DNA of 64,000 nt from Streptomyces sp. NBC_00335. GTDB lineage: Bacteria > Actinomycetota > Actinomycetes > Streptomycetales > Streptomycetaceae. Below, piece by piece: positions 1-64,000 of the stretch; within the stretch, counting starts at the first letter, position 1, and the number at the start of each line of letters is the position of its first letter. Location of the stretch: contig NZ_CP108006.1 of NCBI RefSeq assembly GCF_036127095.1, forward strand, positions 4,278,001 through 4,342,000, read 5' to 3'. The position numbers and the translations under genes were made by a program. The notes under the pieces are model-generated. The model did not search any database and was not told where the DNA came from. It saw only the letters and a list, made by a program, of their open reading frames with translations.

Positions 1-26
1 CGGGGCGGAGAGCCGGTCGTGCTGCG

Positions 27-62
27 GTCAGGGCGATGTTTCACGTGAAACATCGCCCTGAC
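27..62. repeat. 36-bp perfect palindrome centred on parS
   Basis: A perfect inverted repeat whose two 18-base arms meet at the centre of the parS core (38-51). It contains the stop codon and last codons of the MFS gene, which reads leftward into it. The extra flanking pairs beyond the 14-bp ParB core could let the transcript fold as a terminator-like hairpin, but there is no U tract. Dual use as a parS site and a gene end is inference. Confidence 0.8.
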
Positions 63-1308
63 GCACGAGGAGTGCCGCGGTAGCGGCGTAGAGCATCGCC
101 ACGCCGAGGTTCAAGGGGACGGAGTGCCCGTCGAGGGGGAGCACGAGAGCGGCCACCCCGGCGGCGCCGACGAAGGCGGCGTTGAAGAGCACGTCGTAGA
201 CGGAGAAGACGCGGCCGCGAAAGGCGTCCTTCACCTGGGACTGCACGACCGTGTCGGTGGAGATCTTGGCTCCCTGGGTGGCCAGGCCCAGTACGAAGGC
301 CGCTGCCAGCATCGGTCCGGGCGCGAAGAACAGGCCGAGCGCCGGCACCAGCACCGCGGCGCTCGCGGCGCAGAGGGTGATGGTGCCGAGGGGCCCGAGC
401 CTGCCCACCAGCCAGGGGGTGATGACGGCGGCCGCGAAGAACCCGGCCCCTGAAACACCGACCGTGACCCCCAGCAGAGCCAGCCCGTCGGCCTCGTTGT
501 CCGACCAGGCGTAGCGGCAGAGCATGAGCAGCGTGACGAACAGGGCGCCGTAGCAGAACCGCATGACGGTCATGGCGGTGAGCGCCCGGGCCGCTTCGCG
601 CCGGGAAGCCAGGTGCCGTAGGCCCTCGGCCAGGCCCCGCACGGTGAGGGCGGCCCCCTGGAGGACCGTCGGGTTGATCCGGCCGGGAGGGTGGTCGGGA
701 CCGAGGAGGTCCAGGGCCAGGCGCAGGGAGACCAGGGCCGCGCACAGGTAGAGGCCGGCTCCGAGGAGGACCACCAGGGCGTCGGAGTCGTCGGCCAGTA
801 TGCGGACGAGGAAGGCCATGCCCCCGCCGGCGACGGCGGCGAGGGTTCCCGCGGTGGGTGAGAGGGCGTTCGCGGTGACCAGTTGGCCGGGCGCGACGAC
901 CCGGGGCAGGGAAGCCGCGAGACCGGCCAGCACGAAGCGGTTGACCGCGGTCACGGACAGGGCCGAGGCGTAGAAGAGCCAGTCGGGGACGTGCGCGACG
1001 ATCAGCATGCCGGTGACACAGGCGAGGAAGGCCCGCAGCAGGTTGCCGTAGAGGAACACCTGGCGGCGGCGCCAGCGGTCCAGCAGGACTCCGGCGAAGG
1101 GGCCGATCACCGAATAGGGCAGCAGGAGTACGGCCATGGCCGAGGCGATGGCCGCGGGCGAGGCCTGTTTCTCCGGGGAGAAGACGACATAGGCGGCCAG
1201 TGCGACCTGGTAGACGCCGTCGGCGGCCTGGGAGAGCAGCCGTACGGCGAGCAGGTTGCGGAAGTCCCGCAGACGCAGGAGTACGCGCAGATCACGTACG
1301 ACAGCCAT
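28..1308 (-). CDS. MFS transporter
   Basis: A 426-residue integral membrane protein with about 12 hydrophobic helices. The charged loop after the second helix (DRWRRRQ) is the usual major facilitator motif between helices 2 and 3. Substrate is unknown; the family exports drugs or metabolites across the cytoplasmic membrane by proton antiport. ATG at 1308 is preferred; an in-frame GTG at 1323 is possible, and neither has a clear Shine-Dalgarno, so initiation may be leaderless. The C-terminus (VSRETSP) is encoded by a parS site, so the protein end has been fixed by a chromosome-segregation signal. It lies downstream of ino1 on the same strand, separated by a strong hairpin, so it is probably transcribed apart from ino1. 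Confidence 0.85.
   Translation of the reverse strand: MAVVRDLRVLLRLRDFRNLLAVRLLSQAADGVYQVALAAYVVFSPEKQASPAAIASAMAVLLLPYSVIGPFAGVLLDRWRRRQVFLYGNLLRAFLACVTGMLIVAHVPDWLFYASALSVTAVNRFVLAGLAASLPRVVAPGQLVTANALSPTAGTLAAVAGGGMAFLVRILADDSDALVVLLGAGLYLCAALVSLRLALDLLGPDHPPGRINPTVLQGAALTVRGLAEGLRHLASRREAARALTAMTVMRFCYGALFVTLLMLCRYAWSDNEADGLALLGVTVGVSGAGFFAAAVITPWLVGRLGPLGTITLCAASAAVLVPALGLFFAPGPMLAAAFVLGLATQGAKISTDTVVQSQVKDAFRGRVFSVYDVLFNAAFVGAAGVAALVLPLDGHSVPLNLGVAMLYAATAALLVRQGDVSRETSP
38..51. other. parS site 1 (ParB-binding sequence)
   Basis: Exact GTTTCACGTGAAAC, the centromere-like sequence bound by ParB in Streptomyces. Here it lies inside the 3' end of the MFS coding sequence and encodes the VSRET residues of its C-terminus. 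Confidence 0.93.
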
Positions 1309-1328
1309 GAGGGAAAGGGTCACACACG

Positions 1329-1365
1329 CGGAGGGTCCCCGGGCATATTGCCCGGGGACCCTCCG
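1329..1365 (-). terminator. Hairpin terminator downstream of ino1
   Basis: A 17-bp GC-rich perfect stem with a three-base TAT loop sits between the end of ino1 and the start of the MFS gene, both on the minus strand. No long U tract follows, as is common for actinobacterial terminators. Confidence 0.75.
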
Positions 1366-1414
1366 TGGAAGAACTGCCGAAGTCCAGGTGTCCGTCAGGA
1401 CACCGGGGTTTCGA

Positions 1415-2497
1415 CTAGCGCTCGACCTCGCCCTTGATGAACTTCTCGACGTTCGCGTAAGCCTCGTCGTCGAAGTACTGCACCGGCGGGGACTTCATGA
1501 AGTAGCTCGAAGCCGACAGGATCGGGCCACCGATGCCCCGGTCCTTGGCGATCTTCGCGGCGCGCAGGGCGTCGATGATGACACCGGCGGAGTTCGGGGA
1601 GTCCCACACCTCGAGCTTGTACTCGAGGTTCAGCGGGACGTCACCGAAGGCGCGGCCTTCGAGGCGGACGTAGGCCCACTTGCGGTCGTCGAGCCACGCC
1701 ACGTAGTCGGACGGGCCGATGTGGACGTTCTTCTCGCCGAGCTCGCGGTCGGGGATCTGCGAGGTGACGGCCTGAGTCTTGGAGATCTTCTTCGACTCGA
1801 GGCGGTCGCGCTCGAGCATGTTCTTGAAGTCCATGTTGCCGCCGACGTTGAGCTGCATGGTGCGCTCAAGACGGACCCCGCGGTCTTCGAACAGCTTCGC
1901 CATCACACGGTGCGTGATGGTGGCGCCGACCTGCGACTTGATGTCGTCGCCGACGATCGGGACACCGGCCTCGGTGAACTTGTCGGCCCACTCCTTGGTG
2001 CCGGCGATGAAGACCGGGAGGGCGTTGACGAAGGCGACCTTGGCGTCGATGGCGCACTGGGCGTAGAACTTCGCCGCAGCCTCGGAACCGACCGGCAGGT
2101 AGCAGATCAGGACGTCGACCTGGCGGTCCAGAAGGGTCTGGACGATGTCGACCGGGGTCTCGGCCGACTCCTCGATCGTCTCGCGGTAGTACTTGCCCAG
2201 ACCGTCCAGGGTGTGGCCGCGCTGAACGGTCACGCCCGCACTCGGGACGTCACAGATCTTGATGGTGTTGTTCTCGCTGGCGCCGATGGCGTCCGAAAGG
2301 TCGAGGCCGACCTTCTTCGCGTCGACGTCGAACGCGGCGACGAACTCGATGTCGCTCACGTGGTAGTCGCCGAACTGGACGTGCATCAGACCGGGGACCT
2401 TGGCCGCCGGGTCGGCGTCCTTGTAGTACTCGACGCCCTGCACCAGCGAGGCGGCGCAGTTGCCTACGCCGACGATGGCTACGCGAACCGAACCCAT
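1415..2497 (-). CDS. ino1: Myo-inositol-1-phosphate synthase (inositol-3-phosphate synthase)
   Basis: A 360-residue protein that converts glucose 6-phosphate to inositol phosphate with NAD as internal cofactor. In actinomycetes it feeds phosphatidylinositol, mycothiol and inositol-based lipids. The N-terminal nucleotide-binding loop ([13 protein letters not shown], about residues 8-20) and length match the short actinobacterial Ino1 type (about 360 aa) rather than the longer eukaryotic enzyme. The start at [10 protein letters not shown] is chosen because the family begins there and a GGGAG element precedes it; an upstream in-frame ATG at 2605 would overlap padR. It follows padR by 49 bases on the same strand, so the two are probably one transcript under the padR promoter and its operator-like palindrome. 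Confidence 0.95.
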
Positions 2498-2546
2498 TCC
2501 GGTTGCTCCCTGTTTGTTCTCGGACGAGGCCTGCGAGATGCAGACC

Positions 2547-3149
2547 TCACTTTGCAGTTTCGTCGGACGGACCGGGTCGTCTCTGATCCCGTCCCGCCCG
2601 CTCACTCTCGATGAGCTCGTTCAGCCAGCGCACTTCGCGCTCCACGGATTCCATGCCGTGGCGTTGCAGCTCGAGCGTGTAGTCGTCGAGCCGCTCGCGT
2701 GTGCGAGCCAGCGAGGCGCTCATCTTCTCCAGGCGCTCCTCAAGGCGGCTGCGACGGCCCTCCAGTACCCGCATGCGTACGTCCCGTTCGGTCTGACCGA
2801 AAAAGGCGAAGCGGGCGGCGAAGGACTCGTCCTCCCAGGCATCGGGGCCCGTGTGGGAGAGGAGCTCCTCGAAGTGCTCCTTACCTGCTGCCGTCAACCG
2901 GTAGACGATCTTGGCGCGGCGCCCTGCGAGTGAAGCGGCGAGAGCGTCCTCCGGGGCATTGCCCGGCTCTTCGATCAACCAGCCGTTGGTGACGAGCGTC
3001 TTGAGGCAGGGGTAGAGCGTCCCGTAGCTGAACGCCCTGAACACCCCCAGCGAGGTGTTGAGCCGCTTGCGCAGCTCGTAACCGTGCATGGGGGATTCGC
3101 GTAGCAGGCCGAGAACAGCGAACTCAAGAATGCCTGAGCGCCTGCTCAT
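2547..3149 (-). CDS. PadR family transcriptional regulator
   Basis: A 200-residue regulator. The N-terminal winged helix (about residues 5-80, including [10 protein letters not shown] and the wing segment [10 protein letters not shown]) is typical of PadR. The C-terminal half is rich in Arg, Leu and Glu and predicts the dimerising coiled-coil helices of the Vir_act_alpha_C type. PadR proteins usually repress their own gene and neighbours. A perfect 8+3+8 inverted repeat lies 43 bases upstream of the ATG, where autoregulation would be expected. It is upstream of ino1 in the same direction, suggesting a role in controlling inositol synthesis. The inducer is unknown. Confidence 0.9.
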
Positions 3150-3423
3150 CCGCTTGCCCTTCCCCTGCCTCGGAGTCTTTATGTCGAGCTGATGTATCGG
3201 CTCGATACATCCAGACGATAGAACGGGTAGCCCTCAGCTACAAGTGGTGACACGGTGACCGGCGTCACATCACCGATTTGCGCGAGGCAAGTTGCCTGAT
3301 TTGGGGTGAACTTCGGCACTGATTGGCTTTTGGGCGTGCGTAGTCTGTGCGCCATGACACCGGGGGGACCGGAACTCACCTGCCGCTTCCAGGCCACTCG
3401 CCTGCCCGAGGAGTAGTCGTTCG
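3150..3423. other. Divergent intergenic region between padR and pbp
   Basis: This 274-bp region should hold both the padR-ino1 promoter and the pbp promoter. It contains the PadR-like palindrome near its left end. A GAGGAG ribosome-binding element at 3408-3413 serves the pbp start. I find no convincing -35/-10 pair by eye. Confidence 0.5.
3192..3210. promoter_or_regulatory. Probable PadR operator
   Basis: ATGTATCGGCTCGATACAT is a perfect inverted repeat (8-bp arms, 3-bp spacer) in the padR-pbp divergent intergenic region. ATGT...ACAT ends are characteristic of PadR operators. Binding by the adjacent PadR is inferred from position and symmetry. Confidence 0.65.
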
Positions 3424-5952
3424 ATGAGCGAGCACCGCCGCAAACCGCAACAGCCCCAGAGCGGTGGCCGCGCCGCCGCCCGTAGGGCTGCCCAGCAGCG
3501 CCCGTCCAGGGGCGCCGGGCGTGACGTCCCCACCGCGTCACCCAGTGGGCCGTATTCCCAGCAGCCGGGTCACGGCAGCCGTTCGGACGCCCGGAGATCC
3601 GCCGGCCGGGGCTCGGCAGGGCGGGGTAGGGGCGCCTCCGTGGGCGCCGGCCAGCCCAAGCGGTTCATCAACTACCCGCGCGGCGAAAAGATCGGCTGGA
3701 AGCGCTTCGTCCCGTCCTGGAAGCTCGTCAGCGGCTCGGCCCTGGGCTTCTTCGCGATCATCACGGTGGGCGCGGGCATCGGCATCGCTTCGGTGGGCAC
3801 ACCCGACGTGAACAAGACGGCCAAGGCGCAGAACAACGTCTTCTACTGGGCGAACGGCTCCCAGATGGTCGCAACCGGCGGGTCCGTCAACCGCCAGATC
3901 GTCTCCATCGAGGATATCCCCCGGTCCATGCAGAACGCCGTGATCGCGGCGGAGAACGAGTCCTTCGAATCGGACAAGGGCGTCGACCCGATGGGCATCG
4001 CCCGCGCCGTGTGGAACATGGCCAAGGGCGGATCCACCCAGGGCGGCTCGACGATCACCCAGCAGTTCGTGAAGAACCAGTACCTGGACTCGGACCAGAC
4101 GCTCAAGCGAAAGGTCACCGAGCTCTTCATCTCGATAAAGCTGGGCGTCAGCGAGGAGAAGAACACGATCCTCGCCGGCTACCTGAACACCGCCTACTAC
4201 GGCCGCGACGCCTACGGGATCCAGGCGGCCGCGCGCGCCTACTTCGGCAAGGACAGCAACAAGCTGAACCCCTCCGAGAGCGCCTTCCTCGCCGCCGTGC
4301 TCAAGGGCCCGAACCTCTACAACCCCGACGGCGGCATCGGCGCCGCGGCCACACCCGAAGCCAACTCCGAACGGGCCAAACAACGCTGGTCCTGGGTGCT
4401 GGACCGGGAGGTCAAGGTCGGGCGCATGCAGCAGGCCGAGCGGGACCAGTACAAGGAGTTCCCCCCACTGATCGAATCCGCCCAGGCCGCCGGCATGTCC
4501 GGGCAGATCGGCTACCTGGTCGATACGGCCAACCTCTACCTGGCGAAGAAGGGCATCAAGGTCGAGGACCTGGCCAAGGGCGGATACCAGATCCACACCA
4601 CCTTCAAGAAGGAGAAGGTGGACGCGCTGGTCAAGGCCGTCGAGGGGACCCGCGACGGGATGCTCGACGAGAAGGCGAGGCCCGAAACGGACACCTTCGT
4701 CCAGTTCGGGGCGGCCTCGGTGGACGTCAAGACCGGCGGCCTCGTGGCCCTGTACGGCGGTCCCGGCATCGACAAGAAGCACTTCAACAACAACGCCAAC
4801 ACCTCGGGCGTCCAGGTCGGCTCGACCTGGAAGCCGTTCGTGCTGGCGGCGGCCATGCAGTACGGCACCCAGAATTCGAAGGGTGAGGGGATCTCGGCCA
4901 AGAGCAAGTACCAGGCGAACGACCTCACGGTGATCAACAACCGTGCGGGCGAGCCGCTGCGCGACGGCTCCGGCAAGCCGTTCCGGCAGAAGAACGAGAG
5001 CCCGACCCCCTACGGCTACGTGACCCTGAACGAGGCGATGGAGAAGTCCATCAACGTTCCCTTCGCCCAGCTCGTCTTCGACGTCGGCCACAGCAAGGTG
5101 AGGTCGGTCGCGAAGGCGTCCGGCCTCCTCCCGGAGTCCTTCGACCCCAACGACAACGCCTCCTTCGCGCTGGGCACGTCGACCCCCAGCGCCATCCGGA
5201 TGGCCGACTCGTACGCCACCTTCGCCGCCTCCGGAATCCATCACGACCCGTACTCGGTGACCAGCGTCACGAAGGACGGCAAGGACGTCCCCGGCTTCGC
5301 GGCCCCCAAGGGCGAACGGGCCATGGACAACTCCATCGCGGACAACATCACCAAGGTCCTGCGCAACGTCGTCGAGAACGGCACCGGTACGAAGGCCAAG
5401 AAGCTGGGCCGGCCCGCGGCGGGCAAGACCGGTACCACCGACAAGAACATGTCGGCATGGTTCGTCGGCTACACCCCCGAGCTGTCCACCTCCGTGGCCC
5501 TGTTCCGCTCGGACCCGAGTGCGAAGAAGAAGGAACTGATCTCGATGAGGGGCGTGGCGGGCATTCCCTCCCTCCACGGTGGTGACATCCCGGCCGAGAT
5601 CTGGACCAAGTACATGAAGGAGGCGCTGAACGGCGAACCGAAGTCGGACTTCCCGGAGCCCGACGAGCTCGGTGTCGTCGCTCACGCCTCGGGCGCTCCC
5701 TCGCCTTCTCCCTCGCCTTCCCCCTCGCCCTCCCCCTCGGCGTCTCCGTCCCCGTCGAACTCGCCTTCCCCGTCCCCCAGCCCGAGCCCTTCGCGCAGCA
5801 GCGGAAAGCCGACCTGCAAGCCGTGGGCCATCTGCGTGCCGAGCCCCAGCGCCAGTTCGTCCAGGTCGCCCTCGCCCTCGCCCAGCAAGTCGCGCGACAG
5901 GCCGAGCGGCGGTGCCGGAGACTTCCCGATAGGGGGCTCCACGGGAGGCTGA
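3424..5952 (+). CDS. Class A penicillin-binding protein (transglycosylase/transpeptidase)
   Basis: An 842-residue bifunctional peptidoglycan synthase. A basic, disordered cytoplasmic tail (1-95) precedes one transmembrane anchor (about 100-123). The GT51 domain follows: motif 1 reads ENESFESDKGVD near residue 177 (the usual ED is EN, but the catalytic Glu is kept), and motif 2 GGSTITQQ is near 204. The transpeptidase has the active-site tetrad STWK (Ser467/Lys470), SIN at 542-544 and KTG at 668-670. The last 85 residues are a Ser-Pro repeat tail with two Cys (TCKPWAIC), probably spanning or binding the wall. It is divergent from padR and followed by a terminator-like hairpin. Confidence 0.93.
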   Translation: MSEHRRKPQQPQSGGRAAARRAAQQRPSRGAGRDVPTASPSGPYSQQPGHGSRSDARRSAGRGSAGRGRGASVGAGQPKRFINYPRGEKIGWKRFVPSWKLVSGSALGFFAIITVGAGIGIASVGTPDVNKTAKAQNNVFYWANGSQMVATGGSVNRQIVSIEDIPRSMQNAVIAAENESFESDKGVDPMGIARAVWNMAKGGSTQGGSTITQQFVKNQYLDSDQTLKRKVTELFISIKLGVSEEKNTILAGYLNTAYYGRDAYGIQAAARAYFGKDSNKLNPSESAFLAAVLKGPNLYNPDGGIGAAATPEANSERAKQRWSWVLDREVKVGRMQQAERDQYKEFPPLIESAQAAGMSGQIGYLVDTANLYLAKKGIKVEDLAKGGYQIHTTFKKEKVDALVKAVEGTRDGMLDEKARPETDTFVQFGAASVDVKTGGLVALYGGPGIDKKHFNNNANTSGVQVGSTWKPFVLAAAMQYGTQNSKGEGISAKSKYQANDLTVINNRAGEPLRDGSGKPFRQKNESPTPYGYVTLNEAMEKSINVPFAQLVFDVGHSKVRSVAKASGLLPESFDPNDNASFALGTSTPSAIRMADSYATFAASGIHHDPYSVTSVTKDGKDVPGFAAPKGERAMDNSIADNITKVLRNVVENGTGTKAKKLGRPAAGKTGTTDKNMSAWFVGYTPELSTSVALFRSDPSAKKKELISMRGVAGIPSLHGGDIPAEIWTKYMKEALNGEPKSDFPEPDELGVVAHASGAPSPSPSPSPSPSPSASPSPSNSPSPSPSPSPSRSSGKPTCKPWAICVPSPSASSSRSPSPSPSKSRDRPSGGAGDFPIGGSTGG

Positions 5953-5974
5953 CCCGAAGCCCCACAACACGGCC

Positions 5975-6011
5975 GGAGAGGGCCGTCGCACCCGGTGCGG
6001 CGGCCCTCTCC
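5975..6011 (+). terminator. Hairpin terminator after pbp
   Basis: A 17-bp GC-rich stem with one G:U pair and a short loop begins 22 bases after the pbp stop. It ends transcription before the GT87 gene. Confidence 0.7.
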
Positions 6012-6055
6012 CCTGTGTCATGGGCGCCGGCGGCGCCGTACGGCAGGATGTGCGC

Positions 6056-7516
6056 ATGACGAAGGTGCACGAGGACAGCCCCGTACTGCCCACCCAGCAG
6101 GACGAGGTGGCCGCCGCGGGGAGCGAGTTCATCGGCGGCCCGCTGGGCCGCTACGCCCGGCTGGGTGGTCACTGGCTGACCCCGGTGCGGGTCGTCGTGC
6201 TCGTCGCCCTGGGGATGTTCGCGCTCGGCATGGTGCAGAAGCTGCCCTGCTACGACTGGGCGTGGTTCCGCGGGGCCGGCTCCCAGTACACCCACGCCTG
6301 CTACTCGGACATCCCGCACTTGTACGTCGTACGCGGCTTCGCCGACGGCCTCACCCCGTACTTCGACCGGATCCCCGGCGACATGCAGTTCCTGGAGTAC
6401 CCGGTGCTCACCGGGCTCTTCATGGAGGTCGCCTCATGGATGACTCCCGGCAGCGGCTCCATGCAGCACCGGGAGCAGATGTACTGGATGGTCAACGCGG
6501 GCATGCTCATGGTCTGCGCCGCCGTGATCGCGGTGTGCGTGGCCCGCACCCACCGCAGGCGGCCGTGGGACGCGCTGCTCTTCGCCCTCGCACCCGCCTT
6601 CGCACTCACCGCGACCATCAACTGGGACCTGCTGGCCATCGCCCTGACCGCCGCGGCGATGCTCATGTGGTCGCGGGGCGGGGCACGGTCCTTCGGTGTC
6701 CTGATCGGCCTGGCCACCGCGGCCAAGCTCTATCCCGTCCTGCTGCTCGGGGCCGTGTTCGTGCTCTGCTGGCGGGCCGGCAAGTGGCGTGCGTTCGGGG
6801 AGGCGGTCGGTGGCGCCCTCGTCGCCTGGCTCGTGGTGAACCTGCCCGTGATGCTCTTCGCCTGGGAGGGGTGGCAGAAGTTCTACACCTTCAGCCAGGA
6901 GCGGCCCATCGACTTCGGATCCGTGTGGCTGCTGATCTCCCAGCGCTCCGGAAACCCCCTCGAAGGCGCCAACACCTATGCGACGGGCCTGACGCTGCTG
7001 CTGTGCGCGGGCATCGGGCTGCTCACGCTGACCGCGCCCCGCCGCCCCCGCTTCGCGCAGCTGGCCTTCCTGCTGGTGGCGGCCTTCATCCTGGTCAACA
7101 AGGTCTACTCGCCCCAGTACGTGCTCTGGCTCATCCCGCTCGCCGCGCTGGCCCGGCCGCGCTGGCGGGACTTCCTGATCTGGCAGGCCGGCGAGGTCGT
7201 CTACTTCCTGGGGATCTGGTTCTACCTGGCCTACACGACCAGCGGGGACAAGCACCAGGGCCTGCCGCTGGAGGGCTACCAGGTGGCCATCGCGGCGCAC
7301 CTGCTGTGCACGCTCTACCTGTGCGCGGTGGTCGTACGCGACATCCTGCTGCCCGAGCGGGACGTGGTGCGGCGCGACGGCTCGGACGACCCCTCCGGGG
7401 GCGTCCTGGACGGCGCCGAGGACGTCTTCACGCTCCCGCGGACGCCGAAGGCGCCGCAGGAAGCGGCGCCTTCGGAGGGTCAGCGAGTGGAATGGGGCGC
7501 ACGCCCCGGGGAGTGA
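6056..7516 (+). CDS. GT87-type polytopic membrane glycosyltransferase
   Basis: A 486-residue protein with a short cytoplasmic N-terminus (to about residue 40) and roughly ten or more hydrophobic helices. It resembles the GT87/DUF2029 family of polyprenyl-phosphate-dependent mannosyl- or arabinosyltransferases, which act on the outer face of the membrane. A conserved acidic cluster in the first periplasmic loop (YFDRIPGDMQFLEYPV) is where GT-C enzymes carry catalytic Asp residues. The tail after residue 430 is acidic and disordered. Start MTKVHEDS is chosen over the upstream ATG at 6020, which lies against the terminator. The sugar and acceptor are unknown. It converges on the alanine-racemase-like gene with one base between stops. 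Confidence 0.8.
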   Translation: MTKVHEDSPVLPTQQDEVAAAGSEFIGGPLGRYARLGGHWLTPVRVVVLVALGMFALGMVQKLPCYDWAWFRGAGSQYTHACYSDIPHLYVVRGFADGLTPYFDRIPGDMQFLEYPVLTGLFMEVASWMTPGSGSMQHREQMYWMVNAGMLMVCAAVIAVCVARTHRRRPWDALLFALAPAFALTATINWDLLAIALTAAAMLMWSRGGARSFGVLIGLATAAKLYPVLLLGAVFVLCWRAGKWRAFGEAVGGALVAWLVVNLPVMLFAWEGWQKFYTFSQERPIDFGSVWLLISQRSGNPLEGANTYATGLTLLLCAGIGLLTLTAPRRPRFAQLAFLLVAAFILVNKVYSPQYVLWLIPLAALARPRWRDFLIWQAGEVVYFLGIWFYLAYTTSGDKHQGLPLEGYQVAIAAHLLCTLYLCAVVVRDILLPERDVVRRDGSDDPSGGVLDGAEDVFTLPRTPKAPQEAAPSEGQRVEWGARPGE

Positions 7517-7517
7517 C

Positions 7518-8549
7518 TCAGGCGTCGAGCACCCGGTCGAACTGCGTGGTGGTGTGGCGCAGGTGCGCCACCAGCTCGTCGCCGACCTTCGGCTCGGGAG
7601 AGTCCGACGGCACGAACAGGATGGACACCTGCATGTGCGGCGGCTCGGCGAACCAGCGCTGCTTGCCCGCCCACACGAACGGCGACAGGTTCCGGTTGAC
7701 GGTGGCGAGTCCGGCGCGGGCGACGCCCTTGGCGCGCGGCATCACCCCGTGCAGGGCCTTGGGGGCCTCCAGGCCGACGCCGTGGGACGTGCCGCCGGCG
7801 ACGACGACCAGCCAGCCGTCGGAGGCGGCCTTCTGCTGCCGGTAGCCGAACCGGTCGCCCTTGGCGACACGGGTGACGTCGAGCACCGCGCCGCGGTACT
7901 CGGTCGCCTCGTGGTCGCCCAGCCACAGCCGGGTGCCGATGCGGGCACGGAAGCGCGTCTGCGGGAACTGCTGCTGCAGCCGCGTCAGCTCCGAGGCCTT
8001 GAGGTGGCTGACGAACATCGTGTGCAGCGGCAGCCGGGCCGCGCGCAGCCGGTCCATCCAGCCGATGACCTCCTCGACGGCGTCGGAGCCGTCAGGGCGG
8101 TCCAGCGGCAGGTGCAGGGCGAAGCCCTCCAGCCGGACGTCCTCGATCGCCGTGTGCAGCTGGCCGAGGTCCTGCTCGGAGATCCCGTGGCGACGCATCG
8201 AGCTCATGCACTCGATGACCACACGGGCGCCGACCAGGCCGCGCACCCCGTCCAGCGAGGACACGGAGCGGATGACCCGGTCAGGCAGCGGCACGGGCTC
8301 CTCACCACGCCGGAACGGGGTGAGGACGAGCAGGTCACCGCCGAACCAGTCCTTGATGCTGGCGGCCTCGTACGTCGTCCCGACGGCGAGGACGTCGGCG
8401 CCCATCCGGGTCGCCTCCTCGCAGAGCCGCTCGTGACCGAAGCCGTAGCCGTTGCCCTTGCAGACGGGGATCATCCCCGGGAACTGGTCCTGGATCTGCT
8501 TCTGGTGCGCACGCCAGCGCGCGGTGTCGACGTAGAGCGTGAGCGCCAT
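7518..8549 (-). CDS. Alanine racemase-like PLP protein
   Basis: A 343-residue fold-type III PLP protein. The PLP lysine lies in VCKGNGYGFGH (about residue 30), matching the AVKANAYGHG motif of Alr. RIGTRLWLGD matches the RPGxxLYG region, and a C-terminal beta domain carries GDRFGYRQQ. The family interconverts L- and D-alanine for peptidoglycan. This copy departs from consensus at several motifs (CMSSMRRHG in place of the usual D-TGM-R-G), so it may be a divergent or specialised racemase rather than the housekeeping enzyme. It lies 67 bases downstream of femX on the same strand, a likely wall-precursor operon. Confidence 0.78.
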   Translation of the reverse strand: MALTLYVDTARWRAHQKQIQDQFPGMIPVCKGNGYGFGHERLCEEATRMGADVLAVGTTYEAASIKDWFGGDLLVLTPFRRGEEPVPLPDRVIRSVSSLDGVRGLVGARVVIECMSSMRRHGISEQDLGQLHTAIEDVRLEGFALHLPLDRPDGSDAVEEVIGWMDRLRAARLPLHTMFVSHLKASELTRLQQQFPQTRFRARIGTRLWLGDHEATEYRGAVLDVTRVAKGDRFGYRQQKAASDGWLVVVAGGTSHGVGLEAPKALHGVMPRAKGVARAGLATVNRNLSPFVWAGKQRWFAEPPHMQVSILFVPSDSPEPKVGDELVAHLRHTTTQFDRVLDA

Positions 8550-8616
8550 GCCCGTCCGGAGCCTCTCTCGATGAGCTGCGTGGTGCAGCGGTGCGGTGTG
8601 TGTGGATGGGGCGGAG

Positions 8617-9735
8617 TCAGCGACGCGACATGTAGATGTCGAGCGCCTTGTGCAGCAGCTTGTTGAGCGGGAAGTCCCACTCGCCGACGTACTCGACGGC
8701 CTCGCCGCCCGTGCCGACCTTGAACTGGATCAGCCCGAACAGGTGGTCGTTCTCGTCCAGGGTGTCACTGATGCCGCGCAGGTCGTAGACGCTTGCGCCG
8801 AGCGCGTAGGAGTCGCGCAGCATGCGCCACTGCATCGCGTTCGAGGGACGGACCTCGCGCTTGTGGTTGGCGGAGGCGCCGTACGAGTACCAGACGTGCT
8901 GGCCGACGGTGAGCATCGTGGCGGCGGCCAGCGGTTCCCCCTCGTGCGTGGCGATGTACAGCCGCATCCGGTTGGGGTCCTCGGAGTTGAGGGCCGTCCA
9001 CTGGCGCTGGAAGTAGCTGAGCGGGCGCGGGCGGAACTTGTCGCGCTCGGCCGTCACCTCGTACAGCTTCTGCCAGGTCGGCAGGTCCTCGTAGCCGCCC
9101 TGGACGACCTCGACGCCGGCCTTCTCGGCCTTCTTGATGTTGCGGCGCCACAGCTGGTTGAAGCCCTTGAGGACGTCGTCCAGCGAGCGGTTGGCCAGCG
9201 GTACCTGGAAGACGTACCGGGGCTGGACGTCGCCGAAGCCGGCGCCGCCGTCCTCGGCCTGCTGCCAGCCCATCCGGCGCAGCTTGTCGGAGACTTCGAA
9301 GGCGCGGGGCTCGATGACGGAGGCCTCCACGTCGCGCAGGCGCTTGACCTCCGGGTCCTGGATGCCGGCCTTGATGGCGGTCGAGTTCCACCGGCGGATG
9401 ACGACGGGCGGGCCCATCTTCACGGTGAAGGCGCCCTGCTGCTTGAGGTGCGCCAGCATCGGCTGGAGCCACTCTTCGAGGTTGGGGGCGTACCAGTTGA
9501 TGACCGGGCCCTCGGGGAGGTACGCGAGGTACCGCTTCACCTTGGGCAGCTGTCGGTACAACACGAGTGCGGCGCCGACGAGTTCGCCGGACTGGTCGAA
9601 CCATCCGAGGTTCTCGGAGCGCCACTCGTTCTTCACGTCGGCCCACGCCGGGACCTGGCAGTGGCTAGCCGAGGGCAGGCTCTGGAGGTAGCCCAGGTGC
9701 TGCTCTCGGCTGATGGTCCTCAGGGACAGGCTCAT
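8617..9735 (-). CDS. femX: FemX-like lipid II aminoacyltransferase
   Basis: A 372-residue FemABX family protein with two GNAT-like lobes. The protein reads through SLRTISREQHL at the start and ends with the typical KFKVGTGG-like segment (FKVGTGGEAVEYVGEWDFPLN). In Streptomyces, FemX adds the first glycine of the peptidoglycan cross-bridge to lipid II from Gly-tRNA, and is essential or nearly so. A GGAG element precedes the ATG. The downstream gene is an alanine-racemase-like protein, consistent with a precursor-synthesis unit. The family assignment is strong; that this copy is FemX itself, rather than the VanK-type paralogue of vancomycin-resistant strains, is inferred from its conserved location near rpsF. 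Confidence 0.85.
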   Translation of the reverse strand: MSLSLRTISREQHLGYLQSLPSASHCQVPAWADVKNEWRSENLGWFDQSGELVGAALVLYRQLPKVKRYLAYLPEGPVINWYAPNLEEWLQPMLAHLKQQGAFTVKMGPPVVIRRWNSTAIKAGIQDPEVKRLRDVEASVIEPRAFEVSDKLRRMGWQQAEDGGAGFGDVQPRYVFQVPLANRSLDDVLKGFNQLWRRNIKKAEKAGVEVVQGGYEDLPTWQKLYEVTAERDKFRPRPLSYFQRQWTALNSEDPNRMRLYIATHEGEPLAAATMLTVGQHVWYSYGASANHKREVRPSNAMQWRMLRDSYALGASVYDLRGISDTLDENDHLFGLIQFKVGTGGEAVEYVGEWDFPLNKLLHKALDIYMSRR

Positions 9736-9864
9736 GCGGGGCGTCTCCTCGGCGGCTTCGCTGGCTATGGCGCGAAGCCTACTGCGACGGGGGCGCCACC
9801 CATCTGGGGGACAGGCCGTGCCTGGGCCGGTGGGAGGCCGGCGCCCCGTCGCGGAGGCACCCGG

Positions 9865-10176
9865 TCAGCCCAGCCAGCCGCCGAAGAGACCGCCGTGCGC
9901 CATGCCGAGGAAGAAGCCGATGGCCGAGGCTCCGAGGCCGATGATCAGTGCCGTGCGCTCGCGTGTCGTGGCGGAGATGAACTGGCCGTAGAGCCCGGTG
10001 GCGATCCCGATCAGCCCGGTCCACGAGCTGAGCAGGTGCAGATGGTGGAAGAAGGCCGTGACGAACGCCACGGCGCCGAGGACCAGAGTGACCGCCACCA
10101 GAGTGTCCTGGAGCGGATGGGGCTTGCCGTCGGTCGCGAAGAGCGAGATGGACTGGCGTTGCATTGCCTGTGCCAT
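9865..10176 (-). CDS. Small membrane protein of unknown function
   Basis: A 103-residue protein with three hydrophobic segments (about 26-45, 50-68 and 78-98) and a short polar N-terminus ([13 protein letters not shown]). An AGGAGGTG ribosome-binding site lies eight bases before the ATG. It is divergent from rpsF and sits upstream of femX on the same strand, but 128 bases separate them. I recognise no functional motif; the protein is widely conserved at this position in Streptomyces as far as I know. Confidence 0.75.
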
Positions 10177-10426
10177 GGGAAGGCACCTCCTGGCTGCAGC
10201 AGAGCGGTGCTGCGGGCCGCCTCCGGCAGGGGCCGGGGGCTTAGCACCGAGAACACCCGATGCATACAGATTGTGGCCTCCTGGTGCCGGATTTCAACCG
10301 GAAGGAGTCGAGGAGGTAGTCTGTACAGCTGCGCGGTGTCTGCTCTGCAGATGCCGTGCGCACGCATCACGACCCTCCTGCCACGGAACGACCGTGGCCG
10401 CTGAGTCCAAAGGAGGTGGGTTCCAC
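10177..10426 (+). promoter_or_regulatory. rpsF leader region, possible S6:S18 autoregulatory structure
   Basis: The 250 bases between the small membrane gene and rpsF include a perfect six-pair hairpin with a five-base loop at 10381-10397 (CCACGG/CCGTGG), just ahead of the AAAGGAGGTGGG ribosome-binding site (10409-10420). Leaders of rpsF in many bacteria bind the S6:S18 complex through a stem with a CCG element. This hairpin is in the right place, but I cannot confirm the motif without a covariance model. Confidence 0.4.
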
Positions 10427-10717
10427 ATGCGTCACTACGAAGTGATGGTCATCCTCGACCCCGATCTCGAGGAGCGCGCTGTCTCCCCGCTGATCGAGAA
10501 CTTCCTTTCTGTCGTCCGTGAGGGCAACGGAAAGGTCGAGAAGGTCGACACCTGGGGCCGTCGTCGTCTCGCTTACGAGATCAAGAAGAAGCCCGAGGGC
10601 ATCTACTCGGTCATCGACCTTCAGGCCGAGCCTGCGGTCGTCAAGGAGCTTGACCGACAGCTGAACCTGAACGAGTCGGTTCTCCGGACCAAGGTCCTCC
10701 GCCCCGAGACCCACTGA
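10427..10717 (+). CDS. rpsF: 30S ribosomal protein S6
   Basis: A 96-residue protein beginning [16 protein letters not shown], the conserved S6 start, with the central [17 protein letters not shown] segment. S6 pairs with S18 on the platform of the 30S subunit. The ATG at 10427 has an excellent AAAGGAGGT six to eight bases upstream; the longer open frame upstream is non-coding leader. It is first in the rpsF-ssb-rpsR-rplI operon. Confidence 0.98.
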
Positions 10718-10789
10718 ACTTCGGTTCAGCGGTAATCGGGACCGAGTAGCACAGCAGCCCAGCAGCAATCCCCGCCGAGAGGTTCATCC

Positions 10790-11398
10790 ATGGCAGGCGA
10801 GACCGTCATCACGGTCGTCGGCAATCTCGTCGACGACCCCGAGCTGCGCTTCACCCCCTCGGGTGCGGCGGTCGCGAAGTTCCGTGTCGCGTCCACTCCC
10901 CGCACCTTCGACAAGCAGACCAATGAGTGGAAGGACGGCGAAAGCCTGTTCCTGACCTGCTCGGTCTGGCGTCAGGCGGCGGAAAACGTCGCCGAGTCCC
11001 TTCAGCGGGGCATGCGCGTCATCGTGCAGGGCCGGCTGAAGCAGCGGTCCTACGAGGACCGTGAGGGTGTCAAGCGCACGGTCTACGAGCTGGACGTCGA
11101 GGAAGTCGGCCCCAGCTTGAAGAACGCCACGTCCAAGGTCACCAAGACCACTGGTCGCGGTGGTCAGGGTGGATACGGCGGCGGTGGCGGCGGTCAGCAG
11201 CAGCAGGGCGGCGGCGGTGGCAACTGGGGCGGAGCCCCCAGTGGCGGCGCTGCTCCCCAGGGCGGCGGAGGTCCCTCCGACGACCCCTGGGCGTCCAGTG
11301 CGCCGGCCGGCGGCCAGCAGCAGGGCGGCGGCGGTGGCGGTTGGGGCGGAAGCTCCGGCGGCTCCGGCGGTGGCTACTCGGACGAGCCGCCCTTCTAG
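10790..11398 (+). CDS. ssb: Single-stranded DNA-binding protein
   Basis: A 202-residue SSB. The OB fold covers about residues 1-112 ([18 protein letters not shown] at the start). A Gly/Gln-rich linker of roughly 75 residues follows, and the C-terminal tip DEPPF recruits replication and repair partners. It lies between rpsF and rpsR as in most bacteria and next to the dnaB region. Streptomyces often carries a second paralogue elsewhere; this one is the operon-encoded essential copy by location. Confidence 0.97.
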
Positions 11399-11441
11399 GG
11401 CAGCTCGCACCCCCACTTCTTGATTTCACAGGAGAGACACA

Positions 11442-11678
11442 ATGGCGAAGCCGCCTGTGCGCAAGCCTAAGAAGAAGGTCTGCGCGTTCTGCAAGGACAA
11501 GACCGCGTACGTGGACTACAAGGACACGAACATGCTGCGGAAGTTCATTTCCGACCGTGGCAAGATCCGTGCCCGCCGCGTCACCGGCAACTGCACGCAG
11601 CACCAGCGTGACGTCGCCACGGCTGTGAAGAACAGCCGTGAGATGGCACTGCTGCCCTACACGTCCACCGCGCGATAA
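11442..11678 (+). CDS. rpsR: 30S ribosomal protein S18 (zinc-binding C+ form)
   Basis: A 78-residue S18. It carries CAFC near the N-terminus and a downstream Cys-x2-His (GNCTQH), the C+ zinc-ribbon ligands; zinc-free C- paralogues lack these. Actinobacteria often keep a zinc-independent duplicate under Zur control elsewhere, so this is probably the zinc-replete version. It partners S6, encoded two genes upstream. A GGAGAGAC element precedes the ATG. Confidence 0.97.
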
Positions 11679-11696
11679 GGAAAGGGTGACCGAATA

Positions 11697-12143
11697 ATGA
11701 AGATCATCCTGACCCACGAGGTCTCTGGCCTCGGCACCGCCGGCGACGTCGTCGACGTCAAGGACGGCTACGCCCGCAACTACCTGGTCCCGCGTGGTTT
11801 CGCGATCCGCTGGACCAAGGGTGGCGAGAAGGACGTGGCGCAGATCCGCCGCGCCCGCAAGATCCACGAGATCGCGACGATCGAGCAGGCCAACGAGTTC
11901 AAGGCCAAGCTCGAGAACGTCAAGGTCCGTCTGGCCACCCGCGCGGGTGACGCCGGTCGTCTCTTCGGTTCCGTCACGCCCTCCGACATCGCCACGGCGA
12001 TCGAGGCGTCCGGTGGCCCGAAGGTCGACAAGCGCCGCGTGGAGCTGGGCTCCCCGATCAAGACCCTCGGCTCGTACCAGGTCTCCGTGCGTCTGCACGC
12101 TGACGTGGCCGCGACCGTCGGCATCGAGGTCGTCGCCGCCTAA
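11697..12143 (+). CDS. rplI: 50S ribosomal protein L9
   Basis: A 148-residue L9 starting [19 protein letters not shown], with the conserved N-terminal domain, connecting helix (about 40-75) and C-terminal domain. It binds 23S rRNA near the L1 stalk. It is the last gene of the rpsF operon, 18 bases after rpsR with an AAGG ribosome-binding element, and is followed at once by a strong terminator. Confidence 0.98.
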
Positions 12144-12155
12144 GGGCTGCGCATG

Positions 12156-12187
12156 AAGGGCCGCACCCCTCTGGGGGTGCGGCCCTT
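12156..12187 (+). terminator. Terminator of the rpsF-ssb-rpsR-rplI operon
   Basis: A 14-bp perfect stem with a TCTG loop, followed by TTCGTTG, begins 13 bases after the rplI stop. Confidence 0.88.
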
Positions 12188-12194
12188 CTTCGTT

Positions 12195-12208
12195 GTTTCA
12201 CGTGAAAC
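12195..12208. other. parS site 2
   Basis: Exact GTTTCACGTGAAAC in the convergent intergenic region between rplI and the MATE gene, eight bases after the operon terminator. Confidence 0.95.
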
Positions 12209-12229
12209 ACGGGCTCGTTCGCCGGCTCT

Positions 12230-12243
12230 GTTTCACGTGAAAC
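12230..12243. other. parS site 3
   Basis: Exact GTTTCACGTGAAAC, 35 bases centre-to-centre from parS 2, forming a pair between convergent genes. Confidence 0.95.
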
Positions 12244-12286
12244 ATTGCTCCAGGGCTGCTGCAGGCCTGGAGCGGGCTGCCTCGGT

Positions 12287-13624
12287 TTACCGGGTGGCTC
12301 CGGCGACCAGCCAGCGGCCCGAGCGGGCGCGCAGCTGGAGGGTGACCATCCGGACCAGCATCATCAGGGTCATGGCGCACCAGAGGGCCGTCAGCCCGCC
12401 GCCCAGGGCCGGTACGAGCAGGGCGGCAGGGGTGAAGACGGCGAGGGTCAGCAGCATGGCCCACGCCAGGTAGCGGCCGTCGCCCGCGCCCATCAGGACG
12501 CCGTCGAGGATGAAGACGATGCCGGAGACGGGCTGCGAGACAGCCACCACGAGCAGAGCCGGCAGCAGGGCGTCTTCGACGGCGGGATCGCTCGTGAAGA
12601 GCGGGATGAACACCGGGCGGGCCGCGATGACGAGGAGCCCCAGAACGATGCCGGAGCCGATCCCCCACTGCACCATGCGGCGGCAGACGGCCTTGGCGCC
12701 GTCGGTGTCGCCCGCGCCGAGGTAGCGGCCGATGATGGCCTGCCCGGCGATCGCGATCGCGTCGAGGGCGAAGGCGAGCAGGCTCCACAGGGAGAGCAGG
12801 ATCTGGTGGGCCGCGATATCGGCGTCCCCGAGGCGTGCGGCCACGGCGGTCGCGATCAGCAGGACCGCCCGCAGGGACAGGGTGCGGACCAGCAGGGGCG
12901 CACCGGCCTGCGCGCAGGCCCGGATGCCCTCGGCGTCGGGCCTGAGGGAGGCGCCGTGCCTGCGGGCGCCCCGGACGACCACGACCAGGTAGGCGGCGGC
13001 CATGGCGCACTGGGCGATGACCGTGCCCCAGGCGGAGCCGGCGATGCCGAGGCCGGCCCCGTACACGAGGGCGACGTTCAGGGCTCCGTTGAGGGCGAAG
13101 CCGCCGATCGCGACGTAGAGCGGGGTCCGGGTGTCCTGGAGGCCGCGGATGACGCCGGTGGCGGCGAGGACCACGAGCATCGCGGGGATGCCGAGGGCGG
13201 AGATCCGCAGGTAGGTGATCGCGTACGGGGCGACGGTGTCGGAGGCCCCGAAGAAGGAGACCAGGGTGGGCGCCGTGGGCAGGACGACCGCGACGACGGC
13301 CGCGCCGAGGAGCAGGGCGAGCCAGATGCCGTCCATGCCCTGCCGGATGGCGGCCTGGAGGTCGCCCGCGCCGACCCGGCGGGCCACGGCCGCGGTGGTG
13401 GCGTAGGCGAGGAAGACGAAGATGCTCACGGCGGTGGTGAGCAGTGCGGCCGCGATGCCGAGACCGGCCAGTTGAGGTGTGCCGAGGTGGCCCACGATGG
13501 CGCTGTCGGCCATCACGAAGAGGGGTTCGGCGACGAGGGCGCCGAAGGCGGGGACGGCGAGTGCGAGGATCTCGCGGTCGTGCCGTCTCGGGGCAGCCTT
13601 CGGTGCGGTGGGGGCCTGTCTCAT
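12287..13624 (-). CDS. MATE family efflux transporter
   Basis: A 445-residue membrane protein with about 12 helices in two related halves, close to the DinF/MATE family that exports cationic drugs or metabolites using Na+ or H+. The N-terminal half (EILALAVPAFGALVAEPLF) and the second-half repeat (VRTLSLRAVLLIATAVAARLG) show the internal duplication. It starts inside the DnaA-box-containing dnaB upstream region and is read away from it. Substrate unknown. Confidence 0.88.
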   Translation of the reverse strand: MRQAPTAPKAAPRRHDREILALAVPAFGALVAEPLFVMADSAIVGHLGTPQLAGLGIAAALLTTAVSIFVFLAYATTAAVARRVGAGDLQAAIRQGMDGIWLALLLGAAVVAVVLPTAPTLVSFFGASDTVAPYAITYLRISALGIPAMLVVLAATGVIRGLQDTRTPLYVAIGGFALNGALNVALVYGAGLGIAGSAWGTVIAQCAMAAAYLVVVVRGARRHGASLRPDAEGIRACAQAGAPLLVRTLSLRAVLLIATAVAARLGDADIAAHQILLSLWSLLAFALDAIAIAGQAIIGRYLGAGDTDGAKAVCRRMVQWGIGSGIVLGLLVIAARPVFIPLFTSDPAVEDALLPALLVVAVSQPVSGIVFILDGVLMGAGDGRYLAWAMLLTLAVFTPAALLVPALGGGLTALWCAMTLMMLVRMVTLQLRARSGRWLVAGATR

Positions 13625-14058
13625 GTGCTCAATCTAATCTTCCACAGGTAATAGACGCAAGGGCTCTTGGATCCTTACCGCTGCGCCGATTCGAGCGTTC
13701 GTCCCACCCCGTTGGAGGCGATCTTGAGACAGTGGCGAAGATTTTTCTCCACCACGGTCGGTGGAGGGGGAAAGGCCAGGTCAAATGGGGTAGGTGGGTG
13801 GGGCAGGTGATTTTGTCCACAGCACTGTCCCCCGGTCCGTGCACAGCTTCCGGGGAGTTACCCACAGCATTGGCGCCGTCATCCACACCTCATCCACACA
13901 GCCTGTGGATAACAAGATTGGCTGACGTCGCTCCCGGGCCTACCTTGGTTCGATGTCCGACTCGCCGAGAGCCGATTCGGGTGCCCCAAATGTCAGAGCC
14001 GTGTCGTAGAAAGAGTGACACGGCAAGGTCCGCGTTGCGGACGGGAGGAGGCGGCCCG
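13625..14058. promoter_or_regulatory. dnaB upstream region with a DnaA-box cluster
   Basis: This 434-bp divergent region carries no gene. Between 13813 and 13912 lie five DnaA-box-like 9-mers: TTGTCCACA (13813), TTACCCACA (13858), TCATCCACA (13879 and 13890) and TGTGGATAA, the reverse of TTATCCACA (13904). The first is a perfect Streptomyces box and the last a perfect classical box. A GGGAGGAGG ribosome-binding site ends the region. DnaA-titrating or dnaB-regulating function is inferred. Confidence 0.7.
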
Positions 14059-15540
<1,482 letters not shown>

Positions 15541-15550
15541 CATCCGCAGC

Positions 15551-16936
15551 ATGGATGCCGCATTGGAAGATCATGTCCTCCTGCCCGCGACCCGGCGTGC
15601 GCTGAACCACCGGATCGCGGTCGCGCAGCGCGAAGGCCGGACCCCGTCGCTGGTGGCGGCCGTGGTGCGGGACGGCGAGGTGGTCTGGGAGGGGTCCCGG
15701 ACCATGGTCGAGGGGCACGGCCCCGACGGAAACGTGCAGTACCGGATCGGGTCGATCACCAAGACGTTCACCGCCGTGCTGGTGATGCGGCTTCGGGACG
15801 AGGGCCTGCTGGAACTGGGCGACCCCATCGAGAAGTTCATCCCGGGTACGGGAGTCGGCGAGGTGACGGTGGGGCAACTGCTGTCCCACACCTCCGGACT
15901 GGCGGCGGAGACGCCCGGCGAGTGGTGGGAGCGCACGGCCGGCACGCTGCGACCGGAGCTCTCGGACGTCCTGGGCGAGCGCCCCTTCCGCTTCGAGCCC
16001 GGTCGGCGCCACCACTACTCCAACCCGGGCTACACCCTGCTGGGTTCGCTCGTCGAGGCCGTCCGCGCGAGGCCCTGGGAGGAAGCGCTCCGCGTCGAGG
16101 TGCTGGAGCCGCTGGGGCTGGCGCGCACGACGGCGCAGCCGGTGGCCCCGCACGCCGGCGGCTGGGCGGTGCACCCGTGGGCGGACGTGATGATGCCCGA
16201 ACCCCTGGAGGACCTGGGGCTCATGGCCCCGGCCGGCCAGCTGTGGTCCACCACCGGCGATCTGGCGAAGTTCGCCGCCTTCCTCGTACGGGGCGACGCG
16301 CGCGTGCTGAGCGCCGAGTCCGTACGGGAGATGCGGACCTCGGCCACTCCCCCGGAGCCGGGCATCGCCGAGCTGGGATACGGGCTCGGGGTGCAGTTGA
16401 CGCAGAGCGGCGGGCGCCGGCTCGCGGGCCACTCCGGCTCGCTGCCCGGCTTCCTCGCGGGCCTGTGGCTGAGCGAGGCGGACGACGTGGCGGCGGTGGC
16501 TCTGGCCAACTGCACTTCGGGGCCGGCGATTTCCACACTGGCGGCCGACCTGGTGGCCATCGTCGCCGAGGCCGAGCCGCGGATCCCCGAGCCGTGGCGG
16601 CCGCTCCGGGAGGCCGATTCCGTCGCGCTGGAGCTGTGCGGCCCTTGGTACTGGGGCACGGCGGCCCAGGCCGTACGGCTGACCTACGACGGATTCCTGG
16701 AACTGGGCCCGGTGAGCGGCACCGGCCGGACCGCCCGGTTCCGGCCGGAGCCGGACGGCAGCTGGACCGGGCTCGGCGGCTACTACGCGGGTGAGTCGCT
16801 GCGGGCCGTGCGTCGGCCGGACGGATCGGTGAGCCACCTCGACCTCGCCTCGTTCGTGTTCACCCGGGAGCCCTACGACCCGGATTCCCCGGTGCCCGGC
16901 GGGGTCGACCCGCAGGGCTGGCGGGGCATCGGCTAG
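15551..16936 (+). CDS. Serine hydrolase, beta-lactamase class C/esterase family
   Basis: A 461-residue protein of the class C beta-lactamase/DD-peptidase/esterase superfamily. SxxK is Ser68-Ile-Thr-Lys71, motif two is YSNPGY near residue 156, and HSGS near 293 replaces the KTG box. No signal peptide is evident, so it is probably cytoplasmic and more likely an esterase or D-aminopeptidase than a secreted lactamase. The last 120 residues form a separate beta-rich domain (YDGFLELGPVSGTGRTARFRP). It starts 10 bases after dnaB but is not functionally connected. Confidence 0.85.
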   Translation: MDAALEDHVLLPATRRALNHRIAVAQREGRTPSLVAAVVRDGEVVWEGSRTMVEGHGPDGNVQYRIGSITKTFTAVLVMRLRDEGLLELGDPIEKFIPGTGVGEVTVGQLLSHTSGLAAETPGEWWERTAGTLRPELSDVLGERPFRFEPGRRHHYSNPGYTLLGSLVEAVRARPWEEALRVEVLEPLGLARTTAQPVAPHAGGWAVHPWADVMMPEPLEDLGLMAPAGQLWSTTGDLAKFAAFLVRGDARVLSAESVREMRTSATPPEPGIAELGYGLGVQLTQSGGRRLAGHSGSLPGFLAGLWLSEADDVAAVALANCTSGPAISTLAADLVAIVAEAEPRIPEPWRPLREADSVALELCGPWYWGTAAQAVRLTYDGFLELGPVSGTGRTARFRPEPDGSWTGLGGYYAGESLRAVRRPDGSVSHLDLASFVFTREPYDPDSPVPGGVDPQGWRGIG

Positions 16937-16945
16937 CGGGCCGCT

Positions 16946-18121
16946 TCACCCCGCTGTGAGTTCACGCTCCAGTGGGGTGCGGAAGCGCGGAGTGACGCGG
17001 GCCTCCCCCAGCCAGGCGGCGAGCCGGGCGGCCTCGGCAGCGACGGCCTTCCCGGCTTCGCTGCCCGGGTCGCCCAGCAGCCGGTGGACGATCTCGCCGT
17101 CGCCGCGCTGGGCCCAGCCGCCGACGATCTCTCCGTTCCACCACACGGTGGGGCCGATGTTGCCGGAGCGGTCGAAGAGGGGCGGCCGGTGGGCGGGGTC
17201 GAGGTGGAAGCCCCGGTCCACCCAGCCCATTGCGCTCGGGTCCAGGGCGGGCAGCAGGGCGACCCAGGGCTCCGGCTCGGGTTCGGGCCCGGTGTCCCCT
17301 GGGCAGACGAGCGCGGTGGCGCCGTCCTCGAGCCGGACCTCGTCGGGGCCGACGACTGCGAGGGCCTTGCGGACCTCGGTGAGGGTCCAGCCCGTCCACC
17401 ACTTGAGGTCGGCCTCGGTGGCCGGACCGTAGGCGTGCAGCCACCGGCGGGCGATCTCGGCGCGCGCCTCGGCCGCTGGTACGGCCGGCCACGGCTCCGT
17501 GTGGGTCCAGCGGTACTGGCTGGAGGTCCACGATCCACGGGGCCGGTCCCGGCGGATCCGGCCGTCGGCGGCCAGCAGGCGGATGACACGGGTGGCGACC
17601 CCGGTCTCGGTCTCGTAGTTCTTGCCCCGGCCGTAGACGAACTTCCGGCGCAGGGCGGGGACGGCCGTGGACAGCTGGCTGCCGCTGGAGGGGCCGTGCG
17701 CGTCGAGCGCGTCCAGCACGGCGCCCTCCACCTGGGCCAGCCAGTCCGCGTCGAGGCCCTGACCGTCCTCGTCGAGGTGCTTGAGGAAGGTACGGCGCTC
17801 CTTCACGGCGATGCCGCGGGCGGTGGAGGCATCGACGTAGGGGGCGAGTCCGGTGGAGACGGCGAAGAGCGTGTTGCGCATGCTGAGCAGCCGTACGAGG
17901 GTCACGTCCTCGTACAGGGCCTGCTCGATCGCGGCGGGCGCGCCTTCGCGCAGCCTGGCGCGAGCGGAGAGGAAGACGGTCGCGGCATCGGTGGCGTGCA
18001 GGGCGACGACGCAGTCCGCGGCCTCGGACACGGTGGCGCCGTGCGCCGACGGGGCCAGGCGGTGCCTGCGGCCGAGGCGCCGGCGGCGCTCCGAGGTGGT
18101 GATGCGGGGGAAGCTGCTCAT
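16946..18121 (-). CDS. Winged-helix DNA-binding protein (HTH_42/AlkZ-like fold)
   Basis: A 391-residue protein with the layout of the HTH_42 family, which includes the interstrand-crosslink glycosylase AlkZ and related AlkX/YcaQ enzymes. Those enzymes use a QxQ or QxD motif near the N-terminus. Here the corresponding stretch reads ALHATD, so glycosylase chemistry is not supported by sequence. RRWLHAYGPATEADLKWWTGW and WVALLPALDPSAMGW are typical of the family. The start at MSSFPRITTSERRRR excludes an upstream frame through the GNAT gene. It converges with the serine hydrolase. Confidence 0.78.
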   Translation of the reverse strand: MSSFPRITTSERRRRLGRRHRLAPSAHGATVSEAADCVVALHATDAATVFLSARARLREGAPAAIEQALYEDVTLVRLLSMRNTLFAVSTGLAPYVDASTARGIAVKERRTFLKHLDEDGQGLDADWLAQVEGAVLDALDAHGPSSGSQLSTAVPALRRKFVYGRGKNYETETGVATRVIRLLAADGRIRRDRPRGSWTSSQYRWTHTEPWPAVPAAEARAEIARRWLHAYGPATEADLKWWTGWTLTEVRKALAVVGPDEVRLEDGATALVCPGDTGPEPEPEPWVALLPALDPSAMGWVDRGFHLDPAHRPPLFDRSGNIGPTVWWNGEIVGGWAQRGDGEIVHRLLGDPGSEAGKAVAAEAARLAAWLGEARVTPRFRTPLERELTAG

Positions 18122-18174
18122 CTTCCCGATCGTAGGCCGGGCGCCCGAGAGCGGCCCGGCCCACGCACGGGGTC

Positions 18175-18639
18175 TCAGAGCTGGAGCTTGAATCCGACGT
18201 GGGAAGCGGTGAACCCGAGCCGTTCGTAGAAGCGGTGGGCGTCGGTGCGGGTCACGTCCGAGGTGAGCTGGACGAGTTGGCAGTTCTCGGCACGGGACTG
18301 TTCGATCGCCCATTCGATGAACCGGGTACCCAGGCCGCTGCCGCGTTCCTCGGCGTGGATCCGTACGCCCTCGATGATCGAACGGGTGCTCCCCTTGCGG
18401 GAGAGCCCGGGGACGATCGTCAGCTGGAGGGTGCCGACGACGCGGCCCGCGCGGACGGCGACGACCACGTGCTGGTGGGGGTCCTCCAAGAGCCGCTTGA
18501 GGGCTGCCGCGTAGGGGGTGAGATCGTCCGTGGATTCCCGGGTGGCGCCGAGCGGGTCGTCCGCGAGCATCGCGACGATCGCGGGCAGATCCCCCTCGGT
18601 GGCGGGACGGATGATCAGACCGGAGTTGGTGTCGGTCAT
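18175..18639 (-). CDS. GNAT family N-acetyltransferase
   Basis: A 154-residue single-domain GNAT. The acetyl-CoA pyrophosphate loop is ERGSGLGTRF, and the C-terminal HRFYERLGFTASHVGFKL is typical. Substrate unknown; small GNATs of this kind acetylate amino groups of small molecules or proteins. GAGGAG precedes the ATG by about eight bases. It lies 17 bases downstream of a second, larger GNAT on the same strand, a likely two-gene unit. Confidence 0.87.
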   Translation of the reverse strand: MTDTNSGLIIRPATEGDLPAIVAMLADDPLGATRESTDDLTPYAAALKRLLEDPHQHVVVAVRAGRVVGTLQLTIVPGLSRKGSTRSIIEGVRIHAEERGSGLGTRFIEWAIEQSRAENCQLVQLTSDVTRTDAHRFYERLGFTASHVGFKLQL

Positions 18640-18656
18640 GGTCGGGTGCTCCTCGC

Positions 18657-19562
18657 TCAGCCTGCCGCCACGGTGAGCGGGGCCCACCGACGGGTCCAGT
18701 CACCGGGCAGCCCGGGGATGTCACGGGTCATGACGGTGTTGAAGGCAACGGAGCCGAGACCGCGTTCCTTGAGCCAGCCGATCAGCTCTTCGTGGCGTAC
18801 GTCGACATCGGTACGCAGGTGCCGGTCCGTGGACGTCGCGAGGGCGGTGACGAGGGCCTGGGCCGTCCCGGTGTCACGGGCCACCAGGGGCCCGATGACG
18901 TGGGTGTCCATGTTCGGCCAGATCGCTCCGTAGCCGATCAGCTCGCCGGACGGGTCCTCGGCGACGAGCAGCCGGTCCGTGAAGGCCGGCAGCCGGGTGA
19001 CCAGGTGGGTGCGGTCGGTGCCGAAGACCTCGGCGTCCAGCAGGAGGATCCGCGAGATGTCCTCGGCGCCTGCGGGCCGTACACGGATGGTGTCCCGCAC
19101 GGGACCGGTGGCGTCCGGGCTGAAGGAGCCCCGCAGCATCTCGGCGCGGCCGGTGGTCTCGAAGCCGAGCTCCTCGTAGAGGGGGCGGCCGTACGGGGTG
19201 GAGTGCAGGGTGAGCGGAACGCCCTTGAGGACCTCGTCGCAGACGTACGTCATCAGGCGCCGGCCCAGACCCTGGCGGGCGAAGCGTTCGGCGACCAGGA
19301 CCATGCCGATGGCCGCGAGTTCGGGATCGGCCAGCGGAGGTCCGTACCGGGTGACCACGCAGGCCGTGGCCAGTCCCTGTCCGTCGGGAGCATCGATGCC
19401 GTAACCCTGTCCGGCGGCGAGCAGCAGCCCCCACTTGTGGTCCTCGCGGGGCCAGCCGCGGTCTTCGGAAAGATCGGCGCAGTGGCGGAGATCGTCCACG
19501 GTCAGTGCGCGGATCGGGAGGGAGGAGAGGTGTGGTGGTGTCACGGCCCCAGACTGGTTCAT
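18657..19562 (-). CDS. GNAT N-acetyltransferase with C-terminal YitH-like domain
   Basis: A 301-residue two-domain protein. An N-terminal GNAT domain (about residues 15-145) has the cofactor loop ERFARQGLGRRLM and LYEELGFETTG. A C-terminal domain (about 155-290) resembles the Acetyltransf_18/YitH type (HLVTRLPAFTDRLLVAEDPSGELIGYG). ATG at 19562 is preferred; an alternative at 19613 begins inside parS 4 and would add MFHVKH, a translation of the parS sequence. Substrate unknown. Confidence 0.8.
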   Translation of the reverse strand: MNQSGAVTPPHLSSLPIRALTVDDLRHCADLSEDRGWPREDHKWGLLLAAGQGYGIDAPDGQGLATACVVTRYGPPLADPELAAIGMVLVAERFARQGLGRRLMTYVCDEVLKGVPLTLHSTPYGRPLYEELGFETTGRAEMLRGSFSPDATGPVRDTIRVRPAGAEDISRILLLDAEVFGTDRTHLVTRLPAFTDRLLVAEDPSGELIGYGAIWPNMDTHVIGPLVARDTGTAQALVTALATSTDRHLRTDVDVRHEELIGWLKERGLGSVAFNTVMTRDIPGLPGDWTRRWAPLTVAAG

Positions 19563-19591
19563 CGACGGTGACCCGGTCCAGGGGATTTGGG

Positions 19592-19617
19592 GTGGATGTT
19601 TCACGTGAAACATCCAC
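19592..19617. repeat. 26-bp palindrome extending parS 4
   Basis: Perfect inverted repeat with 13-base arms around parS 4, six matched bases beyond the ParB core on each side. Confidence 0.8.
19598..19611. other. parS site 4
   Basis: Exact GTTTCACGTGAAAC in the divergent region between the YitH-like GNAT and the HAD phosphatase. Confidence 0.95.
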
Positions 19618-19643
19618 GCGAGGTCCGGTGGGCGACATCCACT

Positions 19644-19657
19644 GTTTCACGTGAAAC
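19644..19657. other. parS site 5
   Basis: Exact GTTTCACGTGAAAC, 46 bases centre-to-centre from parS 4 and 23 bases upstream of the HAD gene start. Confidence 0.95.
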
Positions 19658-19679
19658 GAACGTACTAGCCTGGCCGGTC

Positions 19680-20330
19680 ATGACCCTCCTCCACCTGTTC
19701 GACCTCGACGGGACGCTGATGTACGGCTCGGCCTCGCCGGTCGAGATCTCACGGCAGCTCGGGCTGTCCGACGAGATCGCCGAGCTGGAGCGCGCCTTCG
19801 TCGCACGGGAGCTCCAGCCGCACCAGTTCGCGCTGGCGGTGCAGAAGCTCTGGACGGAGCTGACTCCGGCGCACGTCCGGGCGGCTTTCGACGGGGCCCC
19901 CTGGCTGTCGGGCATCCGGGAGGTCTGGCAGGAGATCCGGGGGCGCGGGGACTACTGCGCGGTCATCTCGCTGTCGCCGTCGTTCTTCGTGGAGCTGCTG
20001 CTGGAGTGGGGCGCGCACGCCGCGCACGGCTCGGTCTTCCCGGAAGTGCCCTTCACCCGGCCGGTGGACGTGGCCGGGATCCTGACGCCGGAGGGCAAGG
20101 TGACGGTCGCCGACCGGCTGTGCGCGCGGTTCGGTGTGACCCGGGCCGACTGTGTCGCGTACGGGGACTCCAGTACCGACGTGGCGCTCTTTGCGGCGGT
20201 CCCGGTCTCGGTCGCGGTGAACGCCCGGCCCTACCTGGTGGAGCGTGCGACGCACGTCTATGAGGGCCGGGACCTGCGCGAGGCATACCAGCTGACAGGG
20301 GTGGCGCGCACGGGAGTTGAGGCATCTTAA
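19680..20330 (+). CDS. HAD superfamily phosphatase (SerB-like)
   Basis: A 216-residue HAD hydrolase. Motif I is DLDGT at residues 7-11, motif II is SLSPS near 98, and motif IV is YGDSSTDVALF near 162. The helical cap after motif I is of the C1 type found in phosphoserine phosphatase relatives. ATG at 19680 is chosen so that DLDGT is near the N-terminus; the frame upstream only translates the two parS sites. Substrate unknown. Confidence 0.87.
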   Translation: MTLLHLFDLDGTLMYGSASPVEISRQLGLSDEIAELERAFVARELQPHQFALAVQKLWTELTPAHVRAAFDGAPWLSGIREVWQEIRGRGDYCAVISLSPSFFVELLLEWGAHAAHGSVFPEVPFTRPVDVAGILTPEGKVTVADRLCARFGVTRADCVAYGDSSTDVALFAAVPVSVAVNARPYLVERATHVYEGRDLREAYQLTGVARTGVEAS

Positions 20331-20472
20331 GGGGAAAGTGGGTTCGAAACGCGGAATTCCCGCATTTCCCCGCAAGCTCTGGGGCGGACTGGCACGCTGT
20401 GAAACCCGGAACCACGGATTCGAAGGCCGTGGGGCGTGCAGACCTACCGAGATGCTCGAAGCGAGGCACCGC

Positions 20473-21675
20473 ATGGACGCTCCGCCCACCAGATCGGCAA
20501 GACGGGGGTCAACCCGGATACCGTCCGGGGACGGGGCGCCCGAGCCCTCCCCCGAACCCTCCCCCGATGCCGTGCTCATCCGCCGGACCCTCGCGGAGAT
20601 CGGACCCGTCGCCGACAAGGTGACCTCCTACTTCTACGCCGTCGTCTTCACGGGATACCCGGACCTCCGAGGGCTGTTCCCCGCGGCGATGGACGTGCAG
20701 CGGGACCGGCTGCTGAAGGCGCTGCTGACGGCCGCCGAGCACATCGACAACCCCGAGGTGCTCACCGCCTACCTGCGCCGGCTGGGCACGGGGCACCGCA
20801 AGTACGGAACCCTGCCCGAGCACTATCCGCCGGTGGGAGAGGCCCTGATCGGGGCGCTGGCCAAGTACGCGGAGGCCACCTGGGGGCCGGAGACCGAGGC
20901 GGCCTGGGCGCGGGCGTACACCGCGATCTCCCAGATCATGATCGACGCGGCGGCCGAGGACGTGCCCAAGGCGCCGCCGTGGTGGCACGCGGAGGTGGTC
21001 TCGCACGATCTGCGCACCTCCGACATCGCGGTGCTCACCGTCCGCCCCGACCAGCCCTACCCCTTCCTCGCGGGCCAGTACACGACCCTGGAGACCCCGT
21101 GGTGGCCGCGGATCTGGCGGCACTATTCCTTCGCCTCGGCGCCCCGCGCGGACGGGCTGCTGTCCTTCCACGTCAAGGCCGTTCCGGCGGGTTGGGTCTC
21201 CAATGCGCTCGTCCGGCACGCCCGCCCCGGCGACGTGCTGCGCCTCGGGCCCCCGGCGGGATCGATGGTGGTGGACCACAGCACCGACAACGGAATGCTG
21301 TGCCTGGGCGGCGGCACGGGCATCGCCCCGATCAAAGCGCTGATCGAAGACGTGGCAGAGCACGGAGAGCGGCGTCCGGTGGAGGTGTTCTTCGGGGCGC
21401 GCAGCGACGACGACCTGTACGACAAGGACACGCTGCTGGGGCTGCAGCGCTCGCATCCCTGGCTGTCGGTGCGCCCCGTGGTCTGCGACGAGGGCCTCGC
21501 CGGGCAGCTGCCGCAGGCCGTCGGTACCCACGGGCCCTGGAGCTCGTACGACGCGTTCGTCTCGGGACCGGCCGCGATGATCCGCAGCGGGGTGGACGCG
21601 CTGAAGAGGATCGGGATCCCCGGTGAGCGGATCCGGCACGACGAGGTGGAGGAACTGGCGGGCGTCGCCGGCTGA
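20473..21675 (+). CDS. Flavohaemoprotein-like globin/reductase (nitric oxide dioxygenase type)
   Basis: A 400-residue fusion. After a disordered N-terminus (1-35), the globin domain (about 35-150) has helix B residues SYFYAVVF and proximal His108 in GHRKYG, followed by PEHYPPVGEAL as in Hmp. The FAD-binding domain contains RHYSFASAP (from residue 216) and the NAD(P)-binding domain has LGGGTGIAP (near 279). Flavohaemoglobins turn nitric oxide into nitrate with NAD(P)H. Start MDAPPT follows GAGG by seven bases. The protein stands alone with no adjacent NsrR-like regulator. Confidence 0.87.
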   Translation: MDAPPTRSARRGSTRIPSGDGAPEPSPEPSPDAVLIRRTLAEIGPVADKVTSYFYAVVFTGYPDLRGLFPAAMDVQRDRLLKALLTAAEHIDNPEVLTAYLRRLGTGHRKYGTLPEHYPPVGEALIGALAKYAEATWGPETEAAWARAYTAISQIMIDAAAEDVPKAPPWWHAEVVSHDLRTSDIAVLTVRPDQPYPFLAGQYTTLETPWWPRIWRHYSFASAPRADGLLSFHVKAVPAGWVSNALVRHARPGDVLRLGPPAGSMVVDHSTDNGMLCLGGGTGIAPIKALIEDVAEHGERRPVEVFFGARSDDDLYDKDTLLGLQRSHPWLSVRPVVCDEGLAGQLPQAVGTHGPWSSYDAFVSGPAAMIRSGVDALKRIGIPGERIRHDEVEELAGVAG

Positions 21676-21704
21676 ATCCGACGGCGGCGCCCGCGTGCGG
21701 TGGG

Positions 21705-22184
21705 TCAGCCCAGGTCGGGGGCGTGCATCGCGCGCACGCCCTCGATGTTGCCGTCGAGGTAGTGGCGCAGGGACAGCGGGACGAGATGCACCGCGGCGAT
21801 GCCGACGCGGCTGAAGGGCACGCGGACGATCTCGTACTCGCCCTCCGGCTCGTCGATCTCGGGGCCGTGCCGCTGACTGGGGTCCATGGATTCGAGATGG
21901 CAGACGAAGAAGTGCTGCACCTTGACGCCGGTCACTCCCCCATCGGCGATGTGCTCGACGGTGTCGACGAAGCAGGGCACGACATCGGTGATCTTCGCGC
22001 CGAGCTCCTCGTGGAGTTCTCGGTGGAGGGCGTCGACGACGGTCAGGTCCGAGGGCTCCACGCCCCCGCCGGGGGTGAGCCAGTAGGAGTCGACGCCGGG
22101 TTTGGTCCGCTTGATGAGGATCAGGTCGTCACCGTCGAGCAGGATCGCGCGGGCGGTGCGTTTGACCACTGGACGTTCGGTCAT
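21705..22184 (-). CDS. Nudix hydrolase
   Basis: A 159-residue Nudix protein. The box reads GGGVEPSD followed by RELHEELGA, keeping the metal-binding RExxEE core, while the first Glu of the canonical GX5EX7 part is not conserved. Substrates of such proteins are nucleoside diphosphate derivatives. It converges with the flavohaemoprotein gene (29 bases between stops). Confidence 0.85.
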   Translation of the reverse strand: MTERPVVKRTARAILLDGDDLILIKRTKPGVDSYWLTPGGGVEPSDLTVVDALHRELHEELGAKITDVVPCFVDTVEHIADGGVTGVKVQHFFVCHLESMDPSQRHGPEIDEPEGEYEIVRVPFSRVGIAAVHLVPLSLRHYLDGNIEGVRAMHAPDLG

Positions 22185-22252
22185 GGGAGAAGAGTGGCCC
22201 AGACTTCCGCTTCTGAAACGCGTGCCGGTGAAACCCGCCGGGCGGGGCTCCG

Positions 22253-22289
22253 GGCGGTCCGAGCCGCTGGACGGCGTGCTCGGACCGCC
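22253..22289 (-). terminator. Hairpin terminator of the ptpA-lyase operon
   Basis: An 11-bp perfect GC stem around a 15-base loop starts 14 bases downstream of the PLP-lyase stop on the minus strand. Position and stability support termination. Confidence 0.65.
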
Positions 22290-22302
22290 TTCCGGCAGGT
22301 GG

Positions 22303-23466
22303 TCAGCTCTTCGAGGCCGCCAGGTCGAGTGCCCGCAGCACGTCCGTGACCAGGTCCTCGGTGTCCTCGGCCCCCGCGGAGAAGCGGATGAAGCCCTCCG
22401 GAACGTTGTCGCCGCCCCACCGTCGGCGGCGCTCGGCGGTGGAGCGCACCCCGCCGAAACTGGTGGCGTCCTCGACGAGCCGCAGGGCGGCCATGAACCG
22501 TTCCGCGTGCGTGCGGTCGGGCAGGGTGAAGGAGACCACGGAGCCGAAGCCCCGCATCTGCCGTGCGGCCGTCTTGTGAGACGGGTCCGCCGGCAGGCCC
22601 GGGTACCGCAACCCGGTCACGTCGGCGCGGTCGGCGAGGGCCTCGGCGACGGCGAGGGCGTTGGCCCACTGGCGCTGGGCGCGCAGCTGGATGGTGGACA
22701 GGGACCGGTGGGCGAGCCAGGCCTCCATGGGGCCGGGGATCGCGCCGACCACCTTGCGCCAGCGGCGGATGCCCGCGGCGAGCTCGGCATTGCGGCAGAC
22801 GACGTAGCCGAGCAGCAGGTCGCCGTGGCCGGTCAGGCCCTTGGTGCCGCTGGCCACCGAGAAGTCGGCGCCCAGTTCGAGGGGGCGCTGTCCGAGCGGG
22901 GTGGCGAGGGTGTTGTCGACGGCGACGAGGGTCCCGCCGGCGTGCGCCGCGTCCACGAGGCGTCGTACGTCGCAGACGTCGAGCCCCGGGTTGGACGGGG
23001 TCTCCAGCCACAGCAGCCGGGCTCCGTCGAGCACCGTGAGCTGGGCGTCCTCGCCGGTGGGGGCGGTGCGCACGTGGACCCCGTACGCCTCCAGCTGTTC
23101 CCGTACGAGGGGCAGCACCTGGTAGCCGTCGTCGGGCAGGACGACGGTGTCGCCGGCGCGTGCCTGGGAGAGCAGGACGGCGGACACCGCGGCCATGCCG
23201 GAGGCGAAGACGACCGTGTCCACCCCGTCCAGGCCGGGGGCCTCCAGCTCCCCGATGGCCCGCTCCAGCAGGGTCCAGGTGGGGTTGGTGTCGCGGCCGT
23301 AGGCGTAGGGGCCCTCGACGTCGCCGGGTAGGTGGAAGTGGGCGGCGAAGACGGGGCCGGGCAGCGGCGGCTCGTTCTTGACGGGCTCCGGCAGACCGGC
23401 GCGGACGGCGACGGTGCCGTCGCCGAGCCGCTCGGACGGCGCAGGCACGGCATCGGGGGCGTTCAT
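22303..23466 (-). CDS. Cystathionine gamma-synthase/lyase family PLP enzyme
   Basis: A 387-residue trans-sulfuration enzyme of fold type I. The PLP lysine lies in VASGTKGLTGHGD, preceded by the AVDNTLATP segment (Asp binding the pyridine nitrogen). YGRDTNPTW near the N-terminus matches the YSRxxNPT motif. It could act as a cystathionine gamma-lyase or gamma-synthase; motifs cannot decide. Its ATG overlaps the ptpA stop (ATGA), so the two are translationally coupled. Confidence 0.87.
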   Translation of the reverse strand: MNAPDAVPAPSERLGDGTVAVRAGLPEPVKNEPPLPGPVFAAHFHLPGDVEGPYAYGRDTNPTWTLLERAIGELEAPGLDGVDTVVFASGMAAVSAVLLSQARAGDTVVLPDDGYQVLPLVREQLEAYGVHVRTAPTGEDAQLTVLDGARLLWLETPSNPGLDVCDVRRLVDAAHAGGTLVAVDNTLATPLGQRPLELGADFSVASGTKGLTGHGDLLLGYVVCRNAELAAGIRRWRKVVGAIPGPMEAWLAHRSLSTIQLRAQRQWANALAVAEALADRADVTGLRYPGLPADPSHKTAARQMRGFGSVVSFTLPDRTHAERFMAALRLVEDATSFGGVRSTAERRRRWGGDNVPEGFIRFSAGAEDTEDLVTDVLRALDLAASKS

Positions 23467-23954
23467 CGGGTGTGCTCCTTCACGGCTTCGCTTACGGCGG
23501 CCAGCAGGCCGGGGCTCGCCGCCTCGACCAGGTGCAGGCACTCCTCGAATCCGTCGAGGGGGCCGTAGTAGGGGTCCGGTACGTCGGTCTGCCCGGCGGA
23601 GGCCGCCGGGTCGTAGGACCGCAGCAGCCGGACCTTGGCCGCGTCCTCAGGGGTGGGGGCGAGCGCCCTGAGGTCGCGCAGGTGCCCGGCGTCGAGCGCG
23701 ATGACGAGGTCGAGGCCGGCGAACCAGGAGGCCCGGAACTGCCGGGCCCGGTGGCCCGGCTCGTACCCGGCGGCCTCCAGGACGGCTTCGGTGCGCGGGT
23801 CGGCCCCGTCCCCCTCGTGCCAGCCGCCGGTGCCGGCGCTGTCGACCTCGACCAGGCCCGAGAGCCCGGCGTCGGCCACGTGGGAGCGGAAGACCGACTC
23901 GGCCATGGGCGAGCGGCAGATGTTGCCGGTGCAGACGAAGCACACGCGGTACAT
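23463..23954 (-). CDS. ptpA: Low-molecular-weight protein-tyrosine phosphatase
   Basis: A 163-residue phosphatase with the P-loop CTGNICRS (Cys8, Arg14) and the general-acid segment VPDPYYG near residue 125. PtpA of Streptomyces coelicolor is of this size and location and removes phosphate from phosphotyrosine; its level has been reported to affect secondary metabolism. It is upstream of and coupled to the PLP-lyase gene by a four-base overlap. Confidence 0.93.
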   Translation of the reverse strand: MYRVCFVCTGNICRSPMAESVFRSHVADAGLSGLVEVDSAGTGGWHEGDGADPRTEAVLEAAGYEPGHRARQFRASWFAGLDLVIALDAGHLRDLRALAPTPEDAAKVRLLRSYDPAASAGQTDVPDPYYGPLDGFEECLHLVEAASPGLLAAVSEAVKEHTR

Positions 23955-23966
23955 GGGCGCCCGGCT

Positions 23967-24350
23967 TCAGTTCTTGTCGGGCAGGACCATGTTCAGGGCC
24001 CAGGAGACGATGGAGATGATCAGGGCGCCGACGATGGCCGACCAGAAGAAGTCGTTGACGTGGAAGCTGAGGTCGAACTGCTTGGCCAGCCATGAGGTCA
24101 GCAGCAGCATCGCCGCGTTCACCACGATGGTGAAGAGGCCGAGGGTGAGGACGAAGAGGGGCAGCGAGAGCAGCTTCACCACAGGCTTGACGATGAGGTT
24201 GACCAGGCCGAAGATCAGCGCGACCAAGATCAGGGAGAGCGCTTGGTGGCCCTTGCTGCTGTCGTCGGCCAGCGTGATGCCCGAGACGAGCCAGATGGCG
24301 ACGCCCAGGGCTGCCGCGTTGGCGAGGGTCTTGACTACGAAATTCGTCAT
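23967..24350 (-). CDS. Holin-like/phage-holin family IV membrane protein
   Basis: A 127-residue protein with four hydrophobic helices (about 8-26, 40-60, 67-90 and 100-120), matching the phage holin family IV/DUF360 group of small bacterial membrane proteins. There is no lysin neighbour, so a lytic function is not supported. It is 12 bases upstream of ptpA on the same strand and may share its transcript. Confidence 0.8.
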   Translation of the reverse strand: MTNFVVKTLANAAALGVAIWLVSGITLADDSSKGHQALSLILVALIFGLVNLIVKPVVKLLSLPLFVLTLGLFTIVVNAAMLLLTSWLAKQFDLSFHVNDFFWSAIVGALIISIVSWALNMVLPDKN

Positions 24351-24448
24351 GTGTCTGATCGTTGCAGAGAAGGTCCCGGTGGAACATCAGCTGATCCGCG
24401 GATGCTTGCCGGACGCGAGAGCACAAGAGCACAAGGGGTAAGAAGAAG

Positions 24449-24766
24449 ATGAAGGCCTTCCGGCTGGACGAGCTCGAGGCCGAGCGGGCCGCGAACCAGG
24501 GTGCCTACCTGCAGTTCCTGCGCGAGCGGAACATGTCGGTCGGCCTCTACGCGCTGGACGCCGGGCAGAACGATCCCCAACAGCCGCACGGCCAGGACGA
24601 GGTGTACTTCGTCGTCAGCGGCCGGGCCTCGATCACCGTCGGGGAGGAGACGACGATGGTCGCCAACGGGAGCGTGGTCTACGTGCCGGCCGGGGTGCCG
24701 CACAAGTTCCACCACATCACCGAGAACCTGAAGGTGATGGTCGTCTTCTCTCCGCCGGAAGGGTGA
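24449..24766 (+). CDS. Small cupin-domain protein
   Basis: A 105-residue single cupin barrel. Metal-ligand positions are PHGQDEVYFV (His and Glu) and GVPHKFHHI (His). Such proteins serve as small dioxygenases, isomerases or sensors; nothing specific can be said. It is divergent from the holin-like gene with 98 bases between starts and follows AAGAAGAAG as a ribosome-binding element. Confidence 0.83.
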   Translation: MKAFRLDELEAERAANQGAYLQFLRERNMSVGLYALDAGQNDPQQPHGQDEVYFVVSGRASITVGEETTMVANGSVVYVPAGVPHKFHHITENLKVMVVFSPPEG

Positions 24767-24767
24767 A

Positions 24768-24789
24768 CGGACCCGGGGCTTAGGGTCCG
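24768..24789 (+). terminator. Weak hairpin after the cupin gene
   Basis: A seven-bp stem (CGGACCC/GGGTCCG) with an eight-base loop lies two bases after the cupin stop codon. It is shorter than the other terminators in the window. Confidence 0.4.
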
Positions 24790-24921
24790 GAGCCCTGTCC
24801 CCCTAGGGGTCGGATCAGGGGACTACGAGGGCTCGCGGGCCCCCGCCCGGGGCCGTGGCCTCCTAGCATCGAGAGCAGGAGTTCACCGGACCAGACGGAC
24901 TAGGAAGAAGAGGTCGAGGAC

Positions 24922-25149
24922 ATGGAAGGCATCCGAGGGATATTCGAGGGCATGCCGTGGTGGGTCAAGTGGGTCGCCGTCCCGCTGCTGGTGCTGTTCG
25001 TCTTCGGTGGTGTGATCACCAGCATCATCGGTGCGCTGATCGGCTTCCTCTTCAAGGCCCTGCTCCTCGTGGCCCTCGTCGGAGGCCTGATCTTCGTCGT
25101 CAGGAAGTTCAAGGGCTCCGAGTCGAAGTCCTCCGCCGGAGAGTGGTAG
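24922..25149 (+). CDS. DUF5326-type small membrane protein
   Basis: A 75-residue protein with an N-terminal amphipathic segment (MEGIRGIFEGMPWWVKW) and two hydrophobic helices (about 18-40 and 44-62). It ends in a charged tail (FKGSESKSSAGEW). It matches the streptomycete DUF5326 family; function unknown. GAGGTCGAGGAC precedes the ATG. Confidence 0.75.
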   Translation: MEGIRGIFEGMPWWVKWVAVPLLVLFVFGGVITSIIGALIGFLFKALLLVALVGGLIFVVRKFKGSESKSSAGEW

Positions 25150-25407
25150 AACTGGCGCAACCAGGGTCACAGTGGGATTAACCCAGCTGAGGGAACGTGA
25201 AGCGCTAAACCGCTCACAGCCCGGGAATCGGCGGATAGAGTGGCAATCTGTGCCGTTCCCTGGGCACCGAACGCCGGTACTACCGCTCTGACCTGCGGTT
25301 CTTTGGTACAGCCACCGAGCACGACCCCCAGGAGTCACGGCACACGCGGGGGCGGCCCCCGCAGGGCGGGCCCCCCCAAGGCCTGCCGCCACGCCTGGGG
25401 GTGAGCT
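25150..25407 (+). promoter_or_regulatory. ssgR upstream region
   Basis: 258 bp with no gene. It ends in C/G-rich hairpins, the clearest at 25346-25362 (seven-bp stem, three-base loop), close to the ssgR start. A GGGGGTGA Shine-Dalgarno lies at 25397-25404. I find no unambiguous promoter hexamers. Confidence 0.45.
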
Positions 25408-26178
25408 TTGTCTTCGGTTCACAATGCCGGTGTGCCGACTCTGATCGGTTCGGTGCAGCGCGCGCTGAGGCTGCTCGAAGCGGTGGGTTCCCATAGCGAG
25501 GGAGCCCCGGCGAAACAACTGGCGCGCGAGGCCGGGCTCCCGCTTCCCACCGCGTACCACCTGCTGCGCACCCTGACCCACGAGGGCTATCTGCGACGCG
25601 AGAGCGGGGTCTTCGTCCTGGGGGACGCCGCGGGCCGTCTGGCCGGTGGCGGACTTCAGCAGAAACGTCGCAGCATGATCCTCGACTCCCTCGCGCACTT
25701 CCGCGACGCGGTCGGGGCCCCCGTCTACTTCGCGGTCTACCGCGAGGGTGAAATCGAGGTCGTGGGTGTCTCGGACACCCCGGCGAACCCGGCCTGCGAA
25801 GAGTGGGCCGATTTCCGCGAGACCGGCCACGCGCACGCCATCGGGCAGTGCCTGCTCGGCCAGCTCGACGAGAAGGCGCGCAAGGACTACTACGACCGTC
25901 ACCCGGTCGAGGCCATCACCCCCTACACCGTGCGGGATCTGCGGGCTCTGGAGCAGCGGATCGGCTCCATGGAGCGGATGCAGCCGGTGGCCGAACGGCA
26001 GGAATACGCCCTGGGCACGGTGTGCGCGGCCATCCCCATCACGGCCGGCGACACCGCCGCGACCATGGCGATTTCTCTCCCTCTGCACCAGGAAAGTCGA
26101 TTGCTGTATGCGGTCGATCGGCTACGGAGTGAAGTAGGCGCGCTGTTGAGCACCCTCTCGTTCTCTATCAGTATCTGA
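25408..26178 (+). CDS. ssgR: IclR family regulator SsgR
   Basis: A 256-residue IclR protein. The N-terminal winged helix (about 12-75, SVQRALRLLEAV and AREAGLPLPTAYHLLRTLTHEGYL) is followed by the effector domain (about 90-250). It lies directly upstream of ssgA in the order known in Streptomyces, where SsgR activates ssgA and so controls sporulation septation. The start is a TTG with a GGGGGTGA element close upstream; a GTG at 25432 is possible. The region upstream of ssgA (26179-26275) should hold the SsgR-dependent promoter. Confidence 0.92.
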   Translation: MSSVHNAGVPTLIGSVQRALRLLEAVGSHSEGAPAKQLAREAGLPLPTAYHLLRTLTHEGYLRRESGVFVLGDAAGRLAGGGLQQKRRSMILDSLAHFRDAVGAPVYFAVYREGEIEVVGVSDTPANPACEEWADFRETGHAHAIGQCLLGQLDEKARKDYYDRHPVEAITPYTVRDLRALEQRIGSMERMQPVAERQEYALGTVCAAIPITAGDTAATMAISLPLHQESRLLYAVDRLRSEVGALLSTLSFSISI

Positions 26179-26275
26179 AAACTCACTCCTTGTGATCTGC
26201 AAGCGCTTACACCACTCTTGTCAAGAGGGCCTTGGGGGATCATTCCTGGCCACTTCCACTACAGCGGGGTAGGCA

Positions 26276-26725
26276 ATGCGCGAGTCGGTACAGGCAGAGG
26301 TCATGATGAGTTTCCTCGTTTCCGAGGAGCTCTCGTTCCGGATCCCGGTGGAACTCCGGTACGACGCTCGTGACCCCTACGCAGTCCGTCTGACCTTCCA
26401 CCTTCCCGGAGATGCGCCCGTGACCTGGGCGTTCGGCCGGGAGCTCCTTCTGGACGGCATCAACAAGCCGTGCGGTGACGGTGATGTCCACATCGCCCCG
26501 ACCGATCCGGAGGAACTGTCCGATGTCCACATCCGGCTGCAAGTAGGTGCAGACCGGGCACTCTTCCGTGCGAGCGCGGCGCCACTCGTGGCCTTCCTCG
26601 ACCGCACCGACCGGATCGTTCCGCTCGGCCAGGAGCGCAACCTCGGTGACTTCGAGGAGAACCTCGACGAGGCGCTCGACAAGATCCTCGCGGAGTCGCA
26701 GCAGAACGAGCAGAACGCGGGCTGA
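26276..26725 (+). CDS. ssgA: Sporulation and cell-division protein SsgA
   Basis: A 149-residue SALP family protein with the hallmark segments SFLVSEELSFRIPVELRY, FHLPGDAPVTWAFGREL and FLDRTDRIVPLGQE. SsgA localises SsgB and hence FtsZ, and steers sites of septation and branching. The longer ATG at 26276 gives MRESVQAEVMM; an internal ATG at 26303 has an AGAGG element. It is preceded by ssgR and followed by a short non-coding stretch before a convergent YibE/F gene. Confidence 0.95.
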   Translation: MRESVQAEVMMSFLVSEELSFRIPVELRYDARDPYAVRLTFHLPGDAPVTWAFGRELLLDGINKPCGDGDVHIAPTDPEELSDVHIRLQVGADRALFRASAAPLVAFLDRTDRIVPLGQERNLGDFEENLDEALDKILAESQQNEQNAG

Positions 26726-26788
26726 CCGAAGCCCGGCCGGACATCCGCTGACCAGGGCGCGCCGGCACCCATCACGGCATCACCGCAC

Positions 26789-26826
26789 CACCTGCATCAA
26801 CCACAGCACCTGCATCACCTGCATCA
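26789..26826. repeat. Three direct copies of CACCTGCATCA
   Basis: The 11-mer CACCTGCATCA occurs at 26789-26799, 26807-26817 and 26816-26826 in the 213-bp gap between ssgA and the YibE/F gene. No function known. Confidence 0.5.
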
Positions 26827-26938
26827 CCGGATTCATGCACCACGGCTCAGCGTGCCGACGCGCTGAGTGCTCCACCCTGCCGTTCCTCACGGCCGGCCGT
26901 GCGCGCGAACTGACCAGTCGCGCCCGCCGGTCCGCCTT

Positions 26939-28345
26939 TCAGCGCTTGCGTCGCCGACCCCGGCCGCCGCGGAGCGGCCCCGAGGCCGCTGTGGCCGCCG
27001 GGGATTCCGCGCGGTCGGCGGACACCACCAGCGCGGCCAGCGCCGTCGTCACGGGTACCGAGGCGACCAGTCCGATCGAGCCCACGAGGGTCCGTACGAT
27101 CTCTTCCGCGACCAGCTCGCTGTTGGCCACCGAACCCATGCTGCTGTTCGCGATCGAGAACAAGAGGAGCAGGGGCAACGCCGCGCCCGCGTACGCCAGT
27201 ACCAGGGTGTTCACCACCGACGCGATGTGGTCGCGCCCGATGCGGATGCCCGCACGATAGAGCCCGCGGGGGCCCATCGACGGGTCTGCCTGGTGGAGTT
27301 CCCAGACCGCCGAGGTCTGAGTGACGGTCACGTCGTCGAGTACGCCGAGCGATCCGATGATGACACCCGCAAGCAGCAAACCGCTCATGTCGATGTTCGG
27401 GTAGAGCCCGTGGATCAGCCCGGTGTTGTCGTCGGTGTTGCCGCTGAGGAATGCCCAGTCGATGAACAGCGAGCCCAGCAGGCCGATCAGCAGCAGCGAG
27501 ATGATGGTGCCGAGGACCGCGACCGAGGTGCGGGCCGTCAGCCCGTGGCACATGTAGAGCGCGATCAGCATGATCGCGCTGGCTCCGACCACGGCCACGA
27601 CCAGCGGGTTCGACCCCTGCAGGATCGCCGGGAGGATGAAGAGGGTCAGCACCGCGAAGCTGACGGCGAGGGCGATGAGCGCGAACAGCCCGCGCATCCG
27701 CCCGACGAGGACGACCGCGAGGGCGAAGATGCCCGCGAGGAGGGCCATCGGCAGCTTGCGGTTCACGTCGATCACGGAGTACTGGAGGTCCCGGGGCGCG
27801 TCCGGAGCGTAGGCGACCACCACGTCCTGGCCGTCCGTCAACTGTCGTGGAGCGCCCGGCTGGACGATCTCGATGAACTCGCGGCCCTTGTCGGGGCCGC
27901 TGCCCACCCTGATGGTGGCCTTCTTGCACTCGCCGGTCTGCGAGGCGAGGGCCTCGCGTCCCTCGGGGGTGGAGGTGTCGCCGGTGGCCGGCACCTGCGC
28001 GGCGTTCACGGATTTGCAGTCGACGTGTTGGAGCGCGACGACCGTGGCCTCCTGGGTCTGCCGGTCGAAGCCGACCCCGGTGCGTTCGTGGCCCGGCGCG
28101 CCACCGGGCCAGAGCACCGCCATGCCGATCACGACGGCGGTGGCGAAGGGGATCAGAACGGCCGCGATCACCTTGCGCAGGTGCTTCGAGACGGGGGCCG
28201 CCGGGCCATGGCTGTGCGAATGGCCATGGGAGTGCCCGGCGGAGCGGTCGGGCGAGTCACCGGGGTGCGCATGCGCGTGGCCGGGGTGGTCGGCGTGACC
28301 AGCGGGATCCGTGGGCTCGGTGGGGGGCTGCGGCGAGGACGTCAC
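26939..28345 (-). CDS. YibE/F family membrane protein
   Basis: A 468-residue protein. After a His/Gly-rich tail (HADHPGHAHAHPG and GHSHGHSHSHG, about residues 15-50) comes one transmembrane helix, an extracytoplasmic beta domain (about 80-190) and about seven helices typical of YibE/F permeases. The transported substrate is unknown. The His-rich tail could bind divalent metal. GTG at 28345 is favoured; an ATG at 28378 would extend into the region before the TPP riboswitch. Confidence 0.83.
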   Translation of the reverse strand: MTSSPQPPTEPTDPAGHADHPGHAHAHPGDSPDRSAGHSHGHSHSHGPAAPVSKHLRKVIAAVLIPFATAVVIGMAVLWPGGAPGHERTGVGFDRQTQEATVVALQHVDCKSVNAAQVPATGDTSTPEGREALASQTGECKKATIRVGSGPDKGREFIEIVQPGAPRQLTDGQDVVVAYAPDAPRDLQYSVIDVNRKLPMALLAGIFALAVVLVGRMRGLFALIALAVSFAVLTLFILPAILQGSNPLVVAVVGASAIMLIALYMCHGLTARTSVAVLGTIISLLLIGLLGSLFIDWAFLSGNTDDNTGLIHGLYPNIDMSGLLLAGVIIGSLGVLDDVTVTQTSAVWELHQADPSMGPRGLYRAGIRIGRDHIASVVNTLVLAYAGAALPLLLLFSIANSSMGSVANSELVAEEIVRTLVGSIGLVASVPVTTALAALVVSADRAESPAATAASGPLRGGRGRRRKR

Positions 28346-28426
28346 TGACTGATCATCGCAACAGATGAGGGGGCCCACTGTTCAGCACGCCACACATGAC
28401 GCTAGCGTGGGGGCTACTTTGCACAA

Positions 28427-30344
<1,918 letters not shown>

Positions 30345-30366
30345 CCCAGGCCCCGGTACATACGGA

Positions 30367-30400
30367 CGGCCCGCGACACCGAGGGGGGAGTCGCGGGCCG
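30367..30400. terminator. Bidirectional terminator between thiC and the FkbM-like gene
   Basis: An 11-bp perfect GC stem with a 12-base loop between two convergent stop codons. Confidence 0.75.
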
Positions 30401-30417
30401 CCGTTGCGTACGTCGTG

Positions 30418-31281
30418 TCAGCCCAGGGCGGCGAGGTAGCGGTTCGGTGCGTCGGGATCGGCGAGACCCCGCATGCTCAGCTGGGCGAGGCAGTGGTAGG
30501 CGAGGTCGGTCGAGTCGTAGACGTGGTGGGCGACCAGGGCCAGCTGCCTGAGCTGCTCGTCGGTCATGGACTCGGGGTGTCCGAAGTCGCGCACGTACAC
30601 GACATCGGCTTCGAGGAGCTGGTGCCGGGCCACGCGGAAGTCACCGCCGAAGACCACGGGGGCGATCGGCCAGCGCTTGATCGCCGCGAAGGCGTGCGGG
30701 ATGAATCCCTGGCCGCGCAGCTCCTGGTCCACGTCGCCGAACACGGGCTGGTCCTCGTACAGCGGGACGAAGGAGACCTCCGTGTGCACGGCCACGGCCT
30801 CGGCCAGTTTTCTCCGCGCGCCTTGGAAGACCATCAGCTCGGCCCCCTGGATGTCGATCTTCAGCAGGTCGAAGGTGCCGACCGCTTCGACGTCGTCCAG
30901 TCGCCGGGTGGAGACGGGGATCTCCTCGCGGATCCGGCCCCACTCGCTGAAGCCGTTGAAGAGCCCCAGCCTGTTCGTGTCGGGGCGGAAGAGGCTGGTC
31001 ATCCCGGAGCTGGTGGCTACGAAGAGCGTGTGGGTGCCGCCGTCGCCGAGGGCGTCGGGCAGGTAGGTCTCGTACGGACCCTTGCGGCGTCGCAGGGTGT
31101 CCAGGGCATCGGGCTGGGGCTCGAATCCGGTCACCCTGCACAGGCCCGCCTCCAGCATGCTCCGGTACGGCGGGTCTCCGTCGATCGGGTTGGCGCCCAC
31201 GTCGACCACGTGGGTCGGACGGGTCGGCCGCACCAGGTCGAGCAGCGGTGAAGCGGCGTGGGCCGCGGCAGTGACGGTCAT
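30418..31281 (-). CDS. FkbM-like SAM-dependent methyltransferase
   Basis: A 287-residue Rossmann methyltransferase of the FkbM type. The SAM loop is VVDVGANPIDG (about residues 25-35), a variant of the usual D-x-G-A-N-x-G motif. The LLKIDIQGAELMVFQGA stretch (near 155) matches the family's post-core motif. FkbM enzymes O-methylate sugars or natural products, often on surface glycans. It sits 49 bases downstream of the GT2 gene on the same strand, divergent from a collagen-like protein, so methylation of a surface glycan is a reasonable guess. Confidence 0.83.
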   Translation of the reverse strand: MTVTAAAHAASPLLDLVRPTRPTHVVDVGANPIDGDPPYRSMLEAGLCRVTGFEPQPDALDTLRRRKGPYETYLPDALGDGGTHTLFVATSSGMTSLFRPDTNRLGLFNGFSEWGRIREEIPVSTRRLDDVEAVGTFDLLKIDIQGAELMVFQGARRKLAEAVAVHTEVSFVPLYEDQPVFGDVDQELRGQGFIPHAFAAIKRWPIAPVVFGGDFRVARHQLLEADVVYVRDFGHPESMTDEQLRQLALVAHHVYDSTDLAYHCLAQLSMRGLADPDAPNRYLAALG

Positions 31282-31330
31282 GGGAGCTCTCCGGGTGTCC
31301 AGCTGACGGGGGCGTGAAAAGGGCGGACGG

Positions 31331-32443
31331 TCAGGCGAATGCCCGGGATCCCACGCCCAGCTTGCGGCGCGCGAACTCGAGGTTCGCGAGGATCCGGTCC
31401 TGCTGGTCGCCGGGCAGTTTGCCTTCCTGGAGCAGGCGTTCGCAGCAGTCCGACGACTCCTGGTACTCCCCGGTCCAGTAGGCGGCCACCGCGAGCTCGT
31501 CGAGTGCGCGCCAGTCGTGCCAGGCGAACTCGACGAAGAGGATGTCGTCCGGGTGCGGCACCCGTACCGCCTGCCGGGCGAACAGGTAGGCGAGGGGCCA
31601 GCGGCTTTCGAGGCGGCAGAGGCGGGCGAGGTCACCGAGGGCCTCCGCGCGTGAGGGACGGCTCTCGTGTGCGCGGAGGTAGCGGTCCATCACCTCGGCC
31701 GACGGCCTCTCGAGAGTGACCGCGAGCCTCGCGGCGTAGAGCTGCGCGCAGTAGGTCTCTTCGGCCCAGCCGCCCATGGCCACCCGGTGGTCGTAGGCGG
31801 CGAGGGACTTCTCGGGTTCTCCCGCGTCGCGCCAGCTCTGGGCCAGGTAGAACGCGTAGCGGGTGTTGTCGGGCTCTTTGGCGAGGCCTTCGGTGAGGAC
31901 TTCCGCATCGCGCAGGTACTTCGCCCGCTGGCCTTCTTCCCGGAGGCGGGCCCCGCCGCCGATGGAGAGGATGTTGAAGCCCTCGATCACGTCGCGGCTG
32001 TACTCGGTTCCGGATTCGATGTACTCGTGGAGCACGCCCACGTACCGCCAGGGCAGCCGGGTGGAGACCAGCGCCGGCCGCCAGTGGACGATCGGACCGT
32101 CGTGCAGCGCGACCTGGTACGCGTCGAGCGTCAGGTCCGGCATCCGGAACCCGGGCTCGATCTGCATTTCGTCGTCGCCGTCGATGAACAGCAGGTAGTC
32201 GGCGCCGGCGCGGGCCAGTTCGATCGCCTCGGTGCGGCTGCCGTCGAACCCCTTCCACGGCCGGTCGTGGAGCGTGCCGGGCAGGTCGGCGAGACAGTCC
32301 CGGATGACGTCCTGGGTGCCGTCGGTGGAGCCCGTGTCCACGATCACCCAGGTGTCGATCAGGGGGCGGACCGACTCCAGGCACTTCCGGATGGTCGGGG
32401 CCTCGTTCTTGACGATCATGTTCAGGCAGATGGTCGGCCTCAC
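31331..32443 (-). CDS. Family 2 glycosyltransferase with C-terminal TPR-like region
   Basis: A 370-residue protein. The N-terminal GT-A domain (1-120) has MIVKNEAPTIRKCLES, DTGSTDGTQDVI and the metal-binding DGDDE, typical of small GT2 enzymes. A helical TPR-like region (about 170-360: YAFYLAQSWRDAGEPEKSLAAYDHRV, and similar) follows; this layout resembles protein O-glycosylating enzymes. GTG start with GAGAGGGTG upstream. It is divergent from a secreted collagen-like protein rich in Gly-x-Thr triplets, a potential acceptor; no acceptor or donor is proven. Confidence 0.87.
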   Translation of the reverse strand: MRPTICLNMIVKNEAPTIRKCLESVRPLIDTWVIVDTGSTDGTQDVIRDCLADLPGTLHDRPWKGFDGSRTEAIELARAGADYLLFIDGDDEMQIEPGFRMPDLTLDAYQVALHDGPIVHWRPALVSTRLPWRYVGVLHEYIESGTEYSRDVIEGFNILSIGGGARLREEGQRAKYLRDAEVLTEGLAKEPDNTRYAFYLAQSWRDAGEPEKSLAAYDHRVAMGGWAEETYCAQLYAARLAVTLERPSAEVMDRYLRAHESRPSRAEALGDLARLCRLESRWPLAYLFARQAVRVPHPDDILFVEFAWHDWRALDELAVAAYWTGEYQESSDCCERLLQEGKLPGDQQDRILANLEFARRKLGVGSRAFA

Positions 32444-32703
32444 CGCAGCACCCTCTCGTCGGACGGATCGCGGGCGACGTTAGGGAGTACGGCTGCCGAT
32501 GGGTGGGCGGCACGCCGGTGGCGCTACCCCCCGGTGGCCGTCGGCGCAGCCGTTAGAGGGGGCCTGATCGGCCGATCTGCTGATAAATATCCCCGGCACC
32601 TCAAGATCCCGGCACATCCGTCCGTAAGCCCCAAGGACGTTCGAACTCGCAGCCGGAGCGCTACCCGTTCCGGCTCGCATTCCGTTCCGAAGGAGCGCTG
32701 CAC
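32444..32703. promoter_or_regulatory. Divergent region between the GT2 and collagen-like genes
   Basis: 260 bp. A 12-bp palindrome GATCGGCCGATC (32566-32577) is followed by an AT-rich patch (TGATAAATAT) that could hold a promoter for the collagen-like gene. No gene is visible. The AAGGAG at the end (32689-32694) is its ribosome-binding site. Confidence 0.45.
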
Positions 32704-34209
32704 ATGAGTCGTGAGCACCAGACCAAGGTCAAACTCGGTCCTGTCCCCCGCAACCGCGCCTGGATCGCGGGAGGTGCCCTGGCCTCGCTGTCCCTCGTAC
32801 TCATGGGCATGGCCACCCCCGTCATCGCGGCGGTCAATCCGGCGGTCGCGGCGGTGAGAGCCACGGCCCCGTCGGGCGGCGGCGGAGGCGATGACTGCGA
32901 GCCGCACGACGGGCCACCGCGCGACAGGAACCGCGGAGGCGGGGACGACGACGGGCACGGTGGCCGGGGAGACGACGACGGGCGCGACCACCACGACGGG
33001 CGCGACCACCACGACGGGCGCGGCGACCACGACGGCCGCGGCGACTGGGGAGACGACGAGGGGCGCGACCCCCACCACGGGCGCGACCACGGGTGCCCGC
33101 CCGTAGGCCCGACTGGGCCGACTGGGCCGACCGGTCCCGCGGGTGCGACGGGTGCGACCGGTGCGACCGGCGCGACCGGTGCCACGGGTGCGACCGGTGC
33201 TGACGGGGCCACGGGGGCGACCGGCGCCACGGGTGCTGACGGCGCTACGGGTGCTGACGGTGCGACCGGCCCGACCGGCCCGACCGGCCCGACCGGCCCG
33301 ACCGGCCCGACTGGTGCTGATGGTGCGACGGGCGCTGACGGTGCCACGGGCGCGACCGGTGCTGATGGTGCGACCGGCGCCACGGGCGCTGACGGTGCCA
33401 CGGGCGCGACCGGTGCTGACGGTGCCACGGGCGCTGACGGTGCGACGGGCGCGACTGGTGCTGACGGGGCCACGGGCGCCACGGGTGCAACCGGCCCGAC
33501 TGGTGCGGATGGTGCGACGGGCGCGACCGGTGCTGATGGTGCGACGGGCGCGACCGGTGCCGATGGTGCGACCGGCGCCACGGGTGCCGATGGTGCGACC
33601 GGCGCCACGGGTGCCACGGGTGCCACGGGTGCGGACGGTGCCACGGGCGCGACCGGCCCGACCGGCCCGACGGGTCCGACAGGTCCGACGGGTGCGACCG
33701 GTGCGACCGGTGCGACCGGGGGGTGCAACGCCATCGCCAACTACAAGCCCGCCGCCAACCGCGAGATCAAGGCGGTAATGATCAACGGGGTCGCGTACGT
33801 CGGAATCCGGGGGATCCAGCCGAACCCGACGAACTTCGACTGGCACAACCTGACCATCGCCGCGCGGAACCCGGGCTATCCCACCGGGCTTGCGTGCGGC
33901 ATCGCCGTCGATGAACACTCGAACGGGGCCAACATCGAGATCGCGACCATCGACGGGCGGGTCTTCGAGACCTTCTGCTCGGTCAACAACATGACACCGT
34001 CCCTGGACTGCGGGACGCCGATGGCTACGCACCCGTGGACCCAGGTTGTCCCCGGCCCCACGAGCGCTCCCCCGACGAACGTGGTCACCAAGAGCCAGCC
34101 CTTCAAGAGCCCGCCCGCCAAGAAGCCTGCCGTCAAGCACCAGGCTGCGAAGAAGCCGGCTGCCAAGCCCAAGCACACAGTCGACAAGGGCAACAAGCAC
34201 CGCCCCTGA
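32704..34209 (+). CDS. Secreted collagen-like protein (long form)
   Basis: A 501-residue protein. A signal-like N-terminus ([26 protein letters not shown], helix about 20-42) leads to an Asp/His/Arg-rich region (about 60-130, many [15 protein letters not shown] repeats). Residues 135-340 are about 68 uninterrupted Gly-x-y triplets built almost only of GAT, GAD and GPT, which form a collagen triple helix. A C-terminal domain (about 341-455) is homologous to that of the second collagen-like protein downstream. The Lys/Ala/Pro-rich tail ([18 protein letters not shown]) is strongly basic. Thr dominates the third position, a known site of O-glycosylation in bacterial collagens such as BclA. No sortase motif seen. 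Confidence 0.9.
33106..33723 (+). repeat. Collagen triplet-encoding repeat region
   Basis: About 68 tandem 9-bp units encoding Gly-x-Thr/Asp. Many synonymous variants (GGTGCGACC, GGCGCCACG, GGTGCTGAC) alternate, so perfect repetition is limited, though runs such as 33259-33309 repeat exactly and should be slip-prone. Confidence 0.85.
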
Positions 34210-34241
34210 CAGCAGCAGCATGACCCACCGGTGAACCCAAG

Positions 34242-34273
34242 CGCCGGGCCGCTCCTGAGGGAGCGGCCCGGCG
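34242..34273 (+). terminator. Terminator after the long collagen-like gene
   Basis: A 14-bp perfect stem with a TGAG loop followed by TTCGTGT. It lies 33 bases after the stop. Confidence 0.88.
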
Positions 34274-34321
34274 TTCGTGTGCTTGCGCTGGAGTGCGCTC
34301 CAGCTTCTACAGTGCGGGCCC

Positions 34322-35377
34322 ATGAGCATGCGATACCGAATTCTGGGTGGGACCGGCATCGAGGTCAGCACGCACTGCCTCGGCACGATGATGTTCGGCG
34401 CGGTGGGCAATCCGGATCACGAGGAGTGCGCGCGGATCATCCACGCCGCGCTCGATCACGGGATCAACTTCGTGGACACCGCGGACATGTACTCGGCCGG
34501 GGAGTCCGAGACGATCGTGGGGAAGGCCCTCAAGGGCCGGCGGGACGACGTCGTGCTCGCGACCAAGGTGCACTTCCAGATGGGCGAGGGCCGCAACCGC
34601 AGCGGGAACTCCCGGCGCTGGATCGTGCGTGCCGTCGAGGACAGTCTCCGCCGACTGGACACGGACTGGATCGACCTCTACCAGGTGCACCGGCCCGATC
34701 ACGGCACGGACGTCGAGGAGACCCTGTCCGTCCTCGGGGATCTGGTCCGGGCCGGCAAGATACGGGCTTTCGGCTGTTCCACCTTCCCGGCCGAGGAGAT
34801 CGTCGAAGCGCACCACGTCGCCGAACGGCGGGCTCTGCCGAGGTTCCGGACCGAGCAGCCGCCGTACTCGATCCTCGCGCGCGGGATCGAGAGCAGTGTG
34901 CTGCCGGTGGCCCGGAGGTACGGGATGGGTGTCCTGACCTGGAGCCCGCTCGCGTCCGGATTCCTGAGCGGGAAGTACCGGCTCGGCAGCGCCATCGACA
35001 TGACCTCGGGGCGTGCGGCGCTGACTCCCGCCCGCTTCGACCCCACGATTCCGGGCAATGTCGCGAAGCTGGAGGCCGTGGAGCAGCTGGTGGAGCTCGC
35101 CGACTCCATCGGCTGCACGCTGCCCGAGCTGGCGGTGGCCTTCCCGCTGGCGCATCCCGCCGTCACCTCCGTGATCATCGGGCCGCGGACCATGGAGCAG
35201 CTGGAATCACTGGTGAAGGGCGCCGGGCTGGTCCTCGATGACACGGCTCTCGACCGGATCGACGAGATCGTGGAGCCGGGCCGGAATCTGTACCACCCGG
35301 ACGGCGCCTGGCGTTCGCAGGCGCTGGCGGATGTCGCGCAGCGGAGGCGGGCACTGGCAGACCGGTCCGCGGCTTAG
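34322..35377 (+). CDS. Aldo/keto reductase
   Basis: A 351-residue AKR with the catalytic tetrad: Asp and Tyr in VDTADMYSAGESE (about 45-57), Lys in LATKVHF and His in YQVHRPDHG. The NADP-binding end carries PLASGFLSGKY and SVIIGPRTMEQL. Members reduce aldehydes, ketones or sugars; the substrate is unknown. It is inserted between two collagen-like genes on the same strand but behind a terminator, so it has its own promoter. An internal start at 34328 is also possible. Confidence 0.88.
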   Translation: MSMRYRILGGTGIEVSTHCLGTMMFGAVGNPDHEECARIIHAALDHGINFVDTADMYSAGESETIVGKALKGRRDDVVLATKVHFQMGEGRNRSGNSRRWIVRAVEDSLRRLDTDWIDLYQVHRPDHGTDVEETLSVLGDLVRAGKIRAFGCSTFPAEEIVEAHHVAERRALPRFRTEQPPYSILARGIESSVLPVARRYGMGVLTWSPLASGFLSGKYRLGSAIDMTSGRAALTPARFDPTIPGNVAKLEAVEQLVELADSIGCTLPELAVAFPLAHPAVTSVIIGPRTMEQLESLVKGAGLVLDDTALDRIDEIVEPGRNLYHPDGAWRSQALADVAQRRRALADRSAA

Positions 35378-35395
35378 GCGGATGGACGCTCCCAT

Positions 35396-35409
35396 GTTTC
35401 ACGTGAAAC
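35396..35409. other. parS site 6
   Basis: Exact GTTTCACGTGAAAC, 19 bases after the aldo/keto reductase stop. Confidence 0.95.
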
Positions 35410-35419
35410 AGAGACGGGT

Positions 35420-35433
35420 GTTTCACGTGAAAC
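35420..35433. other. parS site 7
   Basis: Exact GTTTCACGTGAAAC, only 24 bases centre-to-centre from parS 6, the tightest parS pair of the window. Confidence 0.95.
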
Positions 35434-35641
35434 ATGGCCCATGGCCGCAGGCTCTGGCTGCGCAGACCCGTGTGGCCGTGTAGCAGGCCGCCAAGTGGCG
35501 GTGTGGGCTGCGCCGTTCCGCTGACTCATGGGCGCGCCGGTCGGGCTCGCGGGGTCGGGGTCCTCAGGATTGCCCGCGGAGCCCGGTCGTACTTCCGGAC
35601 TTCGCAGGTCGATTCGATCCGATGTCTGCGAGGAGCGGTAC

Positions 35642-36463
35642 ATGAGTTCTGAGAACAAGGCCCGTACCTACCTGGGGCCCTTGCCCCGACGGGCCGGCTG
35701 GCTGACGGGAGGCACGCTGGCCTCGGTGGCGCTGGTGCTGGGGGGTCTGGCGTCCCCGGCGGTCGCGCTGGCCGAGGCGTCCGGGAGCCCGGACCACTGC
35801 CAGTCCCAGCACCAGAGAGCGGGTGCGCCGTCGGCGGCTCACGGCGACGACTGCAAGGTGGGCCCGCGGGGCCCGCGCGGACCCAAGGGACCCAAGGGTG
35901 CGACGGGCCCGACCGGGCCCCGGGGCGCGACCGGTGCGACGGGCCCGACCGGGCCGCGAGGCTACCCGGGCGCGACGGGTGCCACTGGCGCGACGGGTGC
36001 CACCGGCGCCACCGGCGCGACGGGCGCGACCGGCGCCACCGGCGCGACCGGCGCCACCGGTGCCACCGGGCCGTGCAACGACATCGACAGCTACTCGCCC
36101 TCGAACACCGAGGACTTCCACGCCGCCCTCACCGGTGGGATCGCGTACGCGGGACGGGCATCCGTGCCGGGCGGCGTGCCGGTCTGGCAGAACATCAGCG
36201 ACGCCGACGACAACCCGGGCTTCCCCGTTGGACGTGCCTGCGGCATCTCCATCGCGGCCCAGGGCAATAACGCGTACATCAAGGTGCTGACCACGAACGG
36301 CCAGGTGTACCAGACACACGGCGACGTGAACGGCGCGAACTTCATCTGGGACGAGGCCTGGACCCAGCTTCTGCCGGCTCCGAACCCGATGCTCGGACTC
36401 CGCAGCAAGGGCATCGAGTGGAAGGGCGACCTGGCCTCCTCCGGCGCGCCGAGCGGTCAGTAG
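35642..36463 (+). CDS. Secreted collagen-like protein (short form)
   Basis: A 273-residue paralogue of the long collagen-like protein. It starts [24 protein letters not shown], close to the other's [20 protein letters not shown], and has a signal-like helix (about 20-42). A collagen stretch (residues 74-144, about 24 triplets) begins with charged [13 protein letters not shown] and ends with GAT repeats. The C-terminal domain (145-250) shares CN-I--Y, G-AY-G, W-N, NPG-P-G-ACGI and WTQ with the paralogue. GAGGAG precedes the ATG. Unlike the long form it has no basic tail or Asp/His-rich linker. Confidence 0.9.
35861..36073 (+). repeat. Collagen triplet-encoding repeat (short form)
   Basis: About 24 Gly-x-y triplets; the second half is nearly uniform GGCGCCACC/GGCGCGACC units and therefore internally repetitive. 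Confidence 0.8.
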
Positions 36464-36466
36464 CCG

Positions 36467-37273
36467 TCACCCCGGCTCGGTTTCCGGGCCGCCGAAGTCC
36501 GGGCTGGTGAAGTCCGGAGAGGAGTAACCGGGACGGGGCCCCTCAGCCGGGGCTCCCGGACTGGTGAAATCGGGCCGGGTGTATCCCAGATTGGGGATGC
36601 GCCCGGCTCCCGGCTTTCGGGGGGCCGGGAAGCCGGCCCCCGCGCTGGGATCGGCCAGCGCGTCCCGGAGGAACGGCACGATGCCCCGCTCCAGGAGGGC
36701 GTTGCGCCAGGCCTCCCGGGCCCGCGACACCTCGTCGGGCACTGTCTCGGTCTCGTCCGCGGCCACCTCGGTGGAACTGTTGCGGACGGCCGTGACGAGC
36801 AGCCCGATCACGGCGAAGAGCAGTGCCGCGGCGGTCAGCCCGCCGAAGAGCCAGCCCGCCGTCAGCATCGTGTCGGCGAAGGCCGGTTCGGGTTCGATCA
36901 TCTTCAGGATGTAGCCCACCAGCAGGAAGATCAGCATGGCGGTGCCGGCCAGGACCGGCGCGAGGACCGCGACCACGGCGCTGACGCCCGCGCCACCGCC
37001 CTGCCCGTCGTCCTCCTCCCCCGTCGAACCGGGGGTGGACAGGATCTCGTCCTGCCGCTCTTTGCGGACCTTCACGTAATGGTCGTACTCGGCTGCGGCC
37101 GCGGCCGTCAGCAGCGAGGTGGCCCCCATGGCCATCGTGCGCAGCTGTTCGGCATTCAACCGTTCGCCGAGGGCGGCGAGTTCGGGCCGGTCGTTCGCTG
37201 TGCGCAGCGCCTCGTCGAGGAGCCGATCGAACTCCGGTCGGTCTTCGGTGAGCAGGTGCGGAGCGCTGGTCAT
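36467..37273 (-). CDS. Membrane protein of unknown function with repeated C-terminal motif
   Basis: A 268-residue protein. An N-terminal helical domain (1-75, polar) is followed by two hydrophobic helices (about 93-122 and 133-160). The cytoplasmic or surface tail ends with two copies of GY(T/S)xPDFTSP (LGYTRPDFTSPG and PGYSSPDFTSPDFGGPE). I recognise no enzyme motif. ATG at 37273 is preferred because GGGGG lies six bases upstream; 37279 is an alternative. It converges with the short collagen-like gene with three bases between stops. Confidence 0.72.
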   Translation of the reverse strand: MTSAPHLLTEDRPEFDRLLDEALRTANDRPELAALGERLNAEQLRTMAMGATSLLTAAAAAEYDHYVKVRKERQDEILSTPGSTGEEDDGQGGGAGVSAVVAVLAPVLAGTAMLIFLLVGYILKMIEPEPAFADTMLTAGWLFGGLTAAALLFAVIGLLVTAVRNSSTEVAADETETVPDEVSRAREAWRNALLERGIVPFLRDALADPSAGAGFPAPRKPGAGRIPNLGYTRPDFTSPGAPAEGPRPGYSSPDFTSPDFGGPETEPG

Positions 37274-37427
37274 GTGCATCCCCCGATGCTCCGTAGAGAC
37301 CGGTATGCCCGCGTAGAACGGGGCGCCGGCACAAACGGAGGAGAGCCTGCTACGGATAGAGCGATGGTAGAGCGCCCACGCCGTACGTTGACAGGGGCTT
37401 TCCGGAAATACCCAGCTCCGGGAAGCC

Positions 37428-38669
37428 TCAGTCGTTCAGCGGGAGTTGCACGACGAGTAGTTTGCCCGCCATCGTCACGCCGCCGTCCATGGCGATGGCC
37501 AGGCCTTCCGCGTAGACGTGGGGGCCGACGACGGCCTCGGGACCGTGTGCCCCGTCGCCGTCCTCGGTGCCCACCTCGCCCAGCAGGTACGGGATGGGGC
37601 TGTGGCCGTGCACGACGCGACTGCCGCCGTAGGTGCCGATGAGCTCGCGTACGGCCTGGGGGCCGGTCTCCTCGTCGCGGAAGGCGAAGCGCTTGGTGAA
37701 TTTGCGGAAGAGGTCCCAGGTGATGTCGGCGTCGTTGCGGTTGAGCAGTTCGTGGATGGTGTCGTTGACGTCCTCGACGGAGTCGCCGTAGTCGAGGTAG
37801 GCGGTGGTGTCGGAGTGGAGGAGCAGGTGGTCCTCCACCAGGACCGCCGCGTCCAGCCGGGACATCCACTGGAGGTGGACGTCCTGAAGCCGGTCCATGT
37901 CGGTGCGCTGGCCGCCGTTGAGGAGCCAGGCGGCCTGGAAGGTGGCGGTGCCGGCGCCGGAGACGACGGGGGTGTCCCCGAACCGCTTGGCGCCGATGAG
38001 CAGCAGCTCGTGGTTGCCCATGAGGGCCTTGCAGTAGCCGCCCGCGGCGGCGGCTTCGGCGGAGAGCCGCATGACGAGGTCGATGACCCCGATGCCGTCG
38101 GGGCCGCGGTCGGTGAAGTCGCCGAGGAACCAGAGCCGGGCGTTGCCGGCGGACCAGTTGCGGTCGGCGTCGATGAGCCCCTGGAGCTGCAGTTCGGCGA
38201 CGAGTTCGTCGATGTAGCCGTGGACGTCGCCGACGACGTAGAGCGGTCCGGGGCCCTCGCCGGGGGTCTCTTGGGGAACGTACTGGATCTGGACGGTGTC
38301 GCCGGGGCCGCCGAGGGCGCCGCGCCCGATGACGGGGAGGTCGCGCTGCGTCGGGGTGTACCCCTCGGGGTCGCTGTCCTCGGGGACGTGGCCCATCGGA
38401 CGGCCGGGCTCACCGAGGGCGCCGACGGCACCGTACGGGGCTTCGTGGCCGTATCCGTGCTGCGCGGGGACGGGTGCCGGGCCCGCGGCGTAGTACGCGG
38501 GGTACTCGCCGTAGACGGGGGCGTCCGCCCCGAGCCCCGCGGGGCCGCCCCTTCCGGCTGCTGCGGCCCCCGGGGGGACGGTATGCGAGGCGGGTTCGGC
38601 GACCGGCAACCGGAAGTCCCGCTCGGTGTCCGTCCGCACCGCGGGTCCCTGACCGGCCCCCTGAGTCAT
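37428..38669 (-). CDS. PPP-type metallophosphoesterase
   Basis: A 413-residue phosphatase. A disordered Gly/Pro-rich N-terminus (about 1-120) leads to the catalytic core with DVHGYIDEL, GDFTDRGPDG, GNHELLLI and VHGHSPI, the metal-binding signatures of PPP phosphatases (Ser/Thr phosphatase or Ap4A hydrolase type). Substrate unknown. GGAGGGG lies at good spacing before the ATG at 38669; the in-frame ATG at 38702 is less likely. Confidence 0.87.
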   Translation of the reverse strand: MTQGAGQGPAVRTDTERDFRLPVAEPASHTVPPGAAAAGRGGPAGLGADAPVYGEYPAYYAAGPAPVPAQHGYGHEAPYGAVGALGEPGRPMGHVPEDSDPEGYTPTQRDLPVIGRGALGGPGDTVQIQYVPQETPGEGPGPLYVVGDVHGYIDELVAELQLQGLIDADRNWSAGNARLWFLGDFTDRGPDGIGVIDLVMRLSAEAAAAGGYCKALMGNHELLLIGAKRFGDTPVVSGAGTATFQAAWLLNGGQRTDMDRLQDVHLQWMSRLDAAVLVEDHLLLHSDTTAYLDYGDSVEDVNDTIHELLNRNDADITWDLFRKFTKRFAFRDEETGPQAVRELIGTYGGSRVVHGHSPIPYLLGEVGTEDGDGAHGPEAVVGPHVYAEGLAIAMDGGVTMAGKLLVVQLPLND

Positions 38670-38860
38670 CGACCCCTCCACCACCGTCGCGCTGCCGTAC
38701 ACCTGCGGACCCGCCCGCCTCTTGGGCGGAGGGTCCGTGATGTCGTGCGCCCATCATAGGAATGCAGCTCGCGCTCTGTGACGCACCAGGGGTGGTGAAT
38801 CCTGGGCGGAGCTGGTCCTTCCTGCCGGTTTCTCCCGATATCGGTGTTGCTGAAATCCTC

Positions 38861-38881
38861 GGCGGGGCTCCGGGCCCCGCC
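38861..38881 (-). terminator. Terminator after the LacI regulator gene
   Basis: An eight-bp GC stem (GGCGGGGC/GCCCCGCC) with a five-base loop, 19 bases downstream of the LacI stop on the minus strand. Confidence 0.65.
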
Positions 38882-38899
38882 GTTGGGCCGGCGTGGTGG

Positions 38900-40015
38900 T
38901 CAGTCCTGTGCCGGGGATCGGGGCGGGCTGACGGTCGTACGGGGCTGCCTGCGCTGGGACGAGGTACGGATGATCAGCTCGGTCGGGATGACCTGTTCGA
39001 CGGGTCCGCCCGTGTCGACGCCCTCGATGGCGTCGATGAGCAGCTGGACGACGGCGGTGCCGATGCGGCGGGGTTTGAGGGACAGGGTGGTGATGGGCGG
39101 TTCGGTGTTGGCGTACACGGTGGATTCGCTGCAGCACACGAGCAGCAGATCCTCGGGAACGCGCAGGCCGTAGCGCCGGGCGGCGGCGAGCAGGTCGGTG
39201 CCGTTGGGGTCGAACAGACCGTAGACGGCGTCGGGCCGGTCGGGCCGGGCGAGCAGCCGGTCGGCGGCGACGGCGCCGGCGCACGGATCGTGGGCGGGGT
39301 AGGACTCGTAGACGGGGTCCTGGCCCACGCGCTCGCACCAGCGCAGGTAGGCCGTGGTGGAGAGCCTGGTGTAGGTGTCGGTGGTGGTGCCGGTCAGCAG
39401 CCCGATGCGGCGGGCTCCGGCGGCGGCGAGGTGGTCGAGGAGGCCCAGTACGGCGGCCTCGTGGTCGTTGTCGACCCAGGCGGTGACGGGGAGTGAGCCG
39501 GCGGGGCGTCCGTCGGAGACGACGGGCAGACCCTGGCGGACCAGTTCGGTGACGACCGGATCGTGGTCGGAGGGGTCGATGACGACGGTGCCGTCGAGGG
39601 CCACGTTGGACCAGACGTCGTGTCGGGAGGTGGCGGGGAGGATGACGAGGGCGTAGCCGCGAGCGAGCGCGGCGGAGGTGGCGGCCCTGGCCATCTCGGC
39701 GAAGTACGCGAATTCGGTGAAGGTGAAAGGTTCATCCCCGTAGGTCGTCACGGTCAGGCCGATGAGGCCCGACTTGCCGGTACGGAGGGTGCGGGCCGCC
39801 GCGGAAGGGCGGTAGCCCAGCCGGTCTGCGACCTCGCGAACGTGGCGGCGGGTGGCGTCCGGCAGCCGTCCCTTCCCGTTGAGGGCGTCGGAGACGGTCG
39901 TGATCGAGACGCCCGCCGCAGCGGCCACGTCCCTGATGCCGGCCCGGCCCTGTCGGCCGGCGGCCCGCCGGGTGGTCTCGGTCCGGCTCACCTGATGCTT
40001 CCCTGCTGCTGTCAT
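38900..40015 (-). CDS. LacI family transcriptional regulator
   Basis: A 371-residue repressor. The N-terminal HTH and hinge (GIRDVAAAAGVSITTVSDALNGKGRLPDA... about residues 26-75) precede a periplasmic-binding-protein-like domain (to about 345). The sugar or other effector is unknown. It is divergent from hisC; the 362-bp gap contains a 22-bp palindrome and a TGCATATGCA palindrome that could be its operators. Start MTAAGKHQ is selected; the open frame upstream reads through that region. Confidence 0.9.
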   Translation of the reverse strand: MTAAGKHQVSRTETTRRAAGRQGRAGIRDVAAAAGVSITTVSDALNGKGRLPDATRRHVREVADRLGYRPSAAARTLRTGKSGLIGLTVTTYGDEPFTFTEFAYFAEMARAATSAALARGYALVILPATSRHDVWSNVALDGTVVIDPSDHDPVVTELVRQGLPVVSDGRPAGSLPVTAWVDNDHEAAVLGLLDHLAAAGARRIGLLTGTTTDTYTRLSTTAYLRWCERVGQDPVYESYPAHDPCAGAVAADRLLARPDRPDAVYGLFDPNGTDLLAAARRYGLRVPEDLLLVCCSESTVYANTEPPITTLSLKPRRIGTAVVQLLIDAIEGVDTGGPVEQVIPTELIIRTSSQRRQPRTTVSPPRSPAQD

Positions 40016-40377
40016 GGCGAGCCGATAGTAGGGCTCGGTGGGCAGAGCGGTCCGGATGCATATGCACCCGTTGACAGGCACGATTCTGCATGGTTCGCCA
40101 CCCCCAATGACCTTGGAAATGAAGGCCTTTGGTTGCAAAGGGTGCCTGGTGCCCTTGTCGTCGGGACCGTGCATGCCAAAACGGTGCGCTGTCGGGCTCC
40201 ACTCAACTCACCTGTACGAGGGACGCGCGCCACGGCGCAGGCCACCGGCGCACGCATATATGCGTGCGCTCTCCCGCATTCCAGGCGCCTGCCGTTCTCG
40301 GATGGACGGAATCCTCATAAGGTGAGGAGTATTGAGTCGACGGCGACGTCGTACGGGACGGTCGAGGAGGACCTGCG
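40016..40377. promoter_or_regulatory. LacI-hisC divergent region
   Basis: 362 bp without a convincing gene. It holds TGCATATGCA at 40057-40066, a TTGACA at 40071-40076 without an obvious -10, and a perfect 22-bp palindrome at 40248-40269. GAGGAGG (40365-40371) is the hisC ribosome-binding site. Confidence 0.5.
40248..40269. promoter_or_regulatory. 22-bp perfect palindrome, possible operator
   Basis: Inverted repeat with 11-base arms GCGCACGCATA/TATGCGTGCGC about 110 bases upstream of hisC. The central alternating A/T step and divergent LacI gene make it a candidate LacI-family operator; no consensus match is known to me. Confidence 0.5.
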
Positions 40378-41460
40378 GTGAGCGAGAAGAGCCCGAAGCT
40401 GCGCGCCGAGCTGGACGGCATCCCCACCTACAAGCCCGGAAAGCCCGCGGCAGCGGGCGGTCCGGTCGCTTTCAAGCTGTCCTCGAACGAGAACCCGTAC
40501 CCGCCCCTGCCTGGGGTGCTGGAGAGCGCGGTCGCGGCGGCCGGCCAGTTCAACCGCTACCCGGACATGGCGTGCACCGGCCTGGTGAACGAGCTCGCGG
40601 AGCGGTTCGGGGTTCCGGTCGAGCACATCGCCACCGGCACCGGCTCGGTCGGCGTCGCCCAGTCGCTGATCCAGTCGACGGCGGGTCCGGGCGACGAGGT
40701 CATCTACGCCTGGCGGTCTTTCGAGGCTTATCCGATCATCGTTCAGATCTCGGGTGCGACCTCGGTCCAGGTTCCGCTGGCCGAGGGGGACGTGCACGAC
40801 CTGGACGCGATGTTCGAGGCGATCACCGAGCGGACCCGCCTGATCTTCGTCTGCAACCCCAACAACCCCACCGGCACCGCGGTCCGCCGTGCGGAGCTGG
40901 AGCGGTTCCTGGACCGGGTGCCCTCCGACATCCTCATCGTCCTCGACGAGGCGTACAAGGAGTTCGTCCGCGACGTCGAGGTCCCGGACGGCATCGAGCT
41001 CTACCGCAGCCGCCCCAACGTCGCCGTGCTGCGTACGTTCTCCAAGGCGTACGGGCTCGCGGGCCTGCGCGTCGGCTTCGCGGTGGCGCACGAGCCGGTG
41101 GCCGCGGCGCTGCGCAAGACCGCGGTGCCCTTCGGCGTCAGCCAGCTCGCCCAGGACGCGGCGGTCGCCTCGCTGCGGGCCGAGGACGAGCTGATGGGCC
41201 GCGTCGGGTCGCTGGTGAGCGAGCGCGCCCGGGTCTACGGGACGCTGCTGGCCCAGGGCTGGACGGTGGTGCCCGAGACGCAGGCCAACTTCGTGTGGAT
41301 GCGGCTCGGAGAGCGGACCGCCGACTTCGCGGCGGCCTGCGAGAAGGCCGGCGTGGTGGTCCGGCCCTTCGCGGGCGAGGGCCTGCGGGTCACGATCGGC
41401 GAGCCCGAGGCGAACGACCTCTTCCTGCACACGGCCGAGGCGTTCTTCAAGGAGCTCTAG
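40378..41460 (+). CDS. hisC: Histidinol-phosphate aminotransferase
   Basis: A 360-residue fold-type I PLP aminotransferase. The PLP-binding lysine is in [29 protein letters not shown] at the N-terminus and [10 protein letters not shown] are typical of HisC. It transfers the amino group to imidazole acetol phosphate in histidine biosynthesis. The rest of the his operon is not in the window, so it is either a detached copy or a paralogue (aromatic or other amino-acid aminotransferase is possible). GTG start with GAGGAGG upstream. A 16-bp palindrome spans the stop codon. Confidence 0.85.
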
Positions 41461-41536
41461 AGCTCCCGGGAGCTGGTCGGGTCGGCGCCGGTCGCACCGG
41501 CGGTGATCAGGCCGGCTCCGGTCGGCCCGGCTCCGG

Positions 41537-41914
41537 TCAGGCCAGTTCCACGCGGATGGGGTCGCCGTCGCGGACGGTGGCCAGCAGGCGGGGGTCGCCG
41601 TCGAACGAGCCGAGGACGTTGCACGGGCTCGCCAGGCGGCTCTCGCCCCCGCGGGAGATCGGGGTGGGGCCGTAGGGCAGCGCGAGTGCGTCGCCCTCGG
41701 TCCAGAACGCGACCGTGCCGGGCTCGACGACCTGCTGGGCGTCGTGCTCCAGCGCCACGGAGACGCCGGTGTCGAAGTAGACCTCCTCGCCCCAGGTGTT
41801 GGCGGAGGCGGAAATGGGGAGCGCGTCGGCGAGCGCCTTGGCGGTCGGGGTCTCGTCGAGCGTTGCGGTGAGCTGGCCGGCGGGCCAGAGGAATCGAATC
41901 TTCATGGTTCGCAT
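41537..41914 (-). CDS. Cyclophilin-like fold protein
   Basis: A 125-residue protein of the small cyclophilin-like (DUF369) family, a beta-barrel related to cyclophilin but without the proline-isomerase active site. It contains ANTWGEEVYFDTGV and FWTEGDALALPYGPTPIS, typical of the family. Function unknown. ATG at 41914 or 41905; both are within or beside a 19-bp inverted repeat that could be an operator. It is divergent from cydA with 180 bases between. Confidence 0.78.
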   Translation of the reverse strand: MRTMKIRFLWPAGQLTATLDETPTAKALADALPISASANTWGEEVYFDTGVSVALEHDAQQVVEPGTVAFWTEGDALALPYGPTPISRGGESRLASPCNVLGSFDGDPRLLATVRDGDPIRVELA

Positions 41915-41931
41915 TCAACAATCTGTTGAAT
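41913..41931. promoter_or_regulatory. 19-bp inverted repeat at the cyclophilin-like gene start
   Basis: ATTCAACAATCTGTTGAAT is a perfect 8+3+8 inverted repeat overlapping the start codon of the cyclophilin-like gene. MarR-like operators have this shape, but the regulator is not identified. It lies 62 bases from the Rex operator. Confidence 0.55.
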
Positions 41932-41993
41932 TTATTCGCTAGAGGGGACCCCCCTCGAAGATGCCGACAGCAGTACGACATAATGCTTGTGAA

Positions 41994-42009
41994 TGTGAAC
42001 GCGTTCACA
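41994..42009. promoter_or_regulatory. Rex operator (ROP) of the cyd operon
   Basis: TGTGAACGCGTTCACA is the exact palindromic Rex site of Streptomyces. Rex senses the NADH/NAD+ ratio and represses cydABCD when NADH is low. It lies 85 bases upstream of cydA and just downstream of a CATAAT (41979-41984) that could be the -10 element, an arrangement suited to repression. Confidence 0.92.
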
Positions 42010-42094
42010 AGCGTGTCCTGCTTCCTCCCGGATTGAGTGGGATACGAGAGGCAAACTGCGGCTGTGACCACGGCGAAACGAAGGAGACGACGAC

Positions 42095-43600
42095 GTGGAC
42101 CTAGCTTTGGCGCCAGAGACCCTGGCGCGATGGCAGTTCGGTATTACGACCGTCTATCACTTCCTCTTCGTTCCCTTGACGATCTCTCTGGCCGCGCTCG
42201 TCGCGATCTTGCAGACCGCCTGGGTGCGTTCGGAAAAGGAGAAGTACCTCAAAGCCACCAAGTTCTGGGGCAAGCTCTTCCTGATCAACATCGCGATGGG
42301 CGTCGTCACCGGCATCGTCCAGGAGTTCCAGTTCGGCATGAACTGGTCCGACTACTCGCGATTCGTCGGTGACATCTTCGGAGCCCCGCTGGCCTTCGAG
42401 GCGCTCATCGCCTTCTTCTTCGAGTCCACCTTCATCGGCCTGTGGATCTTCGGATGGGACAAGCTGCCGAAGAAGATCCACCTGGCCTGCATCTGGATGG
42501 TCTCGATCGGCACCATCCTGTCCGCGTACTTCATCCTCGCGGCGAACTCATGGATGCAGCACCCGGTCGGCTACCGGATGAATCCCGAGCGCGGCCGGGC
42601 CGAGCTCACCGACTTCTGGCTGGTGCTCACGCAGAACACCGCGCTGACCCAGTTCTTCCACACCATGACGGCGGCCTTCCTGGTCGGCGGCGCGTTCATG
42701 GTCGGCATCGCGGCCTTCCACCTCGCCCGCAAGAAGCACATCCCCGTCATGCGGACCTCGCTGCGACTCGGCCTGGTCGTCATGATCATCGCCGGTCTGG
42801 GAACCGCCATCAGCGGAGACCTGCTCGGCAAGGTGATGTTCAAGCAGCAGCCGATGAAGATGGCCGCCGCCGAGGCGCTCTGGGACGGCGAGGCGCCGGC
42901 TCCCTTCTCCCTCTTCGCCTACGGCGACGTGGAAAAGGGCCACAACACGGTCGCCCTGGAGATCCCGGGCCTGCTGTCCTTCCTGGCCAACGACGACTTC
43001 ACCTCGTTCGTCCCGGGCATCAACGACGTCAACAAGGCCGAGCAGGAGAAGTACGGGCCCGGTGACTACCGGCCCAACATCCCCGTCGCCTACTGGGGCT
43101 TCCGCTGGATGATCGGCTTCGGCATGGCCTCGCTCGGCGTCGGCATGCTGGGACTCTGGCTGACCCGCAAGAAGTTCATGCTTCCGCCGGGGCTGCGCAC
43201 CGGTGAGGAAGAGGTCCCGCACCTGGTCCTCTTCAAGAAGGCGCTGAGCCCCAAGTTCACGAACTGGTACTGGATCGTCGCGCTCTGGACCATGGGCTTC
43301 CCGCTGATCGCCAACTCCTGGGGCTGGATCTTCACCGAGATGGGCCGCCAGCCCTGGGTGGTCTACGGGGTCCTGCGCACCAGGGACGCGGTCTCGCCGA
43401 ACGTCTCCCAGGGTGAGGTGCTCACCTCGATGATCGGCTTCACGCTGCTCTACGCCGTGCTCGCCGTGATCGAGGTCAAGCTCCTCGTGAAGTACGTCAA
43501 GGCCGGACCGCCCGAGCTCACCGAGGCCGACCTCAACCCGCCGACCAAGATCGGCGGGGACGACAAGAACCCCGACCGGCCGATGGCCTTCTCGTACTGA
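42095..43600 (+). CDS. cydA: Cytochrome bd oxidase subunit I
   Basis: A 501-residue haem-binding subunit of the quinol oxidase. Helix 1 (QFGITTVYHFLFVPLTISLA) holds the His ligand, KQQPMKMAAAEALW begins the Q loop, and EMGRQPWVVYG is the conserved quinol-site region; about nine helices in total. It reduces O2 to water with quinol, with high affinity, under low oxygen. GTG start with AAGGAGACG. It is first in cydA-cydB-cydCD, under the Rex operator. Confidence 0.97.
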   Translation: MDLALAPETLARWQFGITTVYHFLFVPLTISLAALVAILQTAWVRSEKEKYLKATKFWGKLFLINIAMGVVTGIVQEFQFGMNWSDYSRFVGDIFGAPLAFEALIAFFFESTFIGLWIFGWDKLPKKIHLACIWMVSIGTILSAYFILAANSWMQHPVGYRMNPERGRAELTDFWLVLTQNTALTQFFHTMTAAFLVGGAFMVGIAAFHLARKKHIPVMRTSLRLGLVVMIIAGLGTAISGDLLGKVMFKQQPMKMAAAEALWDGEAPAPFSLFAYGDVEKGHNTVALEIPGLLSFLANDDFTSFVPGINDVNKAEQEKYGPGDYRPNIPVAYWGFRWMIGFGMASLGVGMLGLWLTRKKFMLPPGLRTGEEEVPHLVLFKKALSPKFTNWYWIVALWTMGFPLIANSWGWIFTEMGRQPWVVYGVLRTRDAVSPNVSQGEVLTSMIGFTLLYAVLAVIEVKLLVKYVKAGPPELTEADLNPPTKIGGDDKNPDRPMAFSY

Positions 43601-43618
43601 GGCTGAGGAGACCACACC

Positions 43619-44620
43619 ATGCAACTTCACGACGTCTGGTTCGTGCTCATCGCCGTTCTGTGGATCGGCTACTTCTTCCTGGAGGGCTTCGACTTCGGAG
43701 TCGGCGTCCTGACCAAGCTGCTGGCCCGCAACCGCACGGAGAAGCGGGTCCTGATCAATACGATCGGGCCCGTGTGGGACGGCAACGAGGTCTGGCTGCT
43801 CACGGCCGGCGGTGCGACCTTCGCCGCCTTCCCGGAGTGGTACGCCACCCTCTTCTCCGGCTTCTACCTGCCGCTCCTGCTCATCCTGATCTGCCTCATC
43901 ATCCGCGGGGTCGCCTTCGAGTACCGGCACAAGCGGCCCGAGGACAAGTGGCAGACCAACTGGGAACACGCGATCTTCTGGACCTCGCTGATCCCCGCGT
44001 TCCTGTGGGGCGTGGCCTTCGCCAACATCGTGCGCGGAGTGAAGATCGACCAGGACATGGAGTACGTCGGAAACTTCTTCGACCTGCTCAACGTCTACTC
44101 GATCCTCGGCGGCCTGGTCACCCTGACCCTGTTCACCTTCCACGGCGCGGTGTTCACCTCGCTCAAGACGGTCGGTGACATCCGGGACCGCTCGCGCAAG
44201 CTGGCCATGCGGCTCGGGGTGGTGACCGCCGTCCTGGCGCTCGCCTTCCTGATCTGGACCCAGGTCTCGCGTGGTGACGGCTGGAGCCTGATCGCCATGA
44301 TCGTGGCGGTACTGGCGCTGGTCGGGGCCCTCGGCTTCAACTTCGCGGGCCGCGAGGGATGGGCCTTCGGCCTGTCGGGCGTCACCATCGCGGCGGCCGT
44401 CGCGATGCTCTTCCTGACGCTGTTCCCGAACGTCATGCCGTCCTCGCTGAACGCCGCCTGGAACCTCACGGTCACCAACGCCTCGTCGAGCCCGTACACC
44501 CTGAAGATCATGACCTGGTGCGCGGCGGTGGCGACCCCGGTCGTCCTGCTCTACCAGGCGTGGACGTACTGGGTGTTCCGCAAGCGCATCGGCACGCAGC
44601 ACATCGTCGACGTGCACTGA
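43619..44620 (+). CDS. cydB: Cytochrome bd oxidase subunit II
   Basis: A 333-residue integral membrane subunit with about eight helices. LQDVWF-like start (MQLHDVWFVLIAVLWIGYFFLEGFDFGVG) and GPVWDGNEVWLL are hallmark CydB motifs. It pairs with CydA. It begins 18 bases after cydA, with GAGGAG overlapping the spacer. Confidence 0.97.
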   Translation: MQLHDVWFVLIAVLWIGYFFLEGFDFGVGVLTKLLARNRTEKRVLINTIGPVWDGNEVWLLTAGGATFAAFPEWYATLFSGFYLPLLLILICLIIRGVAFEYRHKRPEDKWQTNWEHAIFWTSLIPAFLWGVAFANIVRGVKIDQDMEYVGNFFDLLNVYSILGGLVTLTLFTFHGAVFTSLKTVGDIRDRSRKLAMRLGVVTAVLALAFLIWTQVSRGDGWSLIAMIVAVLALVGALGFNFAGREGWAFGLSGVTIAAAVAMLFLTLFPNVMPSSLNAAWNLTVTNASSSPYTLKIMTWCAAVATPVVLLYQAWTYWVFRKRIGTQHIVDVH

Positions 44621-44670
44621 ACCGTGCACTGAGTCGGCTCCGTCCGCTCCGCCCGTTCCTGCCTGGGGAT

Positions 44671-44684
44671 GTTTCACGTGAAAC
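44671..44684. other. parS site 8
   Basis: Exact GTTTCACGTGAAAC overlapping the N-terminal codons of cydCD (reads FHVKP if translated from ATG 44669). Confidence 0.95.
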
Positions 44685-47600
44685 CGATCGACCCGCGCCT
44701 GCTTCGGTACGCCCGGTCCACCCGCCTCTTCCTGGGGGCGGTGGTGGCCCTCGGGCTCGCCGGGGCGGGGCTGGTCGTCGGCCAGGCCATGCTGATCGCC
44801 GAGATCGTGGTCGGCGCCTTCGAGGACGGACTGGACGGCGCAGCCCTGCGGACGCCCCTGCTGCTGCTCGCGGCGGTGGCGCTCGGCCGGGGCCTGGTCG
44901 CCTGGCTGACCGAGCTGGCCGCGCACCGGGCGAGCGCGGCGGTCAAGTCGGAACTGCGCGGCCGGCTGCTGGAGCGGGCGGCGGACCTCGGGCCCGGCTG
45001 GCTGAGCGGACAGCGGACGGGCTCCCTGGTGGCCCTGGCCACCCGGGGAGTCGACGCCCTGGACGACTACTTCTCGCGGTACCTGCCCCAGTTGGGGCTC
45101 GCGATCGTCGTCCCCGTGGCGGTGCTCGCGCGGATCGTCACCGAGGACTGGGTGTCGGCGGCGATCATCGTGGTCACGCTCCCGCTGATCCCCCTGTTCA
45201 TGATCCTGATCGGCATGGCCACCCAGTCCCGGATGGACCGCCAGTGGCGGCTGCTGTCCCGGCTCTCGGGGCACTTCCTGGACGTGGTGGAGGGCCTGCC
45301 GACCCTGAAGGTGTTCGGCCGCGCGAAGGCGCAGGCGGAGTCCATCCGCAAGATCACCGATGATTACCGGCAGGCGACGATGCGCACCCTGCGCATCGCC
45401 TTCCTGTCCTCGTTCGCGCTCGAACTGCTGGCGACCCTGTCCGTGGCGCTGGTCGCCGTCACCATCGGCATGCGGCTCGTCCACGGGGAGCTGGACCTCT
45501 ACACCGGGCTGGTCATCCTGGTCCTGGCGCCCGAGGCGTACCTGCCGCTGCGTCAGGTCGGGGCGCAGTACCACGCGGCGGCGGAGGGGCTGGCCGCCGC
45601 GGAAGAGATCTTCGAGGTGCTGGAGACCCCGGTCGCCGCCTCGCAGGGGACGGCCGCTGTTCCGGTCTCGGGACTGCGGATCGAGCTCGACGGGGTGGCC
45701 GTCCGGTACGAGGGTCGGGGCGAGGACTCCCCCGGACCCGTCTCGCTGACCGTGGAGCCGGGTGAATGCGTGGCCCTCAGCGGGCCGAGCGGCGCGGGCA
45801 AGTCCACGCTGCTGCAGGTGCTGCTGGGCTTCGTGACGCCGAGTGCGGGCCGGGTCCGGGTCGGGGACGTGGACCTGGCCGGGCTCGCGCCCGAACAGTG
45901 GCGGGAGCGGATCGCGTGGGTGCCGCAGCGGCCGCACCTGTTCGCCGGGTCGATCGCGGAGAACGTACGGCTGGCGCGGCCCGGCGCCGCCGATGCCGAG
46001 GTGACCGCCGCGCTGGTGGACGCCGGGGCGTGGGAGTTCGTACGGGCTCTGCCGCGGGGGGCGGACACCCTCCTCGGCGAGGGCGGGGTCGGACTGTCCG
46101 CCGGGCAGCGCCAGCGTCTCGCGCTGGCGCGGGCGTTCCTGGCGGACCGGCCGGTGCTCCTGCTCGACGAGCCGACGGCGGCGCTGGACGGCGAGACCGA
46201 GGCGGCCGTGGTGGAGGCGGTACGCCGCCTCGCGGTCGGGCGGACCGTCCTGCTGGTGGTGCACCGGCCCGCGCTGCTGGCGCTGGCCGACCGGGTCGTG
46301 AGGGTCGGGGCCGGCTGTGCCGGGCCGCCCTCCCCCGCCGCGCCCCTTCCCTCGGTGCGGCCGGGACGGACGGCGCCGGGACCGGCTCCGCGCGATCCCG
46401 GCGAATGGATCCTCGGCGACACTCCGGCGCGGGCGGGCGCTGCGGGCGGCGACGGTACGGGCGGCGGCGGTGCCGACGGCCGTGACCCGCTCAGGCGGGT
46501 GCGGGGCGTGGCCAAGGCCTGGCAGGGACGGTTCAGGCTCGGGCTGTTCCTGGGAGCGCTGGCCGTCGGGTGCAGCGTCGGGCTGATGGCCGTCTCCGGA
46601 TGGCTGATCTCGCGCGCCTCCGAACAGCCTCCCGTGCTGTACCTGATGGTGGCCGTCACCGCGACGCGGGCCTTCGGCATGGGCCGGGCCGTCTTCCGGT
46701 ACGCGGAGCGGCTCGTGTCCCACGACGCGGTCCTGCGGATGCTCGCCGACCTGCGCGTTTCGGTGTTCCAGCGACTGGAGCGCATCGCGCCCGCCGGACT
46801 GCGCACCCAGCGGCGCGGGGATCTGCTGACCCGGCTGGTGGCCGACGCCGACGCCCTGCAGGACTACTGGCTGCGCTGGCTGCTGCCCGTCGGCACCGCG
46901 GTGCTCGTGGGCACCGGCTCGGTGGCGTTCACCGCCTGGCTGCTGCCCGCGGCCGGGGCGATGCTCGCCGTCGGGCTGCTGGCCGCCGGGGTCGGCGTAC
47001 CGCTCGTCAGCGCGGTCTGCGCACGCCGGACGGAGCGCCGGCTCGCGCCCGCCCGGGGCGAGCTCGCCACCCGTGTGGCGGATCTGCTCACCGGAACCGC
47101 GGAGCTCACCGTTGCCGGAGCGCTCGGCGGGCGCAAGGCCGCCGCGAAGGACAGCGACCGCACACTGACCGGGATCGCTGCCCGCGCGGCCGCCGTCACC
47201 GGGCTCGGGAGCGGGCTGTCTTCCTTGGTGACCGGGCTGACCGTGGTGTGCTCGGCCGCCGTCGGGGCCGACGCCGTCGCCGGCGGCCGGCTGTCCGGGG
47301 TGGCCATGGCGGTGGTCGTCCTGACCCCGCTGGCCGCCTTCGAGGCCGTCAGCGGGCTTCCGCAGGCCGTCCAGTACCGCCAGCGGGTCCGGCGCAGCGC
47401 CGAGCGGGTCTACGAAGTCATCGACACGCCCGCTCCGGTCACCGAGCCGGAGCGGCCCGAAGCCCTGCCCGCCTCGCCCTTCCCGCTGCGGCTGACGGGG
47501 CTCGCCGCCCGCCACCCCGGGCAGGAGAAGGACGCGCTGAGCGGGCTCGACCTGACCCTGGAGGCGGGCCGCCGGATCGCGGTGGTCGGGCCTTCGGGAG

Positions 47601-48262
47601 CGGGCAAGACGACGCTGGCGCAGGTCCTGCTGCGCTTCCTGGACCAGCACGAAGGCTCGTACACCCTGGGCGGGACCGATGCGCGCGCCCTCGACGGGGA
47701 CCACGTGCGCCGGGTCGTGGGCCTGTGTGCGCAGGACGCGCACATCTTCGACAGCTCGGTACGGGAGAACCTGCGCCTGGCCGATCCGGGGGCGAGCGAG
47801 GCGCGGCTGCGGGAGGCCCTCGCCGCGGCCCGGCTGCTTGAGTGGGCCGAGGGGCTCCCGGACGGGCTGGACACGCTGGTCGGCGAGCACGGCGAGCGGA
47901 TCTCCGGTGGTCAGCGCCAGCGTCTCGCCCTGGCGCGGGCGTTGCTCGCGGACTTCCCGGTCCTCGTCCTGGACGAGCCGGCCGAGCACCTGGACCTGGC
48001 CACCGCCGATGCGCTGACCGCCGACCTGCTGGCCGCGACCGAGGGGCGTACCACCGTGCTGATCACGCACCGGCTGGCCGGCCTGGAAGAGGTCGACGAG
48101 GTGCTCGTCCTCGACGGCGGCGTCGTGGTCCAGCGCGGTGCGTACGAGGAGCTGGCGGCGGCTCCCGGTCCGCTGCGCGGGCTGCTGGAGCGGGAGCGGG
48201 AAGCGGACCTGACGGTCGGTACCGGGCAGGCTCGACTTTCCTCACCAAAGGGGACTAACTAG
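44678..48262 (+). CDS. cydCD: CydCD fused ABC exporter for cytochrome bd assembly
   Basis: A 1194-residue fusion of CydD- and CydC-like halves. Each half has about six helices and an ATPase: Walker A GPSGAGKSTLLQ (near residue 370) and the second GPSGAGKTTLAQ (near 975). Signature motifs are LSAGQRQRLALARA and ISGGQRQRLALARA. The heterodimer exports Cys/GSH-type thiols needed for cytochrome bd assembly; in actinobacteria the halves are often one chain. GTG at 44678 with GGGGA upstream is preferred; ATG at 44669 would add MFHVK from parS 8. It is the third gene of the Rex-controlled operon. Confidence 0.93.
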   Translation: MKPIDPRLLRYARSTRLFLGAVVALGLAGAGLVVGQAMLIAEIVVGAFEDGLDGAALRTPLLLLAAVALGRGLVAWLTELAAHRASAAVKSELRGRLLERAADLGPGWLSGQRTGSLVALATRGVDALDDYFSRYLPQLGLAIVVPVAVLARIVTEDWVSAAIIVVTLPLIPLFMILIGMATQSRMDRQWRLLSRLSGHFLDVVEGLPTLKVFGRAKAQAESIRKITDDYRQATMRTLRIAFLSSFALELLATLSVALVAVTIGMRLVHGELDLYTGLVILVLAPEAYLPLRQVGAQYHAAAEGLAAAEEIFEVLETPVAASQGTAAVPVSGLRIELDGVAVRYEGRGEDSPGPVSLTVEPGECVALSGPSGAGKSTLLQVLLGFVTPSAGRVRVGDVDLAGLAPEQWRERIAWVPQRPHLFAGSIAENVRLARPGAADAEVTAALVDAGAWEFVRALPRGADTLLGEGGVGLSAGQRQRLALARAFLADRPVLLLDEPTAALDGETEAAVVEAVRRLAVGRTVLLVVHRPALLALADRVVRVGAGCAGPPSPAAPLPSVRPGRTAPGPAPRDPGEWILGDTPARAGAAGGDGTGGGGADGRDPLRRVRGVAKAWQGRFRLGLFLGALAVGCSVGLMAVSGWLISRASEQPPVLYLMVAVTATRAFGMGRAVFRYAERLVSHDAVLRMLADLRVSVFQRLERIAPAGLRTQRRGDLLTRLVADADALQDYWLRWLLPVGTAVLVGTGSVAFTAWLLPAAGAMLAVGLLAAGVGVPLVSAVCARRTERRLAPARGELATRVADLLTGTAELTVAGALGGRKAAAKDSDRTLTGIAARAAAVTGLGSGLSSLVTGLTVVCSAAVGADAVAGGRLSGVAMAVVVLTPLAAFEAVSGLPQAVQYRQRVRRSAERVYEVIDTPAPVTEPERPEALPASPFPLRLTGLAARHPGQEKDALSGLDLTLEAGRRIAVVGPSGAGKTTLAQVLLRFLDQHEGSYTLGGTDARALDGDHVRRVVGLCAQDAHIFDSSVRENLRLADPGASEARLREALAAARLLEWAEGLPDGLDTLVGEHGERISGGQRQRLALARALLADFPVLVLDEPAEHLDLATADALTADLLAATEGRTTVLITHRLAGLEEVDEVLVLDGGVVVQRGAYEELAAAPGPLRGLLEREREADLTVGTGQARLSSPKGTN

Positions 48263-48272
48263 GCTCAAGGGC

Positions 48273-50021
48273 ATGTCAGCGCAGGAGTCGCAGGAATCGC
48301 CCGAGTACCCGCCGGAGCCCTCATCGGCGACGTCCGACCCGATGGAGGCCGCGACCGCTGCCACCCGGAGTCTCCAGGGGCTTTCCACCGAGCTCACGGC
48401 CCGGGTGCCGCAGCTGCTGGAGGCCATGCGGTCGGTCGGTACAGGTCTCGAACTGCACTCCACGCTGGACCGGATCTGCGAGACGGCCGCCGAGCTCGCG
48501 GACGCCCGCTACGCGGCCATCGGCGTGGTCGACACCGAGGGCCGGGGGCTTTCGGACTTCGTCACCTTCGGCATCAGTGACGCGGTGGCGAAGAAGATCG
48601 GGCACCGCCCGGACGGGAAGCGCGGTCTGCTCGGCGCGCTGATCTCGCACCCCGACGCGGTGCAGCTCGCCGACCTGACCAAGGACCCGCGCTCGGAGGG
48701 CTTCCCCGCCCATCACCCGCCGATGAAGACCTTCCTCGGCGTTCCGATCCGCGTGCAGGGAGAGATCTTCGGGAACCTCTACCTGGCGGAGAAGAACGGC
48801 GGCGGCGAGTTCAACGACTACGACGTCCACATGGTCCGGGTGCTGGCGACCGAGGCGGGCATCGCCATCGGCAACGCCCGGCTCTACGAGGCCGCCACCC
48901 AGCGCGAGCGCTGGATCGACGGCTCGGTCGCCGTCACCACGGCCCTGCTGTCGGGCGGGGACGCGGACGACGCGCTCGCCGTCGTCGCCGAACAGGCCCG
49001 CCGGCTCGCCGATTCGGCCGCCGGGATCGTGATGCTGCCGGCCGAGGAGGGCGGGATGGAGATCGTCGCGGTCTCCGCGGAGAACCCGGCGACCTCCCTC
49101 GGTGTCGTCATCCCGGCCGAGAGCCCGGTGGTGGCCCGGCTCCTGGAGGGCGAGCCGGTCTTCGTGGACGACGCCGCCTCGGACCCGCGCATGATCAGTC
49201 GCCTGACCAGCCAGTACGGGGCCTGCATGATGCTTCCGCTGCAGAGCGGGGGCCGGGTGCTGGGGGCCCTCGTCACGCCGCGGGCGCGCGGGAAGCGCCC
49301 GTTCACCGAGGCGGAGCGGACCCTGGCCACGCAGTTCGCCTCGCAGGCGGCCCTGGCGCTGATGATGGCGGAGGCGCAGCGGGACCGGGAGCGCCTCGCG
49401 GTGTTCGAGGACCGCGACCGGATCGCCCGCGACCTGCACGACCTGGTCATCCAGCGGCTCTTCGCCACCGGGATGATGTTGGAGGGCGCCCAGCGCCGCT
49501 CCATCGTCCCGGAGGTCCGCGAGGGTGTCGGCAAGGCCGTGGACGAGCTCGACGTGACGATCCAGGAGATCCGCACCGCGATCTTCGCGCTCCAGCAGGG
49601 ACCGGCGGAGGCCCCCTCGGGGCTGCGCACCCGGGTGCTGCGGGAGATCAACATGGCTGCCGTGCCGCTGGGCTTCAAGCCCGCGCACCGCTTCCTCGGA
49701 CCGATCGACGCGGTCGTCGGCGAGCTCGTCGGAAAGAACCTGATCGCGGCCCTGCGCGAGGCGTTGTCGAACGCGTTCCGGCACTCGGAGGCGTCCCGGA
49801 TCGAGGTGGTGCTGGACTCCACCGTCAGCCTGGCCGATGGACGGCCCGGGGTCCGGCTGGAGGTGGCCGACGACGGGGTGGGCATCCCCGAGGGCGGGCG
49901 GCGCAGTGGGCTGCGGAACCTGCGCCGGCGGGCCGAGTCGCTCGGCGGATCCAGCTCGTACGGCCCCGGCCTCGGCGAGGAGGGCGGCGGGACCACCCTG
50001 GTGTGGGAGGCCCCGCTGTAG
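48273..50021 (+). CDS. GAF-domain sensor histidine kinase (DosS/DevS-like layout)
   Basis: A 582-residue soluble kinase. Two GAF domains (about 55-205 and 215-370) precede a HisKA_3 dimerisation segment (RDLHDLVIQRLF, His near residue 391) and an HATPase_c domain (NAFRHSEASRIEV N box and ADDGVGIPEGGRRSGLRNL). GAF 1 contains PMKTFLGVPIRVQGEIFGNLYL, like DosS/DevS oxygen or redox sensors; whether it binds haem cannot be read from sequence. No response regulator is adjacent. It starts 10 bases after cydCD, so it may be the fourth gene of the operon. Confidence 0.9.
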   Translation: MSAQESQESPEYPPEPSSATSDPMEAATAATRSLQGLSTELTARVPQLLEAMRSVGTGLELHSTLDRICETAAELADARYAAIGVVDTEGRGLSDFVTFGISDAVAKKIGHRPDGKRGLLGALISHPDAVQLADLTKDPRSEGFPAHHPPMKTFLGVPIRVQGEIFGNLYLAEKNGGGEFNDYDVHMVRVLATEAGIAIGNARLYEAATQRERWIDGSVAVTTALLSGGDADDALAVVAEQARRLADSAAGIVMLPAEEGGMEIVAVSAENPATSLGVVIPAESPVVARLLEGEPVFVDDAASDPRMISRLTSQYGACMMLPLQSGGRVLGALVTPRARGKRPFTEAERTLATQFASQAALALMMAEAQRDRERLAVFEDRDRIARDLHDLVIQRLFATGMMLEGAQRRSIVPEVREGVGKAVDELDVTIQEIRTAIFALQQGPAEAPSGLRTRVLREINMAAVPLGFKPAHRFLGPIDAVVGELVGKNLIAALREALSNAFRHSEASRIEVVLDSTVSLADGRPGVRLEVADDGVGIPEGGRRSGLRNLRRRAESLGGSSSYGPGLGEEGGGTTLVWEAPL

Positions 50022-50039
50022 CCGTGCTTCGGCTCGTGG

Positions 50040-50960
50040 CTACGCCTCGGTGCGGGCGGTCCGTTCGGCCAGGATGCGCTCGATGACCAGGGCGACGCCG
50101 TCCTCGTTGTTGGCGACCGTACGGCCCGACGCGGCGGCGATGACATCCGGATGGGCATTGCCCATCGCGTACGAGGTGCCGGCCCAGCCGAGCATCTCCA
50201 CGTCATTGGGCATATCGCCGAAGGCGACCACCTCGGACGGGGAGATGCCGCGCTCCTCGCAGCACAGTGCCAGGGTGCTCGCCTTGGAGACCCCCGGGCC
50301 GCTGATCTCCAGCAGGGAGGTCGGGCTGGAGCGGGTGATCGAGGCGTACGCGCCGGCGACGGAGCGGGCCAGGGTCAGGAACTCGTCCGGAGCCAGCTCG
50401 GAGTGGTGCGCGAGCACCTTCAGCACGGGCGCCGAGTCGTCGTCCGTGGCCTCGTGGAGCAGTTCCTCGGCGGTGGCGACGTGGGCGCCCGGGTCCTGGA
50501 AGAACGGCGGGTACTGCGGCTCGTAGTTGATGCCGGTGGTCAGCTCGACGGCGAAGGAGGTGCCGGGGGCGGCGCCCCGCAGGGCCTCCACCACCTTGAG
50601 CGCCGTGACCCGGGGCAGCGGCCTGACCTGGACGAACTCCCGGCCCGTGGGCGGCTGGTCGGTGGAGTGCCGGTCGAGGGCATGGAGGTCGACGACGGCG
50701 GCGCCGTTCGCGCAGATGGCCAGGCCGTGGCCCTGGACGTGGTCACTGACCACACCCATCCAGCGGGCCGGGCGTCCGGTCACGAAGAACACCGCGATGC
50801 CTGCCTCTTCGGCGGCGGCGAGGGCGGCGACGGTGCGCTCCGAGACGGATTTGTCGTCGCGCAGCAAGGTGCCGTCGAGGTCGGTGGCGATGAGCCGGGT
50901 CGCGGGGGTTGGCCCGTCCGGGCACTGGGGAGCCGAGGTCACGGCTCCATCTTCGCCCAT
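50040..50960 (-). CDS. HAD phosphatase, Cof type
   Basis: A 306-residue Cof/YidA-like HAD hydrolase. DLDGTLLRDDKSVS is motif I (near residue 29), FVTGRPA follows, and VAFGDMPNDVEML is motif IV. Substrates are sugar phosphates or flavin nucleotides. A GTG at 50942 with nearby GGAG is an alternative start. It converges with the GAF kinase gene (18 bases between stops) and is divergent from parS 9. Confidence 0.87.
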   Translation of the reverse strand: MGEDGAVTSAPQCPDGPTPATRLIATDLDGTLLRDDKSVSERTVAALAAAEEAGIAVFFVTGRPARWMGVVSDHVQGHGLAICANGAAVVDLHALDRHSTDQPPTGREFVQVRPLPRVTALKVVEALRGAAPGTSFAVELTTGINYEPQYPPFFQDPGAHVATAEELLHEATDDDSAPVLKVLAHHSELAPDEFLTLARSVAGAYASITRSSPTSLLEISGPGVSKASTLALCCEERGISPSEVVAFGDMPNDVEMLGWAGTSYAMGNAHPDVIAAASGRTVANNEDGVALVIERILAERTARTEA

Positions 50961-50976
50961 GGCAGGGGTCGGCGAC

Positions 50977-50990
50977 GTTTCACGTGAAAC
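50977..50990. other. parS site 9
   Basis: Exact GTTTCACGTGAAAC immediately upstream of the Cof-type HAD gene, the last parS in this window. Confidence 0.95.
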
Positions 50991-51076
50991 ATCGCGACAT
51001 GGTTGTCAGTGGGCGGTGGAAGGATCTCCTCGCCGGTGCCGCTGCCGTTCGCGCTGCCGGGTCGGTGCCGGTTCCG

Positions 51077-51364
51077 ATGACGTCACACGGGGGCGACGTG
51101 CTCATCCCTTCAGCTCGCGCGGCGGATTGCGATGCCTGTGGCGGCCCGCACGCGAAGTGGGTCGCGAGTCTGGCGATGGCCCTGTGCACGGGGTGCGAAC
51201 GGGCGGGCACCCACCACCCGGAGCGTGAACCGGTGCTGGTGGGCGAGGTCCTGGCCGGTGCGGCCGACGCCCTGGCCCGCGCCGGCCGCACCGCGGCTCC
51301 GGCCCGCCCCTACTCCGCCGTCCTGCTCGCCCTGTGGCGGAAGAAGGCCCAGAGCGGCGCATGA
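51077..51364 (+). CDS. Small zinc-ribbon-like hypothetical protein
   Basis: A 95-residue protein with two CxxC pairs (CDAC and CTGC, 24 residues apart) that could bind one zinc. No other motif is recognised. The start is uncertain: ATG 51077, ATG 50999 or GTG 51098 are in frame, and none has a strong Shine-Dalgarno, so the confidence is modest. It lies between parS 9 and the LLM oxidoreductase gene. Confidence 0.5.
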   Translation: MTSHGGDVLIPSARAADCDACGGPHAKWVASLAMALCTGCERAGTHHPEREPVLVGEVLAGAADALARAGRTAAPARPYSAVLLALWRKKAQSGA

Positions 51365-51509
51365 CGGCGCCGGGGGGGCACCCGCGACGAGGGCTGCGAG
51401 GCCGAGGGTCAGGCAGGGCGGGGTCAGGAGTTGCAGCCCGGCCGGACCGATCCGATCGTGTCGCCGGGATGCCGACGACCCGCTGTGGGGCGGACGTAGG
51501 CTCGGGGGC

Positions 51510-52415
51510 ATGAGTCTGCGCCTGAGTACCGTGATCCTGCCCGTCGACCGCTGGCACGAGGGAGGCCGCTCCACGTGGCAGCGGGCCGAGGAACTGGGGT
51601 TCCACGCGGCCTACACCTACGACCACCTGTCCTGGCGGACCTTCCGCAACGGCCCGTGGTTCGGCGCTCTGCCGACGCTCACGGCCGCCGCGACGGCTAC
51701 GGAGCGGCTGCGCCTCGGTACGCTCGTCACCTCGCCGAACTTCCGCCACCCGGTGACGCTCGCCAAGGAGCTGATCTCTCTCGACGACGTCTCCGGCGGA
51801 CGGATCACCCTCGGCATCGGCGCCGGAGGCAACGGCTTCGACGCCACCGTGCTCGGCCAGGAACAGCCGTGGACCCCCAAGGAGCGCGCCGACCGGTTCG
51901 GGGAGTTCCTGCCGCTGCTCGACCGGCTGCTCACCGAGGACTCCGTCTCGCAGCGGGGCACGTTCTACTCGGCGGAGGAGGCCTTCAACATCCCCGGGTG
52001 CGTCCAGCGGCCCCGGCTGCCCTTCGCCGTCGCCGCGACCGGCCCGCGCGGCCTGAAGCTCGCCGCGCGGTACGGGCAGGCGTGGGTGACCACCGGCGAC
52101 CCCAAGATCTTCGACGAGGGCACCCCGGAGCAGTCGGTGCAGGCCCTGCGCGGCCAGGTCGAGAAGCTCGGCAAGGCGTGTGCGGAGACCGGCCGGGAGG
52201 TGGCCGAACTGGACAAGGTCCTGCTCACGGGCTTCACCCCGGACCGGGGACGGCCGCTGGAGTCGGTGGCGGCCTTCGTCGACTTCGCCGGCCGCCACCA
52301 GGAGCTCGGCTTCACCGAGCTCGTGATCCACTGGCCGATCCCCGACTCCGACTTCGCCGCCGACCAGGGCGTCTTCGAGCGGATCGCCACCGAGGCGCTC
52401 GCACAGCTGGGCTGA
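51510..52415 (+). CDS. LLM-class flavin-dependent oxidoreductase
   Basis: A 301-residue TIM-barrel protein of the bacterial luciferase/F420-dependent reductase superfamily. GFHAAYTYDHLSW near residue 31, LGTLVTSPNFRHPVTLAKE, GIGAGGNGFDA and AATGPRGLKLAARYG are typical. The cofactor is F420 or FMN. ATG with TCGGGGGC upstream. A 37-bp tandem duplication covers and follows its 3' end. Confidence 0.87.
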   Translation: MSLRLSTVILPVDRWHEGGRSTWQRAEELGFHAAYTYDHLSWRTFRNGPWFGALPTLTAAATATERLRLGTLVTSPNFRHPVTLAKELISLDDVSGGRITLGIGAGGNGFDATVLGQEQPWTPKERADRFGEFLPLLDRLLTEDSVSQRGTFYSAEEAFNIPGCVQRPRLPFAVAATGPRGLKLAARYGQAWVTTGDPKIFDEGTPEQSVQALRGQVEKLGKACAETGREVAELDKVLLTGFTPDRGRPLESVAAFVDFAGRHQELGFTELVIHWPIPDSDFAADQGVFERIATEALAQLG

Positions 52416-52452
52416 GCGGATCGCCGCCGAGGCGCTCGCACAGCTTGGCTGA
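52379..52452 (+). repeat. 37-bp tandem duplication at the LLM gene end
   Basis: Bases 52379-52415 (the last 12 codons and stop) are repeated at 52416-52452 with two differences (A/G and G/T). The second copy lies just outside the gene. Confidence 0.85.
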
Positions 52453-52513
52453 GCGGAGCCGGACCGAGCCGCTGCCGTCGCCCCGGGGTTCGGAGCGACG
52501 GCAGCGCCCGGCC

Positions 52514-55500
52514 TCAGGACGAGGCGCGCAGCAGGTGTTCCGTGGTCCGTTCGGCGCTCTCCAGGAGCCACTCCGGGGCCACGCCCTCGGGCAGCGCGCG
52601 TACCTCGGCCGCCAGCGCCGAGACCCGGGCGGCGCCGGCTTCGGGCCGGCCCAGCTCGTGCTCGGTCCAGGCGGCGTTGTTCACGCACTGGAACCGGGCC
52701 TGGAGGTGCTCCGGGCCGAGCTCCGCGTGGAGGGCGGCGGCCCGCTCCCACAGCAGGATCTCCTCCAGCCGCAGCGCTTCGAGCTCCGCCGCACCCAGCG
52801 GTTCGGCGGGCCCTGAACCCCGTCCTTCCTCCTCGTCCGCCTCCTCTTCCGCCTCCTCGTCGGCGCGGACCCGGCGGTCGAGGACCTGGGCGAGCTGGTT
52901 CCAGGTTTCGGCCAGTTCGGCCCGTGCCTCGGGGTCCTCGGGAGCCTGCGCCAGCGCGGCGGTCAGCACCTCGGCCGCCTCGCCCATCCGCGACCGGGCC
53001 TGTGCCACCCCCGCGTCGGTGATTTCTTCGCGCAGCCCGAGCCAGGCCAGCGACCGCAGGATCCGTACCTCGGCGACCGGCGCGTCCTTCGACCGACGGC
53101 GCAGTTCGAGGGCCCGCTCGTACGCCGCGACCGCCTCCGGGACCAGCTGTGCCTCGGAGAGCTGGTCGGCCGCGGCCTGGGCGAAGTTCGCCTGCGGACG
53201 CGGGTCCTCCCAGTCCTCGGCGAGCCCCGCCGCCAGCAGGTACTGCTCGGCCGCGCCCCGGGGATCCTGCAGATCGCGCAGCAGGTCGCCCAGGAACTCC
53301 CGTACGGAGACGGCCTGGCCCTCACCGTGCTCCAGCAGGTCCGGCAGCGTCGACTGCAGCACCTCGGCCGCCTCGACGGTGTGGCCCTCACGGGCGTGGC
53401 ACCGGGCGAGCAGCAGCCGGGCCTGGGCCCCGCCGTCGGCGGTGAGCCCGGCCTGATCGAGCCAGTGCGCCGCGTCCAGAGCGTGCCGCGCGGCCTCCGC
53501 GTCGGCCTCGCTCTGCCCCAGCAGGATGTCGGCGAGGGTGAGCCGTACGACGCCCTGCGCCTTGGCGTCGGTCACCTCCGCGGCGTGCGTCAGACCCGCT
53601 CGGGCCGACTCCTCGGCCTCGTCCACCCGCTCCAGCGACATCAGCACGCCGGCCCGCAACACGAGCGGGTCCACGGCTAGCCACGGCCGGCCCGCCGCCA
53701 CCGAGCGGTCGGCGGATCCGGCGAGCAGCGCCACGGCACGTTCCGGGTCGCCCTGCGAGAGGGCGAGCCGGCCCAGCATCTCCTCGGCCTCCGCCACCAC
53801 GTCGGGCAGGGCCGCGGCGTAGGCATCGGCGAAGGCGGCGAGCTCGGCGGCCAGTTCGCCGTGCCCGTGCTGCCCATCGTGGCTGGCGCCGTGGCCGTGC
53901 CCGTGCCCGTCCCCGTGGCCGTGCTCGGGGTCCTCGGTGGCCTCGACCGAGCGCAGGTAGGACTCCACCCGGATCCCGGTCAGTTCCGCGAGCGCGATCC
54001 GCCGGGTCCGCAGCGGATCGTCCGCGTCCAGTGCCTCGGCGGCACGCAGGGCGACGGCCAGCAGCGCGCGCAGCTCCCCCGCCCCGGTGCCCGACTGTGC
54101 GGCCACGGTCGCCAGCCGCAGCTCGGCCAGGGCGGCGCGCTCCGCGAGCCCGAGCTCCCGGTAGCGCTCGCGTACGCCGGCCAGCAGTTCCGCGGCGTCG
54201 CCGGCGCCGGCCCGAGCGGCCGCCAGGGCCCGGTGGTCCGCCACATCGGCGGCGACCAGAGGATCGGCGCCGCTCGCGGCCTCGGGGTGCAGGGCCACCT
54301 GCTCCCAGAGGGCGTCCGCGCCGGGGTGCCCGAGGTCGCGTGCCGCACGGGCCCGTTCCACGAGTTCGGCGAAGCCCCCGGCCGGGGCCGCCGCCCGGGG
54401 TGCCGGGGCGGGCCCCGGCTGCGGGAGCGCCGCGAGCGCGGAGCTCCGTACGCCCAGCGGCAGGACCGCGGCCAGCGGGGCCGCACCGATCCGCGCGAGG
54501 AACCGCTCCGAGACCCGGGTGGAGCCGTTGCGCGCGTCGAACCGCCGGGCGATGTCGAGCGAGCCCGCGCGCAGCACCTCGTACAGCTCGGACACGGTGC
54601 GCGGATTGCCCTCGTAGGCGGCGGCCGGGTTCTGGCCGTGGCCCAGCTCCGTCAGGCGGCGCAGCAGGACGAGGATTCCGCCGTGGAAGGCCAGCTGATC
54701 GGAGAGGTTGGCGAGCGGGGACACGTGCGCCGCGTGCTCGGCGAGGATCTCCAGACCTCGGGACTCGTTCCCGGTGAGCGCGCAGAACTCGATGTGCCGC
54801 CCCACCGAGGGCAGCAGGCTCTCCTTGCCCCGGGCCAGCCGGTATCCGCGCAGATGGGCCGAGCGGGCTTCGTCGAACCGGCCGAGCCGCACCAGCGGCA
54901 GCAGCGAGGCGGCCAGCACCCGGTGGGGTTCCTCGGCGCAGGTTTGCTCACCGGAGAGCACCGGCTGCCAGACCCCCAGGGCCTCGGCGTCGTCGCCGCG
55001 CAGCACGGCGTACTGGCCCTGGCTGTTGAGCTCGCAGGCGTGGCAGTCGCTCATGTCGTCGCGGTCGGCGGCCTGCCAGCCGGCATAGGCGCGGCCGGCC
55101 CGCTCGTCGTCGGCGGTCGCGTCGGCGAACCACAGCTCGGCCTCGCGCACGGGACGCTCGCTGTAGCCGGCGATCCGGTAGCGGCGCTCCATCTCGTCCA
55201 GCCAGCCGGCGGCCGACTCCAGCGGGATCTCCGGAGAGTTGCCGATGGCGCTGGCGATCCACTTGAACTGCCAGAACAGCGAGTGGGCGTCCCACTCGTC
55301 GAAGGCGCCCGGGTCCTTGTCGTACTCCTGGAGCAGCCGGGCGAAGGGGACGAGCATCTTCGGGGACTCGGAGCTGTACAGGTAGGCGTTGATCAGGTTG
55401 TCCAGTGCCGCCCGGAACAGCGGGCGGTCCCCGGTCGCCTCGGCGGCGGCGGACAGCGCCTCGGCGTGGGCGTTGCGTGCGGTCCCGCCCGGAGCCTGGC

Positions 55501-55549
55501 GGTTCTCGGCCAGTCCGCGCTCGATCTCCTCGCGCGTCATCGTGCTCAC
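52514..55549 (-). CDS. Large tetratricopeptide-repeat protein coupled to Hsp90
   Basis: A 1011-residue helical protein dominated by TPR-like repeats, best in the segment 600-1000 (for example ARAGLTHAAEVTDAKAQGVVRLTLADILLG and AAYERALELRRRSK). Two unusual stretches break it: a His/Gly-rich insert (about 541-562, GHGDGHGHGHG) and an acidic run (about 895-910, EEAEEEADEEEG). GTG at 55549 overlaps the hsp90 stop (GTGA) with AGGAGG seven bases upstream, so translation is coupled to the Hsp90 gene. No catalytic motif is seen. A TPR partner in the same operon as an Hsp90 suggests a co-chaperone. Confidence 0.85.
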   Translation of the reverse strand: MSTMTREEIERGLAENRQAPGGTARNAHAEALSAAAEATGDRPLFRAALDNLINAYLYSSESPKMLVPFARLLQEYDKDPGAFDEWDAHSLFWQFKWIASAIGNSPEIPLESAAGWLDEMERRYRIAGYSERPVREAELWFADATADDERAGRAYAGWQAADRDDMSDCHACELNSQGQYAVLRGDDAEALGVWQPVLSGEQTCAEEPHRVLAASLLPLVRLGRFDEARSAHLRGYRLARGKESLLPSVGRHIEFCALTGNESRGLEILAEHAAHVSPLANLSDQLAFHGGILVLLRRLTELGHGQNPAAAYEGNPRTVSELYEVLRAGSLDIARRFDARNGSTRVSERFLARIGAAPLAAVLPLGVRSSALAALPQPGPAPAPRAAAPAGGFAELVERARAARDLGHPGADALWEQVALHPEAASGADPLVAADVADHRALAAARAGAGDAAELLAGVRERYRELGLAERAALAELRLATVAAQSGTGAGELRALLAVALRAAEALDADDPLRTRRIALAELTGIRVESYLRSVEATEDPEHGHGDGHGHGHGASHDGQHGHGELAAELAAFADAYAAALPDVVAEAEEMLGRLALSQGDPERAVALLAGSADRSVAAGRPWLAVDPLVLRAGVLMSLERVDEAEESARAGLTHAAEVTDAKAQGVVRLTLADILLGQSEADAEAARHALDAAHWLDQAGLTADGGAQARLLLARCHAREGHTVEAAEVLQSTLPDLLEHGEGQAVSVREFLGDLLRDLQDPRGAAEQYLLAAGLAEDWEDPRPQANFAQAAADQLSEAQLVPEAVAAYERALELRRRSKDAPVAEVRILRSLAWLGLREEITDAGVAQARSRMGEAAEVLTAALAQAPEDPEARAELAETWNQLAQVLDRRVRADEEAEEEADEEEGRGSGPAEPLGAAELEALRLEEILLWERAAALHAELGPEHLQARFQCVNNAAWTEHELGRPEAGAARVSALAAEVRALPEGVAPEWLLESAERTTEHLLRASS

Positions 55550-57435
55550 TTCTGATCCTCCTGGGGGTCGGCTCCGGTGGCGCTGTCCGTGGTGCTGTCC
55601 GTGATGCCGACCGGGTGCGTCGCCCATTCCAGGAGCCCGAGGAAGGACCGGTTGAGCAGGGCGGTGTCGGCCGCGCGCAGCGGCCGCTGCGACCTCAGCA
55701 GGGCCTGGCCGTAGAGCGATTCGACGGCGGTGGCGGTCAGGGCCTCGTCGGGCAGGGCGGCGATCCGGCGGATGAGCGGGTTGTTGTGGTTGAGCACGAG
55801 GCGGGCGCGCGGAGCGGAGCCGCGCAGCGAACCGAGGATGCCGCTCCACAGCGAGTCGGCGGTCTCCAGGGCTGCCGTGCGGTCGCGCTCCTGACGGGCC
55901 TGGCGGTCGTCGAGGTAGAGCGCGGGAACGGCGGCGGGCTGGAAGGCGCGCAGGACGACGTCGCAGCTCTGGGGCTCCAGCCGGGTGCGGGCGGTGGCCA
56001 GGAAGGGGGCCAGGGCCAGTTCGGCGGAGGTCGGGACCGGATCGAGGCGCTCGGTGACGGCGCCCGCGTCGAGCTCGGTGACCTTGAGCTCCGGGCGTAC
56101 GGAGGGCAGCATGGCCAGCAGATCGGCGTCGTAGGTGTAGCCGGCGTTGATGACGCCGAGGCCGTGGGCGGCCGCGATCGGGGCGATCTGGCGGAACTCC
56201 TCCACGGTCCGGGTGAAGTGGATCTCGGTGTGCGCGGCGGCGAACTCCTCCAGGTTCATCGAGCCGTCGCTGGTCTCGAACGGCAGCCAGGGCAGCATCA
56301 GGCCGAGCAGCTCGGTGTCGTGGCGGGCCAGCGATTTCACCCCGAGGTGGTGGACGCTCAGGAAGGCCGCCAGCCGCTCGGGTTCGCTGGTGGCGAGCTC
56401 GGCGAGCCAGGCGCGGACGCGGGCTCCGAGGGCCTCGCGCACGGCGGCCAGGGTCTCGTCGTCGTACAGGTTCTCGCGGGAGGCGGTGGGCCGCAGGGTG
56501 TCGGTGTCGAGGACTGCGCGCACGAAGAACGCCCAGTCGGGCAGCAGGTTGTCGGCCTTGTCGGTCAGCAGCATGCCCTTGAGGTGGACGCGGTGTCCGG
56601 ACCGGTGGGCGGGGCTGGTCGGCTCGGGCAGGACGTACGCGACTCCGCGCACTCCGGCCACGGGCAGGTCGAGGTCGATGCTGTCGAGCGGGGTGAAACC
56701 GAAGAGCTGCGCGCAGTGCCCGGCGAGCGCGACGCGGCGGGCCGCGGGGGTGGGGAAGGGCCGGTCCCAGACGGCGGGCCGGTCGGTGACCGGGCGGGGT
56801 CCGGCGGCGGAGCCGTCGTCGAAGGTGATGTCGTAGGGCAGCAGGGAGCCGTAGTCGCGGGCCAGCTGCTCGACCTTGGCCGGGACGGTCCACTCCTCGG
56901 CGCCGGGGCGGGCCTCCAGGACCACGGTGGTGCCGGGCTCCGGGCGGGCGTCGGAGGGAAGTTCGCGGACGGTGTACGAGCCGTCGTCCGTGGCCAGCCA
57001 CTCGACGGGCGCGGCCAGCGGATCGCGGGCGGAGCGGGTGACCACGCGGATCTGGCGGGCGACGACGAAACAGGCGAGCAGACCGATGCCGAACTGGCCG
57101 AGGAACTCCTGGCGGGTGGTCTCCAGGCCGTGCGGGCCTCCGCGCTTGGAGCTGCGTCCGATGGTGGCGAGGAGGGAGTGGGCCTCGTCGGCGGTCAGGC
57201 CGATGCCGCTGTCCTCGATGGTCACCCGGTTCCCGGTCGCCGACAGGCGGATGGAGATCTCAGCTTCGGGATCCAGGGCGTGGCGGGCGGTGACCGCGTC
57301 GACGGCGTTCTGGAGGAGCTCGCGGACGTACACGCGGGGGCTGGAGTAGAGGTGGTGGGAGAGCAGGTCGACCAGGCCGCGCAGATCGACCTGGAAGGTG
57401 TTCGGATGGGTTCCCTGGTTTTCTTCGGACGTCAT
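55546..57435 (-). CDS. Hsp90-family chaperone
   Basis: A 629-residue GHKL ATPase of the HtpG type. ELLQNAVDA (about 39-47), IEDSGIGL (near 74) and GQFGIGLLACFVV (near 113) are the Bergerat ATP-binding motifs. Middle and C-terminal dimerisation domains follow, and the length matches HtpG. The C-terminus ends PQEDQK, not the eukaryotic MEEVD. It is upstream of, and coupled to, a large TPR protein, unlike classical solitary htpG. Confidence 0.88.
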   Translation of the reverse strand: MTSEENQGTHPNTFQVDLRGLVDLLSHHLYSSPRVYVRELLQNAVDAVTARHALDPEAEISIRLSATGNRVTIEDSGIGLTADEAHSLLATIGRSSKRGGPHGLETTRQEFLGQFGIGLLACFVVARQIRVVTRSARDPLAAPVEWLATDDGSYTVRELPSDARPEPGTTVVLEARPGAEEWTVPAKVEQLARDYGSLLPYDITFDDGSAAGPRPVTDRPAVWDRPFPTPAARRVALAGHCAQLFGFTPLDSIDLDLPVAGVRGVAYVLPEPTSPAHRSGHRVHLKGMLLTDKADNLLPDWAFFVRAVLDTDTLRPTASRENLYDDETLAAVREALGARVRAWLAELATSEPERLAAFLSVHHLGVKSLARHDTELLGLMLPWLPFETSDGSMNLEEFAAAHTEIHFTRTVEEFRQIAPIAAAHGLGVINAGYTYDADLLAMLPSVRPELKVTELDAGAVTERLDPVPTSAELALAPFLATARTRLEPQSCDVVLRAFQPAAVPALYLDDRQARQERDRTAALETADSLWSGILGSLRGSAPRARLVLNHNNPLIRRIAALPDEALTATAVESLYGQALLRSQRPLRAADTALLNRSFLGLLEWATHPVGITDSTTDSATGADPQEDQK

Positions 57436-57575
57436 GGGGCGTCACCTCGCGTGCTGGTACGGGTTGTTCGGCGACCGCGAGGTACCCCCCTCACAGATCC
57501 CGGAGTGAGGAACAGAGTAGGGGGATGATCTGACAATCCCCCGGTGAATTCAGGGGCCGCCGGGGCGTCTCCGGC

Positions 57576-58115
57576 TTATTGGAACCGCAGGAATTGCGGC
57601 GGCACGGAGTCCGCCAGCCACACCCCATTGGCGCTGACCCGAAAGACGTGCCCCGCTGCGCGCATCGCCCCCGCGTCGACGGCGAGGACGACCGGCCGGC
57701 CGCGCCGTGCGCCGACGCGGGTCGCGGTCTCCCGGTCCGGGGAGAGGTGGACGTGGTGGCGTGCCATCGGGCGCAGTCCCTCGGCGCGGATCGCGTCCAG
57801 GGCGGCCGCGACGGTGCCGTGGTAGAGGTACGCGGGCGGTTCGGCCTCCGGCAGGTCCAGGTCCACGGGGACGGTGTGCCCCTGGTTGGCACGGATCCGG
57901 CTGCCGTCGACGGCGAACCGCTGCTTGTCGTTGGCGGCGACCACGTGGTCGAGCTCGGCCCGGCTGATGGGGAAGCCGTGGGTGGCCGTGGCGCTCAGAA
58001 GATCGTCGATCTCCACCCAGCCGTGCGGGTCGAGCACCAGTCCGATGCGTTCCGGCTGATGGCGGAGGTGTTTCGAGACGTATTTGGACACCTTGACGGT
58101 GCGCTTGTCATCCAT
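57576..58115 (-). CDS. kptA: RNA 2'-phosphotransferase, Tpt1/KptA family
   Basis: A 179-residue Tpt1-like enzyme. KVSKYVSKHLRHQPERIGL opens the N-terminal domain; YLYHGTVAAALDAIRAEGLRPMARHHVHLS and RRGRPVVLAVDA carry the conserved catalytic Arg/His positions (R-H-R-R type). The family transfers a 2'-phosphate from RNA to NAD+, or ADP-ribosylates nucleic acid ends; in bacteria no fungal-type tRNA splicing exists and the true substrate is unclear. It stands alone between hsp90 and the aquaporin gene. Confidence 0.9.
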   Translation of the reverse strand: MDDKRTVKVSKYVSKHLRHQPERIGLVLDPHGWVEIDDLLSATATHGFPISRAELDHVVAANDKQRFAVDGSRIRANQGHTVPVDLDLPEAEPPAYLYHGTVAAALDAIRAEGLRPMARHHVHLSPDRETATRVGARRGRPVVLAVDAGAMRAAGHVFRVSANGVWLADSVPPQFLRFQ

Positions 58116-58250
58116 TCGCCCAGGGTGACGGCTCGGCCGGGGTCGGCGCAGCGAATTTTCGCCGTTCTCCCCAACCTGGACTCCCCCTATCGTGTTTCCA
58201 AGATACGGAATACATTTTCCGCTGAACTGCCACTCAAGGGGAAGAAAAGT

Positions 58251-59135
58251 ATGACAAATAGTGCGTCTCTGTCGCGGCGTGCGACCGCCGAGCTCGTCGG
58301 CACCGCTGCCCTCCTCGTGGTCGTCATCGGATCGGGAATCCAGGCCGCCGCGCTCACCTCGGATACGGGCGTGGCCCTGGTGGCCAACTCGCTCGCCTCG
58401 GCCATCGGGCTCGGGCTGATCATCACGCTCTTCGGGCCGCTCTCGGGCGCCCACCTCAACCCGGTGGTGACCCTCACGACCTGGTGGGGCCGACGCACCG
58501 GCGGCGAAGGCCTCGAAGGCCGGGAAGCACTGGTCTACGTGACGGCCCAGATCGCCGGGGCCATAGGCGGCGCGGTCCTCGCGGAAGCGATGTTCGGCCG
58601 CGTCCCCGGAGCCTTCTCCACCCAGGTCCGCGACGGCGGACACCTGCTCGTCGGCGAGGTCGTGGCCACCGCCGGACTGGTCTTGGTGATCCAGGGCCTC
58701 GGCCGCATCGGCCGGCCGAAGCTGATCCCGGCCGCGGTCGCCGCCTACATCGCCGCCGCGATCTGGTTCACCTCCTCCGGCTCCTTCGCGAACCCGGCCG
58801 GCACCATCGGGCGCAGCTTCAGCGACTCCTTCACCGGCATCGCCCCGCAGTCGCTGCCGGGGTTCGTCGCCGCCCAGCTCGTCGGCGGAGTGCTCGGCCT
58901 GGTCCTCGCGGGCTTGCTCTACGGGAGCACCCGCCGGGCGGCCGCCTCCACGACGGCCGCCTCCACCGAGACGACCGCCTCCACCGCGACCACCGAGACC
59001 GCGACCACCGACACCACGACCGCCGACACCACGACCGCCACTGCCACTGCGCCCGCGGCGGCCACCACCGTGACCCCCGCCGCTCCGGTGGCCGAAACCA
59101 GCGTGCCCGGACCGGCGTTCCAGGCCGTCGGCTGA
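58251..59135 (+). CDS. MIP family (aquaporin-like) channel with Thr/Ala-rich tail
   Basis: A 294-residue channel. Six helices span about 10-225. The first pore motif is HLNPVVT (NPV in place of NPA) and the second is FANPAGTIGRSF. Such channels pass water, glycerol or uncharged metalloids; NPV/NPA types are known in some arsenic-linked aquaporins, so permeability is uncertain. About 70 residues after the last helix are a Thr/Ala-rich, low-complexity tail (TTETATTDTTTADTTTA). The ATG at 58251 has GGGGAAG upstream. Confidence 0.85.
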   Translation: MTNSASLSRRATAELVGTAALLVVVIGSGIQAAALTSDTGVALVANSLASAIGLGLIITLFGPLSGAHLNPVVTLTTWWGRRTGGEGLEGREALVYVTAQIAGAIGGAVLAEAMFGRVPGAFSTQVRDGGHLLVGEVVATAGLVLVIQGLGRIGRPKLIPAAVAAYIAAAIWFTSSGSFANPAGTIGRSFSDSFTGIAPQSLPGFVAAQLVGGVLGLVLAGLLYGSTRRAAASTTAASTETTASTATTETATTDTTTADTTTATATAPAAATTVTPAAPVAETSVPGPAFQAVG

Positions 59136-59149
59136 CCCTCCGGACGTGG

Positions 59150-59229
59150 TTCCCCACAGGTCGGTCGGACTTGTCCACAGCCCTTTGCGCCGGTTTCGGC
59201 GGCAAAAGCGTGATCCGGCCTGTGGACTA
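59150..59229. promoter_or_regulatory. Small DnaA-box group
   Basis: One perfect Streptomyces box TTGTCCACA (59171-59179), TTCCCCACA (59150-59158, two mismatches) and TGTGGACTA (59221-59229, the reverse of TAGTCCACA, one mismatch), all within 80 bases between the aquaporin and MerR genes. A minor DnaA-binding region at most. Confidence 0.5.
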
Positions 59230-59240
59230 CTGAGCGAGCA

Positions 59241-60155
59241 CTACCGGCCGCCGCGGCTGGCCAGATCGTTCATCGTCCGGGCCTGCAACTCCCGCTCCGT
59301 GGCGGCCCGGACGAACTCCGCCACATGATCCGGACCCACCAGCTCCTGCACGGCCCGCACGGTCTCCGCGGGCAGCGCCACCGGGGCCGGCCCGGACGGC
59401 TGGGGGGTCCCGACGGCTCCGAGGTGCTGCTGCAGGTGGCGGGTCGCGAAGAGGCGCATCGCCCGCGCCAGTTCCGCGTCCACCGTCTGCTGGGCCAGTG
59501 GCCGCAGCCTTCGTACCATCGTGGCCGCCTCGGCCGCGTCGGCGTCGGTCGGGGGGACGGCCCCCAGGTACCGGGCGAAGACGTGCTCCGTGGTGAACTC
59601 CAGGAAGCGCGAGGCGATGAGCTCCACCTGCCCGCGCAACTCCCGCAGATGACCGGTGATCGCGGGCAGCGGGACCCCGGCGGCGTACAGCTCGGCGGCC
59701 ACGGACAGCTCCTGCGGGGACGGTACGAGGAACTGGTCCGGGCGCCCCGGGATCCGCTCCAGCACGCCCAGCTCGCACGCCTCGCCGACCGCTTCGTCGT
59801 CGGGCTTGCCGCCGAACCGCTCGTTCAGCTCGTCCCGGCTTATCCGGGCCGCTTCCTCATCCGTCCACGGTCCGTGCACCTCGGCCACCAGGCCCAGGAC
59901 TCCGCCGAGACCGCGCCCCGCGTCCCAGGCCTCCAGCAGTTCCTTGATGGAAGCCAGGGTGTAACCGCGGTCCAGCAGGTCGGCGATCTGGCGCAGCCGC
60001 GCCAGATGCGTGTCCCGGTAGACGTTGGAACGGCCTCGGCGCTCCGGCTTCGGCAGCAGACCGCGGTCCTGGTACGCCCGGATCGTGCGGACGGTCGCAC
60101 CGCTGTGGTGCGCCAGATCCTCGATCCGGTACTCGGCTACTGCCTGCTCGGACAA
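59241..60155 (-). CDS. MerR family transcriptional regulator
   Basis: A 304-residue MerR protein. The N-terminal HTH (YRIEDLAHHSGATVRTIRAYQDRGLLPKPERRGRSNVY, about 9-47) and the dimerising helix are typical; the C-terminal domain (about 105-300) is all helical and of unknown ligand. TTG start at 60155 with GGGAG upstream, chosen because no better codon is available. It is the last gene of a minus-strand unit, 10 bases after the PF10118 hydrolase, so it may regulate that operon. Confidence 0.85.
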   Translation of the reverse strand: MSEQAVAEYRIEDLAHHSGATVRTIRAYQDRGLLPKPERRGRSNVYRDTHLARLRQIADLLDRGYTLASIKELLEAWDAGRGLGGVLGLVAEVHGPWTDEEAARISRDELNERFGGKPDDEAVGEACELGVLERIPGRPDQFLVPSPQELSVAAELYAAGVPLPAITGHLRELRGQVELIASRFLEFTTEHVFARYLGAVPPTDADAAEAATMVRRLRPLAQQTVDAELARAMRLFATRHLQQHLGAVGTPQPSGPAPVALPAETVRAVQELVGPDHVAEFVRAATERELQARTMNDLASRGGR

Positions 60156-60165
60156 TCCCGGCTCC

Positions 60166-61089
60166 CTACGACATGGCGGCTCGGCCGACCGCGCCCGCAG
60201 CGGACCGGGCGGCGGGTGAAGCCGCGAGGTACTCGACCGCCCTGCGCAGCGAGCCCTCCTGCGAGGGATGGTACGACCGCCGCAGGTAGCGGGGTATGGC
60301 CGTGCCGAGCTCTCTCCAAGTGGGCAGCAGCCCCTTGGCCACGGCCCGGTTGTGCTCGCGCAGCGAATAGCGGGTCCGTCCGCGCAGTTCGGGGTCGTTG
60401 CGCAGGAGGTAGGAGGCCCCCGCGATCCACAGCCAGCCCATGACTGGCGCGACCACGGCCATGCCCTCGATGCGCCGGAGGTAGCGGGGCAGGCCCGCTC
60501 CGCCGCAGTGCTGGTACATGTCGAAGGCGACGGACCGGTGCTCCACCTCCTCGGCGCCGTGCCAGCGCAGCAGGTCGAGCATGACCTCGTCCGCTCCGGC
60601 CGCGTCGAGCCCCTCGGCGCCGAGCACCCAGTCCCCGAGCACCGCCGTGAACTGCTCGATCGCGGCGACCAGCGAGAGCCGGAAGCGCAGCCACTCCTGC
60701 GCCGTGATCGGGGCACCGAACGGCGGGGTCTCCCCGAGCAGCTTCTCGAAGAGGAAGTCCACGTACTTCGTGTACGCCTCGGTGGGCAGCCGCTGTTCGG
60801 CGAGGTGGTCCAGGACGTAGGAGTGCTGCACGCTGTGCGTGGCCTCCTGGCCCATGAACCCCTTCACCTCACTGCGCAGCTTGGGGTCCGTGACCAGGGG
60901 CAGGCCCTCCTTGAAGACCTTCACGAACCACCGCTCACCGGCCGGCAGCAGCAGGTGCAGCACGTTGACGACGTGGGTGGCGGTGGGCTCGCCCGGTATC
61001 CAGTGCAGCGGGGTGGCCTTCCAGTCGAAGGCCACCCGCCGCGGCGCGATCGCGTACGGGGCAGCCCTGCCCGCGACCGCCTCGCTCAC
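60166..61089 (-). CDS. PF10118-type metal-dependent hydrolase
   Basis: A 307-residue protein of the uncharacterised metal-dependent hydrolase family (PF10118). GQEATHSVQHSYV and WHGAEEVEHRSVAFD hold Glu and His residues arranged like a di-metal ferritin-like centre. The true reaction is unknown. GTG at 61089 overlaps the stop of the upstream SDR gene (GTGA), so translation is coupled. Confidence 0.85.
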   Translation of the reverse strand: MSEAVAGRAAPYAIAPRRVAFDWKATPLHWIPGEPTATHVVNVLHLLLPAGERWFVKVFKEGLPLVTDPKLRSEVKGFMGQEATHSVQHSYVLDHLAEQRLPTEAYTKYVDFLFEKLLGETPPFGAPITAQEWLRFRLSLVAAIEQFTAVLGDWVLGAEGLDAAGADEVMLDLLRWHGAEEVEHRSVAFDMYQHCGGAGLPRYLRRIEGMAVVAPVMGWLWIAGASYLLRNDPELRGRTRYSLREHNRAVAKGLLPTWRELGTAIPRYLRRSYHPSQEGSLRRAVEYLAASPAARSAAGAVGRAAMS

Positions 61090-62867
61090 AGCTTGGGCTC
61101 CAGTTTCGCGAATCGCCGCAGGGTCCCCGGCGCGAACCGGGACATCCACAGGGCGCCCTTGGACTCGGGAGTCACCGGAACCACGGCCTGGTTCTTCACG
61201 ACCGCGAGCAGGATCGCGTCCGCGACCTTCTCCGGCGGGAAGTTGCGCAGCCCGTAGAGCCGGGAGGACTTCTGCTGGCGCCGCTTCTCCTCGGCCTCGT
61301 CCACTCCGGCGAAGCGAGAGGTGGCGGTGATGTTGGTGTTGACGATGCCGGGGCAGATCGCCGACACACCGATCGACTTGGAGGCCAGCTCGGCCCGCAG
61401 GCACTCGCTGAGCATCAGCACCGCCGCCTTGGAGGTGCTGTACGCGGGCAGCGTCTTGGACGGCAGGTAGGCGGCGGCGGAGGCGGTGTTGACGATGTGC
61501 CCGCCCTGGCCGCGCTCGGCCATCTGCTTGCCGAAGAGCCGGCAGCCGTGGATGACGCCCCACAGGTTGACGTCGAGGACCTTCTTCCAGTCCTCGGCGG
61601 TCGTGTCCAGGAACGGCCCCGACAGGCCGATCCCGGCGTTGTTGACCAGGACGTCCACGATCCCGTACTCGGAGGCGACCTTCGCGGCGAGCTTCTCCAT
61701 GGCCTGCTCGTCGCTGACGTCGACGCACTCGCCCCAGGCCTGCGGCGAGCCGACCAGGCGTGCCATGTCGGCGGTGCGGGCAGCGCCGTCGGCGTCCCGG
61801 TCCACGCACACCACCCGGGCGCCGGCCTCGGCGAACGCGAAGGCGGTGGCCCGGCCGATGCCGCTGGCGGCTCCGGTGACCAGGACCAGCTGGCCGCCGA
61901 AGCGGTCCGCGTACCTGCCCGGGGCCTTCTGCTCCGGCGCCCGCGTGGCGGGCTCCTCCCGGGAGGTGACGAACTCGGTGATCCACGCGGCCAGCTGGTC
62001 GGGCCGGGTCCGCGGCACCCAGTGCTTGGCCGGCAGGGTGTGCCGCACCAGGTCAGGGGCCCACAGCTCCAGCTCGTCGTAGAGCCGCTCGGAGAGGAAG
62101 GCGTCCCCGGTGGGGGTGATCAGCTGCACCGGTACGTGGGCGTACGCGTCGGCGCGCGGCCGGCGCAGCCGGGCCCGGACGTTGTCCCGGTAGAGCCAGG
62201 CTCCGTGCGCGGCGTCGGAGGGCAGGGAGGCCGTCGGGTAGTCCCCGGCCGGGATGTTCTCCATCCGCTCGATCAGCTTCGGCCACCGCTTGCCGAGCGG
62301 CCCGCGCCAGGCGAGCTCCGGCAGCACGGGGGTGTGCAGCATGTACACGTACCAGGACTTGACGCCCTGCTGCAGCAGCTGGGCGGCCCGGCGCGGGGTC
62401 GGCCGGGCCATCCGCTTCTTGATCCAGTGCCCGAAGTGGTCGAGGGAAGGCCCCGACATGGAGGTGAAGGAGGCGATCCGGCCCTCGGTGCGGGCGACCG
62501 TCGCGAACTCCCAGCCCTGTACGGAGCCCCAGTCGTGGCCGACCAGGTGCACCGGGCGGTCCGGGCTGACCGCGTCCACGACCGCGAGGAAGTCGTCGGT
62601 CAGCTTCTCCAGGGTGAACCCGCCGCGCAGCGGCTGCGGGGCGGTGGAGCGCCCGTGGCCCCGTACGTCGTAGAGCACGACGTGGAACCGGGAGGCCAGC
62701 CGCTCGGCGACCTGCGACCAGACCTCCTTGCTGTCCGGGTACCCGTGCACCAGGACCACGGTCGGCCGGTCCGTGTCGCCGAGTTCGACGACGCACAGCT
62801 CGACCCCGCCGGTGCTCACCCAGCGCTCGCGCGCGCCCGCCAGGCCCGCGTCCGTCATTGCGCTCAT
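61086..62867 (-). CDS. Alpha/beta hydrolase-SDR fusion (EphD-like)
   Basis: A 593-residue fusion. The N-terminal domain (about 1-300) is an epoxide-hydrolase-type alpha/beta hydrolase: LVHGYPDSK, nucleophile elbow GHDWGS with Asp as nucleophile, and His in KHWVPRTRP. The C-terminal domain (about 320-590) is a short-chain dehydrogenase: VTGAASGIGRA, NNAG, Ser in ASAAAYLPSK and YSTSK. The architecture is that of mycobacterial EphD (Rv2214c-like), linked there to mycolate metabolism; Streptomyces lacks mycolates, so the substrate must differ. It is coupled to both neighbours by four-base overlaps. Confidence 0.9.
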   Translation of the reverse strand: MSAMTDAGLAGARERWVSTGGVELCVVELGDTDRPTVVLVHGYPDSKEVWSQVAERLASRFHVVLYDVRGHGRSTAPQPLRGGFTLEKLTDDFLAVVDAVSPDRPVHLVGHDWGSVQGWEFATVARTEGRIASFTSMSGPSLDHFGHWIKKRMARPTPRRAAQLLQQGVKSWYVYMLHTPVLPELAWRGPLGKRWPKLIERMENIPAGDYPTASLPSDAAHGAWLYRDNVRARLRRPRADAYAHVPVQLITPTGDAFLSERLYDELELWAPDLVRHTLPAKHWVPRTRPDQLAAWITEFVTSREEPATRAPEQKAPGRYADRFGGQLVLVTGAASGIGRATAFAFAEAGARVVCVDRDADGAARTADMARLVGSPQAWGECVDVSDEQAMEKLAAKVASEYGIVDVLVNNAGIGLSGPFLDTTAEDWKKVLDVNLWGVIHGCRLFGKQMAERGQGGHIVNTASAAAYLPSKTLPAYSTSKAAVLMLSECLRAELASKSIGVSAICPGIVNTNITATSRFAGVDEAEEKRRQQKSSRLYGLRNFPPEKVADAILLAVVKNQAVVPVTPESKGALWMSRFAPGTLRRFAKLEPKL

Positions 62868-63733
62868 GCCGTCTTCTCCTCAGCCCAGCGCCGCACGTGC
62901 GGCAGATCGTCGTCCAGCCAGTACGCGCTCTCCTCGGGGTCCCGGGAGTCGGTGACGACCAGGATCTCCTCGAACTTCGCGCCGGTGCCCCGGAAGCCCA
63001 GGTGCGGCTCCACCGCCCACAGGCCGGGCTGGGGCGGGTGGTCGGAGAAGCGGTACGGGCTCCACAGCGGGGACCAGCCCTCGCGGTGGCCGCGCAGGGC
63101 ATCGGAGGCCAGCCCCTTCAGGGCCTGGGTGCCGAACCCGAACGCGGTCGGTGCCCAGCTCCGCTCCTTGACCCGGTCTATCTTGTGCGCGATGACGCCG
63201 AAGGGGTAGGCCCGGTGCCGGTTGGTGTACCCCTGGACGATCATCAGTCGCTCCACCTCCTCGTAGATGTCGCGAAGGGAGCGGCGCTCGCGCACCTGGT
63301 CGAGGATCAGCGTGCGGTGCGCCTGCAGATCGGACATGAGCCGGTCCTGCACCGGGTTGAGGCCGAGGCTGCCCGAGTACCCGATGTCCGCGGTGTGGCC
63401 CTTGTAGACCGGGGCCATGTCGAGGATGAACGGCATCCCCGGCTCCAGGGCCCGGTTCGTCGGGAAGAACTGCAGGGGGATCTTGAAGCCGGTGAAGGCG
63501 GTCCGGTCCCCGAACCACGCGAACGGCATGTGGAACCAGTCCCGCACCCCGCGCTCGCGCAGCCACTCGCGCTGCATCCGCGCGGCTTCGCGCTCGGTCA
63601 CGCCGGGGCGCAGCTGCGCCGCGACGGCCTCGGCGCACTCGTAGGAGAGGCGCTGCACCTCCTTGAACCCGCGCAGCTCGGCGGAGAGTTCCGTGGTGCG
63701 TCGCTTCGTGCGTTGCCTGGTGTCCCCAGCCAT
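62864..63733 (-). CDS. M24 family metallopeptidase-like protein
   Basis: A 289-residue pita-bread-fold protein of the M24 (Xaa-Pro/Met aminopeptidase) type. Probable metal ligands are Asp in LDMAPVYKGHTADIG, His in IAHKIDRV, Glu in WAVEPHLGF and Glu in AKFEEILVV. Whether it is a peptidase or a non-peptidase member (creatinase-like) is open. ATG at 63733. It is the first gene of the operon with EphD-like, PF10118 and MerR proteins, joined by ATGA overlap to the next gene. Confidence 0.83.
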   Translation of the reverse strand: MAGDTRQRTKRRTTELSAELRGFKEVQRLSYECAEAVAAQLRPGVTEREAARMQREWLRERGVRDWFHMPFAWFGDRTAFTGFKIPLQFFPTNRALEPGMPFILDMAPVYKGHTADIGYSGSLGLNPVQDRLMSDLQAHRTLILDQVRERRSLRDIYEEVERLMIVQGYTNRHRAYPFGVIAHKIDRVKERSWAPTAFGFGTQALKGLASDALRGHREGWSPLWSPYRFSDHPPQPGLWAVEPHLGFRGTGAKFEEILVVTDSRDPEESAYWLDDDLPHVRRWAEEKTA

Positions 63734-63960
63734 GCCAGCCGTCCGTCCATGTAGCCGTACGCGCCCGTAACTTGACACTGATGAATGTGACAATGACTGG
63801 AGATCACGTCAAGGCCCGTGCACGGACCTGTGGACAAACTTGTCCGGTACGCATCAGCCCTACGTCAGCCTTATGTCGGGGTCCGTAGTCCTGAAGGCGG
63901 AGAAAGGATCGAGCTCCAGGTCTGACGATCCGGGCTCCGTGCGCCACTAACGTCGTTCAC
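63734..63960. promoter_or_regulatory. M24 operon / ABC gene divergent region
   Basis: 227 bp holding the promoters of the M24 operon and the ABC gene. A perfect DnaA box lies at 63829-63837 (TGTGGACAA, reverse of TTGTCCACA). TAACGT at 63948-63953 sits seven bases from the GTG of the ABC gene, so that start may be leaderless. Confidence 0.5.
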
Positions 63961-64000
63961 GTGACTGTCATCGCGACCGAAAGCCTGAGCAAGCGGTACC
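63961..64000 (+). CDS. ABC transporter ATP-binding protein, N-terminus (partial)
   Basis: GTG start giving VTVIATESLSKRY, the typical opening of an ABC ATPase strand before the Walker A motif. The rest lies beyond the window end, so only the family can be suggested. The preceding -10-like TAACGT and lack of a Shine-Dalgarno suggest a leaderless transcript. Confidence 0.6.
   Translation, partial: MTVIATESLSKRY

Follow-up and report, generated by a model that had tools for sequence, protein, structure and literature searches.

A glycosyltransferase gene linked to threonine-rich collagen-like genes in Streptomyces and other bacteria

The locus at positions 30418..36463 of the window, the 64,000-nucleotide stretch of Streptomyces sp. 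NBC_00335 DNA analyzed here, raises the question of whether a glycosyltransferase and its collagen substrates are encoded side by side. Genes are arranged in the order FkbM-family methyltransferase (-), GT2-TPR glycosyltransferase (hereafter GT; -), colL (+), aldo/keto reductase (AKR; +) and colS (+), and open reading frames, codon-position GC and Pfam matches agreed on these gene calls. The initial annotation had described two secreted collagen-like paralogues with a common C-terminal domain, an AKR gene between them, and GT2 and FkbM genes divergent from the long collagen form, and this layout was confirmed.

Both collagen-like proteins, colL (32704..34209, 501 aa) and colS (35642..36463, 273 aa, starting at an inner ATG), belong to the Pfam Collagen family (PF01391), with 93.8 and 55.2 bits, respectively, against a cut-off of 27.2. 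The signal-peptide-like region of colL (32704..32832), recognized from its sequence and from N-terminal matches that relate it to those of colS and relatives, is followed by a His/Asp/Gly-rich linker (32890..33102) with three RGD triplets, the boundaries of both having been set by eye. The Gly-X-Y tract of colL (33106..33726, residues 135-341) is uninterrupted and contains 69 triplets (39 GAT, 15 GAD, 13 GPT, 1 GPA and 1 GGC) instead of the 68 previously counted, whereas the count of 24 triplets for colS (35861..36076) was correct. As had also been noticed, Thr dominates the third (Y) position, with 75% of the triplets in colL and 67% in colS, where a further 0.25 carry Lys/Arg. The colL tract is encoded by 25 distinct 9-base units and is therefore not a young DNA expansion. 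In a scan of 400 kb of unrelated Streptomyces DNA (20 stretches of 20 kb) with a threshold of at least 8 triplets, a single chance run was detected (nine triplets, mostly GRT), which vanished once Arg-rich, Cys-rich and stop-containing runs were filtered.

The C-terminal domain of colL (33724..34077, supported by alignment, model and VIA-align) is predicted to be all-beta and resembles two propeller blades in the model (pLDDT 90); its colS counterpart (36074..36430) is 33% identical. No Pfam match was obtained for this head domain in either protein. A match to PliI was also observed, which makes a propeller-type model of the head weaker. The Lys/Pro/Ala-rich tail of colL (34078..34206) places 11 Lys in the final 50 residues, and the LPXTG motif is absent from colL and colS. 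Consistently, colL fell below the models for LPXTG-anchored Scl adhesins NF038330 (103.6 of 400 bits) and NF038329 (86.8 of 325 bits), and colS scored lower than colL on both.

The GT gene (31331..32443, minus strand, 370 aa, GTG start) is separated from colL by a divergent gap of 260 bp (32444..32703) in which no sigma-70-like site was found. Its product combines a GT-A domain (Glycos_transf_2, 47.5 bits, cut-off 23.3) with a C-terminal TPR solenoid missing from the earlier description; TPR Pfam matches lie under their cut-offs, yet a helical repeat is present in the predicted model (pLDDT 95.5). No signal peptide was recognized by eye, and the residues DTGS and D-x-D (D88, D90) are invariant across 46 aligned sequences. 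Profile matches included GmaR, SunS and the TPR of OGT, and the closest solved folds to the model were SunS/ThuS, with TarS/TarP also near; the score against the SunS peptide S-glycosyltransferase equivalog (TIGR04195) was 34.1 of the 350 bits required. Two GT clades were distinguished (support 100/99 and 100/100), mutually 38-41% identical in the first row of alignment A1, and both are found near thiC together with the colL/colS collagen family.

Whether the two kinds of genes travel together had been set beforehand as the comparison able to refute the initial annotation, and a clear association emerged from the survey of 121 Streptomyces genomes. The collagen C-terminal domain was present in 22 of the 30 genomes with a strong GT match (at least 200 bits), but in only 4 of the 91 without one (Fisher p 8e-14), and 26 of 40 domain matches lay at most 5 kb from a GT. 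A partial GT match of 48 bits in one genome (G112) was counted neither among the 30 genomes nor among the 31 loci considered below. The composition of the tracts followed the same division. Median Y=Thr was 0.73 in GT-linked collagens (n=26) vs 0.06 in unlinked paralogues of the same family (n=10; p 4e-5), whose Y position is mostly occupied by Lys/Arg; tract-less proteins (four unlinked and one linked, at L102) and L148, a repeat of L089, were left out of this test, and the unlinked group includes two short tracts, of 4 and 8 triplets. All p values are indicative, as rows are phylogenetically related and the two Streptomyces locus sets overlap (e.g., L092/L154 and L093/L156). The window genome itself contains another collagen without a GT, with Y=Thr 0.08 and Y=Lys/Arg 0.41, and in G044 the GT is broken and the neighboring collagen has lost its tract.

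Exceptions were found on both sides. Six of the 31 other Streptomyces GT loci lack a credible tract within 5 kb (L075, L081, L096, L100, L102 and L099; the L099 match is dubious, and a mechanical count including it gives 26 of 31 loci with a tract), and some GT-linked collagens are poor in Y=Thr (L103, 0.24; L104 and L094, 0.16; L095 and L098, 0). Conversely, two of the ten unlinked paralogues are Thr-rich, one in a genome with a GT elsewhere (G051, 0.59) and one in a genome with no strong GT (G120, 0.50). In the second, overlapping set of 35 Streptomyces loci, a Thr-rich collagen occurred in 20 and any tract-like run in 25. Overall, the GT2 half of the earlier interpretation is strongly supported.

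Outside Streptomyces, a collagen with Y=Thr of at least 0.3 was found within 5 kb at 31 of 44 GT loci (median distance 525 bp), a count that covers close relatives only, since of 526 confirmed stretches the best 80 were kept (79 loci). As many as 17 of the 44 loci have less than 3 kb on one side; among those with full flanks the proportion was 20 of 27. In a phylum-wide sample, collagen was present at just 5 of 9 GT places. The within-genome Thr contrast was weak across 15 non-Streptomyces genomes (0.69 linked, n=15, vs 0.50 unlinked, n=25; p 0.09), in a comparison based on 38 chosen stretches and including two "unlinked" tracts that have a GT only 6 and 8 kb away. The recurrence of GT relatives beside Thr-rich collagen genes in many unrelated bacteria suggests that the proposed modification is widespread among bacterial collagens.

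The enzyme family is not collagen-exclusive. Holophagaceae GTs adjoin flagellar switch genes without collagen, the GT at L216 adjoins lipid-A-type genes, and four Streptomyces GTs (L075, L081, L096 and L100) are orphans. Together with the proximity of the fold to TarS/TarP, which act on wall teichoic acid, and to SunS, which acts on a glycocin, these cases are compatible with a GT whose substrate is a flagellin-like protein, a peptide natural product or a cell-wall polymer and whose position near collagens is incidental. We consider this unlikely: GTs accompany Thr-rich collagens on plasmids as well as in several phyla, Streptomyces shows the Thr-Y contrast, and both genes have decayed together in G044. 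Shared transfer could also produce linkage, if the pair were a hitch-hiking or mobile surface module rather than enzyme and substrate. Presence of the GT is indeed patchy (30 of 121 Streptomyces genomes), heads change fast, and GT matches occur on 20 plasmid records (8 examined, with a tract in the examined stretch of 6) and 5 phage records (1 examined). Nevertheless, the genes often remain closely spaced, one collagen family is accompanied by two distant GT clades, and mobility alone leaves Thr at Y unexplained, all of which makes this origin of the linkage very improbable.

The GT-A/TPR protein is thus, in our judgment, probably a cytosolic O-glycosyltransferase for the Y-position Thr of colL and colS. 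The gene content, the domains, the predicted fold, the conservation of the linkage and, for Streptomyces, the association with Thr at Y lead us to infer a cytosolic reaction in which the Gly-X-Y chain, still unfolded, would be gripped by the TPR solenoid and its Y-position Thr would receive a sugar (GlcNAc or some other hexose) from the GT-A domain. The modified chains would then be exported, trimerize and form a glycosylated triple helix, in which the sugar perhaps stabilizes an otherwise Pro-poor structure.

The FkbM gene (30418..31281, minus strand, 287 aa) encodes a member of the Methyltransf_21 family (PF05050, 88.7 bits, cut-off 22.7; TIGR01444, 51.5 bits, cut-off 37.7), lies 49 bp behind the GT gene on the same strand and is perhaps co-transcribed with it. 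The initial annotation had paired GT and FkbM with the collagens; the GT kept this role, but FkbM is not a general partner, being present at E 1e-20 in only 4 of 392 Streptomyces genomes, two of them beside a GT, and in 2 of 296 genomes of the phylum sample (window genome counted in both). Among the loci searched for FkbM, only the window genome and the near relative G250 carry it between GT and thiC. It occurs without a GT in the examined stretches of G051, G353 and a genome from another genus, G521; no tract lay close to the top FkbM relatives on plasmids, in the four records examined; and Methyltransf_21 was not among the 25 of 63 families listed for 77 of 140 non-Streptomyces neighbor ORFs, where a single FkbM could escape. 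FkbM is therefore an optional addition. That the GT adds a hexose which FkbM then O-methylates, yielding a methylated collagen glycan, remains a tentative proposal, first made in the initial annotation and favored by the retention of the pair in G250 and by the presence of methylated sugars on BclA. Optional methylation stays alive because a Hydrogenedentota MAG contains a GT and, ~16 bp beyond it, the truncated start of an FkbM gene with 63% identity across 63 aa, and a Peribacillus plasmid shows the order collagen-GT-GT-FkbM, its FkbM being a possible relative of that of the window. FkbM may methylate the sugar in the small clade of the window genome alone.

The AKR gene (34322..35377, Pfam Aldo_ket_red) is also present in G250, with no match of at least 60% in 39 other loci and none above 55% in the 79 loci mentioned above; it is a bystander, unrelated to the collagen/GT pair.

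A much broader scheme can be imagined, and we hold it doubtful as a whole: many phyla would use a single GT-A/TPR family as collagen Thr-glycosyltransferase, Thr at Y would, once glycosylated, stabilize the helix as hydroxyproline does in animal collagens, Thr-rich bacterial collagens would be designed as glycoproteins, GT-free collagens would rely on charged Lys/Arg/Asp triplets, and the Streptomyces trimer would end in a six-bladed propeller with two blades per chain. RSL and BambL are examples of lectins with two blades per chain whose trimers complete a propeller.

The available text of a 2022 review describes prokaryotic collagens as mostly unglycosylated and ties their Thr/Gln richness to hydration networks (PMC8968730). 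Titles and abstract openings among the open-access matches listed describe no such system in Streptomyces, and the word "collagen" is absent from the S. coelicolor glycoproteome paper (PMC6593405). If the linked genes are indeed enzyme and substrate, then many of the Thr-rich collagens of bacteria would be glycoproteins, and recombinant versions made without the GT would differ from native material. An adjacent GT-TPR gene together with Thr at Y offers a ready rule for candidates, and the charged GT-free paralogues within one genus provide a natural contrast for the stability of Pro-poor triple helices.

Several known systems resemble parts of this locus. BclA of Bacillus exosporia is a glycosylated collagen built of GPT/GAT triplets, whose third position holds Thr as in colL and colS. 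However, its glycan is made by a multi-gene pathway, whereas the window locus has one GT, and BclA sits on the spore exosporium, whereas colL and colS are predicted secreted proteins in which no Pfam head was found. GmaR, the Listeria flagellin O-GlcNAc transferase, and SunS/ThuS are the GT's top matches by profile and by fold, but they act on other substrates, SunS/ThuS being S-glycosyltransferases. In Riftia cuticle collagen, stability is associated with many glycosylated Thr, according to the available text (PMC11766948, which cites Mann et al. 1996), although this is an animal collagen and does not imply a related enzyme. Closest of all is C. difficile SgtA/BclA3, which belongs to a spore exosporium in Bacillota, unlike the Streptomyces secreted protein with its signal region and another head. 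As described in the accessible part of that study (PMC7157674), SgtA adds beta-O-GlcNAc to Thr of the BclA3 collagen repeat, has 358 aa with a GT-A domain and a C-terminal TPR, and is encoded immediately upstream of the GPT-rich bclA3. The likeness considered here is one of architecture and gene layout (PMC7157674): the window GT has a similar length, places a GT-A domain before a TPR, and its gene likewise adjoins a Thr-rich collagen gene.

The arrangement reported in the initial annotation, two secreted collagen-like paralogues beside a glycosyltransferase and an FkbM methyltransferase, with an aldo/keto reductase (AKR) between the paralogues, was confirmed by gene layout and triplet counts in this 9.0-Mb genome. 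Outward from thiC, the first gene is FkbM (30418-31281, minus strand), followed by the GT2-TPR glycosyltransferase (GT; 31331-32443, minus strand); colL (32704-34209), the AKR gene (34322-35377) and colS (35642-36463) are on the plus strand. The ColL tract runs without interruption for 69 Gly-X-Y triplets; Thr occupies Y in 52, and the tract is encoded by 25 different 9-base units, indicating that the triplet pattern is maintained at the protein level. ColS has 24 triplets (Y=Thr 0.67). Both proteins have a signal-like N-terminal start and related C-terminal domains (33% identity), and LPXTG is absent from both. The same tract scan over 400 kb of unrelated Streptomyces DNA returned a single run of nine triplets, mostly GRT, and zero runs after filtering. 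Nine parS-like sites (TGTTTCACGTGAAACA, at most 1 mismatch) were also observed in the window (37, 12194, 12229, 19597, 19643, 35395, 35419, 44670 and 50976), two of which (35395 and 35419) lie between the AKR gene and colS; such sites fit an origin-proximal ParB cluster.

The predicted GT structure consists of a GT-A domain and a TPR solenoid (pLDDT 95.5). Among solved structures it most resembles SunS and ThuS, with TPR proteins, OGT among them, and TarS/TarP coming next; profile searches matched GmaR, SunS and the OGT TPR. GmaR is a flagellin O-GlcNAc transferase.

The predicted co-occurrence of GT2 and collagen genes was borne out in related genomes. Strong GT matches (at least 200 bits) were found in 30 of 121 Streptomyces genomes and the collagen C-terminal domain in 26, with 22 genomes containing both (Fisher p 8e-14). 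The 30 include G044, where the GT gene is split in two pieces, possibly through a sequencing fault, and the adjacent collagen tract is gone. By coordinates, 26 of 40 matches to the C-terminal domain have a GT no more than 5 kb away, and a mechanical count, one case being dubious, placed a collagen-like tract within 5 kb at 26 of the 31 further Streptomyces GT loci retrieved. Streptomyces GTs form two clades, each with full support. That of the window joins Nocardioides/Marmoricola enzymes with weaker support (94/68), and the combined group sits among GTs of Proteobacteria, Acidobacteriota and others. Both clades have members near thiC with the same kind of collagen, as though one GT had taken the place of the other at a single locus. 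A second type of Streptomyces collagen, with GAQ/GPQ triplets and a different C-terminal part, was observed near GTs at L094, L098, L174, L177, L180 and L181, accompanied at L180 by RmlB/RmlD-like sugar genes.

For Streptomyces proteins with this collagen family's C-terminal domain, the median fraction of triplets with Thr at Y was 0.73 in GT-linked collagens (n=26) versus 0.06 in unlinked ones (n=10), most of which have Lys/Arg at Y. Two unlinked collagens are nonetheless Thr-rich, in G051 (0.59; GT elsewhere in the genome) and G120 (0.50; without a strong GT). Elsewhere in the window's genome, a secreted GT-free collagen has Thr at Y in a fraction of 0.08 of its triplets and Lys/Arg in 0.41; this protein (L003, 1495-2268) has charged Lys/Arg/Asp triplets and, by eye, an SH3-like C-terminus. 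Fifteen genomes from other taxa, each carrying a single GT, showed a weak contrast between linked and other collagens (0.69 versus 0.50, p 0.09), the non-linked ones being frequently Thr-rich as well, which could reflect either GT action in trans or other causes of Thr richness.

Scanning species genomes with a profile yielded 79 loci from the best 80 of 526 stretches; 44 of these loci lie outside Streptomyces. Among these best-matching non-Streptomyces loci, a collagen with a Thr fraction of at least 0.3 at Y occurs within 5 kb in 31 of 44, and a tract is found no more than 2 kb from the GT in 29 of 44 (median distance 525 bp). Thr-rich cases include Comamonadaceae, Nevskiaceae, Lysobacteraceae, Myxococcota, Planctomycetota, Verrucomicrobiota, Nocardioidaceae and one Holophagaceae (Acidobacteriota). 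GT matches occurred in 20 plasmid records; of eight examined, six contain a tract in the portion read (three Cupriavidus, Methylobacterium, Mesorhizobium and Peribacillus), and in one Citrobacter and one Acinetobacter plasmid the GT neighbour is an autotransporter-type protein without a collagen tract. In a phylum-wide sample, GT was detected at E 1e-60 in 8 of 296 genomes, with collagen at 5 of 9 places. The Holophagaceae GTs at L188, L195 and L201 adjoin flagellar switch genes, with the same layout at L202, and no collagen was found beside these four. The GT family is therefore broader than collagens, and flagellin is a possible substrate of these four enzymes. Phage Tunturi_5 (L252) encodes a GT relative (6001-7014) and, 4-6 kb away, a tail fibre with GPT/GAT collagen triplets (12550-12801). 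Of 77 neighbour ORFs of non-Streptomyces GTs that were scanned (L184-L227), 6 carry an IPTL-CTERM sorting motif, a hint of a surface-sorting route at those loci.

The initial annotation had interpreted GT2 and FkbM as a pair modifying the collagens, which proved half right: co-occurrence and the Thr-at-Y contrast support the GT2 part, and FkbM is not supported as a general partner, with matches at E 1e-20 in only 4 of 392 Streptomyces genomes. FkbM lies between thiC and GT in the window genome and its near relative G250, thiC directly follows GT at L149, and in G051, G353 and G521 the stretch examined around FkbM contains no GT. Outside the genus, a truncated FkbM start comes after the GT in a Hydrogenedentota MAG, and Peribacillus plasmid p16118 (L259) has a collagen-GT-GT-FkbM arrangement plus an exosporium protein; no collagen tract was found near four plasmid FkbM relatives examined. 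Given this rarity, the GT-free occurrences and the two outside cases, methylation may be an optional, local elaboration rather than a defining part of the system, and we regard methylation of a collagen sugar by FkbM as rather doubtful. At thirteen further retrieved Streptomyces loci whose GT belongs to the window's clade, with at least one contig counted twice, a PMT_2-like membrane glycosyltransferase lies between collagen and GT (L091, 5733-7244; L093, L097, L152, L156, L160, L165, L168, L171, L172, L175, L178 and L179). This gene is missing at the window locus, and distant relatives occur elsewhere in its genome. In G250 (L264, 5893-7685), thiC and FkbM are separated by what looks by eye like a recombinase gene and by a duplicate of the thiC 3' end, probably representing a small integrative element that uses the thiC end.

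O-glycosylation of the collagen tract by the window GT appears likely. The GT would modify the unfolded tract in the cytosol, after which the glycosylated chains would be exported, trimerise and form the triple helix, in that presumed order. Pro-poor, GAT-rich tracts are expected to form weak helices, and helix stabilisation is a conceivable, still tentative purpose of the modification. In the cuticle collagen of Riftia, glycosylated threonine has been linked with stability (PMC11766948). The closest precedent is SgtA of Clostridioides difficile, which has the same GT-A/TPR layout as the window GT, is encoded immediately upstream of the spore collagen gene bclA3, and transfers beta-O-GlcNAc from UDP-GlcNAc onto Thr of collagen peptides, or onto Ser replacing it (PMC7157674). 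Because of this precedent, GlcNAc on Thr would be a first guess for the sugar added by the window GT, and the system would represent the SgtA-BclA3 principle carried into actinobacteria and across phyla.
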